Positions 1 through 64,000 of a stretch of DNA of 64,000 bases are shown piece by piece. Location of the stretch: the NCBI GenBank assembly GCA_038744685.1, contig JBCDMB010000015.1, positions 1 to 64,000 of the forward strand, given 5' to 3'. The stretch's first letter is position 1. Each line of letters begins with the position of its first letter. This DNA comes from Verrucomicrobiota bacterium (lineage in GTDB: Bacteria > Verrucomicrobiota > Verrucomicrobiia > Opitutales > Puniceicoccaceae). Below the pieces are notes generated by a model, which saw only the letters and a list, made by a program, of their open reading frames with translations, had not been told where the DNA came from and ran no database searches. The position numbers and the translations under genes were made by a program.

Positions 1-274
1 CCAAATTTAAGAAGGATTGATAGTTATGGCGGGATGGGGGATGAGTCTGAGCAAGGCGGCCCGATTGGAGGCGGGTCTGCGACCCGTGCCAATCGGGTCC
101 CGCATCCGCGGGACTGCTCAGGCTCATCCCCCGCCCGTCCGTAAGGATGCGCCCGGAATCGAAGGTCGCGGCGTTGCAGGGATCGACGCGTATCTCGATA
201 CGCATCCGATCCCTGCGCCTTGCGCTGCTTCGATTCCGAACTGCACCACAACTGTCAATCCTTCTTAAATATGG
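1..274. repeat. Highly structured inverted-repeat element (MITE-like or structured RNA)
   Basis: The ends 5-25 and 250-270 are inverted copies with 20 of 21 positions matching (ATTTAAGAAGGATTGAYAGTT), and the match can be stretched to 1-25/250-274. The interior folds into two large arms. In the first, GATGAGTCTGAGCA near 40 pairs with TGCTCAGGCTCATC near 115-128 and encloses the perfect stem CCCGATTGG/CCAATCGGG and the hairpin CCCGC-atcc-GCGGG. In the second, GGAATCGAA pairs with TTCGATTCC and encloses GCAGGGATCG/CGATCCCTGC and GCGTAT-ctcg-ATACGC. It lies directly after the ybaB stop codon. No protein in it looks real. A MITE or a cruciform/structured transcript are the options; no target duplication can be checked because the left flank is cut by the window edge. 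Confidence 0.6.
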
Positions 275-276
275 TA

Positions 277-585
277 TTACATCAGTCCGGGTAGATTCAT
301 ACCTCCGGAAATGGCTGACATTGCCTCGTCCCCCTCTGACTTCGCTTTTTCCTGGGCCTCCTGAAGAGCTTCCAACAAAGTCTCGCGAACGAAGTCCAAG
401 TCTTCCTTTAGAAACTCGGGGTCGAAATTGACGTCTTGGATCGTGCCCTGACCACTGATTTTGACTGTCACCGCACCACCACCACTCGACACTTCGATGG
501 TCTTCTCCGCTAGTTCCTCCTGCATTGCCTCCATCTGCTTCTGCATCTTGGCGGCCTGTTTTAATAACTTTCCTACTCCTGCCAT
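277..585 (-). CDS. ybaB: YbaB/EbfC family nucleoid-associated protein
   Basis: A 102-aa protein of the usual YbaB/EbfC length. These proteins form dimers that bind DNA and are nucleoid-associated. The N-terminal helix (residues 5-30, KLLKQAAKMQKQMEAMQEEL) is followed by the typical beta segment with SSGGGAVTVKISGQG (about 33-47), and the C-terminus is glycine/methionine rich as in the family. In many bacteria ybaB sits between dnaX and recR. Here the gene downstream on this strand lies beyond the window edge and is separated by the folded element at 1-274. metF is divergent. The ATG start is preceded by a purine-rich stretch (GAGGGGT). Confidence 0.93.
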   Translation of the reverse strand: MAGVGKLLKQAAKMQKQMEAMQEELAEKTIEVSSGGGAVTVKISGQGTIQDVNFDPEFLKEDLDFVRETLLEALQEAQEKAKSEGDEAMSAISGGMNLPGLM

Positions 586-740
586 AACCCCTCATAGCCT
601 CCGAAACTGCCTAAACAAAGGCAAGCGGAGATTCCGTTCCGAAGACCATGATACCCTGTCAATTATTTTTAACCTGGTTAATTATTAGAGAGGACTAACA
701 CAAGGGTCCTAAAGAACTCCCAAAAAGACCTTATTGACTC

Positions 741-764
741 ATCAATATATCCTGATTTGTTGAT
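741..764. promoter_or_regulatory. Putative operator of metF (dyad shared with metK)
   Basis: The site fits ATCAA-N3-ATC-N2-GAT-N3-TTGAT, a 24-bp partly palindromic sequence. The same pattern occurs at 52436-52459 in front of metK. It ends 4 nt before the metF ATG and leaves no room for a normal Shine-Dalgarno, so binding would block initiation of transcription or, if transcribed, the RNA hairpin would cover the start. A TTGACT hexamer lies just upstream at 734-739. SAM-cycle genes are known to be controlled by dyad-binding repressors such as the ArsR-family SahR in Proteobacteria; which regulator acts here is unknown. Confidence 0.6.
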
Positions 765-768
765 ACGT

Positions 769-1683
769 ATGAGTTTCTTCCGCGATGTCTGGCTGCAAAA
801 GCGTCCTGTGTGCTCCATCGAGTTTTTTCCTCCTAAGAATGACGCCACCGAAAAGCAGTTTCTACAAACCGCCGAGGCACTGCAGGACTATGCACCGGAC
901 TTCGTTTCGATGACCTATGGCGCCGGGGGCACGAGCCGGGAGCGTTCTCTTGGATACGGGCTGCAACTCGTTCAGGAGTTTGGCTACACAGTCTTGCCTC
1001 ATCTCACCTGCGTCGGGCACTCAAAAAACGACCTTCGCCAGATTCTCGGTTCTTTCAAAGACGCAGGATTCAAGGGAATCATGGCCCTACGGGGAGATCC
1101 CCCAAAAGGGGAATCTAGCTTCAATCCTCATCCGGATGGCCTCCGCCACGCTTCTGATCTGGTCCGATTCATCCGCTCCGAACATTCGTCTTTCGCTCTT
1201 GGAGTCGCCGGCTACCCGGAGACCCATCCTGAGGCAAGTTCACCGAAGGATGATCTCGATCACCTCGCCTTCAAAGTCCGTGCTGGTGCGGATTTCATCA
1301 CCACACAATTGTTCTTCGACAATGAGGAATACTTTCGGTTCGCCCAGTCTTGTGGAGATCGCTCAATCGACGTTCCGATTCTCCCGGGTATCTTACCGGC
1401 AGTGTCGTGGAAACAAGTGTCCCGTTTTTGTGATCTTTGTGGGTCGTCCATTCCTTCCCAACTGGCCGCTTCCCTCGAAAACGTTGCCGGAGACGAAAAG
1501 GCAGAGGCTGAAGTAGGTATCTCCTGGGCTCACGGGCAAGTACTTGACCTTCTCAACAAAGGTGCGCCTGGATTTCACCTCTACATACTGAACCGGTCAG
1601 GTCCGGCCCTTGAATTGATGCGTCGCCTACGAAGCGACCTCGGTGACGATTTTAGAACGTTTACCTCTAGGACAGCTTCTTGA
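769..1683 (+). CDS. metF: 5,10-methylenetetrahydrofolate reductase
   Basis: MetF reduces 5,10-methylene-THF to 5-methyl-THF with FAD and NAD(P)H, providing the methyl group for methionine synthesis. The protein has 304 aa, normal for the bacterial catalytic TIM barrel. Family features are SIEFFPPK near the N-terminus (catalytic Glu), the MTYGAGG segment, ALRGDPP, GVAGYPETHPEA and the FITTQLFFD strand. The ATG at 769 (MSFFRDVW) is preferred over the upstream in-frame TTG at 757 because the latter lies inside the operator dyad and adds nothing conserved. No good Shine-Dalgarno is visible. The last 17 bases overlap the end of the convergent FMN reductase gene. Confidence 0.95.
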   Translation: MSFFRDVWLQKRPVCSIEFFPPKNDATEKQFLQTAEALQDYAPDFVSMTYGAGGTSRERSLGYGLQLVQEFGYTVLPHLTCVGHSKNDLRQILGSFKDAGFKGIMALRGDPPKGESSFNPHPDGLRHASDLVRFIRSEHSSFALGVAGYPETHPEASSPKDDLDHLAFKVRAGADFITTQLFFDNEEYFRFAQSCGDRSIDVPILPGILPAVSWKQVSRFCDLCGSSIPSQLAASLENVAGDEKAEAEVGISWAHGQVLDLLNKGAPGFHLYILNRSGPALELMRRLRSDLGDDFRTFTSRTAS

Positions 1684-2242
1684 CTACTCCAACAAGGCTC
1701 TCGACCACGCGAGTCACACCATCTCGTGCCCGTTCGTCAACCCACTGACCATTTTCATCAAACGCTTTGTGCGCACTGCCAATTCCTCTCTCATCGGGGA
1801 TCACAAGGACGCCAATGTTTCCCAAAATATCCCTGAGGTGAACCAAAGACCTCATCGCGCCCAAGCGTCCCGGTGATGCAGCCAGTAGCGCCGCGATTTT
1901 ACCTGTAAACTCGGCCATTGGCTCTTGTCCCTCTTCTGGTCGAGAAACCCAATCGATTAGATTTTTCAGAAACGGAGTTACAGAAGAGTTATATTCGGGG
2001 CTACAGAACACTAATCCCTTATGTTCGCGGAAAAGTCTCTTAATCCGAACCGCATCGGGAGGTAAGCCCTGCTCCTCTTCCTCGTCTCCATGGTAGAGCG
2101 GCAAGTCGACTTCACCCGCTTCGAGAAGGGTGACTTCAACTCCTCTCGTGATGAGGATTTGCTCAACCGCTCTGGCAAGAACGCTATTCAGGGAGTTTTT
2201 TCTCGCACTTCCCGCGAGAACCAGGATGCGAGGCTCACTCAC
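1667..2242 (-). CDS. NADPH-dependent FMN reductase family flavoprotein
   Basis: A 191-aa flavodoxin-fold protein of the NADPH-dependent FMN/azo-reductase family. The phosphate-binding GSARKNSLN (residues 11-19) and the flavin-ring segment SPEYNSS (81-87) are both present, and the length is standard. Such enzymes use NAD(P)H to reduce FMN, quinones or azo compounds; the substrate cannot be told from sequence. The start is GTG at 2242 and overlaps the TGA of the crtI-like gene upstream (GTGA), so the two are probably translationally coupled. The 3' end overlaps the end of metF on the other strand. Confidence 0.85.
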   Translation of the reverse strand: MSEPRILVLAGSARKNSLNSVLARAVEQILITRGVEVTLLEAGEVDLPLYHGDEEEEQGLPPDAVRIKRLFREHKGLVFCSPEYNSSVTPFLKNLIDWVSRPEEGQEPMAEFTGKIAALLAASPGRLGAMRSLVHLRDILGNIGVLVIPDERGIGSAHKAFDENGQWVDERARDGVTRVVESLVGVVKKLS

Positions 2243-3738
2243 CGGATAGGATGGATGAAATGGTCGAGGACCCTTGCACTGCTAATAACGCCCGGAAGAC
2301 CAGCACCCGGGTGAGTCCCCGCCCCGACAAAGTAGAGGTTTTTGACGTCCTCGCTTTTGTTATGTGGCCGGAACCAGGCGCTTTGCGTCAGCGTAGGTTC
2401 AAATTGAAAGGCTGATCCGGTGTAAGCGTCCAGCTGAGTTTCAAAATCCTTCGGTGTAAAAATCAACTTTGACTTGAGGTGTTTTCGAAGGTCCGGAACC
2501 AAATAATCCTTCTCCATAGACGCGAGGATACGGTCTGCATAATCCTCTTTGATTTCATCCCAGTCCTGCCCGCCTCTAAGATTCGGGACAGGGCTTAGAA
2601 CATAGAAGCACTCGGATCCGGGAGGAGCGAGAGAAGGATCAGTGCGAGTCGGCGCGTGGAGGTATAAGGAGAAGTCTTCCGCAACAATCTTCTTGTCAAA
2701 AATGTCTTTCAAAAGACCTTCATACCGTGGCCCGAGAATGATCGAGTGGTGCGGGAGATGATCGTAGGTCCGGTCCGTCCCAAAGTAGATGACGAAGAGC
2801 GACATCGCGTAACTCATCTTCTCAAGCTTACGATCCGTCCACTTCTTCCGGTGCCGCGGGTGCACCATCTTGCGGTAGGTGTTCGCCACATCGCCGTTCG
2901 AGATGACGACTTCCGCTGGAAACGTTCTTCCATCAGAAACTCTGACCTCTTTCACTGCACCTCCATCGACGACGATCTCTTCGACTTTGGCATTCAGCTC
3001 AATCTTTCCACCGATGTCCTGAAACATTCGGACAAGGCCATTCACCAAAGAACCAGTGCCTCCCATCGCGAAATGCACGCCCCAAGTCTTTTCGAGGTAG
3101 TGGATCATCGAGTAAATCGAGCTTGATCGAAGCGGATTCCCACCAATCAGCAAAGGCTCAAATGTAAATACCTGACGGAGTTTCGGGTGCTTGATGAATG
3201 ACGAAACCCGTCGAAACACGGACTGTTCAGCACGGAGCCGGATGAGATCGGGTGCCACTTTTACCATCTCCGTGAAACGGTCGAAGGAGTGGTCTGCCAA
3301 ATCCGTAAAGGCACGATCAAAGACCCGCTCACTGTAATCCCGAAATCTCCGGTAACCTTCGACGTCTTCTGGACTAAATTTCGCTATCTCTGACTCCAGC
3401 CGTTCCTGTTCTCCACGGTAATCGAAGATCGAGCCGTCGTCGAAGTAGATCCGGTAGAAGGGATCGCAGGGAACAATTTCTACATAGTCGGCAATCTTCT
3501 TCCCAGCAGCCTCGGCAAGATCGTCGAGAATGAAAGGCACGGTGATAATGGTTGGCCCTGCATCGTATATAAAACCCTGATCCTCATATACATAGGCACG
3601 TCCACCAGGCTTATCACGCATTTCCAGAAGTGTGACCTCGTAGCCCTTCGCTTGGGTCCGAATCGCGGCCGCTAACCCCCCGAAACCACTTCCAACAACA
3701 ACCGCCTTGCCCGCTCCCTCGTGAACTACTGAAACCAT
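2239..3738 (-). CDS. Phytoene desaturase/CrtI-family FAD-dependent oxidoreductase
   Basis: A 499-aa CrtI-type carotenoid desaturase or isomerase. The dinucleotide-binding fold starts at residue 12 with GSGFGG (16-21), followed by MRDKPGGRAY (about 40-49) and YDAGPTI. The C-terminal FAD signature is present as GAGTHPGAGLPGV just before the end. Members use FAD to introduce double bases into phytoene or related C30/C40 polyenes, in the membrane. No phytoene synthase or cyclase lies in the window, so the exact substrate and pathway remain open. It is coupled by a GTGA overlap to the FMN reductase gene; the link between them is not established. Confidence 0.85.
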   Translation of the reverse strand: MVSVVHEGAGKAVVVGSGFGGLAAAIRTQAKGYEVTLLEMRDKPGGRAYVYEDQGFIYDAGPTIITVPFILDDLAEAAGKKIADYVEIVPCDPFYRIYFDDGSIFDYRGEQERLESEIAKFSPEDVEGYRRFRDYSERVFDRAFTDLADHSFDRFTEMVKVAPDLIRLRAEQSVFRRVSSFIKHPKLRQVFTFEPLLIGGNPLRSSSIYSMIHYLEKTWGVHFAMGGTGSLVNGLVRMFQDIGGKIELNAKVEEIVVDGGAVKEVRVSDGRTFPAEVVISNGDVANTYRKMVHPRHRKKWTDRKLEKMSYAMSLFVIYFGTDRTYDHLPHHSIILGPRYEGLLKDIFDKKIVAEDFSLYLHAPTRTDPSLAPPGSECFYVLSPVPNLRGGQDWDEIKEDYADRILASMEKDYLVPDLRKHLKSKLIFTPKDFETQLDAYTGSAFQFEPTLTQSAWFRPHNKSEDVKNLYFVGAGTHPGAGLPGVISSARVLDHFIHPIR

Positions 3739-3792
3739 AGGACCTGATAGCCCCAGAGAAGAGGGGTTTCAAGCTTCACAGCGGAAAAAGAG

Positions 3793-4566
3793 TTAGGAAA
3801 CCGCGACTTTGGAGTTTCGTCTCAAAGACCCAAACCACGTCAATCCGACGGATTTTTCGGCGTTCCTCTTCTCACGCTGCCCCTGAATTAGGTCGAGGAT
3901 CCCTCCAAAAAGCCACGCCTGCTCTTCACTCGTTAGGCGAAAGTCCAGCCACAGCTCCACCATTTCACAACGCTTCTCCAGACAGCGGGCCTTAAAGTCG
4001 CGTAACTCCGGAGATCTGCTAGTAGCTTCAGCAATCCGTTTGCGTTGTCGCTTGGATAAATCGCGACACAGATGGGTGCTTACATCCCGCAGGACCCTTT
4101 TCTCATCTTCAGTGAGATTGATGAAGTGCACACCAATCAAGTCACAACGAATCCTAAGTAGTCGCTGGCACATCGCAGACTTCGAGTAGCCAAAAGCTCT
4201 TGCGGCGCCCTCCACAGTCCAATTCCCAATCTCAACCGCCAAGGCAATCACGCGGTCAGAGGGAGAAAGTTGACCCAAGGCAGCTATTCTCGAATCCGGT
4301 GAAAGAGTTCCGTCAGCAAGGTCACTCTGCTCCAATGCGGTTACCAACTCCCTTTCGTAGTCAGTAATCTTGGAAAGCGATGGCAGCCTCTCCCAAAGCC
4401 GAAAAAATAGATTTTGAGTCGCGTTCATAGCTTCGGTGAGCTGCAACGGAGCCGACGCCCGAAAAAAGCCAAACACCAGTGCTTCAAAACGCTGAACTAC
4501 AATCACGTAGTCCTCTTCGGAGCCGGATCGTGCCCTTGAAAACGCACGAGAAAGATCAGATTTCAT
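3793..4566 (-). CDS. Divergent sigma-70-like protein with C-terminal extension
   Basis: 257 aa, function not assigned. The middle contains a sigma region-4-like helix-turn-helix: LGQLSPSDRVIALAVEIGN, then WTVEGAARAFGYSKSAMCQRL (about residues 97-138). The N-terminal part resembles a degenerate region 2 of ECF sigma factors (YVIVVQRFEALVFGFF). The C-terminal 110 residues are extra, basic and carry Cys at SRSPELRDFKARCLEKRC. A role in transcription initiation is an inference from the HTH only. It is followed 54 bp downstream by crtI and preceded 55 bp upstream by another orphan gene on the same strand. Confidence 0.6.
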   Translation of the reverse strand: MKSDLSRAFSRARSGSEEDYVIVVQRFEALVFGFFRASAPLQLTEAMNATQNLFFRLWERLPSLSKITDYERELVTALEQSDLADGTLSPDSRIAALGQLSPSDRVIALAVEIGNWTVEGAARAFGYSKSAMCQRLLRIRCDLIGVHFINLTEDEKRVLRDVSTHLCRDLSKRQRKRIAEATSRSPELRDFKARCLEKRCEMVELWLDFRLTSEEQAWLFGGILDLIQGQREKRNAEKSVGLTWFGSLRRNSKVAVS

Positions 4567-4621
4567 AGGATGTAGAGATAGATGCCCACTCGCATAATCA
4601 AAGGTCGCCAGAGGTAGAACC

Positions 4622-5317
4622 TCAGTCCCGGTCCGTAGGTCGTCGCCGTGCCTCGTCGCGGCACTCGTAAATCACCCGCAAAGCAATCTCGCGCAAATCA
4701 AACAACGCACCCCTCAAAATCCGGTCGGCTGACCGCACCTTTCGGGAGCGTCCGCTTTCCGGTTCCGGCAGGATAGAGAGAGAGCGGTTGAGCTCTCCTA
4801 GCATCCCTTTGAAGTGACAGACAGCCAGTTCCACATCTCCCATTTCGACTGCCTGTGTGGCCAAAACTCCGGCAATTTCTCCCTCATGAATAGAGCGGGC
4901 AAGCATCCACGAGACTTGAGGATCGGAAGGTGCTAGACCAGTGTTTAAAAGCGACTCCCACTCCCTCCGGATCAACAGGTAAAGCCCACGCGTAGCGAGA
5001 AACACCGGGTGTTGATGAACAGTAAACGGATCGAATTCGATAGAACCACGCTGCTCGGGTTCCGGGATGTCGGTCCGCTCGGCTGACGCAAAACCTGAAT
5101 CTTCAATCGACCAGTCACCACTATCCCATCCCATGTGACGGGCCACCTGGTCAAGGCGTTCATGGGAGGACTTTAAACCGGAATAAATCTGAACAAACCG
5201 TTCAATCTCACCATCGGACTCACTCAGGTAACGCTGCCAGTCGAATTCTTTCCAAACTGGCTCGGGAACATCTTCCCAATCGCTTTCCTCATAGAACTCG
5301 GAAAAGTCTTCGCTCAT
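4622..5317 (-). CDS. Hypothetical acidic protein
   Basis: 231 aa if started at the ATG at 5317 (MSEDFSEFYEES). That start is preceded by AAAGGGGAAG at a good distance, whereas the longer reading frame to 5431 adds an arginine-rich stretch with no protein-like character. The N-terminus is strongly acidic and Trp-rich; the C-terminal half (from about QHPVFLATRGLYLLIRREW) is predicted helical, with an Ala/Glu-rich core. No signal peptide, membrane segment or known domain is recognised. It lies between leuA and the sigma-like gene on one strand; a partnership with the sigma-like protein is possible but only from position. Confidence 0.6.
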   Translation of the reverse strand: MSEDFSEFYEESDWEDVPEPVWKEFDWQRYLSESDGEIERFVQIYSGLKSSHERLDQVARHMGWDSGDWSIEDSGFASAERTDIPEPEQRGSIEFDPFTVHQHPVFLATRGLYLLIRREWESLLNTGLAPSDPQVSWMLARSIHEGEIAGVLATQAVEMGDVELAVCHFKGMLGELNRSLSILPEPESGRSRKVRSADRILRGALFDLREIALRVIYECRDEARRRPTDRD

Positions 5318-5483
5318 CCGCGTTCTTCCCCTTTCCAGCCGTTTTCGGCTGCTTCGATTGCTGACCTGTGGAAAAGGCAAACGGTGACTTGGCCGCCGCC
5401 CGGAGAGAGTAATCTCATTACCGAAAACCATACAAAACCCGTCCTTTCATGCAATAGAATTTCCCGAAAACGAGGAATTACTT

Positions 5484-7169
5484 CTAAGCCGTTTTCCGTG
5501 CGCGGTTTACCGCGCTGAGGAGGGCAAAAAGACCAGCTTCCTCGATATTTGTATCCAGCCCACAGCCGTAAAATCTCCCTCCATTGACCGACTCGATCAC
5601 AATGTACGCTGCCGAAGAGGTCGCCGAACCATGGCCGATCGCATGCTGTTCGTAATCCTGAAGGTGGAAGTTCTTCCATCCTTGGTTTTCGAGGGCATGA
5701 ACAAAAGCGTTGATTGGGCCATTCCCTGACCCCTCCAGAGGAAAATTCCTCCCATTTTCTGCAACAACCCCAGAAAATTGATAGCGGTTTTTATCATCGT
5801 TACTTCGCCGAATGTCGTAGGATACCAGCTGGAAAGGCTTTGAAACGTTTACGAACTCCTCCCGAAACAGATCGTAAATATCTTGTCCGCTCAGCTCAGC
5901 ACCCCGCTCATCCGCTACCTCATTCACGTACGCCCCCAGTTCCGGCTGCATCGCCTTGGGAATTTTAAACCCGAAATCGCGGGCGAGAACGTGCGCCACG
6001 CCACCTTTACCACTTTGACTGTTGATTCGGATGATTGCCTCGTAGTTTCGCCCTATGTCACGGGGATCGATCGTCAGATAGGGAACATCCCAGAGTATTT
6101 CCAAATCCTCCTTCTCCTTTTCCCGCAGATCAAAGCCCTTCTTGATCGCATCCTGATGAGACCCCGAAAAAGCGGTAAAGACTAGGTCACCACCGTAAGG
6201 ATGACGTGCGTGGACATCCATCCGCGTGTTGTCTTCGTAGATCGCTCGAATTCTCGCCAAATCCTTGAAATTCAGATTCGGATTTACCCCCTGAGAATAC
6301 AGATTCAGGGCAACGGTAACGATATCGAGATTACCCGTCCGCTCACCATTGCCGAACAAGGTCCCCTCTACACGATCGGCACCAGCTAAAATACCTAGTT
6401 CAGTAGCTGCGACGCCAGTCCCTCTATCGTTGTGGGTATGCAAACTGATGATCACGGAATCCCGCCTTTCCAAACCCCTACAAAACCACTCGATCTGGTC
6501 GGCGTGAACATTTGGCGTGGCCACCTCAACCGTAGCAGGAAGATTGAGAATGATCTTTTCCTCCGGTGTCGGCTCAATCACATCGCAGACCGCTTCGCAG
6601 ACTTCCAGAGCGTACTCCATTTCCGTGCTGGAGAAGCTCTCCGGCGAATACTCCACGCGGATATGAGAATTCTTCATTCGAGGCAGCCAGTCTCGCACCA
6701 CTTCTGCCCCACGAACCGCGATCCCTTTGACCTCCTCCTTGGACAGGTTGAAGGTAATACGGCGCTGAGCCGGAGAGATCGAATTGTAGAGATGCAGAAT
6801 TGCGTTCTTTACGCCCGTAAGTGACTCGAAAGTCTTGTCGATCAGGTGCTCCCGCGCCTGCACAAGCACCTGCACGGTGACGTCGTCCGGAATACGGTCT
6901 TCCTCGATGAGCCTTCGCAGAAAATCGTGTTCCACCTGAGAGGCAGAAGGGAAACCCACCTCGATTTCCTTGAAGCCGATCTCGACCAGCAGTTCGAACA
7001 TCCGCAGTTTCTCCGTAACACTCATTGGAACCGCGAGTGCTTGGTTTCCATCACGCAAATCGACCGAACACCATACCGGTGCACGTTCTATCCGCCGGGA
7101 CGGCCATTGCCGATCCGGTAAGTCAATTCCCTCAAATGGGCGATACTTTCTATGAGGTTCTTCTAACAT
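5484..7169 (-). CDS. leuA: 2-isopropylmalate synthase
   Basis: LeuA condenses acetyl-CoA with 2-oxoisovalerate, the first step of leucine synthesis. The 561-aa protein is of the longer LeuA type 2 (as in yeast and Mycobacterium). It has a TIM-barrel with the metal-binding SVDLRDGNQA (35-44), HTHNDRGTG (244-252) and LFGNGERTGN, and ends with a C-terminal regulatory domain responsible for leucine feedback. The N-terminus PHRKYRPFEGIDLPDRQWP is characteristic of this subtype. The ATG at 7169 is preceded by AAGG 7 nt away. It lies 106 bp after mrpG on the same strand; no leucine leader peptide or T-box is evident in that gap. Confidence 0.96.
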   Translation of the reverse strand: MLEEPHRKYRPFEGIDLPDRQWPSRRIERAPVWCSVDLRDGNQALAVPMSVTEKLRMFELLVEIGFKEIEVGFPSASQVEHDFLRRLIEEDRIPDDVTVQVLVQAREHLIDKTFESLTGVKNAILHLYNSISPAQRRITFNLSKEEVKGIAVRGAEVVRDWLPRMKNSHIRVEYSPESFSSTEMEYALEVCEAVCDVIEPTPEEKIILNLPATVEVATPNVHADQIEWFCRGLERRDSVIISLHTHNDRGTGVAATELGILAGADRVEGTLFGNGERTGNLDIVTVALNLYSQGVNPNLNFKDLARIRAIYEDNTRMDVHARHPYGGDLVFTAFSGSHQDAIKKGFDLREKEKEDLEILWDVPYLTIDPRDIGRNYEAIIRINSQSGKGGVAHVLARDFGFKIPKAMQPELGAYVNEVADERGAELSGQDIYDLFREEFVNVSKPFQLVSYDIRRSNDDKNRYQFSGVVAENGRNFPLEGSGNGPINAFVHALENQGWKNFHLQDYEQHAIGHGSATSSAAYIVIESVNGGRFYGCGLDTNIEEAGLFALLSAVNRARKTA

Positions 7170-7275
7170 GGAAAACCTTGAAGAATGACTGATCCGTTGG
7201 AACGGAGCAAGAATGCAATCAAACCGGTTTTCCCTGCGACCCGCCTTCTTGAGACGGCTCCCTCAGTCTCCCATG

Positions 7276-7614
7276 CTACTTGTCCTGATTCTCAAGCTCA
7301 AAAACTTCGAGGGCCTCTACTGAAGTATTTTTGACCGGCTCAATCCCAGCCCGACGAGAGGCGCGGGCGATTAGGTGAGCCGACACTGGCATCGTAGTGT
7401 AGAAAAAAACGACCAGCAAAATCGCTTCCAACCATGCTCCGAAGGTGCTGAAAAAGATGCCCACCGCCAACGCAAGGAGCGATCCTCCGAAGGCACCTGC
7501 TTTCGTCGCAGCATGAAGTCTGCAATAGCAGTCCGGGAAACGCACTACCCCGATCGCGGCCAGCAGTCCAAAGGCTGAGCCAATCAAGACAAGAAGAGAG
7601 ACGACCGTTTCCAT
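7276..7614 (-). CDS. mnhG: Mrp/Mnh Na+/H+ antiporter subunit G
   Basis: A 112-aa subunit with three hydrophobic segments and the family pattern FGLLAAIGVVRFPDCYCRLHAATKAG, in which the arginine- and histidine-containing loop is typical (RxPDxYxRxHAxTKA). The ATG at 7614 shares one base with the stop codon of the upstream mnhF (TAATG), which fixes the start against the longer frame reaching 7818. The last gene of a seven-gene mrp operon. Subunit G is essential for assembly of the complex but does not itself conduct ions. Confidence 0.92.
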   Translation of the reverse strand: METVVSLLVLIGSAFGLLAAIGVVRFPDCYCRLHAATKAGAFGGSLLALAVGIFFSTFGAWLEAILLVVFFYTTMPVSAHLIARASRRAGIEPVKNTSVEALEVFELENQDK

Positions 7615-7886
7615 TACTTCCGACCCTGCCTTTCTAAATGCCGTGCGATCGCGATCGTTCCAATGAAGGTTACCACGGCTATCGCAAACGCCACCGTGAG
7701 GTAGAGCGACCTTCCACTTTCCAAGGCAATCAGAAGAGAGAACGAGAGAACGATACCCGCAATAAGATCGATTGCCACCACGCGATCCGTCAGAGTGGGA
7801 CCGCGAAACAATCGCCATGCTCCGACAAAAAGCGCTGCAACGAGGAGGACTTTTCCGATGGCAATGGCTAATGTGAGAGGGATCAT
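7614..7886 (-). CDS. mnhF: Mrp/Mnh Na+/H+ antiporter subunit F
   Basis: A 90-aa hydrophobic protein with three membrane segments, the usual size of MrpF. The family pattern RLFRGPTLTDRVVAIDLIAG sits after the first helix (residues 25-44). The gene starts 4 bp after the stop of mnhE and overlaps the mnhG start by one base. It is a subunit of the membrane-embedded antiporter complex that exports Na+ for external H+ in alkaline or saline conditions. Confidence 0.92.
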   Translation of the reverse strand: MIPLTLAIAIGKVLLVAALFVGAWRLFRGPTLTDRVVAIDLIAGIVLSFSLLIALESGRSLYLTVAFAIAVVTFIGTIAIARHLERQGRK

Positions 7887-7890
7887 GTTT

Positions 7891-8220
7891 TCAAAAAATT
7901 TCCCGCACCCGGTTCACATATCCTTCCTCAAAGCTCCTGCGATCCTCTTCAGGGGATTCGCCGGGTAAAAGGAGGTGAATCAAGGCAGTTCGCCGGTCCT
8001 TGGAAACGTCGAAGGAGAGCGTTCCAGGGGTCATCGTGATTAAATTGGTTACGATAAGAAGCTGAAGATCGGTCAATCCCTCTATCGAGATCACAAGGAA
8101 AGCCGGGTCCCGCCTCAGACAAACGGGCCTAAGCACCGCAATCGCAATCTGTAGGTTGGCCACTATCACCTCCTTGACGTAGAAAACCAGAAAGGCAAAA
8201 AACTTACCCACCCTAATCAT
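7891..8220 (-). CDS. mnhE: Mrp/Mnh Na+/H+ antiporter subunit E
   Basis: 109 aa. The conserved part TNLITMTPGTLSFDVSKDRRTALIHLL (about residues 58-84) is diagnostic of MrpE. The protein is shorter at the N-terminus than many MrpE proteins (about 160 aa), which usually begin with two extra helices; here it starts shortly before KEVIVANLQIAIAVL. The ATG at 8220 overlaps the mnhD stop (ATGA). Part of the mrp operon. Confidence 0.9.
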   Translation of the reverse strand: MIRVGKFFAFLVFYVKEVIVANLQIAIAVLRPVCLRRDPAFLVISIEGLTDLQLLIVTNLITMTPGTLSFDVSKDRRTALIHLLLPGESPEEDRRSFEEGYVNRVREIF

Positions 8221-9728
8221 GATGGCTCTCCGCCGCCGAGGACGGCATCAATATAAAGAGAAGGATCGAGCAGTTGACGGGCGGCTTCCATCGACCAAAC
8301 AAAAACGGGCTCCCCGAAAAAGCTCAGACAGAGAATGCCCACGACCACCATGACCATTGGAGCCAAAGACAGTCTATGAGATTTCTCCGAGGATAGTTCC
8401 ACCTTTCCTTCTTTTTCTGCATCAGGGTCTTTCTTCCAAAACGCCTCAGCCCAGATCTTCGTCATGGAAAAAAGAGTCATCATCCCCACCGCAAGTGCCG
8501 CGACCGTCAACCAATAGAATTCACCATCCAAACCAGCCCGCACGATTCCCAACTTCGCCCAGAAACCGCTCAGCGGAGGGATCCCGGCAAGTGCAAAAGC
8601 CGAGATCAAAAAGATCAGGCTGCAGCCAATGGATGCCCGGTAAAATCCACCTATCTTCGCCAAGTCAACTGTTCCCCGTCGGTGCTCGATCCAAGCAGAA
8701 ACCAAGAGCAGGTTCGTCTTCGCAAGATTGTTGTGGACGAAGTAAAACAGCCCGGCGGCAAGACCGAACGGAGTAAACATGGCCAGTCCCGCAAACAAAT
8801 AGCCAACCTGACTAATGATGTGAAAGGACAGAATCTTTCGCATCTCGAACTGCGCTGCCGCACCCAAAACCCCTGTGATCATGGTCAGTGCCGCGACCCA
8901 TAGGAATAGGTTCTGCCACGAAGCGATATCCTCACCGATAAACAAGGTTGCGACTCGAAGGAATGAATAGATTCCGACTTTCGTCAGCAAACCTGCAAAC
9001 AAAGCCGTCACGATTGGAGCCGGTGTGTGGTAGGACGCGGGCAGCCAAAAGAACAGGGGAAAGAGTCCTGCCTTTACTCCAAAAGCAGCAAAGATCAGCG
9101 CTGCTCCACCTTTGATGAATCCAGCAGGACTGCCGCCATCCCGAATGATCATGGCAAGATCCGCCAAATTCAACGTTCCCGTCTTGCCGTAAATCAAGCC
9201 AACACCCGCCAGAAAAAACGCGGATGCCACCAGATTCATCACCACATACTTCACCCCGCCTTCCAACTGTGGCCGTTTGCCCCCAATCACCATAAGAACG
9301 AACGAGGAGATCAACATCACCTCGAACCAGACAAATAGGTTGAACAAATCTCCAGTAAGGAAAGCGCCATTCACACCCAGAATGAGCAGGTTCTGAAGCG
9401 GAAAATACCATCGCTCGAGAGGATCTCCCAAGCGATGAAGCAGGCCAAACAAAGTGACCGCAAACCCGGTAAACGAACAGGTGAGGAGAAAAATTGCCGC
9501 AGTAAAATCGAGGACCAAAACAATCCCGAACGGAGCGGGCCAGGACCCAAGGGGCAAGGTGTAGATCGATCCGGACGTGACACAAGAAAAGAGCCAACCG
9601 CTCGCTACCAACAATGCCAGTGAACTGATCAAACCAATCGCACTCTGGACCTTTTTACCTCGAGGAAAAGCCAGCCCGAGAAGGGCAGCGAAAAGCGGTA
9701 TAACGAGCGGGAGAGTCAGTGCGTTCAA
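8217..9728 (-). CDS. mnhD: Mrp/Mnh Na+/H+ antiporter subunit D
   Basis: A 503-aa proton-translocating subunit related to NuoN/NuoM. About 14 membrane helices are visible. Conserved motifs include GDLFNLFVWFEVMLISSFVL (the catalytic Glu in TM5), GVKAGLFPLFFWLP (TM7 Lys), HTPAPIVTALFAGLLTKVG and FHIISQVGYLFAG. The C-terminal end is hydrophilic and then returns to a last helix. The start ATG at 9728 overlaps the mnhC stop (ATGA). It works with mnhA as one of the two antiporter-like ion channels of the complex. Confidence 0.95.
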   Translation of the reverse strand: MNALTLPLVIPLFAALLGLAFPRGKKVQSAIGLISSLALLVASGWLFSCVTSGSIYTLPLGSWPAPFGIVLVLDFTAAIFLLTCSFTGFAVTLFGLLHRLGDPLERWYFPLQNLLILGVNGAFLTGDLFNLFVWFEVMLISSFVLMVIGGKRPQLEGGVKYVVMNLVASAFFLAGVGLIYGKTGTLNLADLAMIIRDGGSPAGFIKGGAALIFAAFGVKAGLFPLFFWLPASYHTPAPIVTALFAGLLTKVGIYSFLRVATLFIGEDIASWQNLFLWVAALTMITGVLGAAAQFEMRKILSFHIISQVGYLFAGLAMFTPFGLAAGLFYFVHNNLAKTNLLLVSAWIEHRRGTVDLAKIGGFYRASIGCSLIFLISAFALAGIPPLSGFWAKLGIVRAGLDGEFYWLTVAALAVGMMTLFSMTKIWAEAFWKKDPDAEKEGKVELSSEKSHRLSLAPMVMVVVGILCLSFFGEPVFVWSMEAARQLLDPSLYIDAVLGGGEPS

Positions 9729-10081
9729 GGCTTACCCTCCGTCTGATTGAACTGATTCAGATCGTCGGAACCGACCGACCGCTCCGCTCGATGCAGGAGT
9801 GCGATCGTAAAGGCGATTACTCCGAACCCAATCACGATTGCAGTCAGCACCAGTGCCTGTGGAAGAGGATCAGCGGCCGCAGAGGAAAGCAGTTCCTCCG
9901 AGCCAGGGATCACGGGTGGCTCACCCCGAGTAAGTCCCCCGGAAGTAAACACGAGCAAGTTTGCCCCTTGACCAAGAAGCATGATCCCGAGCACGAGTCG
10001 GAACAGACTCCTTCGCAACAAACAGAACGTTGCCGCCGCAAAAAGAAAGCCGATGAAGAGAGCGATAAAGACTTCCATCAA
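9725..10081 (-). CDS. mnhC: Mrp/Mnh Na+/H+ antiporter subunit C
   Basis: A 118-aa NuoK-like subunit with three membrane helices. The family segment LGIMLLGQGANLLVFTSGGL is present in the middle (helix 2) and DPLPQALVLTAIVIGFGVIAF forms the third helix. The cytoplasmic tail HRAERSVGSDDLNQF is short. Overlaps both neighbours by 4 bp (ATGA), in line with a tightly coupled operon. Confidence 0.94.
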   Translation of the reverse strand: MMEVFIALFIGFLFAAATFCLLRRSLFRLVLGIMLLGQGANLLVFTSGGLTRGEPPVIPGSEELLSSAAADPLPQALVLTAIVIGFGVIAFTIALLHRAERSVGSDDLNQFNQTEGKP

Positions 10082-10542
10082 TCCTCCTTCAACACGGTTT
10101 CAAAGTCATCCGTCTCGTCCTTGAGGCACCTCGCCGCATGAACCACAAAGCCAATGACCGCCAGATAGACTCCTACATCGAAGAGCAGAGGCGTTCCCAA
10201 ATGGACCTTCCCTAGCAAGGGCAGTGAAAACCCGGGAAGCCAAAGCCCGGTGAAAAACGGTTCTCCGAACACTACGGGTATCACCGCGCTAAGGCCCGCG
10301 ATAGCAAGACCAAGAATCATCCAGAGGATCGGTCTGGGGAGGCCATTCAACTCGTTCGCCGTTTTTCCTCGGCCCCGCGCGTCCTTTCCGAAGTCGCTCA
10401 ATAGAATCGCCGTGGCGGCAGTCAATCCACCGATAAAACCGCCTCCCGGCAAATTGTGTCCGCGGTAAAGCAGCACCAGTGACACTACGAAGATCACCGG
10501 ACTCACATACCGGGCAGCGGCACGAAGAATCGCAGAGTTCAT
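10078..10542 (-). CDS. mnhB: Mrp/Mnh Na+/H+ antiporter subunit B
   Basis: 154 aa. The start MNSAILRAAARYVSPVIFVVS at 10542 overlaps the mnhA stop (ATGA), so the longer frame up to 10689 is rejected as an artefact. The motif GHNLPGGGFIGGLTAA (about residues 26-41) is the MnhB hallmark, and the LGTPLLFDVGVYLAVIGFVV segment near the end is also typical. Four membrane helices. A separate MnhB exists although the C-terminus of MnhA also contains the related domain, as is normal for group-1 mrp operons. Confidence 0.94.
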   Translation of the reverse strand: MNSAILRAAARYVSPVIFVVSLVLLYRGHNLPGGGFIGGLTAATAILLSDFGKDARGRGKTANELNGLPRPILWMILGLAIAGLSAVIPVVFGEPFFTGLWLPGFSLPLLGKVHLGTPLLFDVGVYLAVIGFVVHAARCLKDETDDFETVLKED

Positions 10543-12827
10543 TCGCCCTTTCTCCCCTGACGCATGAGTATGCCAACGCCCAGAGCGGCGATCACGATAA
10601 CGATCACTTCGCCGAAGGTATCCAGAGCGCGAAAATCGACGAGAATCACATTGACGACATTCTTGCCCTTCGCGAGCGGATAGCTCCAATCCCCCAGCTG
10701 CGCTGAAATCGCAGGAGCCAGCTGAACGAGATCCGCCTTGAGGACCAAAGCGAAGACCAAAAGACCAACCACCGCAGAGAAGCCCGCATCGAACCAGAGC
10801 GTCCGCTTCGAAGAGATCCGACGCATTTCCGGCAATCGCGATAGCACCAAAAAGAGAAGTAGCAAAGTGAGTGTCTCCACGACAATCTGGGTGATCGCCA
10901 GATCGGGTGCACCAAAGTAGGCGAAGAGTAACGCAATCCCGAAACCGACGATACCAAATCCGAGGAGCGCATTGGTTTTCACATTTGTCATCAAAACCAG
11001 CACGGTCGCTCCCGTCATAAGGAGTAAAAGAGCAATTATGTGGATTGGTGCCCCAATATTGAGCGGCTCCACATCCAGCTCAGCGATCGACCGTAATTTC
11101 CACGCTACCAGAACCGAAACTGCTCCAAGAATGGTAAAGAGGTAGATTCGCAGCTTCCCGTTTTGCAAGACGCGGGTCTGCCACTTCGAAAAAGAAATCA
11201 CCCCGTTGAGAATCCGTTGATAGACATCGTTCGCCTCAACAATGCGGGGAAGACCCCAAGAGTTGGATCTCCAGAAAATCGCCCGGAACCGGTAAAGCGT
11301 AAATCCAATTAGGAGAGTCACTCCGCTGAGAAGGAGTGGCAGGTTAAACCCGTGCCACAGAGCCAACTTCAGTTCCACTGACTGGTTCAAGACGCTTTCT
11401 ACGGCCGGCTCGACCAGAGGCCGTTCCAGTATGCTGGGAAAAAGACCAAGAGCCAATCCGGTGACTGCAAGCACGAGCGGCCCAACCCAAAGGAAAAAGG
11501 GGCCTTCATGAGGCCGTTTGGGGGTGTCCGCTTCCCCCTTACTCCAGAAAGGATGCACACCGACTTTGAAGGCCAGAGCGAAAAGGAGAGCATTTCCCAG
11601 AATCGCACATCCAAGGAAGAATGGTGCGAGGTCACCTATCGCCACGCCCGCTTTGTAGACGTATTCCTTCCCCACAAAACCGAAAAGCGGCGGGAAACCA
11701 GCTTTTGATAGAGCAGCCAAACCCGCCGCAAGTGCCGTCATCGGCATCAACCGACGGAGGCCATGCAAACGGGTCACATCACGGGTTCCGGTCTCGTGAT
11801 CAAGGTTACCCGCAACCATGAACAACGCCCCCTTGTATAATGCATGCCCCAAAAGAAAGAGAACAGCGGATTGAGCCGCCATTTCGAAGTCGAGGCCAAG
11901 CAGTAAAACCAAAAGACCAAGGACACTGATCGTGGTGTAAGCCAGGATCGCCTTTAGATCCGTCTGAAAAAGTCCACGGATTGCCCCAAGGAGGAAGGTG
12001 ATTCCACCAATGGAGACCAAGATGATTTCCCACTGTGCCGTTCCTCCCAGAACAGGCGCAAGAGCCGCCAATAGAAACACGCCCGCCTTAACCATAGTCG
12101 CTGAATGCAGGTAGGCACTCACCGGCGTCGGCGCAGCCATCGCATTGGGAAGCCAGAAATGAAACGGGAACTGCGCGGACTTCGTGAAAGCTCCCAGAAG
12201 GATCAGGATCAAAGACGCGGTGTAGAATGGATGACCACGGAAATCTACGCCATCCGCCATTAAGCCCGACAGCGTCCATTGCTCGGTTCCAAAACCAAGG
12301 AGCACCAACCCAGCCAGCAACGCCAGTCCGCCCAGTCCAGTGATGATTAATGCCTGAAGAGCCTTTTTCCGTGACTCAATCGACTCATGATAAAACCCGA
12401 TCAGGAAATAAGAAGTAATACTCGTCAGCTCCCAGAATACGAAAAGCAAAATCAAGTTGTCCGCGAGAACCAGCCCCAGCATTGAGCCCATGAATCCAGT
12501 CAATGCGACCAGGAACCGTCCGAGATCCTTATGCCCGGCCAGATACCCATTCGCATACAGAAGGATAAATGCGCCGATTCCCGTCACGAGAAGGGCCATC
12601 AAACGGGAAAGCCCATCGATTCGAAAATCCAACGAAGCTCCTAGAACGGAATACCACTCTACGGTGACAAGCAGAGGGTCTGAATTCAGACCCGCCAAAA
12701 GAAATCCAAAGATTGTCGCGGGGACTGCAGCAAGAATCCACGGCGCCGCTTTCGGAACGATCCGCAAGAGGATCGGCGCAAGAGCACCGATCAACCAGAT
12801 CAGCGGAATTCCCCAAAAAACGACCAT
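10539..12827 (-). CDS. mnhA: Mrp/Mnh Na+/H+ antiporter subunit A
   Basis: 762 aa starting at the ATG at 12827 (MVVFWGIPLIWLIG); the longer frame to 13049 overlaps mutM and has no hydrophobic character. It is the largest subunit: a NuoL-like N-terminal part with DNLILLFVFWELTSITSYFLIG (TM5 Glu), FTKSAQFPFHFWLPNAMAAPTPVSAYLHSATMVKAG (split across two helices, two key Lys), followed by the MbhE/DUF4040-like C-terminal part (TNALLGFGIVGFG, GAPDLAITQIVVETLTL). First gene of mrpABCDEFG; transcription presumably begins in the 107-bp gap to the divergent mutM. Confidence 0.94.
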   Translation of the reverse strand: MVVFWGIPLIWLIGALAPILLRIVPKAAPWILAAVPATIFGFLLAGLNSDPLLVTVEWYSVLGASLDFRIDGLSRLMALLVTGIGAFILLYANGYLAGHKDLGRFLVALTGFMGSMLGLVLADNLILLFVFWELTSITSYFLIGFYHESIESRKKALQALIITGLGGLALLAGLVLLGFGTEQWTLSGLMADGVDFRGHPFYTASLILILLGAFTKSAQFPFHFWLPNAMAAPTPVSAYLHSATMVKAGVFLLAALAPVLGGTAQWEIILVSIGGITFLLGAIRGLFQTDLKAILAYTTISVLGLLVLLLGLDFEMAAQSAVLFLLGHALYKGALFMVAGNLDHETGTRDVTRLHGLRRLMPMTALAAGLAALSKAGFPPLFGFVGKEYVYKAGVAIGDLAPFFLGCAILGNALLFALAFKVGVHPFWSKGEADTPKRPHEGPFFLWVGPLVLAVTGLALGLFPSILERPLVEPAVESVLNQSVELKLALWHGFNLPLLLSGVTLLIGFTLYRFRAIFWRSNSWGLPRIVEANDVYQRILNGVISFSKWQTRVLQNGKLRIYLFTILGAVSVLVAWKLRSIAELDVEPLNIGAPIHIIALLLLMTGATVLVLMTNVKTNALLGFGIVGFGIALLFAYFGAPDLAITQIVVETLTLLLLFLVLSRLPEMRRISSKRTLWFDAGFSAVVGLLVFALVLKADLVQLAPAISAQLGDWSYPLAKGKNVVNVILVDFRALDTFGEVIVIVIAALGVGILMRQGRKGE

Positions 12828-12934
12828 CGGCTTTCTTTGTGGACGGAAAACGCTGTCGTTAGCAAGCCGATCCGCATTTGGGCCAAAGATCTCAGTCGCT
12901 TGCGCATGCCAGATATCCACACCACCCTCACTGC

Positions 12935-13747
12935 ATGCCCGAGTTAGCGGAAGTCGAATACTACAAGCGACGGTGGGAGCCCTCCCTCGGCGAAAGGGTG
13001 GTTTCCGTCTCCCTTCATGAACAGAATCGCATCTTTCGAGGCACCCCAACCGCAGCCCTTGCCTCGCAGATCAAAGGGACCAGATTCCAGCAAGCTTTGA
13101 CCCACGGCAAACAGATGGTCTTTCGCTTCGGAGTTCGTGGATGGGTTGGCATTCACCTAGGAATGGCCGGGAAGCTACTTCGGGAACCCACCGCAAGTTA
13201 TGTCCCTCACAAACACGATCATTTAGTGATCCAAACTGGCAAAGCCTGCCTGGTCTTTCGGGATACGCGCTATTTTGGACGCGTCCTATGGTTTTACGGC
13301 AAAGAAGATCCGCCATGGTGGGCCCATCGCGGTCCCGACATTCTTTCACCGCAGTTTTCCCATGCCTATTTCGACAGAATTCTCGATAAGCGGCCGGGAT
13401 CCCCCATCAAGCCACTTCTTCTCAATCAAGACGCTTTCCCCGGAATCGGAAACTGGATGGCAGACGAGATCCTCTGGAGAGCAGCCATCCATCCAGCGAC
13501 TCGGACGCGAAGATTAGACCCAAACGATCGCCGGATTCTCTATGCAAAGACCCGTGAGGTATGTCGCGCTGCCATGAAAGTGATCGCACCGGATTGGTCC
13601 ACTCCGCCAAAGACTTGGCTCTTCACCCACCGCTGGAAAGACGGTGGAACCTGCCCGAAAACGGGTGAACCGCTCCTAAGAATCGAGGTAGGAGGTCGAA
13701 CCACCTGCTTCTCTCCTGCAAGACAGGGAGCCAAACCAAAAGGTTAG
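12935..13747 (+). CDS. mutM: Formamidopyrimidine-DNA glycosylase (MutM/Fpg family) lacking zinc-finger cysteines
   Basis: 270 aa. The start at 12935 gives MPELAEVE; removal of Met exposes Pro2, the catalytic nucleophile, with Glu3 next to it, so this start is certain. Lys59 (THGKQ) matches the conserved lysine and PGIGNWMADEILW holds the helix-two-turn-helix with the conserved Asn. The C-terminal finger normally has four cysteines (CxxC...CxxC). Here only Cys240 remains; the others align with Thr243, Ser260 and Arg263, while the lesion-contacting GGRTT loop is kept. This looks like the 'zincless finger' of NEIL1-type enzymes. It excises oxidised purines and nicks by beta/delta elimination. 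Divergent from mnhA. Confidence 0.92.
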   Translation: MPELAEVEYYKRRWEPSLGERVVSVSLHEQNRIFRGTPTAALASQIKGTRFQQALTHGKQMVFRFGVRGWVGIHLGMAGKLLREPTASYVPHKHDHLVIQTGKACLVFRDTRYFGRVLWFYGKEDPPWWAHRGPDILSPQFSHAYFDRILDKRPGSPIKPLLLNQDAFPGIGNWMADEILWRAAIHPATRTRRLDPNDRRILYAKTREVCRAAMKVIAPDWSTPPKTWLFTHRWKDGGTCPKTGEPLLRIEVGGRTTCFSPARQGAKPKG

Positions 13748-14040
13748 GCTGGAGGCCGGCTCAGAGGGATATCGGAGCGGCTGCTTCAGCTGCCGAAAAA
13801 CGGGGAGGTTTGGAATTGGATTGCCCTCCCCTAGAGATCATCCCCAAGACAAAAGAGAATCGGCGACTGAAGTCGCCGCTCCCCTGTTCTACATGCCCGA
13901 ATCCTCGGGCTAGGATATGGATCGGTCGCGAAGACCAATGACCTGCAAAGGCTGACGGATACTCATGACGCCGAAGTCATCCGCCTCCGCGGCGGATGCT
14001 CCTCTATCTTTGTTAGGGAAGCTTATCCTAGCTCCATTTA
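13748..14040. repeat. Intergenic REP cluster
   Basis: This 293-bp gap between mutM and nspC has no gene. It carries a REP-like imperfect palindrome at 13774-13794 (GGAGCGGCTGCTTCAGCTGCC pattern, split as GGAGCGGC-TGCTTCA-GCTGCC) and a second one at 13862-13882 (GGCGACTGAAGTCGCC then GCTCC) that is identical to the REPs flanking the transposase gene at 59756-60373. Further hairpins are GCCCGA-atcc-TCGGGC at 13895-13910 and a TCCGCC/GGCGGA hairpin followed by GCTCC near 13980-14003. The 12-mer GAGGGATATCGG at 13764-13775 recurs inside the MITE at 17558-17569. Confidence 0.65.
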
Positions 14041-14043
14041 CCC

Positions 14044-15243
14044 TTACCCCAAGCGTTCGCGGAAAGTCTCGTACCCAAAACGCTTCGTGGTTTCAAGAGT
14101 ACCGTCCTCTCTCAAGACCGCAATTGACGGCAATTGGAGTCCGTTAAAAGTCGTGTTTTTTACCATCGTGTATTGGCCCATGTCTCCAAAAACGAGTCGG
14201 TCTCCTACCTTCAATGGATGATCGAAAGAATAGTCTCCAACCACATCTCCCGCGAGACAGCTTCGACCACAAAGTTGATAATCGAAAGGCTTTTCACCTT
14301 TCCGCCAAGCACCCCAGACCTCCGGACGGTAAGGCATTTCCAATACGTCCGGCATGTGAGCCATTGCAGAAATATCAAGAATGGCGCGCTCTCCCTTGTT
14401 CTGAACGATATCAAGGACAGTGGTTACCAAAACCCCTGCACCCAAAGCAAAAGCCTCGCCGGGCTCGAGATAAACCTCCAGCCCGGTCCGTTTCCGAAAT
14501 TCATCCAACAAATGAATCAATCGATCCACCTCGAATTCATCGCGGGTGATTTGAAGCCCTCCTCCAAGATTCACCCAATCGAGGTAGCGAAACGACCAAC
14601 CAAACTTCCCTTCCACGACGGCCAAAGTCCTTTCCAAAGCATCCACATCGTTCTCGCATAAAGTGTGAAAATGGAGGCCTGATATGCCGCTCAAATCAGT
14701 CAAGCTGAGATCTTCGGATCGTACGCCGAGCCGTGACCCGTCAAAACAAGGATCATACAATTCAATGTTTACCTCCGAGTGCTCCGGGTTGATTCGGAGG
14801 CCGAAATCGACTGGTGCGTGATCGCGAACAATCGTCCGCATCCACAGGTCTTTTTGGGCAAGAGAGTTGAATACCACTTTATCCAAGCGACCATCCAAGC
14901 TTTTCCAGTCTTCGGACCCATAAGCAGGTGAACAAAGAAAGACTTCACCGCCAACTTCCTCAAACGCCAGTCGAGCTTCGTGGGGAGAGCTTGCCGACGC
15001 TCCTGAAACCACCTTTGAAAGAAGTGGTAGGAGTGGTCGACAGGCGAAAGCCTTTAAAGCAATCAGGATCTTCGCACCACTCTCCTTGGCCACTCGCTCG
15101 AGGACGGAGAGATTGTAGCGGAACTGCCGCTCAACCAAAACGTACGACGGACTTTCTGCCTCTTGTAAAAGGACACCCAACTCACCGGGCTCCGGAAAAC
15201 GAATCGCTCGTTCTGTCAAAGTGGCAACTCTTTGCGGGTCCAT
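14044..15243 (-). CDS. nspC: Carboxynorspermidine/carboxyspermidine decarboxylase
   Basis: 399 aa, a PLP enzyme with the alanine-racemase/ornithine-decarboxylase fold. It decarboxylates carboxy(nor)spermidine, the last step of the alternative polyamine pathway. The PLP lysine is Lys64 in ILIALKAFACRPL. HFHTLCENDVDALERTL, VNLGGGLQITRDEFEVDRLI and the C-terminal VFGDMGQYTMVKNTTFNG segment are typical of NspC. The start ATG at 15243 lies 28 bp inside the upstream synthase gene, so the two are cotranslated. The longest natural substrate (norspermidine versus spermidine) cannot be decided here. Confidence 0.93.
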   Translation of the reverse strand: MDPQRVATLTERAIRFPEPGELGVLLQEAESPSYVLVERQFRYNLSVLERVAKESGAKILIALKAFACRPLLPLLSKVVSGASASSPHEARLAFEEVGGEVFLCSPAYGSEDWKSLDGRLDKVVFNSLAQKDLWMRTIVRDHAPVDFGLRINPEHSEVNIELYDPCFDGSRLGVRSEDLSLTDLSGISGLHFHTLCENDVDALERTLAVVEGKFGWSFRYLDWVNLGGGLQITRDEFEVDRLIHLLDEFRKRTGLEVYLEPGEAFALGAGVLVTTVLDIVQNKGERAILDISAMAHMPDVLEMPYRPEVWGAWRKGEKPFDYQLCGRSCLAGDVVGDYSFDHPLKVGDRLVFGDMGQYTMVKNTTFNGLQLPSIAVLREDGTLETTKRFGYETFRERLG

Positions 15244-16400
15244 GGCAAACCGTATCGCTCCAAGTCCCTCATAAAAGGATCGGGATCGAATTGCTCGAGA
15301 TTGAAGACCCCTTTACCCGTCCACTCTCCTGTGAGCATCAGCTTTGCACCGATCATCGCCGGAATCCCGGTTGTGTAGGAAACTGCCTGGGATCCTACCT
15401 CGGCGAAGGCGTCCTCATGATTACAAACATTATACACATAGACTCTCTTTTTGTTTCCTCCGTAAACGCCTGTGCCAATACATCCGATGCAGGTCTTTCC
15501 TCGGGTCTGATGTCCGAGTTTCGCCGGGTCCGGAAGTAAAGTCTTCAAAAACTGGAGAGGGACAATCGCTTTTCCCTCATAGTCAACCGGGTCGATCCGC
15601 GTCATGCCGACGTTCTCTAAAGCCTCCAGATGGTTGAGGTAACTCTCTGAAAAGGTCATCCAGAAATGAGCACGTTCCAGACTGGGAAAGTGGAGGCAGA
15701 GAGACTCCAATTCCTCGTGGTACATCTGGCAGACGTTTAGGGGACCGATACCTTCAGGGAACTCAACGGTCTTTCTGCGAGATAGCGCGGGAGTCTCTAT
15801 CCACCTCCCGTTTTCGTAGTGACGGCAGGGCGCCGTCACTTCCCGGATATTGATCTCCGGGTTAAAGTTAGTCGCAAAAGGCATTCCGTGATCACCCGCA
15901 TTCGCATCGAGAATCTCGAGCTCCTGAATCTCATCGAAATCGTGCTTGGCCATCCACGCCGTAAACACATTGGTCACGCCCGGATCGAATCCGGATCCAA
16001 GGAGAGCCATCAGGCCCCTTTCGCGAAACCTATCCTCGTATGCCCATTGCCATGAGTATTCGAACTTCGCTGTATCACGCGGCTCATAGTTTGCCGTATC
16101 CAAATAATGGACACCCGCGTCAAGACACGCATCCATAACCGATAAGTCTTGGTAGGGAAGGGCCACATTGATTATGAGGTCCGGACTCTCTTCCTTCAGG
16201 AAAAGAGTCAGGGCTGCCGTATCGTCTGCATCGATCTCAGCCGTCCGAATCGGTCGATCAATCTGCTTCGCTATCGCCTTACATTTTCCCTCCGAACGAC
16301 TGGCCAGGACAATCTCTTCAAAGACTTCCGGAACCTGTGCACACTTTTGGGTGACGACTCCACCGACCCCGCCAGCTCCAAGAACGACTACCTTTGCCAC
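15216..16400 (-). CDS. Carboxynorspermidine synthase (saccharopine dehydrogenase family)
   Basis: 394 aa with a Rossmann fold at the N-terminus (VLGAGGVGGVV, residues 7-17). This family member joins aspartate semialdehyde with diaminopropane or putrescine reductively, giving carboxy(nor)spermidine. The motif ALLGSGFDPGVTNVFTAW and the C-terminal YTTGIPAMIGAKLMLTGEW are diagnostic of the polyamine branch rather than the lysine pathway, and the partner decarboxylase follows directly. The start is GTG at 16400; no strong Shine-Dalgarno is seen, and the upstream cupin gene ends 14 bp before it. Aspartate beta-semialdehyde and diamine synthesis genes are not in the window. Confidence 0.9.
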   Translation of the reverse strand: MAKVVVLGAGGVGGVVTQKCAQVPEVFEEIVLASRSEGKCKAIAKQIDRPIRTAEIDADDTAALTLFLKEESPDLIINVALPYQDLSVMDACLDAGVHYLDTANYEPRDTAKFEYSWQWAYEDRFRERGLMALLGSGFDPGVTNVFTAWMAKHDFDEIQELEILDANAGDHGMPFATNFNPEINIREVTAPCRHYENGRWIETPALSRRKTVEFPEGIGPLNVCQMYHEELESLCLHFPSLERAHFWMTFSESYLNHLEALENVGMTRIDPVDYEGKAIVPLQFLKTLLPDPAKLGHQTRGKTCIGCIGTGVYGGNKKRVYVYNVCNHEDAFAEVGSQAVSYTTGIPAMIGAKLMLTGEWTGKGVFNLEQFDPDPFMRDLERYGLPWTRKELPL

Positions 16401-16414
16401 TTCGCCGGTTTCGG

Positions 16415-16873
16415 CTACTCGCTCGTCTCGGAACCGGTTTTTTCGGGCTCCTTCAGAACCGCTAAAGGTAGATCCGCGACACCGGCATAGAAGACTACGA
16501 TCACTGCCGGGACGTCTCCTTCGTTGTGGCCGTAGTGTAGCAGGTCCACCATTTCAATGATCGCCTCTCCAGCTTTGAGAACCTTGTTTTGACCATCCGC
16601 TCCGGTTACCGTCAATTCCCCGCTGACCATATAACCAGCATTGATCGAAGGATGGGTGTGCCATGGTAGTCTTGTGTGCGGAGGCACCGTATACTTCACA
16701 ATACTGATCTGCGGAGCCTCGGTTGGGTACGCCGGTAGCACAACGCCATTCCATGACGAACCGGATTCTCCCAACACGTCGATTTCAACTTCACTATGGT
16801 CTTCCAGGCTGTGAGCCAGGACTGACAATGAGGGAACGGCCAAAGCTAAACAAAGATAGAGGAGTTGTTTCAT
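16415..16873 (-). CDS. Secreted cupin-domain protein
   Basis: 152 aa from the ATG at 16873; the frame is open to a TTG at 16879 that gives no advantage. Residues 1-20 form a signal peptide (MKQLLYLCLALAVPSLSVLA). The rest is a small single-domain cupin: TRLPWHTHPSINAGYMVSGELTV carries the metal ligands His72 and His74, and LLHYGHNEGDVPAVIVVFYAG the later histidines. Function unknown; cupins of this type bind small ligands or metal in the periplasm. Position directly upstream of the carboxynorspermidine genes may be accidental. Confidence 0.8.
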   Translation of the reverse strand: MKQLLYLCLALAVPSLSVLAHSLEDHSEVEIDVLGESGSSWNGVVLPAYPTEAPQISIVKYTVPPHTRLPWHTHPSINAGYMVSGELTVTGADGQNKVLKAGEAIIEMVDLLHYGHNEGDVPAVIVVFYAGVADLPLAVLKEPEKTGSETSE

Positions 16874-16991
16874 CAGCAAAAAAATCTCCTAAAGTCCTGT
16901 CCCGCGCAAGCCCGGGATTTTGCGCCTCGACACCATCTTATGGTTCTCGAGCCGCCCGCCTAGGAACTGAAGTTCGAAAGACTCCGAAGGC

Positions 16992-17414
16992 TCAGCGTTG
17001 GTCAAAAATCATCCTGACGGCGCGACTTTCTTCACCCCACGGAGCAATATTCGTCATCTGAAGAACCAGCGAACCATCAGGACGCTCAGATAGCTTGATT
17101 CTCCATCCCCACTTCGCGTTTTCATCCTCACCATATTCGTACTGAGCGGTGAATACGCCCCACGCTTCAGGGATACTGATGCAAGGCACTGCCTCTTTTT
17201 GGTGCCAGCCGTCCACCCAGGTAACCCCATCACTCTCGAAAGTAAAACGTCCCTCGACGACCTCTCCCTTGTAAAACCAGGAATAAAGGATGGAGTCGTC
17301 TTTGATGGAAATCTCACACTCGTAGTCTTCACCGGTATTCCCAAGTGGATCCAACCACAACTCGCCCTTACCTTTCCACCGGTTTCCGTCCATTTTAGAT
17401 AGCCAACGATCCAT
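16992..17414 (-). CDS. Hypothetical beta-strand-rich protein
   Basis: 140 aa, not recognised. No signal peptide. The sequence alternates aromatic and polar residues with many Trp (DRWLSKMDGNRWKGKGELWLDPLG; WHQKEAVPCISIPEAWG), suggesting an eight-stranded or lipocalin-like beta barrel, as in proteins that measure or bind small molecules. The start ATG at 17414 is clear. It is separated by 118 bp from the cupin gene and by a MITE from the cation exchanger. Confidence 0.55.
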   Translation of the reverse strand: MDRWLSKMDGNRWKGKGELWLDPLGNTGEDYECEISIKDDSILYSWFYKGEVVEGRFTFESDGVTWVDGWHQKEAVPCISIPEAWGVFTAQYEYGEDENAKWGWRIKLSERPDGSLVLQMTNIAPWGEESRAVRMIFDQR

Positions 17415-17861
17415 ATGACCCCAATAGCAAACAGCTGCTCAATGTCGACCCCGATAAATGAAACTGTCCGGAAAAACGCCGGTCGATAAATACCCGTTTT
17501 TGCCGATTGTCCGAGTAAAATCGAGAAGGTGGGGTTTCTACGGGTGTAATTAAAAGCGAGGGATATCGGGCCAATGGTACTGATGCGGACTCAAGTCCGC
17601 GCTCCTCAAGACCATCACGATGGAGCTCGGACTTGAGTCCGCACCAGTGGAGTAGTGTGTTTTCCATACTACCCCGTGGGTTTAATTACACCCGGTTTCT
17701 ACTCAGTAGCGAGATAAAGCCCTCCGCAGGAAAGGAACTCGGGATTTGGCCAATTACTTTCGATTTGATTCTGAGGAACGAGAAATTCTCGAATCTGGAG
17801 CTAGCCTATCGAATCGCTTGCCATTAGCGGATCGCTTCGGAACGATTAGCGGTTCCGCCAA
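17415..17861. other. Intergenic region with MITE
   Basis: 447 bp without a supported gene. The central part is the MITE at 17542-17693; the rest (17415-17532 and 17703-17861) shows no clear gene, and the last 30 bp before the cation exchanger start contain GGATCGC and GAACGATTAGCGG but no strong Shine-Dalgarno. Confidence 0.5.
17542..17693. mobile_element. MITE (152 bp) with 13-bp terminal inverted repeats and 9-bp target duplication
   Basis: The ends are GGGTGTAATTAAA (17542-17554) and its exact inverted copy TTTAATTACACCC (17681-17693). The flanks GGTTTCTAC at 17533-17541 and 17694-17702 are identical and directly repeated, which is what a transposase leaves on insertion. The element has no coding capacity. 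Its centre is a long hairpin made of two inverted REP-like units (GCGGACTCAAGTCCGC then GCTCC, and GGAGC then CGGACTTGAGTCCGC, 17585-17642). Confidence 0.85.
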
Positions 17862-18914
17862 ATGACCAAAACAGTTGCACTCATCGACATGACCGGCTTC
17901 CCCGGTCTGGTTCTCGCCCTGATTATCGTCGTCGGTTTGTGCTTTTTGATGGTGGGAGGTGATTGGCTCTGCCGTGGCGCAGCGTCTCTGGCAATCCGCC
18001 TCGAGGTGCCACCTGTGGTCGTTGGTCTGACGGTCGTATCGATTGCCACATCCACGCCAGAGCTGTTTACGGCACTAGTGGGAGTCGCGAGCGACCAACC
18101 AGGCCTTGCCATTGGGAACGTCATTGGAAGCAATGCTGCCAACATGGGACTTATTCTCGGAGTCGCTGCTCTGATTACGCCCGTTACCGTTCACTCCCGA
18201 CTCATTCGGTGGGAAGTGCCTATACTTTTGGGTGTGACCGCTCTTTTCGGTCTCCTCTGTTACGTTGCAACAGGAATCGGGCGTTTGGATGGGTCTCTCC
18301 TGCTCATCCTCACATTCGCCTATCTCGTCTTCATTGTTTTGACCTCGAGAAATTCCCGTATCGGTCCCGAGGTGGAAGAGGAACTTCCCTCCCCGCTGGG
18401 AAACATCTTCGTTTGTTTCCTGTTCCTGGGAGGGGGCACCCTTCTCCTCTGGCTCGGAGCCGATCTCCTGGTTGATGCCTCCGTTGAAGCTGCGACCAGA
18501 ATGGGCGTCAGCGAGACATTGATCGGCATCACAATCATAGCAATCGGAACGAGTCTTCCCGAACTTGGAGCCACGGTCGCAGCAGCGATCAGACGCCAGA
18601 GCGGGATTATCGTAGGCAATATTATCGGTTCGAATCTTTTCAACATTCTCCTGATCTGCGGAGTAGTCGGTGTCGCGTTACCATTTCCAGTAGACTCAGG
18701 CCTTATTCAGCTCGAAATCCCGATGGTATTTGCCTTCACCTGCGTCTTCGCTTGGTTCATCTTCACTGAACGAACCGTCTCTCGCAAGGAGGGTGGTCTC
18801 CTTCTTGCTCTCTATGCGGCATTCATTCTTGTCACCAGTCTCTCACAAACCGGCAGCTTCAGCATCGGTCCGCCCGACAACGAAGCTTCAACTGAAATTG
18901 TCCTGACCGAATGA
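17862..18914 (+). CDS. Calcium/sodium:cation antiporter (CaCA, YrbG-like)
   Basis: 350 aa with ten predicted helices in two inverted halves. The two alpha-repeats are VVGLTVVSIATSTPELFTALVG (first half) and IGITIIAIGTSLPELGATVAAAI (second half), each with the TSxPEL ion-binding motif. Two central GNVIGSNAANMGLILG and GNIIGSNLFNILLICG segments follow the repeats. Typical of inner-membrane Na+/Ca2+ exchangers, probably lowering cytoplasmic Ca2+. The stop overlaps the start of the S55-like gene (ATGA), so the three downstream genes are probably one operon. Confidence 0.93.
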   Translation: MTKTVALIDMTGFPGLVLALIIVVGLCFLMVGGDWLCRGAASLAIRLEVPPVVVGLTVVSIATSTPELFTALVGVASDQPGLAIGNVIGSNAANMGLILGVAALITPVTVHSRLIRWEVPILLGVTALFGLLCYVATGIGRLDGSLLLILTFAYLVFIVLTSRNSRIGPEVEEELPSPLGNIFVCFLFLGGGTLLLWLGADLLVDASVEAATRMGVSETLIGITIIAIGTSLPELGATVAAAIRRQSGIIVGNIIGSNLFNILLICGVVGVALPFPVDSGLIQLEIPMVFAFTCVFAWFIFTERTVSRKEGGLLLALYAAFILVTSLSQTGSFSIGPPDNEASTEIVLTE

Positions 18915-20785
18915 ACCCCCCAACCGCCTTTTTGTTTGTTTTCGCTATTCTCGGACCCGTTTTCCTCAACGGAATGGGCCGGGAGCCAGCCTCTGTCCAG
19001 ATGGAGGTACCGATGGACGGAAAGGAAGGCAAAACCGGTAGCGAAACTCCCTCCGCAGCTGATCCTTCAGTCGTGTCCGATGAATTTATCTCGCTCGAAG
19101 ACATTGAACCAGGAGATCCCGGAGTCTGGAAGACCGCTGTATCCGGCACAACTGTTGAGACTTTCCCGCTGGAAGTAGTCGGGATACTCGACTCCTTCGT
19201 AGGGCCGGAGATGCCAATTATTCTCTGTCGGGCAACGGATGCGGAAAACACCCTTACCGGTCCGGTGTCCGGGATGAGTGGTAGCCCAGTGTACATAAAA
19301 GGACGGCTAGCCGGAGCCTATGCCTACGGTTTTCCTTGGTCGAAGGAAAAGACACTAATCGGCGTTACTCCGATTGAGTTCATGACTCCCCTTCTCGACT
19401 ACCCGGACCGTCCCTACCGCGACTCTTTTGGGCCATCTGATCCGCCGCCTTCGAAAATCGCGGGGCTTGGTTTGCCCAGTGGTTTCAACTTCATTCAGAC
19501 CAGTGGCCCAGCCTCTTCTCCTGAGGCACTCCCTATTCCGCTTCTTGCGGGCGGTGTCTCTGCAAATGTTCTGCAGGCTATCCAGCCGTGGCTCGAAGAA
19601 AGAGAACTCCGAATCACTTCTGGGACCGCTGGAGGATCATCCGCAGAAGAGGTCTCCACGGAAACCTCCTTTGCAGCTGGGGCACCTCTTGCCGTAGTCC
19701 TGACTTCAGGGGATTTGTCATTGGGAGGAGTAGGAACCATTACCTACCGGGAGGGAGACCGGCTGGTTGCATTTGGACACCCGATGATGGGTGCGGGTGC
19801 AGTGGAATTACCCATTGGTGGCGCAGAAGTGGTCGACGTTGTCTCGAGTTATTCCATCAGTTTCAAACTCTCGAATATCGGGCCTGTTTCTGGAACACTC
19901 TGGCAAGACAGCAATCCCGGAGTTCAGGGACAAATTGGTCCGATCCCTTACATGATCCCGATCACCGTGACCTCGGACAACGGTATCCACTCCCCTGTCG
20001 AGGGTAAGATTGCCGAACACAGAACCTTTGCACCAACCGGTGCCCTAATCTACGCCGCTCAGACTCTTCTTACCTCGAAAGACAGCCCGGAAAACGGAAC
20101 CGTCTACGGCAACATACAGCTGAAAATTGAGGGAGAGAACGAGGCGTTGAACCTGACCCGGCGCGGAACAGGGTCCAGCGGAGCGATGGATATTCTTTTC
20201 TCCTTCGCGATGATGGTGGACTCTGTGCTCAACGGATCACAGGAGTTTCCTCGCATTGAAGAAATAGCCATCGACTTCACTTCGAAAGAAACGGAACTGC
20301 GTCAGATCCTTCACAGCACGCGGCTCGACTCCGCCCGGATCGAGCCGGGCGATTCAGTAGGCTTGAGTGTTTTCACCCGTTCGCGGGACGGAGAACTCGT
20401 CCGACATCCAATCGAAATCCCTCTGCCGGACGGACCTGCCGGGACCAATTATTCTCTCTTCATTGCAGATGCCGATGCACTCCGAGCCTTCGACGGCCTC
20501 GCCTCTTACAATCCGACTCAAAACCTCGATGACCTGCTGACGGAGCTCCGCCAGATTCGCGACAATGGATCCATCTACGTTCAGCTGCTCCGCCCCAACC
20601 CCGGTCTTCGCCTGGAAGGGAGAAATCTTGAGGAACTTCCCCCATCGGTTCTTCGCCTATACCAGAGCAATTTAGAAACCCCAGGGGATAATTTTCTCAA
20701 GGAGAGCGTGATCTGGGAGACCGAAATACCACTCCCCGGAGTTTTCGAAGGGAGCACTCGCATCGAATTTCAAACGGTCAATTAA
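18911..20785 (+). CDS. SpoIVB peptidase S55-like secreted protein
   Basis: 624 aa. The N-terminus (MNPPTAFLFVFAILGPVFLNG) is a signal peptide. At about 55-75 comes FISLEDIEPGDPGVWKT, then the serine motif SGMSGSPVYIKGRLAGAYAYGFPWSKE (Ser125 in GMSGSP) and, later, the histidine-containing VAFGHPMMGAG (His290) and GVQGQIGPIP. These match the S55 family, but in the Bacillus subtilis SpoIVB order the His segment comes before the Ser segment; here it is the other way round. The family occurs widely outside spore-formers with unknown role. The C-terminal third has no recognised domain. Encoded between a cation exchanger and a beta-propeller. Confidence 0.8.
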   Translation: MNPPTAFLFVFAILGPVFLNGMGREPASVQMEVPMDGKEGKTGSETPSAADPSVVSDEFISLEDIEPGDPGVWKTAVSGTTVETFPLEVVGILDSFVGPEMPIILCRATDAENTLTGPVSGMSGSPVYIKGRLAGAYAYGFPWSKEKTLIGVTPIEFMTPLLDYPDRPYRDSFGPSDPPPSKIAGLGLPSGFNFIQTSGPASSPEALPIPLLAGGVSANVLQAIQPWLEERELRITSGTAGGSSAEEVSTETSFAAGAPLAVVLTSGDLSLGGVGTITYREGDRLVAFGHPMMGAGAVELPIGGAEVVDVVSSYSISFKLSNIGPVSGTLWQDSNPGVQGQIGPIPYMIPITVTSDNGIHSPVEGKIAEHRTFAPTGALIYAAQTLLTSKDSPENGTVYGNIQLKIEGENEALNLTRRGTGSSGAMDILFSFAMMVDSVLNGSQEFPRIEEIAIDFTSKETELRQILHSTRLDSARIEPGDSVGLSVFTRSRDGELVRHPIEIPLPDGPAGTNYSLFIADADALRAFDGLASYNPTQNLDDLLTELRQIRDNGSIYVQLLRPNPGLRLEGRNLEELPPSVLRLYQSNLETPGDNFLKESVIWETEIPLPGVFEGSTRIEFQTVN

Positions 20786-20788
20786 ATT

Positions 20789-22885
20789 ATGAAGAGATCC
20801 TTTCCATCCATCCTTGGTTTACTCACTTTCACGACCTCCCATCTCTTCGGGGTTCAGACCAGCAGCAAAGTATTCGAGGGATATCCTGAGCTTTCCGATG
20901 GAGAACTGGAGGGCGTCGCGGTCCATTGGGATGGAGGCCTCGGACTGGGACCCGCATTGGGATCCGGTCTCCGTCCGGAAGAAGGTGCATTAATCTGGGA
21001 TATGGCTGCAGACCCGGACGCAGGCCTCCTTTATTTTTCCACTGGAGGACCCGGCGCAGTTTATCGGCTCGAAATCTCTTCTGGAGAGATCTCTCTTATC
21101 CTCGACCCGGACGAACCTCTCCTCCGGGCAATCCACGTGGCAAGCGATGGTTACCTTTACGCAGGATCATCACCTGAAGGGCGTATTTATCGAGTCGCTC
21201 CAGGAAACGGATTCCCGGAAATCGTTATCGATCTGGAGTCTCTCTATGTCTGGCAAATCGAGGCTGATCCTAACGAAGAGGGCGCATTATTAATCGGTGC
21301 CGGAGCACCGGGACGCATCTACCGCCTGCCCGCCGACTTCAGCCCGAGCGACGACCCCGAAATTGTAGTCGATGCCGAGGCCATACACGTTTCCGCCTTC
21401 GCCTATGGTCCGGATGACTCTCTTTTCTTCGCCACCGGTCCGGGAGGCCACTTGATGAAACAATCCGCAGACGGAACCGTTCAAACCCTTGTCGAACTGG
21501 GCGCAGCGGAGGTTCGGAAGATCTTCCCTGCCGAAGACGGAAGTGTTCGAATCGCGGTCTTTCGTTCCGAAAGTGGCGATGGAGGTAACGGCAACCAATC
21601 CGACTCCAAGCCACCTCTTGGACTGCCTTCCGGTATTTTCGAAGTGGGACCAGACGGTTTCGTCGAGTTACTCCTTGCTGGCTCGACGGAGAAGATTTTT
21701 TCCGCAACCATGCTAGGAGACGAAATGTTGATTGGGAGCGATACTCGGGGCCGGGTTTATCGTTTTCACAACCGTTTTGACTGGAGCCTTCTGGCGGAAA
21801 GTGAGAACGGAGGAGAGGTTTCCGCAATCGAGAGAATTGATGACAAAACCGCTTGGGTAGCCACCAGCAATCCCGCCGCGATCCATCGGCTCAGCTACGA
21901 TCCAACTGCAACTGGCCTCTTTACCGCCGATGTTTTTAATGCGGGGCAAAAAGTCCGTTGGGGTGCCCTTACAGCGGCTGGAGTCGATCTAGACGCAGTG
22001 CGTTTCGAGACGCGCACCGGGAATCGGCGGCAACCTGACGAATCCTGGAGTGAGTGGGTGGCGCTGGACGAGAACAAGATTTCGAGTCCTCCAGGACGTT
22101 TTTTCCAGTTCAGAGCCTCTTTTGAAAACCCGGGAGCGGTTGTGCGGAGGATCGAAGCTTTCTACCAACTGCCCAATGAAGCCCCTGCATTTCGGAGAGT
22201 CACTGGATTGCCCGTTCGCCTGGAGAGTATCCCGATGCCACCGCAGCCTCCCGGCCGCGCGACACTCCCCCAACTTTTCAATGACAATGGTAATAGCGGA
22301 GAAAAAAACGGCAACGGATCCATACCACAGCCTTTTGTCGTCCATGAGGAAACCGGGTGGCTCTCAATTGTCTGGGAAGCTATCGATCCGAATGATGACG
22401 AACTCCGATACCGCGTTTTCCTTCGCAAACTGGATGCTCCCAACTGGTTTCTTCTGGCAGAAGACCTTGATCAACCGTTTTTCTCGCTAAACGTCGCTGG
22501 TTTTGAACCTGGCTACTACGAACCGCGGATCGAAGCCAGCGACCGCATGAGCAATCCACCCGGAATGGCAAAGACATCAGAGACGAGGGGAAATTTGATT
22601 CTCATCGACAACCAACCTCCGGAAATCATTCCTCCGACGAAGGAGAATCCGCTCGAGTTCACGGTGCGCGACGCCTTCAGCGTTATTCGTGCGGTTAGCT
22701 TTCGACTTGAAGGATCTGAATCACGAGCGCTTCTCCCGCTCGACGGTATCTTTGATAGCCAAACCGAGTCTTTCCGTCTACCTGAGGATGCAGCCCAACC
22801 CGGCGCCACGCTTCATATAGAGGCAATAGACGTTCTCAATAACCGAGCCGCTTGGACAGGACTAATCGAAGGCGAGAAGCCGTAG
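20789..22885 (+). CDS. Secreted beta-propeller protein with C-terminal Ig/fibronectin-like part
   Basis: 698 aa. A signal peptide (MKRSFPSILGLLTFTTSHLFG) is followed by a region of about 370 residues with recurrent blades of NHL/SMP-30 type (DPDAGLLYFSTGGPGAVYRL, ASDGYLYAGSSPEGRIYRV, DPNEEGALLIGAGAPGRIYRL, YGPDDSLFFATGPGGHLMK). The C-terminal 330 residues are beta-rich with FN3-like text (WLSIVWEAIDPNDDELRYRVFL). Not recognised as an enzyme. It follows the S55-like gene by 3 bp and probably acts in the periplasm or is attached outside; a shared role with the peptidase is an inference. Confidence 0.7.
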   Translation: MKRSFPSILGLLTFTTSHLFGVQTSSKVFEGYPELSDGELEGVAVHWDGGLGLGPALGSGLRPEEGALIWDMAADPDAGLLYFSTGGPGAVYRLEISSGEISLILDPDEPLLRAIHVASDGYLYAGSSPEGRIYRVAPGNGFPEIVIDLESLYVWQIEADPNEEGALLIGAGAPGRIYRLPADFSPSDDPEIVVDAEAIHVSAFAYGPDDSLFFATGPGGHLMKQSADGTVQTLVELGAAEVRKIFPAEDGSVRIAVFRSESGDGGNGNQSDSKPPLGLPSGIFEVGPDGFVELLLAGSTEKIFSATMLGDEMLIGSDTRGRVYRFHNRFDWSLLAESENGGEVSAIERIDDKTAWVATSNPAAIHRLSYDPTATGLFTADVFNAGQKVRWGALTAAGVDLDAVRFETRTGNRRQPDESWSEWVALDENKISSPPGRFFQFRASFENPGAVVRRIEAFYQLPNEAPAFRRVTGLPVRLESIPMPPQPPGRATLPQLFNDNGNSGEKNGNGSIPQPFVVHEETGWLSIVWEAIDPNDDELRYRVFLRKLDAPNWFLLAEDLDQPFFSLNVAGFEPGYYEPRIEASDRMSNPPGMAKTSETRGNLILIDNQPPEIIPPTKENPLEFTVRDAFSVIRAVSFRLEGSESRALLPLDGIFDSQTESFRLPEDAAQPGATLHIEAIDVLNNRAAWTGLIEGEKP

Positions 22886-22930
22886 CTTTTCCCTCGTAAC
22901 AACCAAACAAATACCCGCCAATAAATCGTT

Positions 22931-23992
22931 ATGAAAACCATCTCTGCCTTGTTCGTGGCTTCCTTATTCGGGAGTCTATCCCATGCGGATCCAACCAACC
23001 AAGTAGTCACAGTCTTGGGTGAGTTTCCGCAACGTCCGGGAAATCCGGCGGTTGGGCCCGACGGAACGGTTTACTTCAGCATGCACCCTTTCGATAATCC
23101 CGAGTTTTCCGTGATGCGGCTCGAAAACGGGGCAGCGGTTCCCTACCCCAGCGAAGCTATGTCCCGCGATTTTGGGTCTGTAATCGGGATTCAGGCCACT
23201 CAGGATGGGTCGGTCTGGATGCTCGATATGGGCAGTGAAGACCTTTCGCCAAAACTGGTCGGTTGGGATTCGGAGACAGACCAGCTTAAAGCCGTCTACA
23301 CGGTTCCGAGGGAAGCTCGGGTTCCCAACTCATTCCTTCAAGACTTTGCTATCGATGAAAAGCGTCAAAAGGCCTTTTTGGCGGACATGTCGCGGGGTGG
23401 ATTGATTGATGCAAGTGAACCGGCGATTGTAGTTATTGATCTTCAAACCGGTGATACCCGTCGGGTTCTCTCCGGGGACCCAGTGTTCCAACCGTCCGAA
23501 ACTCCCATCATTGCCGAAGGAAAAGAAATGCAAATGCGGGACACGGATGGCACGGTCCACCCGATTAAGCTCGGGCTAAACCCTATCGCCATCGATCCGG
23601 AAAATGAATGGATCTACTTCGGTCCAATGACACCGGGAAACTTGTATCGAGTCCCAGCAGCGGTTCTAGGAGACTTCTCCCAGCCCGAAGAAGTGATCCG
23701 GGATTCTATTGAAATCTATGCCGAGAAGCCTTCCAGCGATGGTATTGCCGCCGGTAAGAACGGCGTAGTCTACATAACCAACGTGGATGAGAGTCGAATC
23801 GATGCAGCGGATGGGGGCGGAACAAACCCTTGGGCAGTCGATGACCGATTGATCTGGCCCGATGCCATTGCAATCGGTCCAGACGGCAAAGCTGTCGTGG
23901 TGGCCAACCAATTGAATCGGGCGGCAGTTTTTAATGACGGACAGTCGCTGGCCGAACCGCCCTACCTCATTCTCGAAATCTCCGACAACTAG
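22931..23992 (+). CDS. Secreted major-royal-jelly/yellow-like or SMP-30-like beta-propeller
   Basis: 353 aa. Signal peptide at 1-19 (MKTISALFVASLFGSLSHA). The rest is a six-bladed propeller: PAVGPDGTVYFSMHPF, LQDFAIDEKRQKAFLADM, LNPIAIDPENEWIYFGPM, SSDGIAAGKNGVVYITNV and WPDAIAIGPDGKAVVVANQLNRA. The order and the SRGGLIDASEPAIVVIDL text are those of bacterial MRJP/yellow family members, whose ligands and reactions are mostly unknown. It follows the previous propeller gene after 45 bp on the same strand, so it probably belongs to the same transcript. Confidence 0.75.
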   Translation: MKTISALFVASLFGSLSHADPTNQVVTVLGEFPQRPGNPAVGPDGTVYFSMHPFDNPEFSVMRLENGAAVPYPSEAMSRDFGSVIGIQATQDGSVWMLDMGSEDLSPKLVGWDSETDQLKAVYTVPREARVPNSFLQDFAIDEKRQKAFLADMSRGGLIDASEPAIVVIDLQTGDTRRVLSGDPVFQPSETPIIAEGKEMQMRDTDGTVHPIKLGLNPIAIDPENEWIYFGPMTPGNLYRVPAAVLGDFSQPEEVIRDSIEIYAEKPSSDGIAAGKNGVVYITNVDESRIDAADGGGTNPWAVDDRLIWPDAIAIGPDGKAVVVANQLNRAAVFNDGQSLAEPPYLILEISDN

Positions 23993-24006
23993 AGCCTTCT
24001 CACTAC

Positions 24007-24525
24007 CTATTGTCGTTTCATAGCAGCTCTCAGGATTAGAGGAACGATCCCTTTCATCGAGCGCAGAAGCTCTACACCTTCGACGTTGAGAACTTCCGTT
24101 CCGTCGGCTTCTTCAGAAAACCACTCACGCATCCTACGCTCCGTATTCAACTCTGCATCATAGGGGATCCAAATAATCTGATCCGGCTTGAGAGTTCCCC
24201 GGTAAATGACCTTCTCGCCCGCCTGGGTCACGTCTGCAAAGAGAAGACCGTTTCTCAGGTAGTTTCTCGCTTCAACAAACGTCATTTCCCCATCGACTTC
24301 GAAAGCGGTCAGTGCGCGGATGGACTCTCCAACTTTCCAGTATTCCGCAGCAACGGGGAATTTCCGCATCACCTCACCATCTATGGTTTGGACCGTCACT
24401 TCGCCTGTCCAAGAGCCAAGATACTGTTCGAGTCGCTCCGTGATTTCCTCACGTGAGGCCAGCCTGGCATCAAGGCCCAAACCACACGCTAGAAAAATCA
24501 AACCACAGAGCTTGAAGGTGCGCAT
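24007..24525 (-). CDS. Hypothetical secreted protein
   Basis: 172 aa. The N-terminus (MRTFKLCGLIFLACGLGLDA) looks like a signal peptide, possibly with a Cys near the cleavage site. The middle is a beta-rich domain of DUF1579-like appearance: LGSWTGEVTVQTIDGEVM then AEYWKVGESIRALTAFEVDG. No catalytic motif. Convergent with the propeller gene (14 bp apart), unlinked to others. Confidence 0.55.
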   Translation of the reverse strand: MRTFKLCGLIFLACGLGLDARLASREEITERLEQYLGSWTGEVTVQTIDGEVMRKFPVAAEYWKVGESIRALTAFEVDGEMTFVEARNYLRNGLLFADVTQAGEKVIYRGTLKPDQIIWIPYDAELNTERRMREWFSEEADGTEVLNVEGVELLRSMKGIVPLILRAAMKRQ

Positions 24526-24616
24526 CTAGAGAGGAAAGCGGATATCACTCACCGCGTCAACGAGGCGTCTACGGGTTCGGAGAAAATGGCTGGCAAATCC
24601 AGCCTTCAAACTCTGA

Positions 24617-25114
24617 TCAGTCTTCGGGAGTGACTCCAAAAAACTGCGCTGGCACTTTCTCCTGACCCGTCTCGATCACATACTGGAGTTCCTCTGCCAG
24701 AGACGGCTTCAACCTTTCGAGGACCGCGTGATCCTCCAAGGCTTTCCCCTGGTCACCCATCTGGACATACAGCACACCGCGGTACATGTAGGCTTCGCTC
24801 AGTTTCGGCTCGAGCTGGATCGCCTTGTTGTAGAACTCTAGCGACTCTTCGAAATGATCTGATCCTTGCTTTCGAAGAACGTAGGCCAAATTGTTATAAG
24901 CTTCAGCAAGTTTGGGGTCTTCTTTGACAGCTTCTCTGAGCTGCACTTCCGCCTCTTCAAACTCTTCTTCAAAGAGTAACTCCGTTCCTTTGTTGTAGGC
25001 TTTTATTCCTGGCGGTTCCTCCACCTTACGCGGTTTGGAGGACGCCGCTGTGAGCATGGAGCTTGAGAAACCGAGAAAAGCGACTGCGAGGAGTATGAAT
25101 CTTAATTTCTGCAT
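24617..25114 (-). CDS. Secreted tetratricopeptide-repeat protein
   Basis: 165 aa from the ATG at 25114 (MQKLRFILLAVAFLGFSSSM, signal peptide); the frame is open to a GTG at 25129 which would precede it with MQGFG. Three TPR units follow: KAYNKGTELLFEEEFEEAEVQLREAV, PKLAEAYNNLAYVLRKQG and KLSEAYMYRGVLYVQMGDQGKALEDHA. Typical of periplasmic adaptor proteins; no partner can be named. Confidence 0.8.
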   Translation of the reverse strand: MQKLRFILLAVAFLGFSSSMLTAASSKPRKVEEPPGIKAYNKGTELLFEEEFEEAEVQLREAVKEDPKLAEAYNNLAYVLRKQGSDHFEESLEFYNKAIQLEPKLSEAYMYRGVLYVQMGDQGKALEDHAVLERLKPSLAEELQYVIETGQEKVPAQFFGVTPED

Positions 25115-25223
25115 GCCGAAACCCTGCACTGAAGAAGAAGATTTTCAAATGAGAGCAGTCCTTTCGCGAAGCGATACGAAACTGTGCTTGCGATCTCTAC
25201 CAGACTATCTTGCCTCTAAACCG

Positions 25224-25556
25224 ATGAACGACCAGCTGCCCATGGAGATTTCTGTTTCCGAATCCCAAGCTCGAAGACTGTCGGAAGAGCCTCCTCTATT
25301 CCTCGACGTACGCGAGAATTTCGAGCTGGAGATCGCTCACCTTTCACCCGACCTTCACATCCCCATGACTCAGTTAGCGGAGAGATGGCAAGACATCCCA
25401 CGTGACAAACCCATTGTAGCCTATTGTCACCATGGAAAACGCAGTCTGAATGTGACGGACTTTTTGCGCGAGAGGGGATTGATTCAGGTACAATCCATGA
25501 TTGGAGGGATCGACGCTTGGTCGCTTCAGGTTGATCCTACAGTTCCGCGGTATTGA
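25224..25556 (+). CDS. Single-domain rhodanese
   Basis: About 110 aa. The rhodanese fold runs from FLDVRENFELEIAHL to YCHHGKRSLNVTDFL, with the active cysteine in the six-residue loop CHHGKRS (Cys68) followed by IGGIDAWSLQVDPTVPRY. Such proteins transfer sulfane sulfur. The start is uncertain: the reading frame is open further upstream into the divergent TPR gene, with possible starts at 25149, 25224 and 25242; none has a good ribosome-binding site. I use 25224. Confidence 0.8.
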   Translation: MNDQLPMEISVSESQARRLSEEPPLFLDVRENFELEIAHLSPDLHIPMTQLAERWQDIPRDKPIVAYCHHGKRSLNVTDFLRERGLIQVQSMIGGIDAWSLQVDPTVPRY

Positions 25557-25725
25557 GCTCCACATCGATTTGGAAATCAAGTCTATCTCCCTTTTCAGAT
25601 CATCTATTCGCAAAACGTGCCGCACCCTTTCAAAAGACAAACGGCCAACTCGAAAACGTTAGTCTCTACCTTTTCTCAACCTCCGCCTGCTTGACATCCT
25701 TCCTCCGCAAAGCCGATAGTGCGCC

Positions 25726-26328
25726 ATGCACCTTGTGACGCTCGATTTGGAAGGAGTTCTTGTTCCAGAAATCTGGATCGGGCTGGCTGAAAAGACAGGG
25801 ATCGAAGCACTTCGCAGGACAACACGGGACGAGCCCGATTACGACAAGCTGATGAAATATCGGCTAGGGATTCTTCGGCAAAACCAAATCAAGGTGAACA
25901 CTATTCATGAAGTTATCGGTGAATTGAGACCTTTGGAAGGAGCCCTGGAGTTTATCGAGTGGCTCAAGAGAAAAACGCGGGTGATCATTCTTTCCGACAC
26001 TTTCGCACAGTTCGCTGGCCCGCTTATGGATCAACTCGGAAACCCGACCTTATTCTGCCACGAGCTGGTCATCGATGACGAAGGCTGGATAGCAGACTAT
26101 AAGCTCCGGCAACCAGACCAAAAAAGGAGAGCGGTCGAGGCGTTCCGTAGCCTGGGATTCACAATTTTTGCTGCCGGTGACTCCTACAACGATGTCAGTA
26201 TGCTGGAATCCGCGGACCAGGCATTTCTCTTTCGCCCACCGGAGAGTCTAGCCAGAGAGAGAAGCGATTGGCCGGTCACGAATGACCACAAAACGCTCCG
26301 AGCGAAACTGGAACCACTTCTTCAGTAG
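25726..26328 (+). CDS. thrH: ThrH-type phosphoserine phosphatase / phosphoserine:homoserine phosphotransferase
   Basis: 200 aa, HAD superfamily. Motif I is DLEGVLVPEIW (nucleophile Asp7, with Glu9 in the position usually held by Asp), the signature of ThrH; motif II ILSDTFAQF and motif III/IV GDSYNDVSMLESAD are intact. ThrH of Pseudomonas makes serine from phosphoserine and can transfer the phosphate to homoserine. No signal peptide, so it is cytoplasmic. It is 32 bp upstream of coaX. Confidence 0.85.
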   Translation: MHLVTLDLEGVLVPEIWIGLAEKTGIEALRRTTRDEPDYDKLMKYRLGILRQNQIKVNTIHEVIGELRPLEGALEFIEWLKRKTRVIILSDTFAQFAGPLMDQLGNPTLFCHELVIDDEGWIADYKLRQPDQKRRAVEAFRSLGFTIFAAGDSYNDVSMLESADQAFLFRPPESLARERSDWPVTNDHKTLRAKLEPLLQ

Positions 26329-26360
26329 CACTACCGATTGCTTCTACCAGTGAGCGATAG

Positions 26361-27131
26361 ATGAATCTTCTCACCATCGATATCGGTAACACCCGCTCTC
26401 ACTGGGCGTTTTTTGAAAAAAAGAAACTCGTGGCAAGAGGTGCAGAGTCCTCTCGCGATGAGGAGTGTGAGTTTACCCACCTTTTTACGCCAGAGGACCA
26501 AAGACTCACTCCTGACGCAGTCATTGCCTCTTCTGTAGTTCCTCGTCTCAACACTCCACTTTCTCAGCAAGCCAGCGACTCCGGTCTCCGCTGTGAGTTT
26601 CTCACTTGGGAAAACACCGGCCCTCTACGCCTCCACCATCCCCATCCCGAAGGTGTCGGAACCGATCGATTCGCAAGTGCCCTGGGAGCGATCTCCCACT
26701 ATGCACCGCCACTGGTTGTAGTGGACATGGGAACTGCGGTCACTGTGGATGCCGTTACCGCAAAGAACGGCTTTGAGGGTGGATGCATTGCTCCCGGTCT
26801 CTCCATGCTCTCAGAATACCTATCTGAAAGAATATCACTGTTGCCAAAGATCGATCTCTCTACCGATCAAAACCTGTCTGGCATAGGCCGGTCTACTCTC
26901 GAAGCGACGGAGATCGGATGCAAAATCGGTTTTACGGGAATGGTTCGTGAACTCATTTCGACAGTCTCCGAAGAGATCCAATCGATTGACGGAAAGGCCC
27001 CGCAGGTTGTCCTCACGGGCGGTAGTTTTCCTCTCATTAGCAAGGGATGGCTTGGCCAATTTCCCTATTTTCCGGATCTGGCCCACGAGGGCCTCCGCAC
27101 TCTGGGAGACTTTCTCCTCCAGTCATCGTGA
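26361..27131 (+). CDS. coaX: Type III pantothenate kinase
   Basis: 256 aa. CoaX phosphorylates pantothenate in CoA synthesis and, unlike type I, is not inhibited by CoA. Diagnostic motifs: MNLLTIDIGNTRSHWAFF (Asp7 and the phosphate loop), GTDRFASALGA, VVDMGTAVTVDAV and VLTGGSFPLIS. A 30-bp gap follows the ThrH gene. The stop overlaps the GTG start of the inositol-phosphatase-like gene (GTGA), so the three are one operon. Confidence 0.93.
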   Translation: MNLLTIDIGNTRSHWAFFEKKKLVARGAESSRDEECEFTHLFTPEDQRLTPDAVIASSVVPRLNTPLSQQASDSGLRCEFLTWENTGPLRLHHPHPEGVGTDRFASALGAISHYAPPLVVVDMGTAVTVDAVTAKNGFEGGCIAPGLSMLSEYLSERISLLPKIDLSTDQNLSGIGRSTLEATEIGCKIGFTGMVRELISTVSEEIQSIDGKAPQVVLTGGSFPLISKGWLGQFPYFPDLAHEGLRTLGDFLLQSS

Positions 27132-28165
27132 CCACTTCCACGGGCAAGGTCCCTCTCGACAGTGGAGACTGGCGCAGAGTCGCCCACCTTCTTTTTGATC
27201 TCGGAACGACGATTCGCGACCAGATTCAACGCAACCGTGGAGAGGATCCTGATCATTCAGCATCAACCATCCACAAGGTGACTTCTGCTGACACGATCTA
27301 CCAAATCGACAGGGTTAGCGAAGAAGCACTCGTCGGGTGGTTCGATAGTTTCTGGCCGAGTGATTACCCGGCAATCGTTATCGGCGAGGGACTGGATGAT
27401 GAAAAAGGAACAGTCTTTCCGCGAAACTCTCCTCGCCCGCTCATCAAAATATTAATTGATCCAATAGATGGCACTCGGGGTCTCATGTATGACAAACGAT
27501 CAGCATGGATGCTAGCTGGAGCAGCTCCAATCGGAGATTCCGAACCCACCCTTGCTGACCTCAAAGCAGGTGTGATGGTGGAAATTCCAACTTCTCGCCA
27601 AGTTTCTTCCGATGGAGCGTACGCATGGGAAATCGGAAACGACGGATTTGTCGTAGAAACTGTTCGCTTTCCAAGGCCCGGAGCCAGTCCATCCCCAATC
27701 AAACTCACTCCTTCACGGGCGACAGATTTGAGCCATGGATTCGCTACTTTCGCGTCCTATTTTCCCGAGGGCCGAAAACAGATTCAGGCAATCGAAGAGG
27801 CCTTTCTCCGGAGACATCTGCCAGAATATCCGTCCGCTACTCCTCTCGTTTTTTCCGACCAGTATATTTCGTCGGGAGGACAGATTTTCGAACTACTCGC
27901 TGGTCGTGATCGCTTTGTGGCCGATCTTCGTCCTCTCGTTTTCGAAAAGCATGGACCCGTCAATGGGCTAACGTGTCATCCGTATGATCTCGCCTGCCTG
28001 CCAGTCGCCACAGCCTCCGATTGTGTCATTGAAGATCCCTGGGGAAACCCAATCGAGGCACCATTGGACACTACAAGCCAGGTAGCCTGGGTCGGCTATG
28101 CCAACAAAGCACTCGCAGAAGAATTAAGACCTGCCTTAGTCGCCGCTCTTCAGGAAGTCCTGTAG
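27128..28165 (+). CDS. Inositol monophosphatase/CysQ-family phosphatase
   Basis: 345 aa if it starts at the GTG at 27128, which overlaps the coaX TGA; the open frame back to 27047 reads across coaX and is not needed. The metal-binding motif is DPIDGTRGLMYDKR (Asp111, Asp114 with Gly-Thr) and an upstream EGLDD gives the Glu. The C-terminal part with NGLTCHPYDLACLP is not the usual short WDxAAG end, so the exact substrate (inositol phosphate, 3'-phosphoadenosine phosphate or a sugar phosphate) is open. It is larger than typical IMPases (about 265 aa). Confidence 0.75.
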   Translation: MTTSTGKVPLDSGDWRRVAHLLFDLGTTIRDQIQRNRGEDPDHSASTIHKVTSADTIYQIDRVSEEALVGWFDSFWPSDYPAIVIGEGLDDEKGTVFPRNSPRPLIKILIDPIDGTRGLMYDKRSAWMLAGAAPIGDSEPTLADLKAGVMVEIPTSRQVSSDGAYAWEIGNDGFVVETVRFPRPGASPSPIKLTPSRATDLSHGFATFASYFPEGRKQIQAIEEAFLRRHLPEYPSATPLVFSDQYISSGGQIFELLAGRDRFVADLRPLVFEKHGPVNGLTCHPYDLACLPVATASDCVIEDPWGNPIEAPLDTTSQVAWVGYANKALAEELRPALVAALQEVL

Positions 28166-28194
28166 GTAGGGGCTTCGGGTCCCTCCAATTTAGA

Positions 28195-28230
28195 AATCTG
28201 AAATTTCAGATTCATCGGGCGCACGCCCGA
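28195..28230. terminator. Two adjacent perfect hairpins between convergent genes
   Basis: Two self-complementary blocks lie between the inositol-phosphatase gene (ending 28165) and the PolX gene (ending 28233 on the other strand). These are AATCTGAAATTTCAGATT at 28195-28212 and TCGGGCG-CA-CGCCCGA at 28215-28230. They are well placed to stop transcription from both sides, but no T-run of classic length follows, so a simple intrinsic terminator is not proven. Confidence 0.4.
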
Positions 28231-28232
28231 TT

Positions 28233-29957
28233 CTACCCCACCCCAAGCAGCGTTTTCATTTCCGCCAACTTCCGAGTGTTGGCCACTTCTTCCGCGGTAA
28301 GACCCGCCTTTCGCGCAGTATCTACCCCGAAACGAAGGAACTCCAATCCGTCCGGGCGGTGAGCGTCCGGGTTGATGCAGGCGAGAACTCCTTTCTCACG
28401 GGCCCGACCCCACTCGCGCCAGTCCAAATCAAGCCTCATCGGGTGCGCATTGATCTCAAGCCATTTTCCGTTCGCAGCAGCTGCATCAACGACCCTCTTT
28501 AAATCAACTGGGTAAGGTTCGCGTCTAAGAAGAAGGCGACCCGTCGGATGAGCCAAGAGGGTAACAGAAGGATGCTCGAGAGCCTTAAAAATCCTCTTCG
28601 TCACTGTATCCTCGTCCTGCCCGAATCCTCCCTGGTGGATGGATACCACCACGTAATCGAGTGCCTCGAGAAGATCATCGGGAAAATCCAGCGAACCGTC
28701 CTTTAAAATGTCACACTCTGTCCCGGCGAATAGATGGATTCCCAGCTCTTTGTCTTCATTATATTTTCGAATCTCCGCGATCTGTTCCCAAAGCCTATCC
28801 TCACTCAATCCATTCGCCTGAAAACTCGAGCGGCTATGATCCGCGATCCCGAGATACTCCCACCCGAGACCTGCCGCCGCAGCAGCCATCTCTTCCAAGG
28901 TCCCCTTCCCGTCTGAAGCAACTGTGTGGTTGTGCAAGGCTCCCCGTAAATCATCCAGTTCCAAAAGGTCTGCATTTTTGCCGGATTCCGCGAGCGCCAG
29001 TTCTTCGCCGGTCTCTCTCCGTTCAGGGGGAATCCACGCTAATCCTAACTCAGTAAAAACGTCCTTCTCCTCGGCTACTGTCCGATAGTTTCCATCCTCC
29101 CCTTTGTTCTGAATGCCCCACTCGCTCAGGCTAAGACCACGCTCTAACGCCCGTTTCCGCATCTGGACGTTGTGCTCCTTCGACCCGGTAAAATGATGAA
29201 GGGCGGCGGGAAATTGTGCGTTTGTAACGACCCGAAGATCCGCCTGAAAACCCGCTAGGCGGATGCTAGACTTGGTTCTTCCATGTGCAATGACTTCCTC
29301 AACCCCGTCCAAACCAACGAACCAATCCATCGCTTCTTCGGAATCATCAGTAGCCACTATAAAGTCGAGATCTCCTACCGTCTCTTTTCTTCGCCTGAGG
29401 CTCCCGGCAATCTCTGCTCGCTCCACGGACTCCAACTTTCGCAACCCCTCAAGAATCGGCATGGCAGTCTCTTCTGCGACAGGGAGCAACTGCCGCTCAG
29501 CAAATTTCTCAAGGTTATCGATACCTTTGAGAATCTTCGTAGCGCTCTTTTCTCCAAAACCCTTTAGACCAGCCACAGCACCCGATTCGCAAGCACGACG
29601 CAAGCTATCCAAAGAGTCCACTCCCAACTCAACGTGCAATCGATGAATGGATTTGCCACCAAGACCAGCAATCTTGGTCATCGACCGAAGTCCTTCTGGG
29701 ACCTCGGCCTTCAATTTTGTATAAAACTCCAACTCACCGGTAGCATGGAGCGTTTCAATCTTCTCGCGCAGCGCCTTTCCCACTCCTTCAAGATCGCCGA
29801 GGCGATTTTCGTCAATCAGGGTCTCCAAAGTTTCTTCTGATCGCTCCAAAGCCCGCGCACCGTTCTCGTAGGCGCGCACTTTGAAGGCATTCTCTCCCTT
29901 TATCTGAAGGAGTAGTGCGATTTCCTCCAGCACCTCTACGATCTCTTCCCGATTCAT
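28233..29957 (-). CDS. polX: Bacterial family X DNA polymerase with PHP domain
   Basis: 574 aa. The order is a helix-hairpin-helix N-terminal domain (REEIVEVLEEIALLLQ, ENGARALERS, LEGVGKALREKI), the nucleotidyltransferase core with GSLRRRKETVGDLDFIVAT (catalytic Asp pair in GDLDF) and a C-terminal PHP domain beginning DLRGALHNHTVASDGKGTLEEMA and containing THAMRLDLD-like His (EINAHPMRLDLDWREWGRA). It fills short gaps in base-excision repair and has 3'-5' exonuclease activity in related bacteria. The start 29957 is preferred: GGAGGG lies 8 nt before it, and the other ATG at 29963 is too close. The transglutaminase gene starts 77 bp away on the other strand. Confidence 0.9.
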   Translation of the reverse strand: MNREEIVEVLEEIALLLQIKGENAFKVRAYENGARALERSEETLETLIDENRLGDLEGVGKALREKIETLHATGELEFYTKLKAEVPEGLRSMTKIAGLGGKSIHRLHVELGVDSLDSLRRACESGAVAGLKGFGEKSATKILKGIDNLEKFAERQLLPVAEETAMPILEGLRKLESVERAEIAGSLRRRKETVGDLDFIVATDDSEEAMDWFVGLDGVEEVIAHGRTKSSIRLAGFQADLRVVTNAQFPAALHHFTGSKEHNVQMRKRALERGLSLSEWGIQNKGEDGNYRTVAEEKDVFTELGLAWIPPERRETGEELALAESGKNADLLELDDLRGALHNHTVASDGKGTLEEMAAAAAGLGWEYLGIADHSRSSFQANGLSEDRLWEQIAEIRKYNEDKELGIHLFAGTECDILKDGSLDFPDDLLEALDYVVVSIHQGGFGQDEDTVTKRIFKALEHPSVTLLAHPTGRLLLRREPYPVDLKRVVDAAAANGKWLEINAHPMRLDLDWREWGRAREKGVLACINPDAHRPDGLEFLRFGVDTARKAGLTAEEVANTRKLAEMKTLLGVG

Positions 29958-30034
29958 TGACATTGCCCTCCAGCTTTCAGACCATTCGGCAAAACCACAA
30001 CAAGGTTTCGCAAAAGCCATTGAAATCCGCAGAA

Positions 30035-31552
30035 ATGCTTAGAACCCTCATTCTCACGACACTCTTTGTCCTCAGTTCCCCATCCTTTGGGCAGTGGTTT
30101 ATTGATGGCGTAGACGTCAACGATCCTCCGGAAGGCATGTTTGGCGAGGAATGGGTAGAAATGTTCCTCAACGGGCAAAAGATTGGCTACATCCGAACGT
30201 TTTTCCGCAGAGAAGGGGATGAAGTAGTAACCGTTGAACGAAGCTACACCCGACTAGGCCGAGACGATACTCAAATCGAGTCGTCCAGCGTAACGAGAAC
30301 CCGTGAGAAGATCGACGGGACACCAATCTCCATGAGTGTTATCAGTCGGGAAGGACCGCTGACAAAGAAGCAGGAGTTCACCTTCGAAGGTAATCGTGTT
30401 TTCGTTCAAACGGACGACGGCTTTCGCTCCTGGGAGAACACATTCGATCTTGAGCCTGGATATCTCATCAGCTGGAGTTTTGTCCGCAAACTGGCGCTCA
30501 CGCCTCCAAGCGAAGGGGATATTTGGGAAGACAAGATCTATTCACCCGACCTCGTTCTGGACCGCACTCTTCCGGTGACTACAAAGTTTCTCGGCAAGGA
30601 AATTCTAAACGAGGACTCTTCTCCCGTGGAAACCCTTGTTGCCGAGCAAACGCTGCGGATCGGTTTTTTCCCTCTTACCGTTTCACTCTGGATCGGTGAA
30701 GACGGACGCCTTGTCAAAGCCAATATGCCAATGGGGGGAATTGATATCCTAATCGTCGGATCGACCAAAGAGCAGGCTCTGGCAGATTTTGCGGATCAGG
30801 ATATCTTCACCGAGTCATTAATCGATTTGGCGATCCACCTTCCTCAGGGTTCAAAGTCGATCACCTTTCTCCTTGAAGCAGAATCAGGCACCATTCCTCC
30901 TCCTCCAGAAAGTGCCAACCAAACCGTCACCGAAAAGAGTGTCGGGGCCTACGAAATTCACGTCGTCGAAGGGCAGTTGCCCGATCCCAGTGAAGGGGTA
31001 ACCCCAGTGGATCCGGTATACCTTGAGGCGTCTAAAATGGTGGATTTTGAAGATCCGGCGATTCTCGAGCTTCTTGCAGAGGAGAATCTGGATTCTCTCC
31101 CCTTCGCTGAAAAGGTGGAAAGGTTGGTAGAAATCGCAGATGAGAATATATCGATCAAATCGCTGGATCTCGGCTTCGGTTCGGCCTCGCAGGCTCTGGC
31201 CCTTCAGGAAGGTGACTGTACGGAACATGCTCTTCTCCTTACCGCGCTTTGTCGCGCCGCCGGAATCCCTGCAAGAGGAGCTTCAGGTCTTGTTTACACG
31301 GGAGAGATTACCTGGTCTCCGCAGATGGGCTACCATATGTGGACCCAAGTGTGGAATGGTGAGGAATGGCTCGATATCGACGCCGCCTTTAGCGCAGCCC
31401 GCACCGAGCCGATCCGAATCCTGCTCTCTGTGACGGACCTTTCCGAAATGTCGCTCGCCGAAGATTTCTTTGCGATTTACCAATACTTCGACCGTATCAA
31501 CCTTTCCGTTCTCGCCATTGATGGAGAGCCGGTGGTGGAGGAAAGCGGATAG
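30035..31552 (+). CDS. Secreted transglutaminase-like protein
   Basis: 505 aa from the ATG at 30035, which gives a signal peptide (MLRTLILTTLFVLSSPSFG). The first part is a beta-rich domain of about 280 residues; the C-terminal part is a transglutaminase-like core with EGDCTEHALLLTALCRAAGIPARGASG (Cys395), GYHMWTQVWNGEEWLDIDAAF (His and Asp). These bacterial members act mostly as peptidases or cyclic-protein enzymes in the periplasm. It is divergent from polX and has no recognised partner. Confidence 0.8.
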   Translation: MLRTLILTTLFVLSSPSFGQWFIDGVDVNDPPEGMFGEEWVEMFLNGQKIGYIRTFFRREGDEVVTVERSYTRLGRDDTQIESSSVTRTREKIDGTPISMSVISREGPLTKKQEFTFEGNRVFVQTDDGFRSWENTFDLEPGYLISWSFVRKLALTPPSEGDIWEDKIYSPDLVLDRTLPVTTKFLGKEILNEDSSPVETLVAEQTLRIGFFPLTVSLWIGEDGRLVKANMPMGGIDILIVGSTKEQALADFADQDIFTESLIDLAIHLPQGSKSITFLLEAESGTIPPPPESANQTVTEKSVGAYEIHVVEGQLPDPSEGVTPVDPVYLEASKMVDFEDPAILELLAEENLDSLPFAEKVERLVEIADENISIKSLDLGFGSASQALALQEGDCTEHALLLTALCRAAGIPARGASGLVYTGEITWSPQMGYHMWTQVWNGEEWLDIDAAFSAARTEPIRILLSVTDLSEMSLAEDFFAIYQYFDRINLSVLAIDGEPVVEESG

Positions 31553-31590
31553 CTTTCCGAGAGCTCCCTTAGTGCCCCTAAGAAAAAAAT

Positions 31591-32037
31591 CTACTCCGTT
31601 GTCTCCGTGGGGATGGTATTATCTGTCCTTACGACGAGAACCGGTTCCTTGTTCTTAATCCAAACCCCCTGTTCCTTGAAATGTCGGGCAGTCACCGCTT
31701 CGCAGGCTTCCCCAATCGTTTGGACCGGCATGCGCCGACCTTTCGGGGTAGCGTTAAATTCATATGCTGCACGAACAATTCGGTCCTTTATCAAGTGAGG
31801 GCTCTCGCCTTCTGGCAACTGAACGGCCCAACCCGTGAGGTCCAGCCCCTCCAACTTCCCTTCAGGATCCGAAACGAGTAACGCGAACTCCTTCTTCACC
31901 AAGGGCGCCTTAGGCTCATCCTCCCTCTCCAGCTCCTTGCCGATATCCTCCATGATCTGGGCTACTGTTCGCACATCGAGCTCGTTTCTTTCCAAAACCC
32001 TTTTTAGGAGCTCCAAATCTACTTTTCGACCTGGCAT
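31591..32037 (-). CDS. Hypothetical protein linked to efp
   Basis: 148 aa, not recognised. It starts 4 bp downstream of the efp stop codon on the same strand, so it is cotranscribed and probably coupled. The first half is highly charged and helical (KVDLELLKRVLERNELDVRTVAQIMEDIGKELERE); the second half (KKEFALLVSDPEGKLEGLDLTGWAVQL, AYEFNATPKGRRMPVQTIGEACEAV) looks like a mixed alpha/beta domain. No membrane segment or metal motif. A link to EF-P function is suggested only by the operon. Confidence 0.6.
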   Translation of the reverse strand: MPGRKVDLELLKRVLERNELDVRTVAQIMEDIGKELEREDEPKAPLVKKEFALLVSDPEGKLEGLDLTGWAVQLPEGESPHLIKDRIVRAAYEFNATPKGRRMPVQTIGEACEAVTARHFKEQGVWIKNKEPVLVVRTDNTIPTETTE

Positions 32038-32041
32038 CAGA

Positions 32042-32599
32042 CTACACCCTCCCTAGGTACGATCCATTGTCAGTGCTCACCTTGATGCGGTCTCCCACTT
32101 TAATAAATAGCGGCACCTGCACGGTGAGATTGGTCGTCGTGACCGCTGGCTTTTGCGCCGCACTTGCCGTATCCCCACGAAGACCTTCCGGAGCTTCAGC
32201 GACTTCCATCTCAACCGATGAAGGGAGCTGAATCTGAACCGGACGACCATCCACATGTAAAATGTCGTATTCCTGATTCTCGGCCAGGTATGACTTCTTA
32301 TCTTCTACCATTTCTTGCGGCAGCACCGTGTCCTCAAAAGTCTCAGGATGCAGGAAGTGATACCCCTCCTGATCCTCGTAGCTAAATTCAAGTCTCTGAT
32401 TCTCGGTGTGGAGGAACTCCACGGAATCCGTTGACCGGAACTTCGTAGTTGTCGTCGACCCCGTATTCAAATTGCGAAGCGTAGTCTGAACAAATCCAGC
32501 CTGCCGCCCCTGAGTGCGGTGGAGCATTTCCAGCACGAGATGGGGCGCGTTCTGGTAATCAATTACCCGTCCTTTGCGAATATCGGTAGGTGAAGCCAT
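32042..32599 (-). CDS. efp: Elongation factor P (Arg-32 type)
   Basis: 185 aa, three beta-barrel domains. EF-P relieves ribosome stalling at polyproline. The tip of the domain I loop reads HRTQGRQAGFVQ, so the modified residue is Arg32 and not Lys34. In known bacteria an Arg here is rhamnosylated by EarP, a gene usually near efp; no EarP-like gene is in this window. The following LRNLNTGSTTTTKFRSTDSVE and the C-terminal KVGDRIKVSTDNGSYLGRV are normal. The gene downstream (4 bp away) is an uncharacterised 148-aa protein. Confidence 0.94.
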   Translation of the reverse strand: MASPTDIRKGRVIDYQNAPHLVLEMLHRTQGRQAGFVQTTLRNLNTGSTTTTKFRSTDSVEFLHTENQRLEFSYEDQEGYHFLHPETFEDTVLPQEMVEDKKSYLAENQEYDILHVDGRPVQIQLPSSVEMEVAEAPEGLRGDTASAAQKPAVTTTNLTVQVPLFIKVGDRIKVSTDNGSYLGRV

Positions 32600-32753
32600 A
32601 AGCGACCCAAGGAAACTGTTGCAGCGGTCGGTGACAAGGGGGAAGTCACAAGACTACCTTAGTGTGATCTGGACGAGTGCTTCATTTCGACTACTGTCAT
32701 TTCCTTAACTTAGACCTTTTGATCCTCATTTACCCAAAAATGTCCTACCCTGG

Positions 32754-33722
32754 ATGAATTCCTATCACCCGGAGTCTTTTTCTACCCTTGCAGCCATCAA
32801 GCGACCTATCCATCTCGCCATTGGAATGTTCGATGGGATTCACCTTGGGCACCAATCGGTAATCTACTCCGCTATCCGATCTGCCGAACTCGATGGCGGT
32901 CTTTCGGGAATTCTTACCTTTGATCCCCATCCGAGCCACCTCTTTCGACCCGAAAATCCTACTCCTCAAATCTATCCCGCGCGGGTCAAGGAAGAACTCC
33001 TACGAGAGATTGGTGTCGACCTCGCCCTCATACAGACTTTTGACCACAAGTTCTCAAAACTCACCGCCAAGGAATTCGTTGGTTGGTTGCGCGGCATCGT
33101 TCCTTCCCTGAGTAGTGTTTCGGTGGGCGAGAATTTTCGCTTCGGCAAAGGACGATCGGGTTCACCAAAGGTTCTCGTGGAAAGCCTCCGCAGCCACGGC
33201 ATTTCCGTTTACAGTTGCGAAAGGGTTCAACTGGACGGCGAACCCATCAGCAGCACCCGGATAAGGTCCTATTTAGCCGATCGACCTATCGAAGAAGTGA
33301 ATGCCCTTCTCGGCAGACCCTACCATTCTATCGGAGAGGTTCAAAAAGGAAAACAACTCGGTCGTACTCTTGGGTTTCCAACCCTCAACATGCCAGTCGA
33401 ACACGAACTGATTCCCACTTTGGGTGTATACCTTGTCCGGTACCGCGTTCTCGCTCCCCAACCGAGCGTCCTTCGACCGGCCGTCGCTAACTTTGGGCGA
33501 CGCCCAACCGTCGAAGAAAGAGATTTACCGCTTCTCGAAGTTCATTCTCTGGAAGACTGCCCCGCAAGTTATGGAGACACCTTGCTCGTCGAATGGATAC
33601 GACTTCTCAGGCCCGAGAGAAAGTTCTCAGGGGTGGAAGAACTAAAGGATGCAATTGGCCGCGACCGAGAGCTTGCGCTGGCGCAAATCGCTCAAAATCC
33701 GTCCCTCTGTAATACGACTTGA
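32754..33722 (+). CDS. ribF: Bifunctional riboflavin kinase / FMN adenylyltransferase
   Basis: 322 aa. RibF makes FMN and FAD from riboflavin. The N-terminal adenylyltransferase domain has IGMFDGIHLGHQ (nucleotide-binding HxGH motif) and SVGENFRFGKGRSG; SSTRIRSYLADRPIEEVNALLGRPY links to the C-terminal kinase domain with GKQLGRTLGFPTLNMPVE (kinase GxxxGFPTxN motif) and a late VEWIRLLRPERKFSGVEELKDAI. Divergent from efp with 154 bp between; downstream convergent with the double rhodanese. Confidence 0.95.
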   Translation: MNSYHPESFSTLAAIKRPIHLAIGMFDGIHLGHQSVIYSAIRSAELDGGLSGILTFDPHPSHLFRPENPTPQIYPARVKEELLREIGVDLALIQTFDHKFSKLTAKEFVGWLRGIVPSLSSVSVGENFRFGKGRSGSPKVLVESLRSHGISVYSCERVQLDGEPISSTRIRSYLADRPIEEVNALLGRPYHSIGEVQKGKQLGRTLGFPTLNMPVEHELIPTLGVYLVRYRVLAPQPSVLRPAVANFGRRPTVEERDLPLLEVHSLEDCPASYGDTLLVEWIRLLRPERKFSGVEELKDAIGRDRELALAQIAQNPSLCNTT

Positions 33723-33726
33723 ACCA

Positions 33727-34674
33727 CTACTCGATCCCGCTGATCGGAGTATCGTCCCGATTGCCATACTCGAACCAACTCGCGTCGTAGACGACCACGT
33801 TGTCGTAACCAAGGTCCTTCAAGGCAAGTGCGTGAAGGCTAACCCGCGTTGAAGTCTGGCAGTAGAGAACGATCGTCTGATCCCGGGTAATTCCCCGTTC
33901 GTCCAGCTCAGCCTGAATAACCTCCGCCGGAAGGACCTCCATCGTGTCAGGATCAAGTCCGTCTACGTAGTCGAAACGAATCGCTCCCGGAATATGGCCC
34001 CCTCGAGCATTGTCGCGTTTATTCTCACCGACGTATTCCGCCTCTGTTCGAGTGTCTACAAAGACAACGTTCGGATCATCGAGCGAACCCAGCACTTGAC
34101 CCAGGTTCCAAATGTAGCCGGGAATTGGAGAAGCAACATAGGAGGAGGGTTCCAGAGTCCGCGGCTGATCTGTAAGGTTGAAACCAGCACCAGTCCATTG
34201 ATCGACTCCGATTCCGTTCAAAAACGCGATATTCTCATGTCCCAACCATTCGAGGATCATCGCTGGAACCGAACCATCTGTTTTGCCTGCGTGGTTCCCG
34301 TAAACAATGATGTCGTGAGAATTTTTCACCCCTGCCTGACTGAGGAATGATTCATACTTTTGAACATCCGGCTTCTCGTCTGAATCTCGGAAGATGTACT
34401 GGCTCTCTCCCTTGCCGGGTTTTGCCTTCGGAGTGCGCCACCGCGATCCAGGCAAATTGATCGCACCGGGAATGTGTCCCGCCGCGTATTCGTCGGCGCT
34501 CCGAACATCGATCGCCAAAGTATTCGGCTTTTCAAGCAGCTCGGCCACCTGAGAAGCGGTCACATAGGTCTTCCAGCCTCCAGCCGAGTTCCCTTCGTCT
34601 GCGGAAGCTGCAACTGCAGCCGTCATCGGAAGGAATGCTAGAATGACCAATTTAAGGAATGTATGCGTCTTCAT
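33727..34674 (-). CDS. Secreted thiosulfate sulfurtransferase (two rhodanese domains)
   Basis: 315 aa with a signal peptide (MKTHTFLKLVILAFLPMTAAVA). The first rhodanese domain (LAIDVRSADEYAAGHIPGAINLPG) is inactive; the second (VVFVDTRTEAEYVGE ... GHIPGAIRFDYVDGL) carries the active Cys272 in VLYCQTSTRVS. The two-domain, exported arrangement is that of thiosulfate/3-mercaptopyruvate sulfurtransferases. No adjacent gene suggests its sulfur donor. Confidence 0.88.
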   Translation of the reverse strand: MKTHTFLKLVILAFLPMTAAVAASADEGNSAGGWKTYVTASQVAELLEKPNTLAIDVRSADEYAAGHIPGAINLPGSRWRTPKAKPGKGESQYIFRDSDEKPDVQKYESFLSQAGVKNSHDIIVYGNHAGKTDGSVPAMILEWLGHENIAFLNGIGVDQWTGAGFNLTDQPRTLEPSSYVASPIPGYIWNLGQVLGSLDDPNVVFVDTRTEAEYVGENKRDNARGGHIPGAIRFDYVDGLDPDTMEVLPAEVIQAELDERGITRDQTIVLYCQTSTRVSLHALALKDLGYDNVVVYDASWFEYGNRDDTPISGIE

Positions 34675-34807
34675 TGTGAAAAACCGGAAGTCTATGGGCT
34701 AGAATGCAGAAAAAATCAACACTCTGTGCAGGATGGTTCAAAAACGTTTGCCACAACAACAAGCGTCGAAAGACCATCAAAAGTTCGGCTACACTCAGCC
34801 CTTTAGC

Positions 34808-35374
34808 ATGAGAATCACTGGAGGAAAAGCAGCGGGAGTTCGACTCCAAACACCCAGAAAAGGTCCCGAGGTCCGACCTGCGACCGACCGCATGCGGGAA
34901 GCCGTGTTCTCCAATATCGGATCTGGTGTGATCGGCTCAAAGGTGCTCGACCTCTTTGCTGGCACCGGAGCCTATGGCCTTGAGGCATTGAGCCGCGGTG
35001 CAAGCGCGGTCACTTGGGTAGAGTCCTCCCGGCGGGTAGCTGGCATTCTGGAATCCAACCGTCAGGCTGTTCGAAAATCGATGGGGAGTCCGCAATCGGC
35101 CGAGCACGTGATCGTCCGTGACTTCCGTCGCCATGGTATTCCTAGTAATCGGCAGTTTGACTTCATTTTTGCAGACCCTCCCTACAATTTAGCCGAGGAC
35201 CTGCTAACCGATCTAATGGCTTTTGCGGACAACTACCTCTTTCCATCGGGAACGTTTCTGCTTGAGTGTAGGGGAGATCTCCCGCTTCCCATTCAAGAGT
35301 GGACGGAAGTCCGCAGATTCGGTAATGAAAAATCCGGACCATCTCTTCGGGTATTGAAACGGTGCAACGATTAA
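34808..35374 (+). CDS. rsmD: 16S rRNA (guanine966-N2)-methyltransferase
   Basis: 188 aa from the ATG at 34808 (MRITGGKAAGVRL), matching the family N-terminus; the frame is open up to 34733 without conserved text. SAM-binding VLDLFAGTGAYGLEALSRGA and the catalytic FIFADPPYNLAED (DPPY motif for N6/N2 methylation) are present. RsmD modifies G966 of 16S rRNA before 30S assembly. It is the first of a run of plus-strand genes continuing with clc. Confidence 0.92.
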   Translation: MRITGGKAAGVRLQTPRKGPEVRPATDRMREAVFSNIGSGVIGSKVLDLFAGTGAYGLEALSRGASAVTWVESSRRVAGILESNRQAVRKSMGSPQSAEHVIVRDFRRHGIPSNRQFDFIFADPPYNLAEDLLTDLMAFADNYLFPSGTFLLECRGDLPLPIQEWTEVRRFGNEKSGPSLRVLKRCND

Positions 35375-35459
35375 AATCTCAGCAGGAAAGCAAACGCTGA
35401 ACGCTCGCCTTACAGAGAACCCGTCGCACCTTACCCGATCCGGGGCACTTTTCCTCACT

Positions 35460-36758
35460 GTGGCGGGTGCGATTGGTGCGGGCATTGGCGCTTTGGTGTT
35501 TAGCCTCATCGAAAAATCGGCGGATACACCCTTGCTGTACATTCACGAGAATTATCCGTGGATTCCGCCATTGGTCATTCCCGCGATGCTGCTCCTGATC
35601 CTTTGGCTAAGGGACAAATACTTTCTAGGAACCGATGGAACAGGAATTCCACAGACCATCGCCGCGCTCAAACTCGGACCCGGTGAGGAAAGGGATCGCT
35701 TACTCTCTCTCAAGGTAGCGGGGGGGAAGATTCTCCTCACGTCAATGGGACTCCTCTCCTTTCTTTCGATCGGACGGGAGGGACCGTCGGTTCAGCTCGG
35801 AGCGTGCTGTATGCATACCCTTTCCCGTCTCCGTGGAGTGCCCCAACATCTGGCAGACCGAGGACTGATCCTCGCCGGCGGGGCCGCCGGAATTGCCGCA
35901 GCGTTCAACGCACCTGTCGCTGGAATCGTCTTCGCAATGGAGGAGATCGGGCGTTCCTTTGACAAGCGCAACATGGCCGTGATCGTTCGGACGGTCGTGA
36001 TCGCCTGCGTAATCTGCGTGATCGGTGTGGGCAATGACTACTTCTACGGAAGGCTCCAAGAAGGCACGAACCCGCTCCTTCTCGCTGGCTGGAAACCGTG
36101 GATAGCTGTCCTCTTGATTGGTCTGGTGGGAGGCGCACTGGGCGGCCTGTTTTCCAAGTTACTCCTCATTCTCATGCCATTCGTCTCGAGGATGATCAAA
36201 AAAAGAAAAGTAGTCACCGCATTGGTGATTGGAGCAATGATAGCGGTTATCGGCATTGTTTCAGACGGGCAGAGCTATGGGAGTGGATATGCACAGGCCC
36301 GTGCACTGCTGCTGGAGGGAAGTCCAGCCTATTTCGATACGCTATCCGAAGAAGCGCAGAGCGAACTACTAAAGATCCGTGAAGGAATCACCCCTCTCTA
36401 TCCAGCCTACAGGGCTTCTGCCTCTTTCCTTGTTCTCCTTACCGCTATCCCCGGTGGGCTTTTCGATCCGTCCTTTTCAATAGGTGCCGGCCTCGGTTTG
36501 GCTACGCATTCTCTGTTTGCATGGACTGGCCTTGAACTTCAGGCCATCGTCCTCCTTTTCATGGCTGCCTACTTCGCCGGAGTGGTGCAGAGTCCGATGA
36601 CCTCCTTCATTATTCTCCTGGAAATGACGGGTGTCCTTCTGTTTTCACTTCCCCTAGCCGGAGCTGCTATCACCGCCTACGCAGTCTCGAAGTTGATTTG
36701 CAAGAATGCCCTCTACGAAGCGCTTGCCGAAAATTTTATCCAAAGGAAGAAATTATGA
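35460..36758 (+). CDS. ClC-family chloride channel/antiporter
   Basis: 432 aa as written from the GTG at 35460. Typical motifs: GREGPSVQLGA (residues about 101-111), GGAAGIAAAFNAPVAGIVFAMEEI and GGLFDPSFSIGAGLG. Helix B should begin near SGALFLTVAGAIGAGIGAL, which lies upstream of this GTG. The frame is open back to a CTG at 35397 preceded by AGGAAAG at 7 nt, so the real start is probably there (about 21 residues longer, beginning LNARLTENPSHL). No N-terminal H/E pair for channel versus exchanger can be resolved here. Followed by an ATGA-coupled small gene and cydAB. Confidence 0.85.
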   Translation: MAGAIGAGIGALVFSLIEKSADTPLLYIHENYPWIPPLVIPAMLLLILWLRDKYFLGTDGTGIPQTIAALKLGPGEERDRLLSLKVAGGKILLTSMGLLSFLSIGREGPSVQLGACCMHTLSRLRGVPQHLADRGLILAGGAAGIAAAFNAPVAGIVFAMEEIGRSFDKRNMAVIVRTVVIACVICVIGVGNDYFYGRLQEGTNPLLLAGWKPWIAVLLIGLVGGALGGLFSKLLLILMPFVSRMIKKRKVVTALVIGAMIAVIGIVSDGQSYGSGYAQARALLLEGSPAYFDTLSEEAQSELLKIREGITPLYPAYRASASFLVLLTAIPGGLFDPSFSIGAGLGLATHSLFAWTGLELQAIVLLFMAAYFAGVVQSPMTSFIILLEMTGVLLFSLPLAGAAITAYAVSKLICKNALYEALAENFIQRKKL

Positions 36759-37082
36759 CCACCGCTTGGCTCAATTCCTGCACACTTAGCCTTGCCTTCA
36801 ATCGTCCACATCCTTACTCATTGGGCACCGATCCTACCTAGCGTGGTACTTCTCGAAATAGTCCTCCTAATTCCGTTCGTCGCTGGCTTTGTGATCGGTT
36901 TACATTCACTTCTGCGGCCTGCATCCCATCCGAACTTCGAGGGACTTTTTAAGAGAATTTATCGCAGAACCGAGTGGAATGAACGCAACCCAGAGACCTT
37001 TACCCGCAGGATTGGATTTATTATTTTCCTAGTGAGTATCCTATACGGAGTGGGAATCATTGTCCCTCTCATGGCACGGTGA
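36755..37082 (+). CDS. Small membrane protein between clc and cydA, with frame break
   Basis: A 96-codon frame from TTG at 36792 to 37082 encodes two membrane helices (VVLLEIVLLIPFVAGFVIG and GFIIFLVSILYGVGIIVPL). It has no ribosome-binding site. The well-placed start is ATG at 36755, which overlaps the clc stop (ATGA) and has AGGAAG 5 nt before it, but in that frame there is a stop at 36839. The likely product starts at 36755 and switches frame (+1) before 36839, either by frameshifting, by a pseudogene mutation or by a sequencing error. Not recognised by family. It is 18 bp upstream of cydA. Confidence 0.45.
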
Positions 37083-37100
37083 GCTAATCTTCTAGTAATA

Positions 37101-38732
37101 GTGGACATCGAAATCCTTTCGCGGATCCAATTCGCATTTACGATCTCGTTTCACTACCTATTCCCGCCGATGACCATCGGCCTAGGTCTGATTTTGGTGA
37201 TTATCTCGGGGCTTTGGCTAAAGACCCGTAACCCTCTCTACCACAACATGGGGAGGTTCTGGACCCGCATCTTTGGGCTGATCTTCGCGATTGGCGTTGC
37301 CTCAGGCATCGTGATGGAGTTCGAATTCGGAACCAATTGGGCGACCTACTCCCGTTTCGTCGGAGACGTCTTTGGCTCTCCGCTCGCGATTGAGGGCATT
37401 TACGCATTTTTTCTCGAGTCCGGCTTCCTCGCAATCCTTCTCTTTGGCTGGGACAAGGTAGGGCCACGCCTCCACTTTTTCTCGACCTGCATGGTCGCTC
37501 TGGGTTCCCACTTTAGCGCGATCTGGATTCTCGTGGCCAATTCATGGATGCAGACTCCCGCAGGATACCACCTTGCAAAACGCTTCAAAGTCGATGAGGA
37601 AGGCACACAGCACCCACTTACCGCAGATCTCGCAGAGGGCTCGTATACCTTTGAAGAAGTACCACTGCCGAAAGACTACGTTCTCCAAGCCGAAGACCTC
37701 GATAGCGTGCGCGCGGTGATTACCGACTTTTGGGAGATGCTCTTCAGTCCTTCATCAATGGATCGACTGGTCCATACCGTGCTCGCTTGCTGGCTAGTTG
37801 GAACTTTTTTGGTGATCAGCGTCAGTGCGTTCTACCTCCTCAAGAATCGCCATATTCCGTTTGCCAAAATGAGCATGAAAATTGCGCTCATTGTTGCAGC
37901 AATCACCACTGTCCTCCAATTCTGGAGTGCAGATTCAACCGCCCGCGGTGTAGCCGAAAACCAGCCAACCAAGCTCGCTGCGATCGAGGGCCTAGCTCAA
38001 ACCACCGCCGATGCTCCCCTTGGAATAATAGGCTGGGTTTCCTGGGAGAAAGACGAAGAGGGAAATCGAATCGGCATCCGGGAAACTTCTCTGAAAATTC
38101 CCTACCTACTGAGTATTCTGGTATCCGGAGACTTTCTTCATCCAATCAAAGCAAGCCAGACCATCGTAAAAGGGTTGGAGGAACTGCCTAGCGACGAATT
38201 TCTTCTTAGCCGGCACCCCAATGCCACTCCTGAAGAACTGAAAACCATCCGTCCCAACTATTGGCCAAACGTTCCGGTCATATTTCAAACCTACCACATA
38301 ATGATCGCCTGTGGAATCGCGCTATTTTTCATCGCGTGGGCAGGACTTTGGTTCTGGAAGACGGGTCGCTTGTGGACGACCGACAACCGATTTACCCGTT
38401 GGTACCTAATCATTTGCGTTTTCTCTGTCTTTCTTCCGCAGTTGGCTGGTCAAGCCGGTTGGTACACAGCCGAAATGGGGCGACAGCCGTGGATCGTTTA
38501 CGAAATTTTAAAGACCAGCGAGGGCCTTTCGAAAGCAGTTCGGGCTGAACAGGTTCTCACTTCACTCATCTTGTTTGGCCTGATCTACGCGCTCCTCTTT
38601 CTCGTCTTCTTGTACACCCTGCACACCAAGATTCACCACGGCCCCAGTGACGACATCTCCGGCGAGCAGATCCCGGAAAAGTGGCGTTCGATCGAGGTGC
38701 TCAGCGAAAAAACCAGAGGATTGTCCAAATGA
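37101..38732 (+). CDS. cydA: Cytochrome bd ubiquinol oxidase subunit I
   Basis: 543 aa. CydA binds hemes b558, b595 and d and oxidises quinol. The start DIEILSRIQFAFTISFHYLFPPMTIGL matches E. coli CydA, with the b595 ligand His18; EFGTNWATYSRFVGDVFGSPLAIEGIYAFF, NSWMQTPAGY and AENQPTKLAAIEG are family signatures, and YHIMIACG holds a b558 ligand Met. The stretch between helices 4 and 5 (residues about 160-210, KRFKVDEEGTQHPL...) is long and hydrophilic, so the Q-loop region is longer than the minimal type. The start is GTG. No CydX is visible. Works with CydB. Confidence 0.95.
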   Translation: MDIEILSRIQFAFTISFHYLFPPMTIGLGLILVIISGLWLKTRNPLYHNMGRFWTRIFGLIFAIGVASGIVMEFEFGTNWATYSRFVGDVFGSPLAIEGIYAFFLESGFLAILLFGWDKVGPRLHFFSTCMVALGSHFSAIWILVANSWMQTPAGYHLAKRFKVDEEGTQHPLTADLAEGSYTFEEVPLPKDYVLQAEDLDSVRAVITDFWEMLFSPSSMDRLVHTVLACWLVGTFLVISVSAFYLLKNRHIPFAKMSMKIALIVAAITTVLQFWSADSTARGVAENQPTKLAAIEGLAQTTADAPLGIIGWVSWEKDEEGNRIGIRETSLKIPYLLSILVSGDFLHPIKASQTIVKGLEELPSDEFLLSRHPNATPEELKTIRPNYWPNVPVIFQTYHIMIACGIALFFIAWAGLWFWKTGRLWTTDNRFTRWYLIICVFSVFLPQLAGQAGWYTAEMGRQPWIVYEILKTSEGLSKAVRAEQVLTSLILFGLIYALLFLVFLYTLHTKIHHGPSDDISGEQIPEKWRSIEVLSEKTRGLSK

Positions 38733-39757
38733 TCGCCTTCGATCTTCCTACCTTTTGGTTTGTTCTTGTTGGTATCCTTTTTACCGGATACGCCATGCTG
38801 GACGGATTCGACCTCGGCGTAGGAGCCCTCCACTTGTTTACGAAAACTGACGAAGAGCGGCGGATACTGCTCAATTCAATCGGCCCGGTCTGGGATGGAA
38901 ACGAAGTGTGGCTCGTTACGGGGGGCGGGGCCCTTTTTGCAGCCTTTCCTGAGGTCTACGCCACGGTTTTCTCTGGATTCTACGACGCTTTTATGTTCCT
39001 GCTCTTCGCCCTCATTTTTCGGGCTGTGGCTATCGAGCTGAGAAGCAAGCAGCCACAACTTCTATGGAGGAGGAGCTGGGACAAAGCGTTTGCCGTTGGC
39101 AGTGTGCTGTCGTCCTTTCTGATCGGAGTGGCAATGGGGAATGTGGTCTGGGGGATTCCGCTGGATGTTCATCATGAATTCACAGGAAACCTTCTTACCC
39201 TACTCCACCCTTATGCCTTGTTGCTCGGCTTCACCACAGTGGCACTTTTTGCGATGCATGGTAACATTTACCTGATCCTGAAGACAGAGGGAGAGCTTCA
39301 GGCAAAGCTCAAGCGGTGGATAAAGATAACCATACCGATTTACATGGTTCTGTTCCTGATAGTGGGTCTGAGCACCCCATTCGTCTCCGAACATGTCGCC
39401 AAGGCCTTCGATGAGCGACCAGCCATTCTCTTTGTTCTCTTCGCTCTGGCCTTGTTGCTTGCATTCAATATCCCACGAGAGGTGTACCATGGACGCGAGA
39501 ATATCGCCTTCGTCAGCTCATGTGGATCGATGATTGCGCTAATGACTCTCCTCGCGGCTACCATCTACCCGACAATGGTTTTTTCGACTCCAAACATCAA
39601 AAATTCCCTCACGATTTACAACGGATCCTCTACCGAGAATACCCTGAACTTCATGATGATCGTAGCGCTTGTCGGAGTTCCAATTGTTTTAACTTACACG
39701 GTTTCGGTGTATTATATCTTCCGCGGCAAAGTAAAAATCACTGAAGAAAGCTACTAG
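38729..39757 (+). CDS. cydB: Cytochrome bd ubiquinol oxidase subunit II
   Basis: 342 aa from the ATG at 38729, which overlaps the cydA stop (ATGA); the longer frame is not needed. Signatures are LVGILFTGYAMLDGFDLGVGAL and IGPVWDGNEVWLVTGGGALFAAFP near the N-terminus, and GVPIVLTYTVSVYYIFRGKVK at the C-terminus. The second, non-heme subunit of the high-affinity oxidase. galM starts 1 bp later. Confidence 0.95.
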   Translation: MIAFDLPTFWFVLVGILFTGYAMLDGFDLGVGALHLFTKTDEERRILLNSIGPVWDGNEVWLVTGGGALFAAFPEVYATVFSGFYDAFMFLLFALIFRAVAIELRSKQPQLLWRRSWDKAFAVGSVLSSFLIGVAMGNVVWGIPLDVHHEFTGNLLTLLHPYALLLGFTTVALFAMHGNIYLILKTEGELQAKLKRWIKITIPIYMVLFLIVGLSTPFVSEHVAKAFDERPAILFVLFALALLLAFNIPREVYHGRENIAFVSSCGSMIALMTLLAATIYPTMVFSTPNIKNSLTIYNGSSTENTLNFMMIVALVGVPIVLTYTVSVYYIFRGKVKITEESY

Positions 39758-39758
39758 C

Positions 39759-40829
39759 ATGCCTCCCATTGAAATTGAATCATTTGGAAACCTACCCGAC
39801 GGCCGGGAGGTCTCCCGCTTTACCTTGAGTAACTCCAATGGGATGGTTGTGCGTCTCATCAACTACGGTGGGATTGTTCAGGAAATTCATACTCCGGACA
39901 CCAGTGGGAACCCCGCTGATGTAGTCCTCGGAGAACCCGATCTCGCCGGGTATCTTGACCATCATCCCCACTATGGAGCCATAACCGGAAGATACGCCAA
40001 TCGAATTCGCGACGCCGAGTTCGCCCTCGATGGGCACACTTACCATCTTCCGAAAAATAAGTTCAATAAGTATTGCCTCCACGGAGGGTTCAAGGGATTT
40101 GACAAGAAACTCTGGTCGGCAGCTACGATGAACGATGGTGCAGATTCCCTGGTCCAATTGTCGTACACTAGTCCTGACGGCGAAGAAGGGTTCCCGGGAA
40201 AACTGGAAACCATGGTGAGCTATCGCCTCACCTCCGGAAACGAATTGCGAATTGAATATACCGCCCAATCAGACCGGACAACAGTGATCAACCTGACCAA
40301 CCACAGTTACTTCAATTTGGGAGGGCCGGAGAGTCATTCGATCAAAGATCACGAAGTCTGCATACGTGCGCCGTTCTTCGTGCCCACCGACGAAGACGAT
40401 ATACCAACAGGAGAGATCCTTGCTGTTGACGGAACTGATTTTGACCTTCGGAAATCTGTGCCTGTCGGTGAGAGGCTCGCTAGCGATCATCCGCAGATCC
40501 TGCGGGTCGGCGGATTCGACCACTCTTTCCTTTTCGGTCAGCGTAGCCATGACCGGGACTGGGACTGCCGCGTGGTTCATCCCGGCAGTGGGCGAACCAT
40601 GGAGGTTTTGACTAGTGAACCTGCAGTGCAACTCTACACCGCAAATACTCTCGGTGATACCACGCTACCCGGAAAAAACGGAGAGAAACCCAGAAACCAC
40701 CAAGCACTCTGCCTCGAAACCCAGCATCTCGCAAACAGTCCAAACGAGCCTCACTTTCCCTCGACGGTATTAAAGCCGGGAGACACGTTTCGCAGCTTTA
40801 CGGTATATCGATTTGGCGTGGAGAATTGA
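39759..40829 (+). CDS. galM: Galactose mutarotase (aldose 1-epimerase)
   Basis: 356 aa, one beta-supersandwich domain. It interconverts alpha and beta aldoses. Typical stretches are GAITGRYANRIRDAEFALDGHTYHL (Arg and His of the active site), NKYCLHGGFKGFDKKLW, NLTNHSYFNLGG and the C-terminal LCLETQHLANSPNEPHFPSTVLKPGDTF with the catalytic Glu. It begins 1 bp after the cydB stop, so it is at the end of the rsmD-clc-cydAB run; metabolic linkage is not implied. Confidence 0.94.
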   Translation: MPPIEIESFGNLPDGREVSRFTLSNSNGMVVRLINYGGIVQEIHTPDTSGNPADVVLGEPDLAGYLDHHPHYGAITGRYANRIRDAEFALDGHTYHLPKNKFNKYCLHGGFKGFDKKLWSAATMNDGADSLVQLSYTSPDGEEGFPGKLETMVSYRLTSGNELRIEYTAQSDRTTVINLTNHSYFNLGGPESHSIKDHEVCIRAPFFVPTDEDDIPTGEILAVDGTDFDLRKSVPVGERLASDHPQILRVGGFDHSFLFGQRSHDRDWDCRVVHPGSGRTMEVLTSEPAVQLYTANTLGDTTLPGKNGEKPRNHQALCLETQHLANSPNEPHFPSTVLKPGDTFRSFTVYRFGVEN

Positions 40830-40889
40830 ACCAAGACCACTTCCGCGTTCGCTCAGGTCTCCTTGGTGGAGACAAGTCCTCGGTTCTTC

Positions 40890-41315
40890 CTAAGCCCACA
40901 GAAATTCGAGAGGCCAATTCGCCCAAAGAACCAAACCCCACGTCGCTCCCGCAAAGACCAACGTCAGAAAAACGGCAGCGCTCCCTAGGTCTTTCGCGCG
41001 TTTTGCTATAGGGTGCAGGTCAAATGAAATGTAGTCGATACAACACTCCACCGCCGTGTTGAGAAGCTCTGTAACCAGAACGAAAAACAAAACCCCAACG
41101 AGCAAGACCTTTTCGGTCACCGGTAACTCAAGCACAATCGCAAGAGGTATCAATATACAGGCCAAAACGATCTCTTGACGAAAAGCCGCTTCGTGTTTGA
41201 GGGCTGCCCCGATACCGTCTATTGAATGATTGGCCGCTCGAATCAAGCGCATGAACCCCTTAGCCTGTGTTGGCTTTCCCCCCTCAGAGGATCCTATCTC
41301 ACCTACCTCAGACAT
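40890..41315 (-). CDS. dgkA: Diacylglycerol kinase (prokaryotic DgkA)
   Basis: 141 aa with three helices. It phosphorylates diacylglycerol from membrane-derived oligosaccharide or lipid turnover. The conserved LIRAANHSIDGIGAALKHEAAFRQEI, and VTELLNTAVECCIDYISFDLHPIAKRAKDLGSAAV (catalytic Glu, Asp) are clear; the N-terminal 20 residues are extra. The gene lies 33 bp from the aminotransferase end on the same strand, so they may be cotranscribed. Confidence 0.92.
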   Translation of the reverse strand: MSEVGEIGSSEGGKPTQAKGFMRLIRAANHSIDGIGAALKHEAAFRQEIVLACILIPLAIVLELPVTEKVLLVGVLFFVLVTELLNTAVECCIDYISFDLHPIAKRAKDLGSAAVFLTLVFAGATWGLVLWANWPLEFLWA

Positions 41316-41347
41316 TCTCCGTTCACTGCTGTTCGAAAATTCCGTTT

Positions 41348-42544
41348 CTAGGAGAATTCAGACTCGATAAAGTCTTTCAAGCGCTCCAACCCGCGGTCGA
41401 TAACGTCGTCCGACGTCGCATAACTTAGCCGAATCCCGCTTTTACTTCCGAACCCTTCTCCGGCGACCACTGCAACCAACTTTTTCTCCAAAAGGTCTTT
41501 GGCAAAATCCGCTGGAGCTATCTCCAGGGCACTAATATCGGGGAAAAGGTAAAACGCTCCGGTAGAACGGTAGCAGGAAACTCCTCGAATTGAATTGAGA
41601 CCCTCTAACAGCTTTATCCGCCTACGGTCAAAGACCTGTATCATCTTGTCCATCTCGCGTCTCGCCAGATCCCAATTTCTCATTGCTGCCAGTGCGCCGT
41701 ATTGGGCGAAGGTCGTAGCATTGGAAGTCGTCTGGCTTTGCAGACTGGAGACTGCTTTTGCAATTTCGGGAGTGGCGACCAGGGTGCCAAGACGCCATCC
41801 CGTCATTGAAAACGTTTTACTAAATCCTCCTACCGTTATCACCAGGCGCGCGGCTTCTTCCGAAATCGAGGCGGGAGATAAATGCTCGCTGTCGTCATAG
41901 AGAAGATACTCATAGATTTCATCCGACAAAATCAGGATCCCGTGTTGTGAACAAATCTCGAAGATTCTGCGGATTAGTTCAGGAGGGTAAACTCCACCGG
42001 TCGGGTTCGAAGGACTGTTTAGGATGAGGAGTTTTGTCTTCTCCGTGACGGCCTCTTGAAGTCGGTCCGGATCAAGGCAAAACCCATCCGAGATTTTTGT
42101 TTCGAGTATTTTGGGAATGCCCCCGGCCAACTTTACCATTTCCGGGTAGCTTACCCAGAAAGGTGCCGGAATCAGCACTTCATCTCCATGGTTGCAGACC
42201 GCCTGTATGGCCAAATAACAACTATACTTTCCTCCCGGACTCACCACCACTTGAGAGCTTTCGCAGGAGGAAAATCCGTTGTCCCTTTTATACTTCTCGG
42301 CAAGTGCCTCTCTCAATTCCGGTAGACCTGGAGCAGGTGCATACTTCGTCTTTCCGTCATGAACCGCCTGAATGCAGGCTTCCTTGATAAACTCCGGTGT
42401 ATCAAAATCAGGTTCTCCCGCACCAAAACCACAAACGTCGCGGCCTTCGGCTTTGAGTGCCTTTGCCTTGGCATCCACAGCGAGCGTTGGAGAAGGCTCA
42501 ATAGCCAAGGCTCTAGCGGACAGAAACTTTTGGAATCCTTCCAT
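41348..42544 (-). CDS. aspC: Class I aspartate/aromatic aminotransferase
   Basis: 398 aa from the ATG at 42544; a TTG six bases earlier adds only MG. The PLP-binding lysine is in [18 protein letters not shown], and [26 protein letters not shown] and [11 protein letters not shown] are the family signature. The N-terminus [22 protein letters not shown] is typical of AspB-like enzymes that make aspartate from oxaloacetate, but related enzymes of the same class accept other substrates. Upstream of dgkA. Confidence 0.9.
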
Positions 42545-42855
42545 GCCCAATGAGGAAACAAGATACTAGTTCAGGTTCAAGAGAACCTTTCATTTCAAAA
42601 TGGGTAGTTCTCCCTTTCCCTTAAATCCAGAGGGTAGCGGGAGCTCCGAGTTCGAGACCGAACGGACCCGGCCCAGCCGGAGCTCAAGTCCAAACAGGCC
42701 TATCTCTTACTCCCAAAGAATCTGGTATCTCTCCCTACTGAAGTGCGGATACCAAAACCGCTTAGAAAAGGGTAAAAGCACGTTTCACTGGCACCGGCTC
42801 CAGGTGAAACCTTCACCCGGAGCCAGCCAGCTCGTGAAACCGCCTTAAAAGCGTA
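42545..42855. other. Intergenic region with downstream hairpin of the H1-like gene
   Basis: About 310 bp between the aminotransferase start and the H1-like gene end. An open frame at 42600-42848 has no ribosome-binding site and an implausible composition, so no gene is called. The main structure is the long hairpin at 42782-42840. Confidence 0.5.
42782..42840 (-). terminator. Long imperfect hairpin after the H1-like gene
   Basis: GTTTCAC (42782-42788) pairs with GTGAAAC (42834-42840), GGCTCC (42796-42801) pairs with GGAGCC (42819-42824) and AGGTGAA pairs with TTCACCC inside. It starts 16 bp after the stop of the H1-like gene on the minus strand. Stability suggests termination or protection of the mRNA end; a T-run is lacking, so it is only a candidate. 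Confidence 0.45.
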
Positions 42856-43539
42856 TTACTTCTTCTTCTTTTTGGCCGCCTTCTTTACAGCCTTTTTCGC
42901 TGCCTTCTTGGCAGGTGCTTTCTTCACCGCCTTCTTGGTAGCTTTCTTGGCTGCCTTTTTCGCAACCTTCTTGACGGTCTTTTTCTTGGCCTTTTTCGCC
43001 ACCTTTTTGACAGCCTTCTTGGCTACCTTCTTAGTCGCTTTTTTTGCAGCTTTCTTCGCAGCCTTCTTGGTCACTTTCTTAGTGACTTTCTTTGCAGCCT
43101 TTTTGGCAACCTTCTTTGAAGGAGCCTTCTTGACTGCTTTTTTAGCCGTTTTCTTCACAGCCTTCTTGGCCGCCTTTTTGGCCGCCTTTTTTTTCACTGT
43201 TTTCTTTGCCATGTCTGTTTTGCTGGTTTCACGAACCACTTCACGGAGCGGTTTTTCGGAGAGCGCACCAAGAGCGGCGCGCAACACTTCTCCAAAACTT
43301 ACTTTATTCTTTTTAGAAACACGGGACACCACATCACGCAGTTTTGGGTCGAGGCGAACTGACAGTTGGCGGGTCTTAGAGGTTTCAGGATTAAAGTGAT
43401 CGTAATCGAAAATCTGAAGGGCAATCCGGATTACATCGCTAAGATTTTTAGCACCGGTAAGGTCTACCAATTCTCTTAACTTCCGGAAGGATTCTTCATC
43501 CACCTCAAAGGTGAGCGGAGTCGAATAATTGATAGCCAT
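42856..43539 (-). CDS. Tandem ribbon-helix-helix protein with histone-H1-like Lys/Ala tail
   Basis: 227 aa from the ATG at 43539 (MAINYSTPLTF). Residues 8-45 (LTFEVDEESFRKLRELVDL, then NLSDVIRIALQIF) and 58-94 (RQLSVRLDPKLRDVVSRV, then SFGEVLRAALGAL) each look like a ribbon-helix-helix DNA-binding unit. From residue 110 to the end runs a tail of about 118 residues made of AAKK/VAKK/KAPAKK repeats, as in histone H1 and the chlamydial Hc1. An internal Met110 begins this tail and could start a separate H1-like product, but no ribosome-binding site is there. This suggests a protein that binds specific or curved DNA and compacts the nucleoid. Confidence 0.8.
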   Translation of the reverse strand: MAINYSTPLTFEVDEESFRKLRELVDLTGAKNLSDVIRIALQIFDYDHFNPETSKTRQLSVRLDPKLRDVVSRVSKKNKVSFGEVLRAALGALSEKPLREVVRETSKTDMAKKTVKKKAAKKAAKKAVKKTAKKAVKKAPSKKVAKKAAKKVTKKVTKKAAKKAAKKATKKVAKKAVKKVAKKAKKKTVKKVAKKAAKKATKKAVKKAPAKKAAKKAVKKAAKKKKK

Positions 43540-43882
43540 AGTTCCCGGAGTTTCGAGGACTAAACCGCTTTGAAAGCAGCCCGTCAATACTGGTTTTCCA
43601 TCCTTACCTCCAAGACATGCTTTCTTTCAATCGGATGACCGAACCCAACCATTATCTTTGTATCCAAAAAACACTGATCTCGTAATTGCCGATCACCAGA
43701 AATAATTCCTGATGTTAACCCCGAGAACTCAAACCAATCACCATCATTGGATGATGAACGTTCTGCAATCAGGCCGAAATGAAAACGGTTCTTGATCGAT
43801 AAACAAATGCCTTTGAAGCATCGATCCCACTCCCGGAAACTTTACTCCTCTTTAAGGAGAGAAACGCACAAGATCAAAAGAG
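43540..43882. other. Intergenic region upstream of the H1-like gene
   Basis: About 340 bp with no supported gene. It should contain the promoter of the H1-like gene and the 3' end of the LolA-like gene. The ACTCCTCTTTAAGGAGAG near 43846-43863 could form a short hairpin after the LolA-like gene; nothing else was recognised. Confidence 0.4.
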
Positions 43883-44758
43883 TTATCCCTTGCCCAAGGT
43901 TGGTGCTTCGCCCGTTGTCTCAACAGTATCGGCTAAACCATCAGGTGTAAAAGTTTCCAACGGAAGCACCAGTTCAACAACTGCGTCATCGATCCGCCAT
44001 TCCGTCCGGTCCCTTGTCCTTTCGTCTACCACTTCCAACCGTCGAACGATCCAAGTGTCTGAAATCTTCTTAAAACTTCTCGCCTCTAATGAACGGATCA
44101 CATCACCATCTGCATTCAAATACTCAACTCGAATCGGAGCATCAAAACGAGCGTCCAAAGCAACCATCACTGTTGCAGGTCCATCCCTCGGAAGCAGAGT
44201 CTTCCACTCCTCCGGAGGAGAGAATCGAAACCAGTGAGCTGGGCTATCGAGCACTCTCTCCGATTTCACATATTCCGCCTCTGTCCAATCAAGGTAAGGG
44301 GTCAAAAGGTCGAAGGCAGTCAGGTCCATTCCCTCGAGGAGAGGTTGAAACAGCTGCCCGCTGGGTAACTCAGCGAGACCTCCCTCCAAACTCCATTCCC
44401 ATCCGGTAGGACTTTTTCCACCTAGAAACAAAAACCTCTGGGAGGGAGCGAAACCATCTGGCTCCTGCTCTATACGTAGATCGAGGTCTCTCCCCCGCCA
44501 ACCTGTAAAAACGCGAATGGGAAGTACCGTGCGTTCTCCTCGGCGAGGGTAATGAGTCAAACGACCGTCGAGAACCGAATCCATTCCTCCGCGGGTCCGC
44601 AGAAACGAATTCAGGAAAATCTCAGCCTCCGCCGCCGAAAGAGGATTTACGTCTCTAGCCGTTCGTCCGAAATCCCTGCCAGCTTGACCCGATACCCACG
44701 TTACCGCTGCCAAAGATAGAAAAGCACAGACGCAAAACCTTTGAAGGCTCCGCGTCAT
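43883..44758 (-). CDS. LolA/outer-membrane lipoprotein-sorting-like secreted protein
   Basis: 291 aa. A signal peptide is at residues 1-24 (MTRSLQRFCVCAFLSLAAVTWVSG). The rest has the half-barrel character of the LolA/LolB or MucB/RseB superfamily, e.g. YLDWTEAEYVKSERVLDSPAHWFRF, PIRVEYLNADGDVIRSLEARSFKKI and TWIVRRLEVVDERTRDRTEWRIDDAVVEL. It is not a close LolA. The start is 5 bp after the secG stop, so it is probably coupled to secG, suggesting a role in protein export or the outer membrane. Confidence 0.6.
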   Translation of the reverse strand: MTRSLQRFCVCAFLSLAAVTWVSGQAGRDFGRTARDVNPLSAAEAEIFLNSFLRTRGGMDSVLDGRLTHYPRRGERTVLPIRVFTGWRGRDLDLRIEQEPDGFAPSQRFLFLGGKSPTGWEWSLEGGLAELPSGQLFQPLLEGMDLTAFDLLTPYLDWTEAEYVKSERVLDSPAHWFRFSPPEEWKTLLPRDGPATVMVALDARFDAPIRVEYLNADGDVIRSLEARSFKKISDTWIVRRLEVVDERTRDRTEWRIDDAVVELVLPLETFTPDGLADTVETTGEAPTLGKG

Positions 44759-44762
44759 GTCC

Positions 44763-45248
44763 TCACGAACCGGTTCCGTCTGTTGACGGTTTGTCCAGAT
44801 CCTCTAGCTGAAGAGCTTCGGACTGAGGGGTATCCGGTTCTGCAGGAACTGCTTCACCTTCTTCCGAAACGGCTGCAGAGGATTCCGTCGATTCAGACTG
44901 GTCGCCATCTTCGGTAGTCTCAGTAGCGGCAGGAGTGTCCGTGGACGGCTCCTCTTCGATGTTGGTCAACGACACGCCTGGGGCTCCCCCATCGGCACGC
45001 TCAACAGTCGCAAGCGTCGCCAGATAAAGACCGAAGGATAGTATGAAAAAACCGATGATAGCGTAGATGGTCCCGCGGGTAAGGACATTCGTTGCTTCAC
45101 CACCAAATGCCTGTTCGGCAGCACCTCCCCCAAGTGCGGCACCCATGCCTGAATTCGCACTAGGCTTCTGCATGAGGACGAGCAAAGTCACGAAAAAGCA
45201 GATAAGGATCAGAACTACCGAAAAGAGAGCTATCAAAAACGTGGCCAT
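44763..45248 (-). CDS. secG: SecG subunit of the SecYEG translocase with long acidic tail
   Basis: 161 aa from the ATG at 45248 (MATFLIALFSVVLILIC). SecG has two membrane helices; the first is residues 2-25, the loop LMQKPSANSGMGAALGGGAAEQAFGGEATNVLTRGTIYAIIG is characteristic, and the second helix is about 56-78. Usual SecG proteins are 75-110 aa; here about 80 residues follow helix 2, rich in Glu, Thr, Ser and Pro. This tail would be cytoplasmic or periplasmic depending on topology; its use is unknown. Confidence 0.9.
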   Translation of the reverse strand: MATFLIALFSVVLILICFFVTLLVLMQKPSANSGMGAALGGGAAEQAFGGEATNVLTRGTIYAIIGFFILSFGLYLATLATVERADGGAPGVSLTNIEEEPSTDTPAATETTEDGDQSESTESSAAVSEEGEAVPAEPDTPQSEALQLEDLDKPSTDGTGS

Positions 45249-45314
45249 GGAAAATAAAAACCGAAGAGAATGAGTAGATGGAAGGGACCTTTCAACCCCG
45301 AAAGTCATTAGAAG

Positions 45315-45512
45315 CTACGCGTTTTCCTGCGCTGATTCGTCGTACCAGTATCCCTTTTTAGCACTACCCCACCCTGAGTATGCGGGCAACATGGCCTCCG
45401 TTCCGAAAATCCAATGTCCCATCGATTGATCCCAAAAATCATCTTTTCGAGTTCGCACACAACACTGGGGATTGATTCTTCCTTCCGCGTCTTCTTTAAT
45501 CGAAGGTTGCAT
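45315..45512 (-). CDS. Small Trp-rich conserved-looking ORF upstream of secG
   Basis: 65 codons from the ATG at 45512 to 45315. The C-terminal part KDDFWDQSMGHWIFGTEAML, then PAYSGWGSAKKGYWYDESAQENA, has a real-protein look (Trp, Gly, Asp/Glu, Tyr) unlike a random frame. It is 66 bp upstream of secG on the same strand. No ribosome-binding site is visible. The ATG overlaps the start of the divergent helicase gene within CATG (ATG at 45511 on the other strand), so at most one of these two starts is right. Confidence 0.4.
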   Translation of the reverse strand: MQPSIKEDAEGRINPQCCVRTRKDDFWDQSMGHWIFGTEAMLPAYSGWGSAKKGYWYDESAQENA

Positions 45513-47982
45513 GTATTCGCGGGACGCCAAACAACGGTACTCAATACCAGCTCTAAAGACTTGGTCACGGTGGCTGGCACGGGATTGGGAAGACCATTTT
45601 TCCCCCGATAGACTCTCGCAAGGGAGACGTTTGTATCGCACCAACCGAATCAGCGAAATTTCACTCACCCCTCAGGATTTGACCGTTTCCGTCGATACTG
45701 CGGAAGGCGAAGCCTACTCCATTGTCGAGTGGTCGCGGATCGGCCCGAGAGTCCGCGACTCACGAAATGATCCCGACCTCGGACACTCGATCGCGATTGC
45801 AGGTCTCTACGAAGTCGAGGAGTTGATCGCAGACCGACTGACACCCCTTCCCTTCCAAGTCACCAACTCGCCGTCTTCTAAAGGATCTGATCAGGGCTCA
45901 AACAATTCCCAAGAACCAACGCCGAGTAGAATTGAGGCTAAACCCGTTATCCTTCTCTTCATCGAGGGAGAAAAACTCTGCTTTCGTAGCTTGCCCACCC
46001 ATGAGTCAGGCCGCGATGAGTCTTCCGCCCATCGGGAAAAACTCATCCAACTCTCTCACATGGCGCGACAGAGCGGCTTTCGCTTCAATAGTCATTCGAA
46101 GATTTTTGAGATGCCCGAAACGGAGATGTTTCTCAGCTTTCTGCGAACAGGCGTGCCTTCTTGGCGTCCCTATTTTGACATCCGTCAAACGGCGGATGTG
46201 AACCTGCTCGACTATGGTCAGCGGGAAGTTCACCTCCAAGCCAAGGTCTCCCGCTCCACAGCTGGGAAAGGACTCAGATTGGAATGGACTTCCGAGCTCA
46301 ACGGCGAGCGGCTGTCCGAGGCGGAGATTAACCGACTCATCCGTCGCAAAGAAAGTCCACTATTTCTTCCGGGACGCGGCCTTGTTCGTCTGGATCCTGA
46401 CGGCATTCATCTTTCTCATCAGTTGGACGGACTGCCGAAAGAGAAGAGACAGGATCTACCGCCCTACTTGTTTCTGAGCCTATTTCAAACCCAACCGGTT
46501 ACCTTTCAACTCTCTCGGGAGGTCAGCGATTGGGTTGAGGCTCTGAAGTCTCCCGACGCAGTACCTCCTGCGGGCACACCGGATTTTCTAAGACCCTACC
46601 AGAAACGTGGCGTCGCACATCTCCACCACCTTTGCCAGCACGATTGCCACCCCTTGCTTGCCGACGAAATGGGCCTCGGCAAAACGGTTCAGGTACTTTC
46701 CCTTTTGAATCTAGACGGATTGAGAGAGGCTTCTTCTCTCGTAGTATGTCCGGCTAGCGTAGTTCCTGTATGGATACGGGAGGCCGAACGCTTCTTTCCG
46801 TATCTAAAGGTCAAGACTCTTCGATCTGGAGAATCCTGGAAAGACGACAGTGAAGTCTGCCTGTGGATAGCCAGCTATACTCAGCTTCGTCGCCATCGAC
46901 CTCTTTTGGAAGAGCATCGGTTTCGTTACGCTGTTCTGGATGAAGCCCAACAAATCAAGAACCCTGATGCCAAGGTGAGTCGTTCCTGCTTTGCCATAAA
47001 GGCCGTCCACCGGATTGCTCTAACCGGGACTCCTGTCGAAAACAGTCAGATGGACTTGTGGTCCATTTTCCGCTTCTTGATGCCCGACCTTCTCGGCAGT
47101 CGCCGGGAGTTTTTTGATCAAATGACCCGGGACAGCAAGTCGTTGATAGAGCGTGTCAAGCTACAAGCGGCACCGTTCCTGATTCGTCGCACGAAGAAAG
47201 AGGTCGTGCAGGAACTACCCGGGAAGGTTGAGACAGACCTGTTCTGTTCCATGGGCGACCCCCAAACCAAAATCTATAACCGGATTGCCGATACGATTTT
47301 TCAAGACTTCAACACTGGCTATCAGAGTATGAGTGGCCAGCGCAGCTTTCACTTTCTTACCGCGATCACCCGGCTTCGACAGGCTTGTTGTGATCTGCGG
47401 CTTCTTCCAACACCGTTTCTCGAGGAATCGGATGTGAATCTGGAAGCCCCGCTCGCGTCACTTAGCGGTAAACTCGAAACCCTTAGCGAGCACCTCAAGG
47501 AGATCCTCGTCGGCCCCCGGAAAGTAGTTGTTTTTAGCCAGTTCGTCTCGCTTCTGGATAGAGCAGAGGAACTTCTGCGCGACCGTTTTCCGCAGACGAC
47601 TCTCTTTCGCCTAACTGGCTCTACCAGAGACCGCGAAGTGCCGGTCGCAGAGTTTCAAAAGCATCGCCGCGCGGGCGTGATGCTCGCCAGTCTCAAAGCG
47701 GGTGGCACCGGAATCACTCTCCATGCCGCCGACTACGTCTTCCTTCTCGATCCATGGTGGAACCCGGCCGCCGAACAACAGGCGATTGACCGTGTCCACC
47801 GAATTGGCCAACAGAAAACCGTATTTGTCTATCGGCTCATTACCCAGAACACCATTGAGGAGAACATTCAGCGTCTGAAGGAGGAGAAAACCGGCCTTTT
47901 CAAGGAGATCGTCGAATCCTCACGTCCACTCGAGGCGATTCGGACGCACTTTGATACGATCGAGAGCTTCCTTCGCCCTTGA
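45511..47982 (+). CDS. SNF2-family ATP-dependent helicase
   Basis: 823 aa from the ATG at 45511; the frame is open to 45472. The N-terminal segment DHFSPDRLSQGRRLYRTNRISEI is like the SWIM-domain start of HepA-type SNF2 proteins but without zinc-binding cysteines. The helicase core has LLADEMGLGKTVQVLSLL (Walker A), LDEAQQIKNP, ALTGTPVENSQMDLWSIF, and KAGGTGITLHAADYVFLLDPWWNPAAEQQAIDRVHRIGQQK. Bacterial members move on double-stranded DNA or remodel RNA polymerase or nucleoid proteins. Position near an H1-like protein gene (3 kb away) is suggestive only. Confidence 0.9.
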   Translation: MYSRDAKQRYSIPALKTWSRWLARDWEDHFSPDRLSQGRRLYRTNRISEISLTPQDLTVSVDTAEGEAYSIVEWSRIGPRVRDSRNDPDLGHSIAIAGLYEVEELIADRLTPLPFQVTNSPSSKGSDQGSNNSQEPTPSRIEAKPVILLFIEGEKLCFRSLPTHESGRDESSAHREKLIQLSHMARQSGFRFNSHSKIFEMPETEMFLSFLRTGVPSWRPYFDIRQTADVNLLDYGQREVHLQAKVSRSTAGKGLRLEWTSELNGERLSEAEINRLIRRKESPLFLPGRGLVRLDPDGIHLSHQLDGLPKEKRQDLPPYLFLSLFQTQPVTFQLSREVSDWVEALKSPDAVPPAGTPDFLRPYQKRGVAHLHHLCQHDCHPLLADEMGLGKTVQVLSLLNLDGLREASSLVVCPASVVPVWIREAERFFPYLKVKTLRSGESWKDDSEVCLWIASYTQLRRHRPLLEEHRFRYAVLDEAQQIKNPDAKVSRSCFAIKAVHRIALTGTPVENSQMDLWSIFRFLMPDLLGSRREFFDQMTRDSKSLIERVKLQAAPFLIRRTKKEVVQELPGKVETDLFCSMGDPQTKIYNRIADTIFQDFNTGYQSMSGQRSFHFLTAITRLRQACCDLRLLPTPFLEESDVNLEAPLASLSGKLETLSEHLKEILVGPRKVVVFSQFVSLLDRAEELLRDRFPQTTLFRLTGSTRDREVPVAEFQKHRRAGVMLASLKAGGTGITLHAADYVFLLDPWWNPAAEQQAIDRVHRIGQQKTVFVYRLITQNTIEENIQRLKEEKTGLFKEIVESSRPLEAIRTHFDTIESFLRP

Positions 47983-48039
47983 TCGGAGCCTCCTGTTCTT
48001 GCCTCCCGGCGAACAAGGCCGTTGTCTTTCCGAACGGCC

Positions 48040-48789
48040 ATGAAAGTTCTCTCGCTCTACCACATCAAAGGAGGTGTCGGAAAGACTACCTCTGCAGTGA
48101 ATCTCGCCTACGCTGCTGCAACGGAAGGATTTAGTGTCTTACTTTGCGACCTCGACCCACAGGCTGCTTCGACTTTCTACTTGCGGGCGAAGCCACCGAC
48201 CAAGATGAAAACGGGCAAACTCATCAAGGGGAAATCGTTTGCCCACAAACAAGTTCGACAAACCGAGTTTATTCATCTGGATCTGCTTCCCGCGCACCTC
48301 GAGTTCCGCCATCTCGACCGGACCCTGGACGAGGAAAAGAAGTCTTCGACCGCACTCTCTGCCCTCTTCAAGGGATTCAAGGGGGATTATGATTTGATTG
48401 TCGCGGATGCACCTGCCGGGATCTCTTTGCTCTCCGAAAACCTGTTTCGACTGTCACATCTCGTGTTAGTCCCAACGATCCCCTCTACACTCTCCGTCCA
48501 TACCTTTGACCAAGTGAAGGGTTTCTTTGAGAAAAACAACCTTCCGGTAAATCGCTTAAAAGCCTTTTTCTCCATGGCAGACCAAAGGAAAAAACTTCAC
48601 CGCGAAACCATGGAGGAATCCCGCGAAGGAAGCCCTCACTTCCTCGCACAAACGATTCCTTCGGCAAGCATTATCGAGCAGATGGGGACTCACCGCCGTC
48701 CGGTAGCCGCTTTCGCAAGAACCTCCCCCGCCGCAGCTTCTTTCCAGTCCCTTTGGTCGGAGGTGCGCACAGAACTCGGGTTGGACTAG
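48040..48789 (+). CDS. Orphan ParA-family ATPase
   Basis: 249 aa from the ATG at 48040 (MKVLSLYHIKGGVGKTT). The deviant Walker A KGGVGKTT, CDLDPQAAST and LIVADAPAGISLL are ParA/Soj features. There is no ParB gene or parS-like palindrome cluster nearby, so it is an orphan; such proteins also position other cell machinery. The frame is open to a TTG at 48022. It starts 57 bp after the helicase gene and lies before a toxin-antitoxin pair, so a link to any of them is unclear. Confidence 0.85.
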   Translation: MKVLSLYHIKGGVGKTTSAVNLAYAAATEGFSVLLCDLDPQAASTFYLRAKPPTKMKTGKLIKGKSFAHKQVRQTEFIHLDLLPAHLEFRHLDRTLDEEKKSSTALSALFKGFKGDYDLIVADAPAGISLLSENLFRLSHLVLVPTIPSTLSVHTFDQVKGFFEKNNLPVNRLKAFFSMADQRKKLHRETMEESREGSPHFLAQTIPSASIIEQMGTHRRPVAAFARTSPAAASFQSLWSEVRTELGLD

Positions 48790-48849
48790 GGCCTGTACGG
48801 GACATCGCAACCCGGCTTGAGGACTACCTTTATGATGAACTTGCAGATG

Positions 48850-48892
48850 AAGAACCATTGACAATGGCATTGTAATAACTTTTGTTATCACT
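48850..48892 (+). promoter_or_regulatory. Promoter/operator candidate of the AbrB-Doc module
   Basis: The region holds the perfect palindrome CCATTG-a-CAATGG (48855-48867), the dyad ATAAC-N4-GTTAT (48875-48888) and a consensus TTGACA -35 hexamer at 48858-48863. Such nested repeats at the start of a toxin-antitoxin operon are typical of autoregulation by the antitoxin. No clear -10 or ribosome-binding site, so the message may be leaderless. Confidence 0.5.
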
Positions 48893-49123
48893 ATGGCCAT
48901 TGAAACCAAAGTCCGTCGAATCGGGAACTCACTCGGAATCGTTATACCTAAGGAAGCACTGCACACTCTAAAAGTCGAAGAGGGTGCCTCGCTCTACCTT
49001 ACCGAAGCCCCGGAGGGTTCGTTACGCATTACACCGGAACGGCCGGGCTTTGCGGAGAAAATGGCAATTGCTGACAGCTTGATGAAGAGGTATCGAAATG
49101 CTCTTCGAGAGTTAGCAAAGTGA
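48893..49123 (+). CDS. AbrB/MazE-type antitoxin
   Basis: 76 aa. The swapped-hairpin SpoVT-AbrB domain is at residues 4-45 (TKVRRIGNSLGIVIPKEALHTLKVEEGASLYL). The C-terminal end (PGFAEKMAIADSLMKRYRNALRELAK) is helical and acts as the toxin-binding tail. The stop overlaps the GTG start of the Doc toxin (GTGA), giving tight coupling. The antitoxin is expected to bind its own promoter. Confidence 0.87.
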   Translation: MAIETKVRRIGNSLGIVIPKEALHTLKVEEGASLYLTEAPEGSLRITPERPGFAEKMAIADSLMKRYRNALRELAK

Positions 49124-49509
49124 AAGAACCGGTTTGGATAGATGCCACCGATTGCCTTGCGGTTCATTCTTCTGCTCTTGAAAGATTTGGTGGTGCGGAT
49201 GGTTTGCGTGACGAAGGACCGCTTTTGGCGGCATTGGATCGGCCAAAAAATCTCTTCGCATACGGAAAGCCCGACCCTTTTGATTTAGCGGGATCCTACG
49301 CCAGTGGGATCATTAAAAATCATCCGTTCTTGGATGGGAACAAGCGAACCGGCTTCCTCACTGCCACCCTGTTCCTCGAGTGCAACCAATACTTGTTCTC
49401 CGCTACCGAAGAGCAGGTAGTTGAGCGAACGCTGGCCTTGGCGTCGGGTGCGATACCGGAGGCCGATTACACCGAGTGGCTTCGGGAGTCCTCCGAAACT
49501 TCGGACTAG
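49120..49509 (+). CDS. doc: Doc-type Fic-fold toxin
   Basis: 129 aa. The catalytic loop is HPFLDGNKRTG (His68, Asp72, Asn74, Arg76) matching HxFx[ND]GNKR of the Doc subfamily, which phosphorylates EF-Tu and stops translation. ERFGGADGLRDEGPLLAALDRPKN and YASGIIKNHPF are the other subfamily signatures. The length is the usual 120-130 aa. Starts with GTG overlapping the antitoxin stop. Together they form an AbrB/Doc addiction module. Confidence 0.88.
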   Translation: MKEPVWIDATDCLAVHSSALERFGGADGLRDEGPLLAALDRPKNLFAYGKPDPFDLAGSYASGIIKNHPFLDGNKRTGFLTATLFLECNQYLFSATEEQVVERTLALASGAIPEADYTEWLRESSETSD

Positions 49510-49742
49510 GAAGCATAAGAATTTGCCTCGCAGTTTCGGGTAGCATCGGCCGTGAGGCCGATGACCACACGGACTACGGACCCGCATCGCTATCCCGCCA
49601 CACCTGCAGCAGTCCACTCCCGTGGGATGAGGGTTCACCCCTCGATCATCTACTTCGTATTCCAGCCATCTTGGTCGAGGCGTAACCGTCCTTCGCCTTG
49701 CTGGCTACGGAGGTCAAGAAGCCTCTCCTACAGGGCGCAGGG
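49510..49742. other. Gap after the toxin with a hairpin
   Basis: 233 bp between the Doc toxin and the ahcY end. It holds ATCGGCC-GTGA-GGCCGAT (49545-49562) and an AGGAGAGGCTTCTTGACCTCC-like stretch on the minus strand near 49710-49735 that resembles the REP at 59652-59670. No gene is supported. Confidence 0.4.
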
Positions 49743-51167
49743 CTAGTACCGGTAGTGCTCCGACTTGTACGGGCCTTCCTTTTTCACACCGATGTAGTCG
49801 GCTTGGTCATCGGTCATGACCGTAAGCTTTGCTCCGATCTTCTCAAGATGCAGGCGGGCCACCTCTTCATCCAAACGCTTCGGCAGAACGTAGACTCCCG
49901 GACGATACTTTTCGAGTTCCTTCCAGAGCTCAACTTGCGCGAGCACTTGGTTGGTGAATGAATTCGACATCACAAAGGATGGGTGACCGGTCGCACAGCC
50001 AAGATTGACCAATCTACCCTCAGCCAGCACATAGACCGCATGTCCATCGTTGAAGCGCCACTGGTCCACTTGGGGTTTCACGTTGACCCGCTCGACTTCC
50101 GATGAGTTTTCCAGCCTATCCATCTGGATCTCGTTATCGAAGTGACCAATGTTACAGACGATGGCTTGGTCCTTCATCGCCTTCATGTGTTCGTAGGTGA
50201 TGATGTCCTTGTTGCCCGTGGTGGTCACATAGATGTTGGCGACATCCAAACTGTCTTCGATAGTCGTAACCTTGAAGCCCTCCATGGCGGCTTGAAGAGC
50301 ACAAATCGGATCAACCTCCGTCACGCGAACCTGCGCGCCCATCCCCCGGAGAGCCTGGGCACAGCCTTTTCCAACATCACCGTAGCCACAGACAACCGCA
50401 ACCTTTCCGGCGATCATTACGTCGGTCGCACGCTTGATTCCATCGATCAACGATTCGCGGCAGCCGTAGAGGTTATCAAACTTTGCCTTGGTCACCGAGT
50501 CGTTCACGTTGATCGCGGGAACGAGGAGCTTCCCCTTCTCGTGCATCTGGTAGAGACGGTGAACACCGGTTGTCGTTTCTTCGGATACTCCCTTCCACTC
50601 TTTGAGAACGTTGTGCCAATGGATCGGGTCTTCGGATTTCGTCTTCTTCAGAAGGTTCTTGATGACTTGCTCCTCTTTGGATCCACCCGGTTGCTCGGGC
50701 CAATCATCGCCGTCTTCATACTCATAGCCCTTGTGGATAAGTAAGGTTGCGTCGCCACCGTCATCAACGATCAGGTTAGGTCCTTTTCCGTCCGGCCATG
50801 TCAACGCATTCCACGTGCACTCCCAATACTCTTCGAGGGTTTCCCCCTTCCATGCAAAAACCGGCACACCAGAGGCCGCAATCGCGGCGGCTGCGTGGTC
50901 CTGGGTTGAGAAAATGTTGCAGCTTGCCCACCGCACATCTGCTCCCAAATCCACCAGCGTCTCAATGAGTACTGCTGTCTGAATGGTCATGTGGAGCGAA
51001 CCACTGATTCGCACACCAGCCAATGGTTTGCTCTGAGCATACTTCTCCCGTGTAGCCATCAGGCCGGGCATTTCCTGTGTAGCGATCTCGATCTCCTTCC
51101 GTCCGTAATCGGCGAGAGTGATATCCGCTACTTTATATTCAGTTTGGGTTTCAGTGATGACTGCCAT
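49743..51167 (-). CDS. ahcY: Adenosylhomocysteinase
   Basis: 474 aa. AhcY cleaves S-adenosylhomocysteine into adenosine and homocysteine with a bound NAD+. The NAD-binding motif [16 protein letters not shown] is present at about 255-270, and [53 protein letters not shown] and the C-terminal LRP-like end [10 protein letters not shown] are diagnostic. The insertion near [21 protein letters not shown] is the usual bacterial one. It follows metK by 51 bp and is presumably transcribed with it, from the operator at 52436-52459. Confidence 0.96.
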
Positions 51168-51218
51168 AATAAAATCCTCAGTGTTAGGTTGTCAGTGATA
51201 TCGGGCTTCGCATACGGG

Positions 51219-52388
51219 TCAGACTGCCGCCTTCAAGTCTTCCACTTTACTGGTCTGCTCCCAGGGAAGGCCTGCCTTCCCGAAGTGACCGTAGTGGGTC
51301 GAGTCTCGATAGATCGGTCGAAGAAGATCCAGCTGCGAGACAATATCCGCAGGCTTAAAGCTAAATACCTCACGGGCCGCAGCGGCTATCTGCAAATCAG
51401 TCAGTCCCTCTTTTGCGGATCCAAACGTGTCCACGTGAATACTCGTCGGGTGAGGATACCCAATCGCGTAGGCCACCTGTAGCTCGCACTCCGAAGCCAA
51501 TCCAGCCGCAACGATGTTTTTCGCTACCCAGCGGCAGAAATAGGCAGCCGATCGATCCACCTTCGAAGGATCCTTTCCGGAAAAAGCACCTCCCCCGTGA
51601 CGGGCCCATCCGCCGTAAGTATCGACGATGATTTTCCGCCCCGTGAGGCCGGCATCACCCTGAGGACCCCCGATCACGAAATTACCCGTTGGATTGATCA
51701 GAAACTGGGTGTCATCCGTGCAGAGATTCTCCGGCAGAACCTTCCGAATCACTTCCTCCACGCAGAACTCCTTGATCTGCTCGTGCTTCACGCCATCGCG
51801 ATGCTGGGTGGAGATAACCACGTTCTCGATTCCAACAATTTTGCCACCTTCAAAACGCACGGCGACCTGACTCTTCACATCGGGACGCAGCCATTCTACA
51901 CCCTCTTCTTTCCGCTGGCGCGCCATCTCGCGCAAAAGCCTGTGCGCAAACATGACTGGAGCCGGCATCAGCTCGGAAGTCTGGTCGCAAGCATAGCCAA
52001 ACATGATTCCCTGGTCCCCGGCACCCTGCTCGTTAGTGTCTTTTCCTTCAGCAGCCGTAGCGTCCACACCCTGTGCGATGTCGGCAGACTGTCTCGTCAA
52101 GCAATTCGTGACAAATACACTCTCTGCGTGAAAAACGTCATCGTCGTTCACGTAACCGATATCCTCAATCGCCTCCCGTACGATTTTTTCATAGTCGAGC
52201 TTGGCACTCGTCGTAATCTCCCCCGCCAGAACCACGCAGTTACTTTTCACCAGCGTTTCACAGGCTACGCGGCTCTTCGGATCCTGTTTCAGGCAAGCAT
52301 CGAGGACACTGTCGGATATCGAATCCGAGACCTTATCCGGGTGACCCTCGCCCACAGATTCTGAAGAAAAAACGAATGATTGACTCAT
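51219..52388 (-). CDS. metK: S-adenosylmethionine synthetase
   Basis: 389 aa. MetK makes SAM from methionine and [100 protein letters not shown] and [20 protein letters not shown] are all canonical. GAGGG precedes the ATG at the right distance. The short 5' leader (about 48 bp to the operator) leaves no room for a SAM riboswitch. Cotranscribed with ahcY. Confidence 0.97.
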
Positions 52389-52435
52389 AAACCCTCTAGT
52401 TTGAAACCCGGAACCTCAAAGGATCAAGCCAATAT

Positions 52436-52459
52436 ATCAAAACATCCAGATTCGTTGAT
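52436..52459. promoter_or_regulatory. Putative operator of metK-ahcY (dyad shared with metF)
   Basis: Same 24-bp pattern ATCAA-N3-ATC-N2-GAT-N3-TTGAT as at 741-764 in front of metF. It ends about 48 bp before the metK ATG. Two methyl-cycle transcription units 51 kb apart with the same dyad is good evidence for a shared DNA-binding regulator. Confidence 0.65.
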
Positions 52460-52550
52460 TTGTATCTTTCCTACGGTAAATAACTTGCAAAAAACTGCCT
52501 AAGATTGCCCTGACGTTGACTTAAAACAGGAAGACTAATCCCGTCATCCC

Positions 52551-54359
52551 ATGCGTGATTCTAAGTCAGCTGCTTTTGCGGCACTGTGTGTCCTCATCCT
52601 CACCACTCCTCCACTCAACCTTTTTTCTGCCACAATCGCTTCCGAAACCCTCTCCGAACAGGTAGAAAGGGCCGATGGGGTGGTCGTTGCAGTCGCAAAG
52701 GAACAAGGGGTAGAAGAAATCGATCACCAAATTTTCACCCGCTTTGTCTTTCAAACCGTGGAGTCCATCCGCGGCTCCTTTCCAGGTCAATTTTCCGTCC
52801 TTGGTTACGGTGGATCTTTAGGTGGGATTGCCGATTACGATGCCCGTAAACCTACAATCATCACTAACCAACGGCTTCTCCTTTTCGTCGACGTTGGAGA
52901 GCACGGCCTTCTTTTTCGAGGCGGTCCTGAAGGGGTCCAAGAAGATACCAACGGCCTTGCCGCACAAGCCAGTCAAATCGCCGATCTTTTAGGACCTGGT
53001 CTCGACTTCTCCCAATACGTGGCCGAATCCCAGGTAAGTGTTCTCAATGTTCCCGCTAGTGGCCTACTGGGCGATACTCAACCTCGCAGATTTGTAACCC
53101 CCGATCGGGGCGAACCGATTCCCGTGATTATCGATACATCAACCCTTCCAAGCGGTATTTCCGAAGAACAAGCGATTACGGCTATTCAAAACGCACTCGG
53201 TGCGTGGGAGGCAGTCTCGTCAGTCCGATTCGAGATCGTCGGCAACGAAGTATTTTCAATTTCCGCACGAAACTACGGTCTTGAGGACGGCAGCGTCATT
53301 CGAATTCAGATGCATGACAATTTTAATGAGATCGACGACCAGTCGAGTACTTTGGGGTTTGGAGGAGCTACCTTCTTTACCACCAAGCAAGGAGAGGGAG
53401 GCACAATCGACGGGCTCGCATTCAACCCATCCACCCATGGATATGTAATTCTAGACCACACAAAAGCCACCCTCTCCGATCCGATTTCTCTTGAAGAAAC
53501 GCTTACTCACGAGATTGGTCACGTCATCGGCCTTGCTCACAGCAGCGAAACTGCCAGTGAGAGCGATTCGGATCGAGCCGATGCCCAAATGTATTATCGC
53601 CTCCACAGAGACGGCCGCGGGGCGGATCCAAGAACGTGGGATATTTCGACGATCGCCAAGATTCACCCTTCCGATACACCGCCTTTCTCCTTTGTGAGGA
53701 GAGAGGTTGCTATATCCTATCCCACCGCTCCATCCGCAGGCGTCAACACGTTCACGATTCCCTATGGAGACCTGCAGGGCGATAACGTCACCGTTCAGCT
53801 CAACTCTCAGACTGGTAACTTGGGGGTATTCGCCCTTTCTGGCGACCAACTCACTTATGTCCCCAATGCTTATTACGTTGAGGCAGATGCGGGCGTCAAC
53901 TCATTTTACGACAAAGCGATCGTTCAACTTTCAGACGGCACGAACGAACTTTTGGTGGCCTTCAACATCGTTGGATTCCGTCCCGATTCAAGACCATCAG
54001 ACGCCCCCGACGGAGTTCCGAACGCTTGGATGACCACGTTTTTTGGTAGTAACGATGGATCTACCGCAAACGCAGATCCAGATGCGGACGGTTTTTCCAA
54101 TGAAGACGAATTTCACCTCGGAACGGATCCGACCGATCCCAACTCGCGCTTCTGGATCGTTGACAGCGCAGTGGGAAGTATAGAGTTCACCGCCCAGCCT
54201 GACGATGTCTATCGGATCGAAACCTCAACCGATCTGGTCACATGGAACGAGATTCGCCTTGTCCAGCAAATGGGCGGCGAAGACACCTTGACTGTCGACG
54301 ATCTACCGAATGCTTCGACAGACGCGCCGTTGTTTGTAAGAGCGGTTCGGCTTCGGTGA
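52551..54359 (+). CDS. Secreted matrixin-like zinc metalloprotease
   Basis: 602 aa. A signal peptide is at 1-27. The zinc motif is THEIGHVIGLAHSSE (His320, Glu321, His324, His330), followed by QMYYRLHR, which could be the Met-turn. The C-terminal part has a thrombospondin type-3-like NADPDADGFSNEDEFHLGTDPTDPNS and then the Y-x-IETSTDLVTW segment common at the ends of secreted verrucomicrobial proteins. The substrate is unknown. No inhibitor or secretion partner is adjacent. Confidence 0.82.
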   Translation: MRDSKSAAFAALCVLILTTPPLNLFSATIASETLSEQVERADGVVVAVAKEQGVEEIDHQIFTRFVFQTVESIRGSFPGQFSVLGYGGSLGGIADYDARKPTIITNQRLLLFVDVGEHGLLFRGGPEGVQEDTNGLAAQASQIADLLGPGLDFSQYVAESQVSVLNVPASGLLGDTQPRRFVTPDRGEPIPVIIDTSTLPSGISEEQAITAIQNALGAWEAVSSVRFEIVGNEVFSISARNYGLEDGSVIRIQMHDNFNEIDDQSSTLGFGGATFFTTKQGEGGTIDGLAFNPSTHGYVILDHTKATLSDPISLEETLTHEIGHVIGLAHSSETASESDSDRADAQMYYRLHRDGRGADPRTWDISTIAKIHPSDTPPFSFVRREVAISYPTAPSAGVNTFTIPYGDLQGDNVTVQLNSQTGNLGVFALSGDQLTYVPNAYYVEADAGVNSFYDKAIVQLSDGTNELLVAFNIVGFRPDSRPSDAPDGVPNAWMTTFFGSNDGSTANADPDADGFSNEDEFHLGTDPTDPNSRFWIVDSAVGSIEFTAQPDDVYRIETSTDLVTWNEIRLVQQMGGEDTLTVDDLPNASTDAPLFVRAVRLR

Positions 54360-54406
54360 ACTCAGGAAGATCTTTCGCACCCATTCAAAAGGAGGGAGGT
54401 AGCCAG

Positions 54407-56101
54407 TTATACCCGAAAGATCGCACCCAGCTTCTTCCCCAACAAGACCGACGCACCGATGATGGTCACTGCGAGAAAGGCCATCGCCCAGACCCCTAGC
54501 GCGCTGGCAATGTAAGGTCCATCGCCCAATAGGTTGAGAAGCTCGTAAATCGCTTTCGTGATCGGATAATACTCCTGCTTCTGAGCCAGGATCAAACTAT
54601 CGGACACTTCTAGCATTGCTTGGGAGAAAGCGAGAATCGCTCCGGCCAGGAGGTTCGCCACAATCAGCGGCATAGTGATCCTCAGTGCAGACTTTACCGG
54701 CGGACAACCGAGATTCTGGGCCGCCTCTTCGTAGGTCACACTCGTTTGCTCCAAACCGGCTACCGCCGATCTTACGACAAACGGCAACTTGCGAATCGCG
54801 TAGGCGATGATCAACAGCGGAACCGGATTCACCGTCGGATTGATGAAATCAAAAGCCTTTCCGGATTGCGACATCGCGAGGTATCCAAAGGCAATCACGA
54901 TTCCTGGGACCGCCAACGGGAGCATTGCCATGGCATCGAGAATCGAACGACCCGGTATCGTCGAGCGGACCACCACATAGGCAATCGCAACTCCGAGTGC
55001 CACGTTCAGTACGGTAGCCGCCGAGCTGTAGAAAAGGCTGTTTTGGATCGATGAGAGAGTGAGCGGATGACCCAACGCCAACTTGTAGTTCTCCAAGGTC
55101 CAGCCTGTGGGCAGAATGCTCGCATACCAATCACTGGAGAAAGAGATGAGAATCACCGCGAGGTGAGGCAGAAGGGCGAGAAAGGTAATCCCAAGGAAGA
55201 AGGCAAAGCAGAAAAGCTGGCCGAGTTTGCCAGGACGCTTGGTCACCGATGCGTGGCCCGCCTTCGCCATCATCGAAAAGGTGTTTCTGCCAAAGAGAAT
55301 CTTACCCACCAGGTAAAAGACAACCGACGCCGTCAGCATCACCGCAACTAAAGCATAAGGAAAAGGATTCGTCCCGATCTCCTTCACTCCATTGAAGATC
55401 TGAACAGGAGTGACGCGATTGAAATCAAAGATCAGCGGAACCCCCAGCTCGGTGAAGGCCCAGATGAAGACAATCGTGCTTCCGGCGAACACCCCCGGCC
55501 TCATCAAGGGCAGAGTCACCGTAAAGAAACGTTTCCATCCGCGGCAGCCCAAGTTCTCTGCCGCCTCCTCCATCGCAGGATCAATATTCGCGAGGGATGC
55601 AACCGCATTCAGATAAAGAATCGGATACAGACTCAGACCATTCAACACGATCACCCCCCAGAACCTGCTATTCCCGAGCCAATCAATGGCGTCTCCGGGA
55701 TCGATGAGTCCGAGGTGGACGAGTCCAGTATTCAGCAGCCCGTATTGACCCAGAATCTGACGCACTCCAATCGCCCCAACGAAAGGAGGCAGCATGATAG
55801 GGAGCAAAATAAGGGCGGAGAAGACCTTTTTCCCGAAAAACTCGAAACGATCGGAAATAAAAGCCAACGGCAAAGCGATCAGGAGAGCGAGAATCGTGGA
55901 AAAGAGTCCCATTCCGAAGGCATTTACCAATCCCTCCATATAGAGGTCGTTACGAAAGACTTCGACCACGTAGGCAATCGTCCACTCGCCATCGACCCCG
56001 ACAAAACCACCCTCTAAAACCTGCCAGATCGGCCAAAGGAAAAAACAGGCAAAGAAGAAGCCGGTAACCCCCAGAATCGTGTAACTAAAACCGCGACTCA
56101 C
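54407..56101 (-). CDS. ABC transporter permease, two fused permease domains (FbpB/iron-type)
   Basis: 564 aa. Two BPD permease units lie in tandem: the first has the EAA loop EEAAENLGCRGWKRFFTVTLPLMRPG (residues about 180-205) and the second EEAAQNLGCPPVKSALRITMPLIVANLLAG (near 460-490). About twelve helices. This layout is that of Fe3+ or related importers. The matching ATPase and binding protein are not in the window, so the substrate is uncertain. The start is GTG at 56101. Confidence 0.87.
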   Translation of the reverse strand: MSRGFSYTILGVTGFFFACFFLWPIWQVLEGGFVGVDGEWTIAYVVEVFRNDLYMEGLVNAFGMGLFSTILALLIALPLAFISDRFEFFGKKVFSALILLPIMLPPFVGAIGVRQILGQYGLLNTGLVHLGLIDPGDAIDWLGNSRFWGVIVLNGLSLYPILYLNAVASLANIDPAMEEAAENLGCRGWKRFFTVTLPLMRPGVFAGSTIVFIWAFTELGVPLIFDFNRVTPVQIFNGVKEIGTNPFPYALVAVMLTASVVFYLVGKILFGRNTFSMMAKAGHASVTKRPGKLGQLFCFAFFLGITFLALLPHLAVILISFSSDWYASILPTGWTLENYKLALGHPLTLSSIQNSLFYSSAATVLNVALGVAIAYVVVRSTIPGRSILDAMAMLPLAVPGIVIAFGYLAMSQSGKAFDFINPTVNPVPLLIIAYAIRKLPFVVRSAVAGLEQTSVTYEEAAQNLGCPPVKSALRITMPLIVANLLAGAILAFSQAMLEVSDSLILAQKQEYYPITKAIYELLNLLGDGPYIASALGVWAMAFLAVTIIGASVLLGKKLGAIFRV

Positions 56102-56213
56102 ACTTTCTCGATAGTCGAGGACGATTCAGATGCGAGGCGAAAAGTAGACGAGGGCAAAGATTTCAAGGAAATCCAGTTCCACGGAGGAAAATCGTCCTCC
56201 ATGTCCGAATCCC

Positions 56214-56672
56214 TTACCCGCCAAACAATTCCTGTGCCCGTTTGGCGACTTCCTCATCGGAAATCACTTCAATCACCTGAACAAAGCACCAACGATAGCC
56301 AAAAGGATCCAAAACGATCGCAGTTCGTGCACCGTAGAATTGGTCCTCGGGCGCACTGAGCGAGGTCGCTCCCGCAGCAATCGCCCGCTCGTAGTCCTCA
56401 TCACAATTCCCGCTCTCTACACTGAAAAGGCAACTCGCCATGGCTCCTTCCGGCATAGCATACGCCTTAAAATCATCGTCTTCATCGGAGATGTAGATCT
56501 TGGTGCCCTTGATCGCCATTTCCGCATGGGCGATTCCGCCGTCGGGACTTGGTAAACGGTAGAGCTCAACCGCCTCAAAGCCTTTCGCGTAAAAATCCAA
56601 CGCCTCATTAGAGTCTTTCGTTGTGAGCGAGATAGTAACTGAGGGGACGGTGACGGAAACGTTTTCTGACAT
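56214..56672 (-). CDS. VOC/glyoxalase-fold (PhnB-like) protein
   Basis: 152 aa from the ATG at 56672 (MSENVSVTVPSVTISL); the longer frame is not needed. VOC units are visible: SLTTKDSNEALDFYAKGFEAVELYRL, AEMAIKGTKIYISDEDDDF, DEDYERAIAAGATSLSAPEDQFYGARTAIVLDPFGYRWCFVQ. PhnB-like proteins have no assigned reaction. It lies 102 bp downstream of typA on the same strand. Confidence 0.8.
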   Translation of the reverse strand: MSENVSVTVPSVTISLTTKDSNEALDFYAKGFEAVELYRLPSPDGGIAHAEMAIKGTKIYISDEDDDFKAYAMPEGAMASCLFSVESGNCDEDYERAIAAGATSLSAPEDQFYGARTAIVLDPFGYRWCFVQVIEVISDEEVAKRAQELFGG

Positions 56673-56773
56673 AACGGTTGAGCTTCTACGACACCGCGAT
56701 TCAAAAGGGGAGCATATTCGGCGACCGCCTCCTCCGGGCAAGCTTCGGCGGGCCATGGATGTCGCCGCTCCGC

Positions 56774-58588
56774 TCAAGATGCCGTCCGCTTCTCGGCCTT
56801 GCGCCGCTCGTTCGCATCGAGAAGGCGCTTTCTCATGCGTAGAGAGGTCGGGGTCACTTCGACGAGTTCGTCGGGAGCGATGTATTCAAGAGCCCGCTCG
56901 AGGCTAAAGCGCACCGGAGGCGAGAGCATGATCCCTTTGCCCTCCCCGCTACTCCGCATGTTATCGAGCTGCTTCGCCTTGGTCGGATTGACCGGAAGAT
57001 CGTGCTTTCGGGGATTCTCACCAACGACCTGCCCCGGATAGACATCCTCACCGGGTGCCACAAAAAGTCGCCCCCGCTGCTGAAGCGTATCCAACGCATA
57101 CGCCATGACCGACCCTTGGTCCATCGAGACCAAGGTGCCCGTGGTCCGCAGATCAATGGGGCCTACGGTAGGGCGATACTCGAGGAAGAGATGGCTCATC
57201 ACACCGTTACCACTGGTCAAATTGACGAGGTCGGTCTCTAACCCGATCAGACCCCGAGTCGGAATCTCGGCTTCTACGGTCACTCCAGATGCGTGATGAT
57301 CGAGGTTTGTGACCTGGCCCTTTCGCCGGTTGATCGCCTCTATAATTCCGCCGAGGTCCGACTCTGGAAGCTCCACCCACAGAGTTTCAAAGGGCTCAAA
57401 GACCTTCCCATCCCGTTCTTCATAAACCACCGTTGGACGGGAAACCAACACTTCGAAACCCTCCCGCCTCATCGTTTCGAGTAAAACGGAAATCTGCATC
57501 GCCCCACGCGCCGTGACCAGAAAGGATCCTCCATCGGCTCCGTCTTCGATTCGGATCGAAATGTTCGACTGAGTCTCCCGGACCAAACGTTCTCGAATCT
57601 GGCGTGAGGTCACTTTCTTCCCCTCCCGTCCCGCGAAAGGTCCATCATTCACGGAAAACTCCATCTGGATTGTTGGCGGATCGATTGCCACAAACGGCAA
57701 AGGCTCTGCATCCGGGTCGGCCGCAAGCGTATCTCCGATCCCGATATTCTCAAAACCTGCCAAGCCAACGACATCTCCCGCCACTCCTTCTGGTGCATCT
57801 TCGGTAGTAATACCGGTGTAAGTAAAAAGCTTCGTTATCTTTCCCTTTTTCGGCTGACCGGAAGCGTTGATTTCATAGATCGATTCACCCTGCAGGATCT
57901 TTCCGCTCAAAATGCGGCCAACCGCGATACGGCCGACAAAGTCGTTCCAATCGATATTACTCACCAACATGCGAAACTCACCCGACTCTACCTCGGGAGG
58001 GGGAATCTGTTCACGGATGATCGAGAAAAGCGGGTCCATTGACTCCCTTGGGCCGTCAATCTTTTCACTCGCCCAGCCATCGCGGGCACTCGCGTAGAGG
58101 AACGGACAGTTGAACTGCTCCTCTGTCGCATCGAGTTCCAGGAATAGCTCCAGCACCTTATCGTGCACGTATTCCGGCCGAGCATTTTCGCGGTCCACTT
58201 TGTTGATGACCACCACCGGAGCGAGCCCGGCCGCAAGCGCCTTCTTGAGCACGAAACGAGTCTGCGCCTGCGGACCCTCGTAGGCATCCACCAAAAGAAT
58301 CACTCCGTCGACCATCTTCATGACCCGCTCAACTTCCGCCCCGAAATCTGCATGTCCTGGAGTGTCGACGATGTTGACAAGGCAATCCTGGTGCAGAATC
58401 GCCGTGTTCTTCGCCTTGATCGTGATTCCCTTCTCCTTCTCAAGATCCATCGAATCCATGACCCGTTCGGAAACTACCTGATTCTCCCGAAACGCACCGC
58501 CCTGTCGCAACAGTTGGTCGACCAAGGTCGTTTTCCCATGATCGACATGGGCAATTATAGCTACGTTACGGATATCATTCGCGTTCAT
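56774..58588 (-). CDS. typA: GTP-binding protein TypA/BipA
   Basis: 604 aa. TypA is a ribosome-associated translational GTPase related to EF-G and LepA. G1 AHVDHGKTTLVDQLLRQGG, switch I EKGITIKAKNTAIL, DTPGHADFGAEVERV and NKVDRENARPEYV are intact; the C-terminal SMRGKIGTRGLIGLETDL-like IPTRGLIGLETDLVNLTSGNGVM part is typical. It is 100+ bp upstream of the VOC gene. Divergent from mscS. Confidence 0.96.
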   Translation of the reverse strand: MNANDIRNVAIIAHVDHGKTTLVDQLLRQGGAFRENQVVSERVMDSMDLEKEKGITIKAKNTAILHQDCLVNIVDTPGHADFGAEVERVMKMVDGVILLVDAYEGPQAQTRFVLKKALAAGLAPVVVINKVDRENARPEYVHDKVLELFLELDATEEQFNCPFLYASARDGWASEKIDGPRESMDPLFSIIREQIPPPEVESGEFRMLVSNIDWNDFVGRIAVGRILSGKILQGESIYEINASGQPKKGKITKLFTYTGITTEDAPEGVAGDVVGLAGFENIGIGDTLAADPDAEPLPFVAIDPPTIQMEFSVNDGPFAGREGKKVTSRQIRERLVRETQSNISIRIEDGADGGSFLVTARGAMQISVLLETMRREGFEVLVSRPTVVYEERDGKVFEPFETLWVELPESDLGGIIEAINRRKGQVTNLDHHASGVTVEAEIPTRGLIGLETDLVNLTSGNGVMSHLFLEYRPTVGPIDLRTTGTLVSMDQGSVMAYALDTLQQRGRLFVAPGEDVYPGQVVGENPRKHDLPVNPTKAKQLDNMRSSGEGKGIMLSPPVRFSLERALEYIAPDELVEVTPTSLRMRKRLLDANERRKAEKRTAS

Positions 58589-58719
58589 ACTAGCGGTCGG
58601 TGATTAGGCAAAGCGGAGGAGGATCGCAGGACGACCATTCAAAGCAACCCAAATTCTATGATTGACGTTTTTCCGCCGTCAAAAATCCTCCGAAGCACTT
58701 TTTGAAACCAATCACCGCT

Positions 58720-59565
58720 ATGAATCATCTCTTCTCATTCGCCTACGTTTCTGTGGATAATCTCGACAATCTCCTTGCAGATTGGCTCATCAAGCTAGCT
58801 CTCGCTGTAGCGATTTTCTTCATCGGGAAGTGGATCGCCAAGATCGTCAAAGGACTGTTCCTTAAAGTCTGCGAGAAACGAGAAATTGATGCCTCCCTTT
58901 CCCGCTTCGTCGCGAGCATCATTTATTATCTTATCCTGACCTTTGTTGTCGTTGCCGCGCTAAGCAAACTAGGCATTCCCACCACTTCTATGGTGGCGAT
59001 CGTCGGTGCTGCCGGTCTAGCCGTTGGCCTGGCACTTCAAGGTTGCCTTTCCAACTTTGCGGCTGGGGTCATGATTCTTCTGTTCCGCCCCTTCAAGACC
59101 GGCGATGTGATCGACGGTGGTGGAGTTCTTGGAATCGTTCAGGGAGTCGACATGCTCACGACTGAGGTAAAGAGCTTCGACGGCAAGATGATGATCGTAC
59201 CGAACGGCAAATTTCTCGATAGCGTAATCACCAACATCAACGCCTACGGTATGCGGCGAGTCGACATAGACTTCTCTATCAGTTATGACGATGACGTTGA
59301 CGAAGCTCGTAAGCTAGTGCTCGACATTCTTCAATCCGACGAGCGCGTAAAGGACGACCCAGCGGTGATGATTGCCCTTTTGAATTACGGCGACAGCTCC
59401 ATCGATATGGTCGCTCGGGCCTGGGTAGACTGCGCAGACTTTGGCGGAGTCCTTTTCGAGAACCGCGAGAAGGTGAAGAAGGTATTCGACGCCAACGGAA
59501 TTACGATCCCCTTCCCACAGCGCGAGATTCGGATTCTCAAGGAAGACGAGGAAGCGGCTTCCTGA
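58720..59565 (+). CDS. mscS: Mechanosensitive channel MscS
   Basis: 281 aa from the ATG at 58720 (MNHLFSFAYVSVDNLDNLLADW); the frame is open to a TTG at 58702. Three helices come first; TM3 with AIVGAAGLAVGLALQGCLSNFAAGVMILLFRPFKTGDVI carries the Gly/Ala pore motif. The beta domain (GGGVLGIVQGVDMLTTEVKSFDGKMMIVPNGKFLDSVI) and C-terminal PFPQREIRIL follow. MscS opens on hypo-osmotic shock, consistent with a marine lifestyle. Confidence 0.94.
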   Translation: MNHLFSFAYVSVDNLDNLLADWLIKLALAVAIFFIGKWIAKIVKGLFLKVCEKREIDASLSRFVASIIYYLILTFVVVAALSKLGIPTTSMVAIVGAAGLAVGLALQGCLSNFAAGVMILLFRPFKTGDVIDGGGVLGIVQGVDMLTTEVKSFDGKMMIVPNGKFLDSVITNINAYGMRRVDIDFSISYDDDVDEARKLVLDILQSDERVKDDPAVMIALLNYGDSSIDMVARAWVDCADFGGVLFENREKVKKVFDANGITIPFPQREIRILKEDEEAAS

Positions 59566-59612
59566 ACGGAGTGGCTGCTTTGTCATTTCCTCGCCTTTTC
59601 CAAGCATTCTCC

Positions 59613-59670
59613 GGCGACTGAAGTCGCCGCTCCTCTAGGAAGTCGACCTCAGGAGCGGCTGCTCTTGACC
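59613..59670. repeat. REP pair upstream of the transposase gene
   Basis: GGCGACTGAAGTCGCC then GCTCC at 59613-59633, followed on the other strand by an AGGAGCGGCTGCTCTTGACC-like REP at 59651-59670. The first is identical to 13862-13882 and 60417-60437. Confidence 0.8.
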
Positions 59671-59755
59671 GTCTAAGCCTTGATCTAGTCAGCTTAGCTG
59701 CCGTTCAGCGTGCTCTCGCCTCTACTCCGTTTCCCTCGCACCCTTCCCGCTCGTT

Positions 59756-60373
59756 GTGCAAGAAGAACCAACATTCTTCCACCCTAGTTCCGAGATCGAT
59801 TTCAGCAAGAATCGATTGCCGCATTGGGAACAGGTAGGTGCTACATACTTCGTTACCTTTAGACTTTTCGATTCTTTACCCCAAAGCGTTCTCAAAGAAG
59901 CTATTCAAAGGGAATTGAAATCGGAATCAGATGATCTCCTCGAAGCCCAGAAGGATCGTCTTAAAATCCGTGAAAATCTCTTAGACAATGGAATCGGGGA
60001 ATGCCAACTGCGTGATCCCATCGTCCGTCAAGAGGTTCTCAAAGTCGTCCAAACGATGCCTACAAAAGTCTGGACTCTCGTAATCATGCCGAATCACTTG
60101 CACTGTCTAATATCCCTGAATGAAAGCCGGACTCTTTCTTCTACTCTCCAAACGCTAAAAGGGATATCCGCACGAAGGGTGAACCAGAAGCTCAAACGCT
60201 CAGGCTCCTTTTGGGCGAAGGACTATTTTGATCGAATCGTCAGAGATAGATCCCACTTTTTCCGCTGTGCACGCTACATACGGAGGAACCCTCAAAAGGC
60301 AGCTTTAGGAACAACCGAGTTCACGCTGTGGGAAAGTGGGTATGTCTCAAAACTCCTAACCGGAGCTCGCTAA
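59756..60373 (+). CDS. tnpA: REP-associated tyrosine transposase (RAYT)
   Basis: 205 aa, IS200/IS605-related Y1 transposase without accessory protein. HWEQVGATYFVTFRLFDSLP is the RAYT opening; the HUH motif is MPNHLHCLI (His114, His116) and the catalytic Tyr157 is in AKDYFDRIVRDRSHFFRCARYIRRNP. RAYTs cut and join REP hairpins in single strands and are thought to spread them. The gene is flanked on both sides by REP palindromes (59613-59670 and 60390-60437). Start GTG at 59756; the C-terminal 40 residues are normal for the group. Confidence 0.88.
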   Translation: MQEEPTFFHPSSEIDFSKNRLPHWEQVGATYFVTFRLFDSLPQSVLKEAIQRELKSESDDLLEAQKDRLKIRENLLDNGIGECQLRDPIVRQEVLKVVQTMPTKVWTLVIMPNHLHCLISLNESRTLSSTLQTLKGISARRVNQKLKRSGSFWAKDYFDRIVRDRSHFFRCARYIRRNPQKAALGTTEFTLWESGYVSKLLTGAR

Positions 60374-60389
60374 TCGGTGACTCTCATGC

Positions 60390-60437
60390 GGAGGGGCTGC
60401 TTCAGCTGCCCACTCCGGCGACTGAAGTCGCCGCTCC
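60390..60437. repeat. REP pair downstream of the transposase gene
   Basis: 60390-60410 is GGAGGGGCTGCTTCAGCTGCC-like (one change from 13774-13794) and 60417-60437 is GGCGACTGAAGTCGCC followed by GCTCC, identical to the copies at 13862 and 59613. The two are spaced by 6 nt. Confidence 0.8.
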
Positions 60438-60561
60438 TTTTGAAAGGCACACGCAAGTGAAAGGAACGGTTGCCGACCCGCTCCACTCAACAGCTTGTCC
60501 CCAAAACAACTCCTCATATCCGGTTTGCCTTTTCGAGCTGCCGTCGTCCCGATGGTAGCTC

Positions 60562-63500
60562 GTGAAACCGGTCGAATTCCTTGGAGCGATTACCCGCCAC
60601 TCTGGCGTGGTAGACTCCGCCCGTGCCTGGGTGGGGCTTGAATGGATCAAGAACCAGCCTGCGAAACCTACGTTCTACGTATGTTCTTCGATGAAGGATG
60701 CGCTCGAGCGTTCTGCGGAGATCCGGTTCTTCGAGGAGCAGCTCTCCTGCACGGTCAGCCACCAGTCATTGCCGTCCTTGGTCTCTGGGTCGGAGGATCA
60801 GAAATCAGTCGAAGCTGAGTGGGACCGTGCAACCGCCATCACTTCGTTAGTCGATTCTCCCAAAGGCAATCCCCTTGTCTTATTCACTACTCCGGAGGCT
60901 CTTGCAGACCCTGTCATTGCAAAACGTGTCCTTCTATCCCTTCGGCTTTCCTTGTCCGTCGGAGACGAAATCTCGCCTCAAAAGTTAGCCGGAAAGCTAG
61001 CAGGCGATCTTGGCTACGCTAACGAACCCGTCTGTGAGCAGCCGGGTGAGTTTGCGGTGCGCGGCAATCTTCTAGATGTTTACCCGGTCAGCCTGCCGCA
61101 TCCGGTCCGGATCGACTTCTTTGGGGATGAGATCGAGAGCATTCGGCCCTTCAATCCCACCAATCAACTTTCTCACGGCTTGCTAGAAGAAATCTCGATC
61201 AGTCCAACCGAAGTTCGGGAAGGCGGTACAGAGATGGAGGGTACAAGGAGTGACGGCACACTGGCAGAATACCTCGACGGGCCGGTTAACTGGATCTTCG
61301 AAGAACCCGACCGATTGCGCCGCGAACATCCGATCCTCTTTGAAAAACCTGAAGGTTGGAATCCTGACCAGCAGGTAGGAGCACCCACCCTTTCCCGATT
61401 TCTCGAACGCCCTGATGCGAATAACGATCAGCTATTCCTCCTTTCGGAAATGGAGTGTGTTCTGCCACTCGCCGAGAAAGTCGTGGATGTTCCTCTGATT
61501 ACGAAGGATCCGGAGGTTCTACGCCCCGGCTTGATCCGCGGACTCGTCGGCGCTGATCGATCCGCACATGAGGAGTCCACACGGCTCGAGTTTCTTCGCA
61601 AACTGCACGACCTGGACCAATCGGGAGCGTCCGTTCATCTGGTTCTTCCCGGCAAGAACGAGACCGACCGTTTCCGCGAATGGCTTGCTCAGGATGAACT
61701 CCTCAAAGATTTTTCACCCCCAATTTCAACTGGCACTCTCCGTCGAGGAGCGTGGCGTCAAATCAACGGGGTCGACAGTCTATACGTTACGGATCGCGAG
61801 ATTTTTGGCCGTGACCGGACTCGCCTCGAGAGAATTTCGTCGCGCGCCTTACCCAACCGAACAGGCGTGGACAGTCTCCTCGATTTCTCAGAGATGGTTG
61901 AGGGGGATTACCTGGTGCATCTCACCCACGGTATTTGCATCTTTCGCGGCATTTCAGTCTTTGAGATCAACGGCGAGCCAAGGGAGGTCATCTCCCTCGA
62001 ATTCGCCGAAGAGATTCGCATCTCCCTCCCTTTGACGGAAGCCCACCTCCTTTCCCGCTACGTCGGTCTGCGCAAGAGCCTTCCCAAACTTGGGAAACCT
62101 GGATCAGGTATTTGGGAAAAGGCACGCCGATCGGCTGAGAGTTCGACCCTCGATCTCGCCGCTCAGCTCCTCGAAATCCAAGCGAAGCGTACGACCAGTC
62201 CCGGACATGCTTTCAGTCCGGATACTCCCTGGCAGGCCGACTTTGAATCCTCCTTTCCCTACCAGGAAACTCCGGATCAACTCACCGCCATACAAGCGGC
62301 AAAAGACGATATGGAGCTACCCCGCCCCATGGACCGACTGGTTTGCGGGGATGTTGGCTTTGGCAAAACAGAAGTGGCGATCCGCAGTGCTTTCAAAGCA
62401 GTTATGGACGGTAAGCAAGCCGCCCTCATGGTTCCGACTACAGTACTCTGTCAACAACACTTCCAGACCTTCCGAGACCGCTTTGCTGATTTTCCCGTAA
62501 GCGTGGAAATGCTCAGCCGGTTTCGTTCGCAGGCAGAGCAAAAGTCAATCCGCGGGCAACTCAAGGAGGGCCGCATTGATATCATCGTGGGCACTCACAG
62601 TCTGCTGGGTCGGAATATTCGATTCAAAGACCTTGGGCTTCTGATCATCGATGAGGAACACCGTTTTGGAGTTCGCCAGAAAGAGGAGCTCAAACGCATG
62701 CGAACCCACGTGGACGTTCTCAGCATGAGTGCAACCCCCATTCCCCGAACCCTCTACCTCGCCCTGGCCGGTGCACGGGATCTAAGCGTGATCGAAACCG
62801 CTCCCAGAGATCGACTCCCGGTAGAAACTCACGTTCGCCCCTATTCGGAGGAGATCATCCAATCCGCCATCGACAAAGAGATCGCTCGGGGCGGGCAAGT
62901 CTTCTACTTACACAACCGCGTTCAGACCATCCGGGCCGTTGAAAAAAGGCTGAAGATTCAGTTTCCCCGTCTGCGTATCGCCGTTGGTCATGGTCAGATG
63001 GATGAAGGAGAACTGGAGCAGGTAATGACCGATTTTGTCGCCGGGCAGTATGACCTCTTACTCTGCACCACAATTATTGAATCAGGACTCGATATCCCGA
63101 ATTGTAACACTCTGATTATTGAAGGTGCAGATCGTTTCGGCCTGTCCCAGCTCTATCAACTCAGGGGCAGAGTAGGCCGGTTCAATCGTCAGGCACATGC
63201 CTACCTTCTCCTTCATCGCCACACGGGGATCCTCGAATCGGCTCGCAAGCGGCTTTCGGCGATCCGCCAATACAACCAGCTGGGTGCCGGCTATCGGATC
63301 GCCATGAAAGACCTCGAATTGCGCGGAGCAGGTAACTTAATCGGCTCCGAGCAAAGTGGCGAAATTGCTGGAGTCGGTTTTGACCTCTACTGCCAACTCC
63401 TGCGCCAGAGCATAGCCCGTCTTAAGGGGGAAGCCACTGCCACTCATGTGAGGGCTGAAGTAAAAATCGATTTCATTGACCGCGGAATGGGTGGTGGACG

Positions 63501-63930
63501 AACACGCCCTGAGGGCGAGGCTCGATTCGAAGTCTTCCGCAGAGCCGCCGTGGAGGAAGGCCGTATCGAATCCGTCACCGCTGAGATCCCCGCACTCTAC
63601 ATTCCAGAGTCCCGTATCCGAGTCGATCTCTACAGGCGACTCGGCCTCGTTTCTACGAGAGAAGAAATGGAGGCTTTGGAAAACGAGATCCGTGATCGAT
63701 TCGGTCCTGAACCGAAGTCAGTTGAAATCCTTCTCGCTGTCACGCGGATCCGAGTGGAAGCGGAATATCATCAAATCCAAAGTGTCACGACCGAAGGTCC
63801 ACTTCTGCGCCTAAAAAGGGCCGACTCTGAGGGTTCCTTCGTCAAAATCGGCTCGCGCTTTCCCCGCCTGACGACCAAAAAGCCGCTTTCCAGATTGTCT
63901 GAAATCCGTAAGATACTCTCACGTCTATGA
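60562..63930 (+). CDS. mfd: Transcription-repair coupling factor Mfd
   Basis: 1122 aa, close to the usual 1150. Mfd pushes stalled RNA polymerase off damaged DNA and recruits UvrA. The order is the UvrB-homology N-terminus, the RNA-polymerase-interaction domain ([31 protein letters not shown]) and the SF2 translocase with [17 protein letters not shown] (Walker A, about 595-612), [19 protein letters not shown], and [37 protein letters not shown]. The C-terminal [30 protein letters not shown] is the TRCF domain. Start GTG at 60562. The stop overlaps the next gene (ATGA). Confidence 0.95.
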
Positions 63931-64000
63931 ACGCGTTCGCTGCAACTTTCCGACTCACTCCACTTCTGTGGACACTTTTAGCACTGCCTCTAGCGGCACA
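63927..64000 (+). CDS. Start of a secreted protein, cut by the window edge
   Basis: ATG at 63927 overlaps the mfd stop (ATGA). The visible 24 codons encode a signal peptide ([20 protein letters not shown] then PLAA). In many bacteria the gene after mfd codes for a periplasmic peptidyl-prolyl isomerase of the SurA type, but the visible part cannot show this. Confidence 0.75.
   Translation, partial: MNAFAATFRLTPLLWTLLALPLAA

Follow-up and report, generated by a model that had tools for sequence, protein, structure and literature searches.

Nezha, RUP, NEMIS/Correia and MITEAba12 are short, gene-less, multicopy elements with inverted ends and target duplications, whose parent insertion sequences (IS) were inferred from similarity of the ends. 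A REPIN is a single hairpin of two REP units in inverted order with a short spacer between them, and the palindromes also occur alone (PMC3116915); a passage in another paper still calls the spreading of REPs poorly understood (PMC8266576). The 152-bp element described here shares the features of the first group but differs from it in its probable ISKra4-type parent and in its REP-pair core. It has the REP arrangement of REPINs, but enclosed by the ends of a DDE-type transposon and apparently moved with a 9-bp duplication, with nothing pointing to RAYT movement of the whole. With ISKra4-family IS (p-MULT 4) it shares the 9-bp duplication, the conserved GGG tip and, in two elements from the same order, the end GGGTGYRAYT with an inner CGCGGGG, yet those IS are ~1.4–1.7 kb long and carry a transposase gene, whereas our element has none and has REP units as its interior. 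MITEs as such are a known kind; in the open-access papers searched (incomplete coverage, with ISfinder outside it) we found no description of an ISKra4 MITE, nor of an ISKra4 partner combined with swapped, REP-filled middles. The less ordinary parts are the exchange of interiors, a loop that occurs inverted, and the REP-like cassettes that one family (family C) has in its arms. Very probably, judging from the comparisons below, an ISKra4-type transposase (DDE, Mutator-like) acts or acted in trans on the MITE family to which the element belongs, and this family is built around a head-to-head REP pair. ISKra4-family transposases would thereby gain a MITE family in Verrucomicrobiota whose end sequence can be tested, and a DDE-type MITE would be linked to REP elements.

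In the window (the whole 64-kb stretch of DNA analysed), the element is flanked by divergent reading frames, at 16992–17414 on the minus strand, without a Pfam match and of unknown product, and at 17862–18914 on the plus strand, a calcium/sodium antiporter gene. In the sister species another neighbour lies upstream of the antiporter gene, at the place of the empty-site comparison. Direct reading of the letters bore out what an earlier note on this DNA had reported of the length, the exact 13-bp inverted ends (GGGTGTAATTAAA and TTTAATTACACCC), which leave a middle of 126 bp, and the exact 9-bp duplication GGTTTCTAC on both flanks (Table 1). The element has no coding capacity: the sole frame of at least 80 codons listed across it has 90 codons, lies on the minus strand and extends into the flanking DNA. 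At up to two mismatches we found four occurrences of the end motif in the window, where 0.6 would be expected, three of the four at the element, and the element strand folds at −45 kcal/mol, compared to −18.3 ± 2.9 for shuffles (z −9.1). The same note had also tied the element to a REP cluster through the 12-mer GAGGGATATCGG, which is present exactly at 13764–13775 and 17558–17569, but this we attribute to chance: by our estimate, a 152-bp sequence compared with 64 kb on both strands should give about one exact 12-mer match. Because other family A copies (see below) mostly read GCGGGGTATCGG at this position, GAGGGATATCGG is a private state of the window copy.

Table 1. Features of the element and of stand-alone REP units in the window.
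Feature	Position	Strand	Basis or remarks
Left target-site duplication, GGTTTCTAC	17533–17541		Exact direct repeat of 17694–17702; 9-bp duplication signal in 41 copies
Left terminal inverted repeat, GGGTGTAATTAAA	17542–17554	+	Exact inverse of 17681–17693; matches ISKra4-family IS boundaries
Left subterminal block, AGCGAGGGATA in the window copy, AGTGCGGGGTA in the family A consensus	17555–17565	+	Family alignment
First REP-like unit, GCGGACTCAAGTCCGCGCTCC: palindrome GCGGACTCAAGTCCGC plus tag GCTCC	17585–17605		Direct reading
Hairpin loop	17606–17621		Alignment of 11 copies
Central segment, CTCAAGACCATCACGATGGAG, inverted in six of the 11 family A copies	~17604–17624		11-copy alignment
Second REP-like unit, GGAGCTCGGACTTGAGTCCGC, inverted relative to the first	17622–17642		Direct reading and fold
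Small side hairpin, GTAGTGTGTTTTCCATACTAC, adjoining the right end	17652–17672		Fold; kept across the family A alignment
Right subterminal block, TACCCCGTGG (CCACGGGGTA read from the right end)	17670–17679	−	Common to family B left ends
Right terminal inverted repeat, TTTAATTACACCC	17681–17693	−	Exact inverse of the left end
Right target-site duplication, GGTTTCTAC	17694–17702		Direct reading
Whole element, family A MITE, 152 bp	17542–17693	+	Direct reading, reading frames, genome copies
Stand-alone REP units, GGCGACTGAAGTCGCC with GCTCC tag	13862–13877, 59613–59628, 60417–60432		

Searches of the host genome (a 3.64-Mb draft in 56 contigs), through which the copies were collected, revealed 11 complete and ~6 partial copies of this element, our family A, at ~17 loci; searching with the element itself returned ten nearly full-length matches, and the eleventh complete copy is L023. 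The other complete copies diverge by 5–27% from the window copy, which is the best preserved, with both ends and duplication exact. A genome search for the ends, as the earlier note had proposed, led in the host to a family B of ~11 copies, whose ends are the same and whose body, GGGAGGGACCACCTCCGCGTGGTCC...GGACGGGACAGAGCCCGTCCC, differs. Scanning a collection of 85,000 genomes for GGGTGYAATTNNANNCRCGGGGTA yielded two contigs, both from the Verrucomicrobia MAG GSL.Bin9, in which family C gave 50 hits from more than 40 copies, typically of 126 bp and with yet another middle. The outer ends are conserved in families A, B and C, and the REP-like middles are different. Among the 52 genomes searched (host and relatives), matches to the element were confined to the host and one sister species, the latter with a 28-bp REP match only, and none was found in the viral contigs and plasmids searched. 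One family A copy (L022, host contig C32, from 28911) lacks the loop and one REP arm and keeps both ends.

By crude gene calls based on simple open frames, seven of the 11 complete family A copies (L001–L010 and L023) are flanked by divergent genes, no copy has convergent neighbours, and many are ~75–130 bp from the left start codon; families B and C showed no clear placement between divergent genes. A preference of family A for promoter regions is possible. For some ISKra4 elements, promoter regions have been reported as insertion sites.

We compared the left and right flanks of 41 copies from two genomes at lengths from 4 to 12 bp, with flanks of different copies as the control. Identity was 0.637 (64%) at 9 bp against 0.256 (26%) for the mismatched pairs, weak at 8 bp (0.375; control, 0.247) and 10 bp (0.337; control, 0.244), and near null at 4–7, 11 and 12 bp. 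Copy ends in this test were set by motif matching, and L008, L116, L117, L123 and L124 were mis-bounded, an error that should only weaken the 9-bp signal. Exact 9/9 duplications were seen in the window copy, L006 (CCGCTTGAG) and L097 (CCGGAAAAA), among others, and an 8-bp duplication fits better in L002, L010 and L053. Since the flanks agree at 9 bp, the copies of these families can be read as insertions, and for the window element genuine insertion, claimed before on the duplication and ends, is supported at the sequence level by the exact duplication, the many copies at unrelated sites and the 9-bp signal over 41 copies. The unrelated flanks of the copies also exclude the competing possibility of one long palindrome conserved in the flanks of relatives.

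The core does consist of two inverted REP-like units, as first noticed, and the palindrome of the first unit was found outside MITEs too, in the host genome and in the sister species. The GCGGACTNNAGTCCGC palindrome, in most cases headed by GGAGC, was counted 14 times in G001, a sister species free of the MITE. In the host it turned up at three places that lack intact MITE ends, once adjoining an IS end; reversed-pattern controls gave zero in both the host genome and G001. The window has a related REP unit, GGAGCGGCGACTTCAGTCGCC, again headed by GGAGC, on its own at 13862, 59613 and 60417, and parts of the family B body likewise occur by themselves at several sites. Because REP units and family B body pieces occur alone, the REP-like units are independent of the MITE. 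Between the REP arms, a 21-bp segment is inverted in some of the family A copies (Table 1) with the outer sequence otherwise similar, most clearly so in L005 compared to L006, and this inversion may have arisen by recombination or template switching between the arms.

Such a core would also be expected if the element were a RAYT-mobilised REP array of the REPIN or BIME kind, its outer inverted repeats being further REP arms, a reading that we consider very unlikely. The inverted REP pair with its spacer is indeed that of REPINs (PMC3116915), and a Y1 transposase gene (Y1_Tnp; L075:1673–2686, host contig C25) that matches the RAYT model weakly, below its cut-off, directly adjoins a truncated ISKra4 gene. 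The mobile unit here is bounded by ISKra4-type ends rather than being the REP pair itself. RAYT/IS200-type movement is not known to make a target duplication, and the 9-bp duplication across 41 copies does not fit it; nor does the conservation of the outer ends over three families whose REP-like middles vary.

The GGG tip and the 9-bp duplication, which we take to be ISKra4 features, prompted tests of the ends against that family, whose genes had a match in 10 of 177 genomes of the order and 62 of 384 of the class. Two elements, L077 and L085, both from a genome of the same order as the host (G011), begin GGGTGCAAATAAAAGTGCGGGG, identical at 20 of 22 bases to the family A consensus end GGGTGTAATTAAAAGTGCGGGG; upstream of it they have no obvious similarity to each other and, because their similarity stops exactly there, GGGTGCAAATAAAAGTGCGGGG marks the IS boundary. 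The left subterminal block of the MITE is also found 3′ of the tip in both, each of which has an in-frame stop and runs off its contig end, leaving the right end unseen. When the MITE end motifs were scored against 35 ISKra4 loci, the family A consensus gave best scores of 21, 20, 18 and 18 of 24, and the best scores sit at the mapped boundaries of L077 (21/24), L085 (20/24) and L190; the controls reached at most 16. The window copy's own end reached 18/24 and 17/24 at L077 and L085, with the same control maximum. L190 is a complete ISKra4-family IS with ends GGGTGYGATTARAAGTGGGTGA and a 9/9 duplication (TTGGAAATG), and exact 9-bp duplications are present in several complete ISKra4 elements of the class, L178–L183 and L186 included; for p-MULT elements, duplications of 8 or 9 bp have been described (PMC3942029).

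Further elements carry parts of this end: L079 (G005) has GGGTGCAATTGAAGTAACGGGG 50 bp from its gene, and the outer tip is common to L080, L148 and the host remnant L074. The IS ends of these last three have TGTCA in the inner half where the MITE has CGGGGTA, and they are probably relatives, not the mobilising enzyme. In a tree of 36 transposases, L074, L077, L079, L080, L085, L086, L148, L186, L190, L193 and L195 form one clade with 100/99 support, and mapped elements of the remaining clades end in GGGYGCATCTCA or GGGTGYRGGACAAA, for example. In several clade members a stop adjoins a stretch of A residues, a feature also of the two-frame ISMich2 group (PMC3942029). Short, without coding capacity and dispersed in many copies, with inverted ends common to ISKra4-family IS and, like them, a 9-bp duplication, the element is thus a MITE, the class to which the earlier note had assigned it.

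Duplications of 8–9 bp are made by several IS families, and the element might instead be a MITE of another family that duplicates 9 bp (IS1, ISLre2, IS256 or IS4-type), with a convergent likeness to ISKra4. IS256-family transposases do occur in the host, the sister species and GSL.Bin9, but the IS256 loci examined, the only ones covered among these families, lacked matching ends with duplications, and the best end matches fall on mapped ISKra4 boundaries, above the control, and track one transposase clade, so that such a parent is very unlikely. An IS256-family parent was tried as a candidate in its own right and rejected, as its ends fail to match. A static structure, be it a terminator, small RNA or attenuator, flanked by direct repeats through chance would account for the strong fold and intergenic position but is scarcely credible given the many copies at unrelated sites with a common 9-bp duplication signal, and no Rfam family reached its cut-off. 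A known RNA family was likewise rejected, the single Rfam hit lying far below the cut-off.

We therefore return to the ISKra4-type reading, in which a gene-less MITE would be moved, now or formerly, in trans by an ISKra4-family DDE transposase (prokaryotic Mutator-like p-MULT 4), presumably one of the clade defined above. The transposase is predicted to bind the 22–24-bp ends GGGTGYAATTNNANNCRCGGGGTA and to make a 9-bp staggered cut at insertion that would leave the 9-bp duplication. The middle would be passenger DNA: two REP palindromes native to the genome, placed head to head, which fold into a long hairpin and may have entered the MITE as a ready-made unit. The host genome has one ISKra4-type gene (L074, C25:716–1507), truncated at its N-terminus and with GGGTGTGATTTTG ~20 bp past the end of the reading frame; the 56-contig draft yielded no intact transposase gene bounded by the exact ends of family A, although an intact IS could sit in an assembly gap. 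Because the sole ISKra4-type transposase in the host assembly is truncated, present-day movement there is doubtful.

Interiors are also variable within family C. A 47–50-bp REP-like hairpin cassette is present in the left arm only of L201 and L204, in the right arm only of L112, L122, L126, L203 and L205, in both arms of L202 and L208, and in neither arm of others. Its site is always CCTTT^AGG, with one orientation relative to the site and no target duplication, a pattern resembling what would be expected of insertion by an HUH (RAYT/IS200-type) enzyme. Since the loops of the left and right cassettes differ, at least two cassette events are likely. In 132 kb of GSL.Bin9 loci we saw no such cassette outside MITEs, which lowers the case for free REP insertion, and either loss from a longer ancestor or gain from a mobile REP may explain the pattern. 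That MITEs of the ISKra4 type carry REP sequences about, with at least three unrelated REP-like interiors between the same ends, is a tentative and rather unlikely proposal; were it true, the MITE copies would be natural filled and empty sites in which REP insertion could be read. More generally, should REP units enter MITEs whole, the copies are ready material of this kind for study; if they do not, this is a well-documented but ordinary MITE.

Two family A copies (L014:1558 and L016:1552) are themselves interrupted, within the GGACTTG^ palindrome, by an IS with ends TAGGATAAACCTCATGAGTCAG and GATTTAATCACAGTTG, a C-terminal fragment of which presumably resembles IS110. The IS110 family is known to enter REPs. 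What appears to be the other end of this IS lies beside half palindromes at two contig starts (L027:112–127 and L168:112–127).
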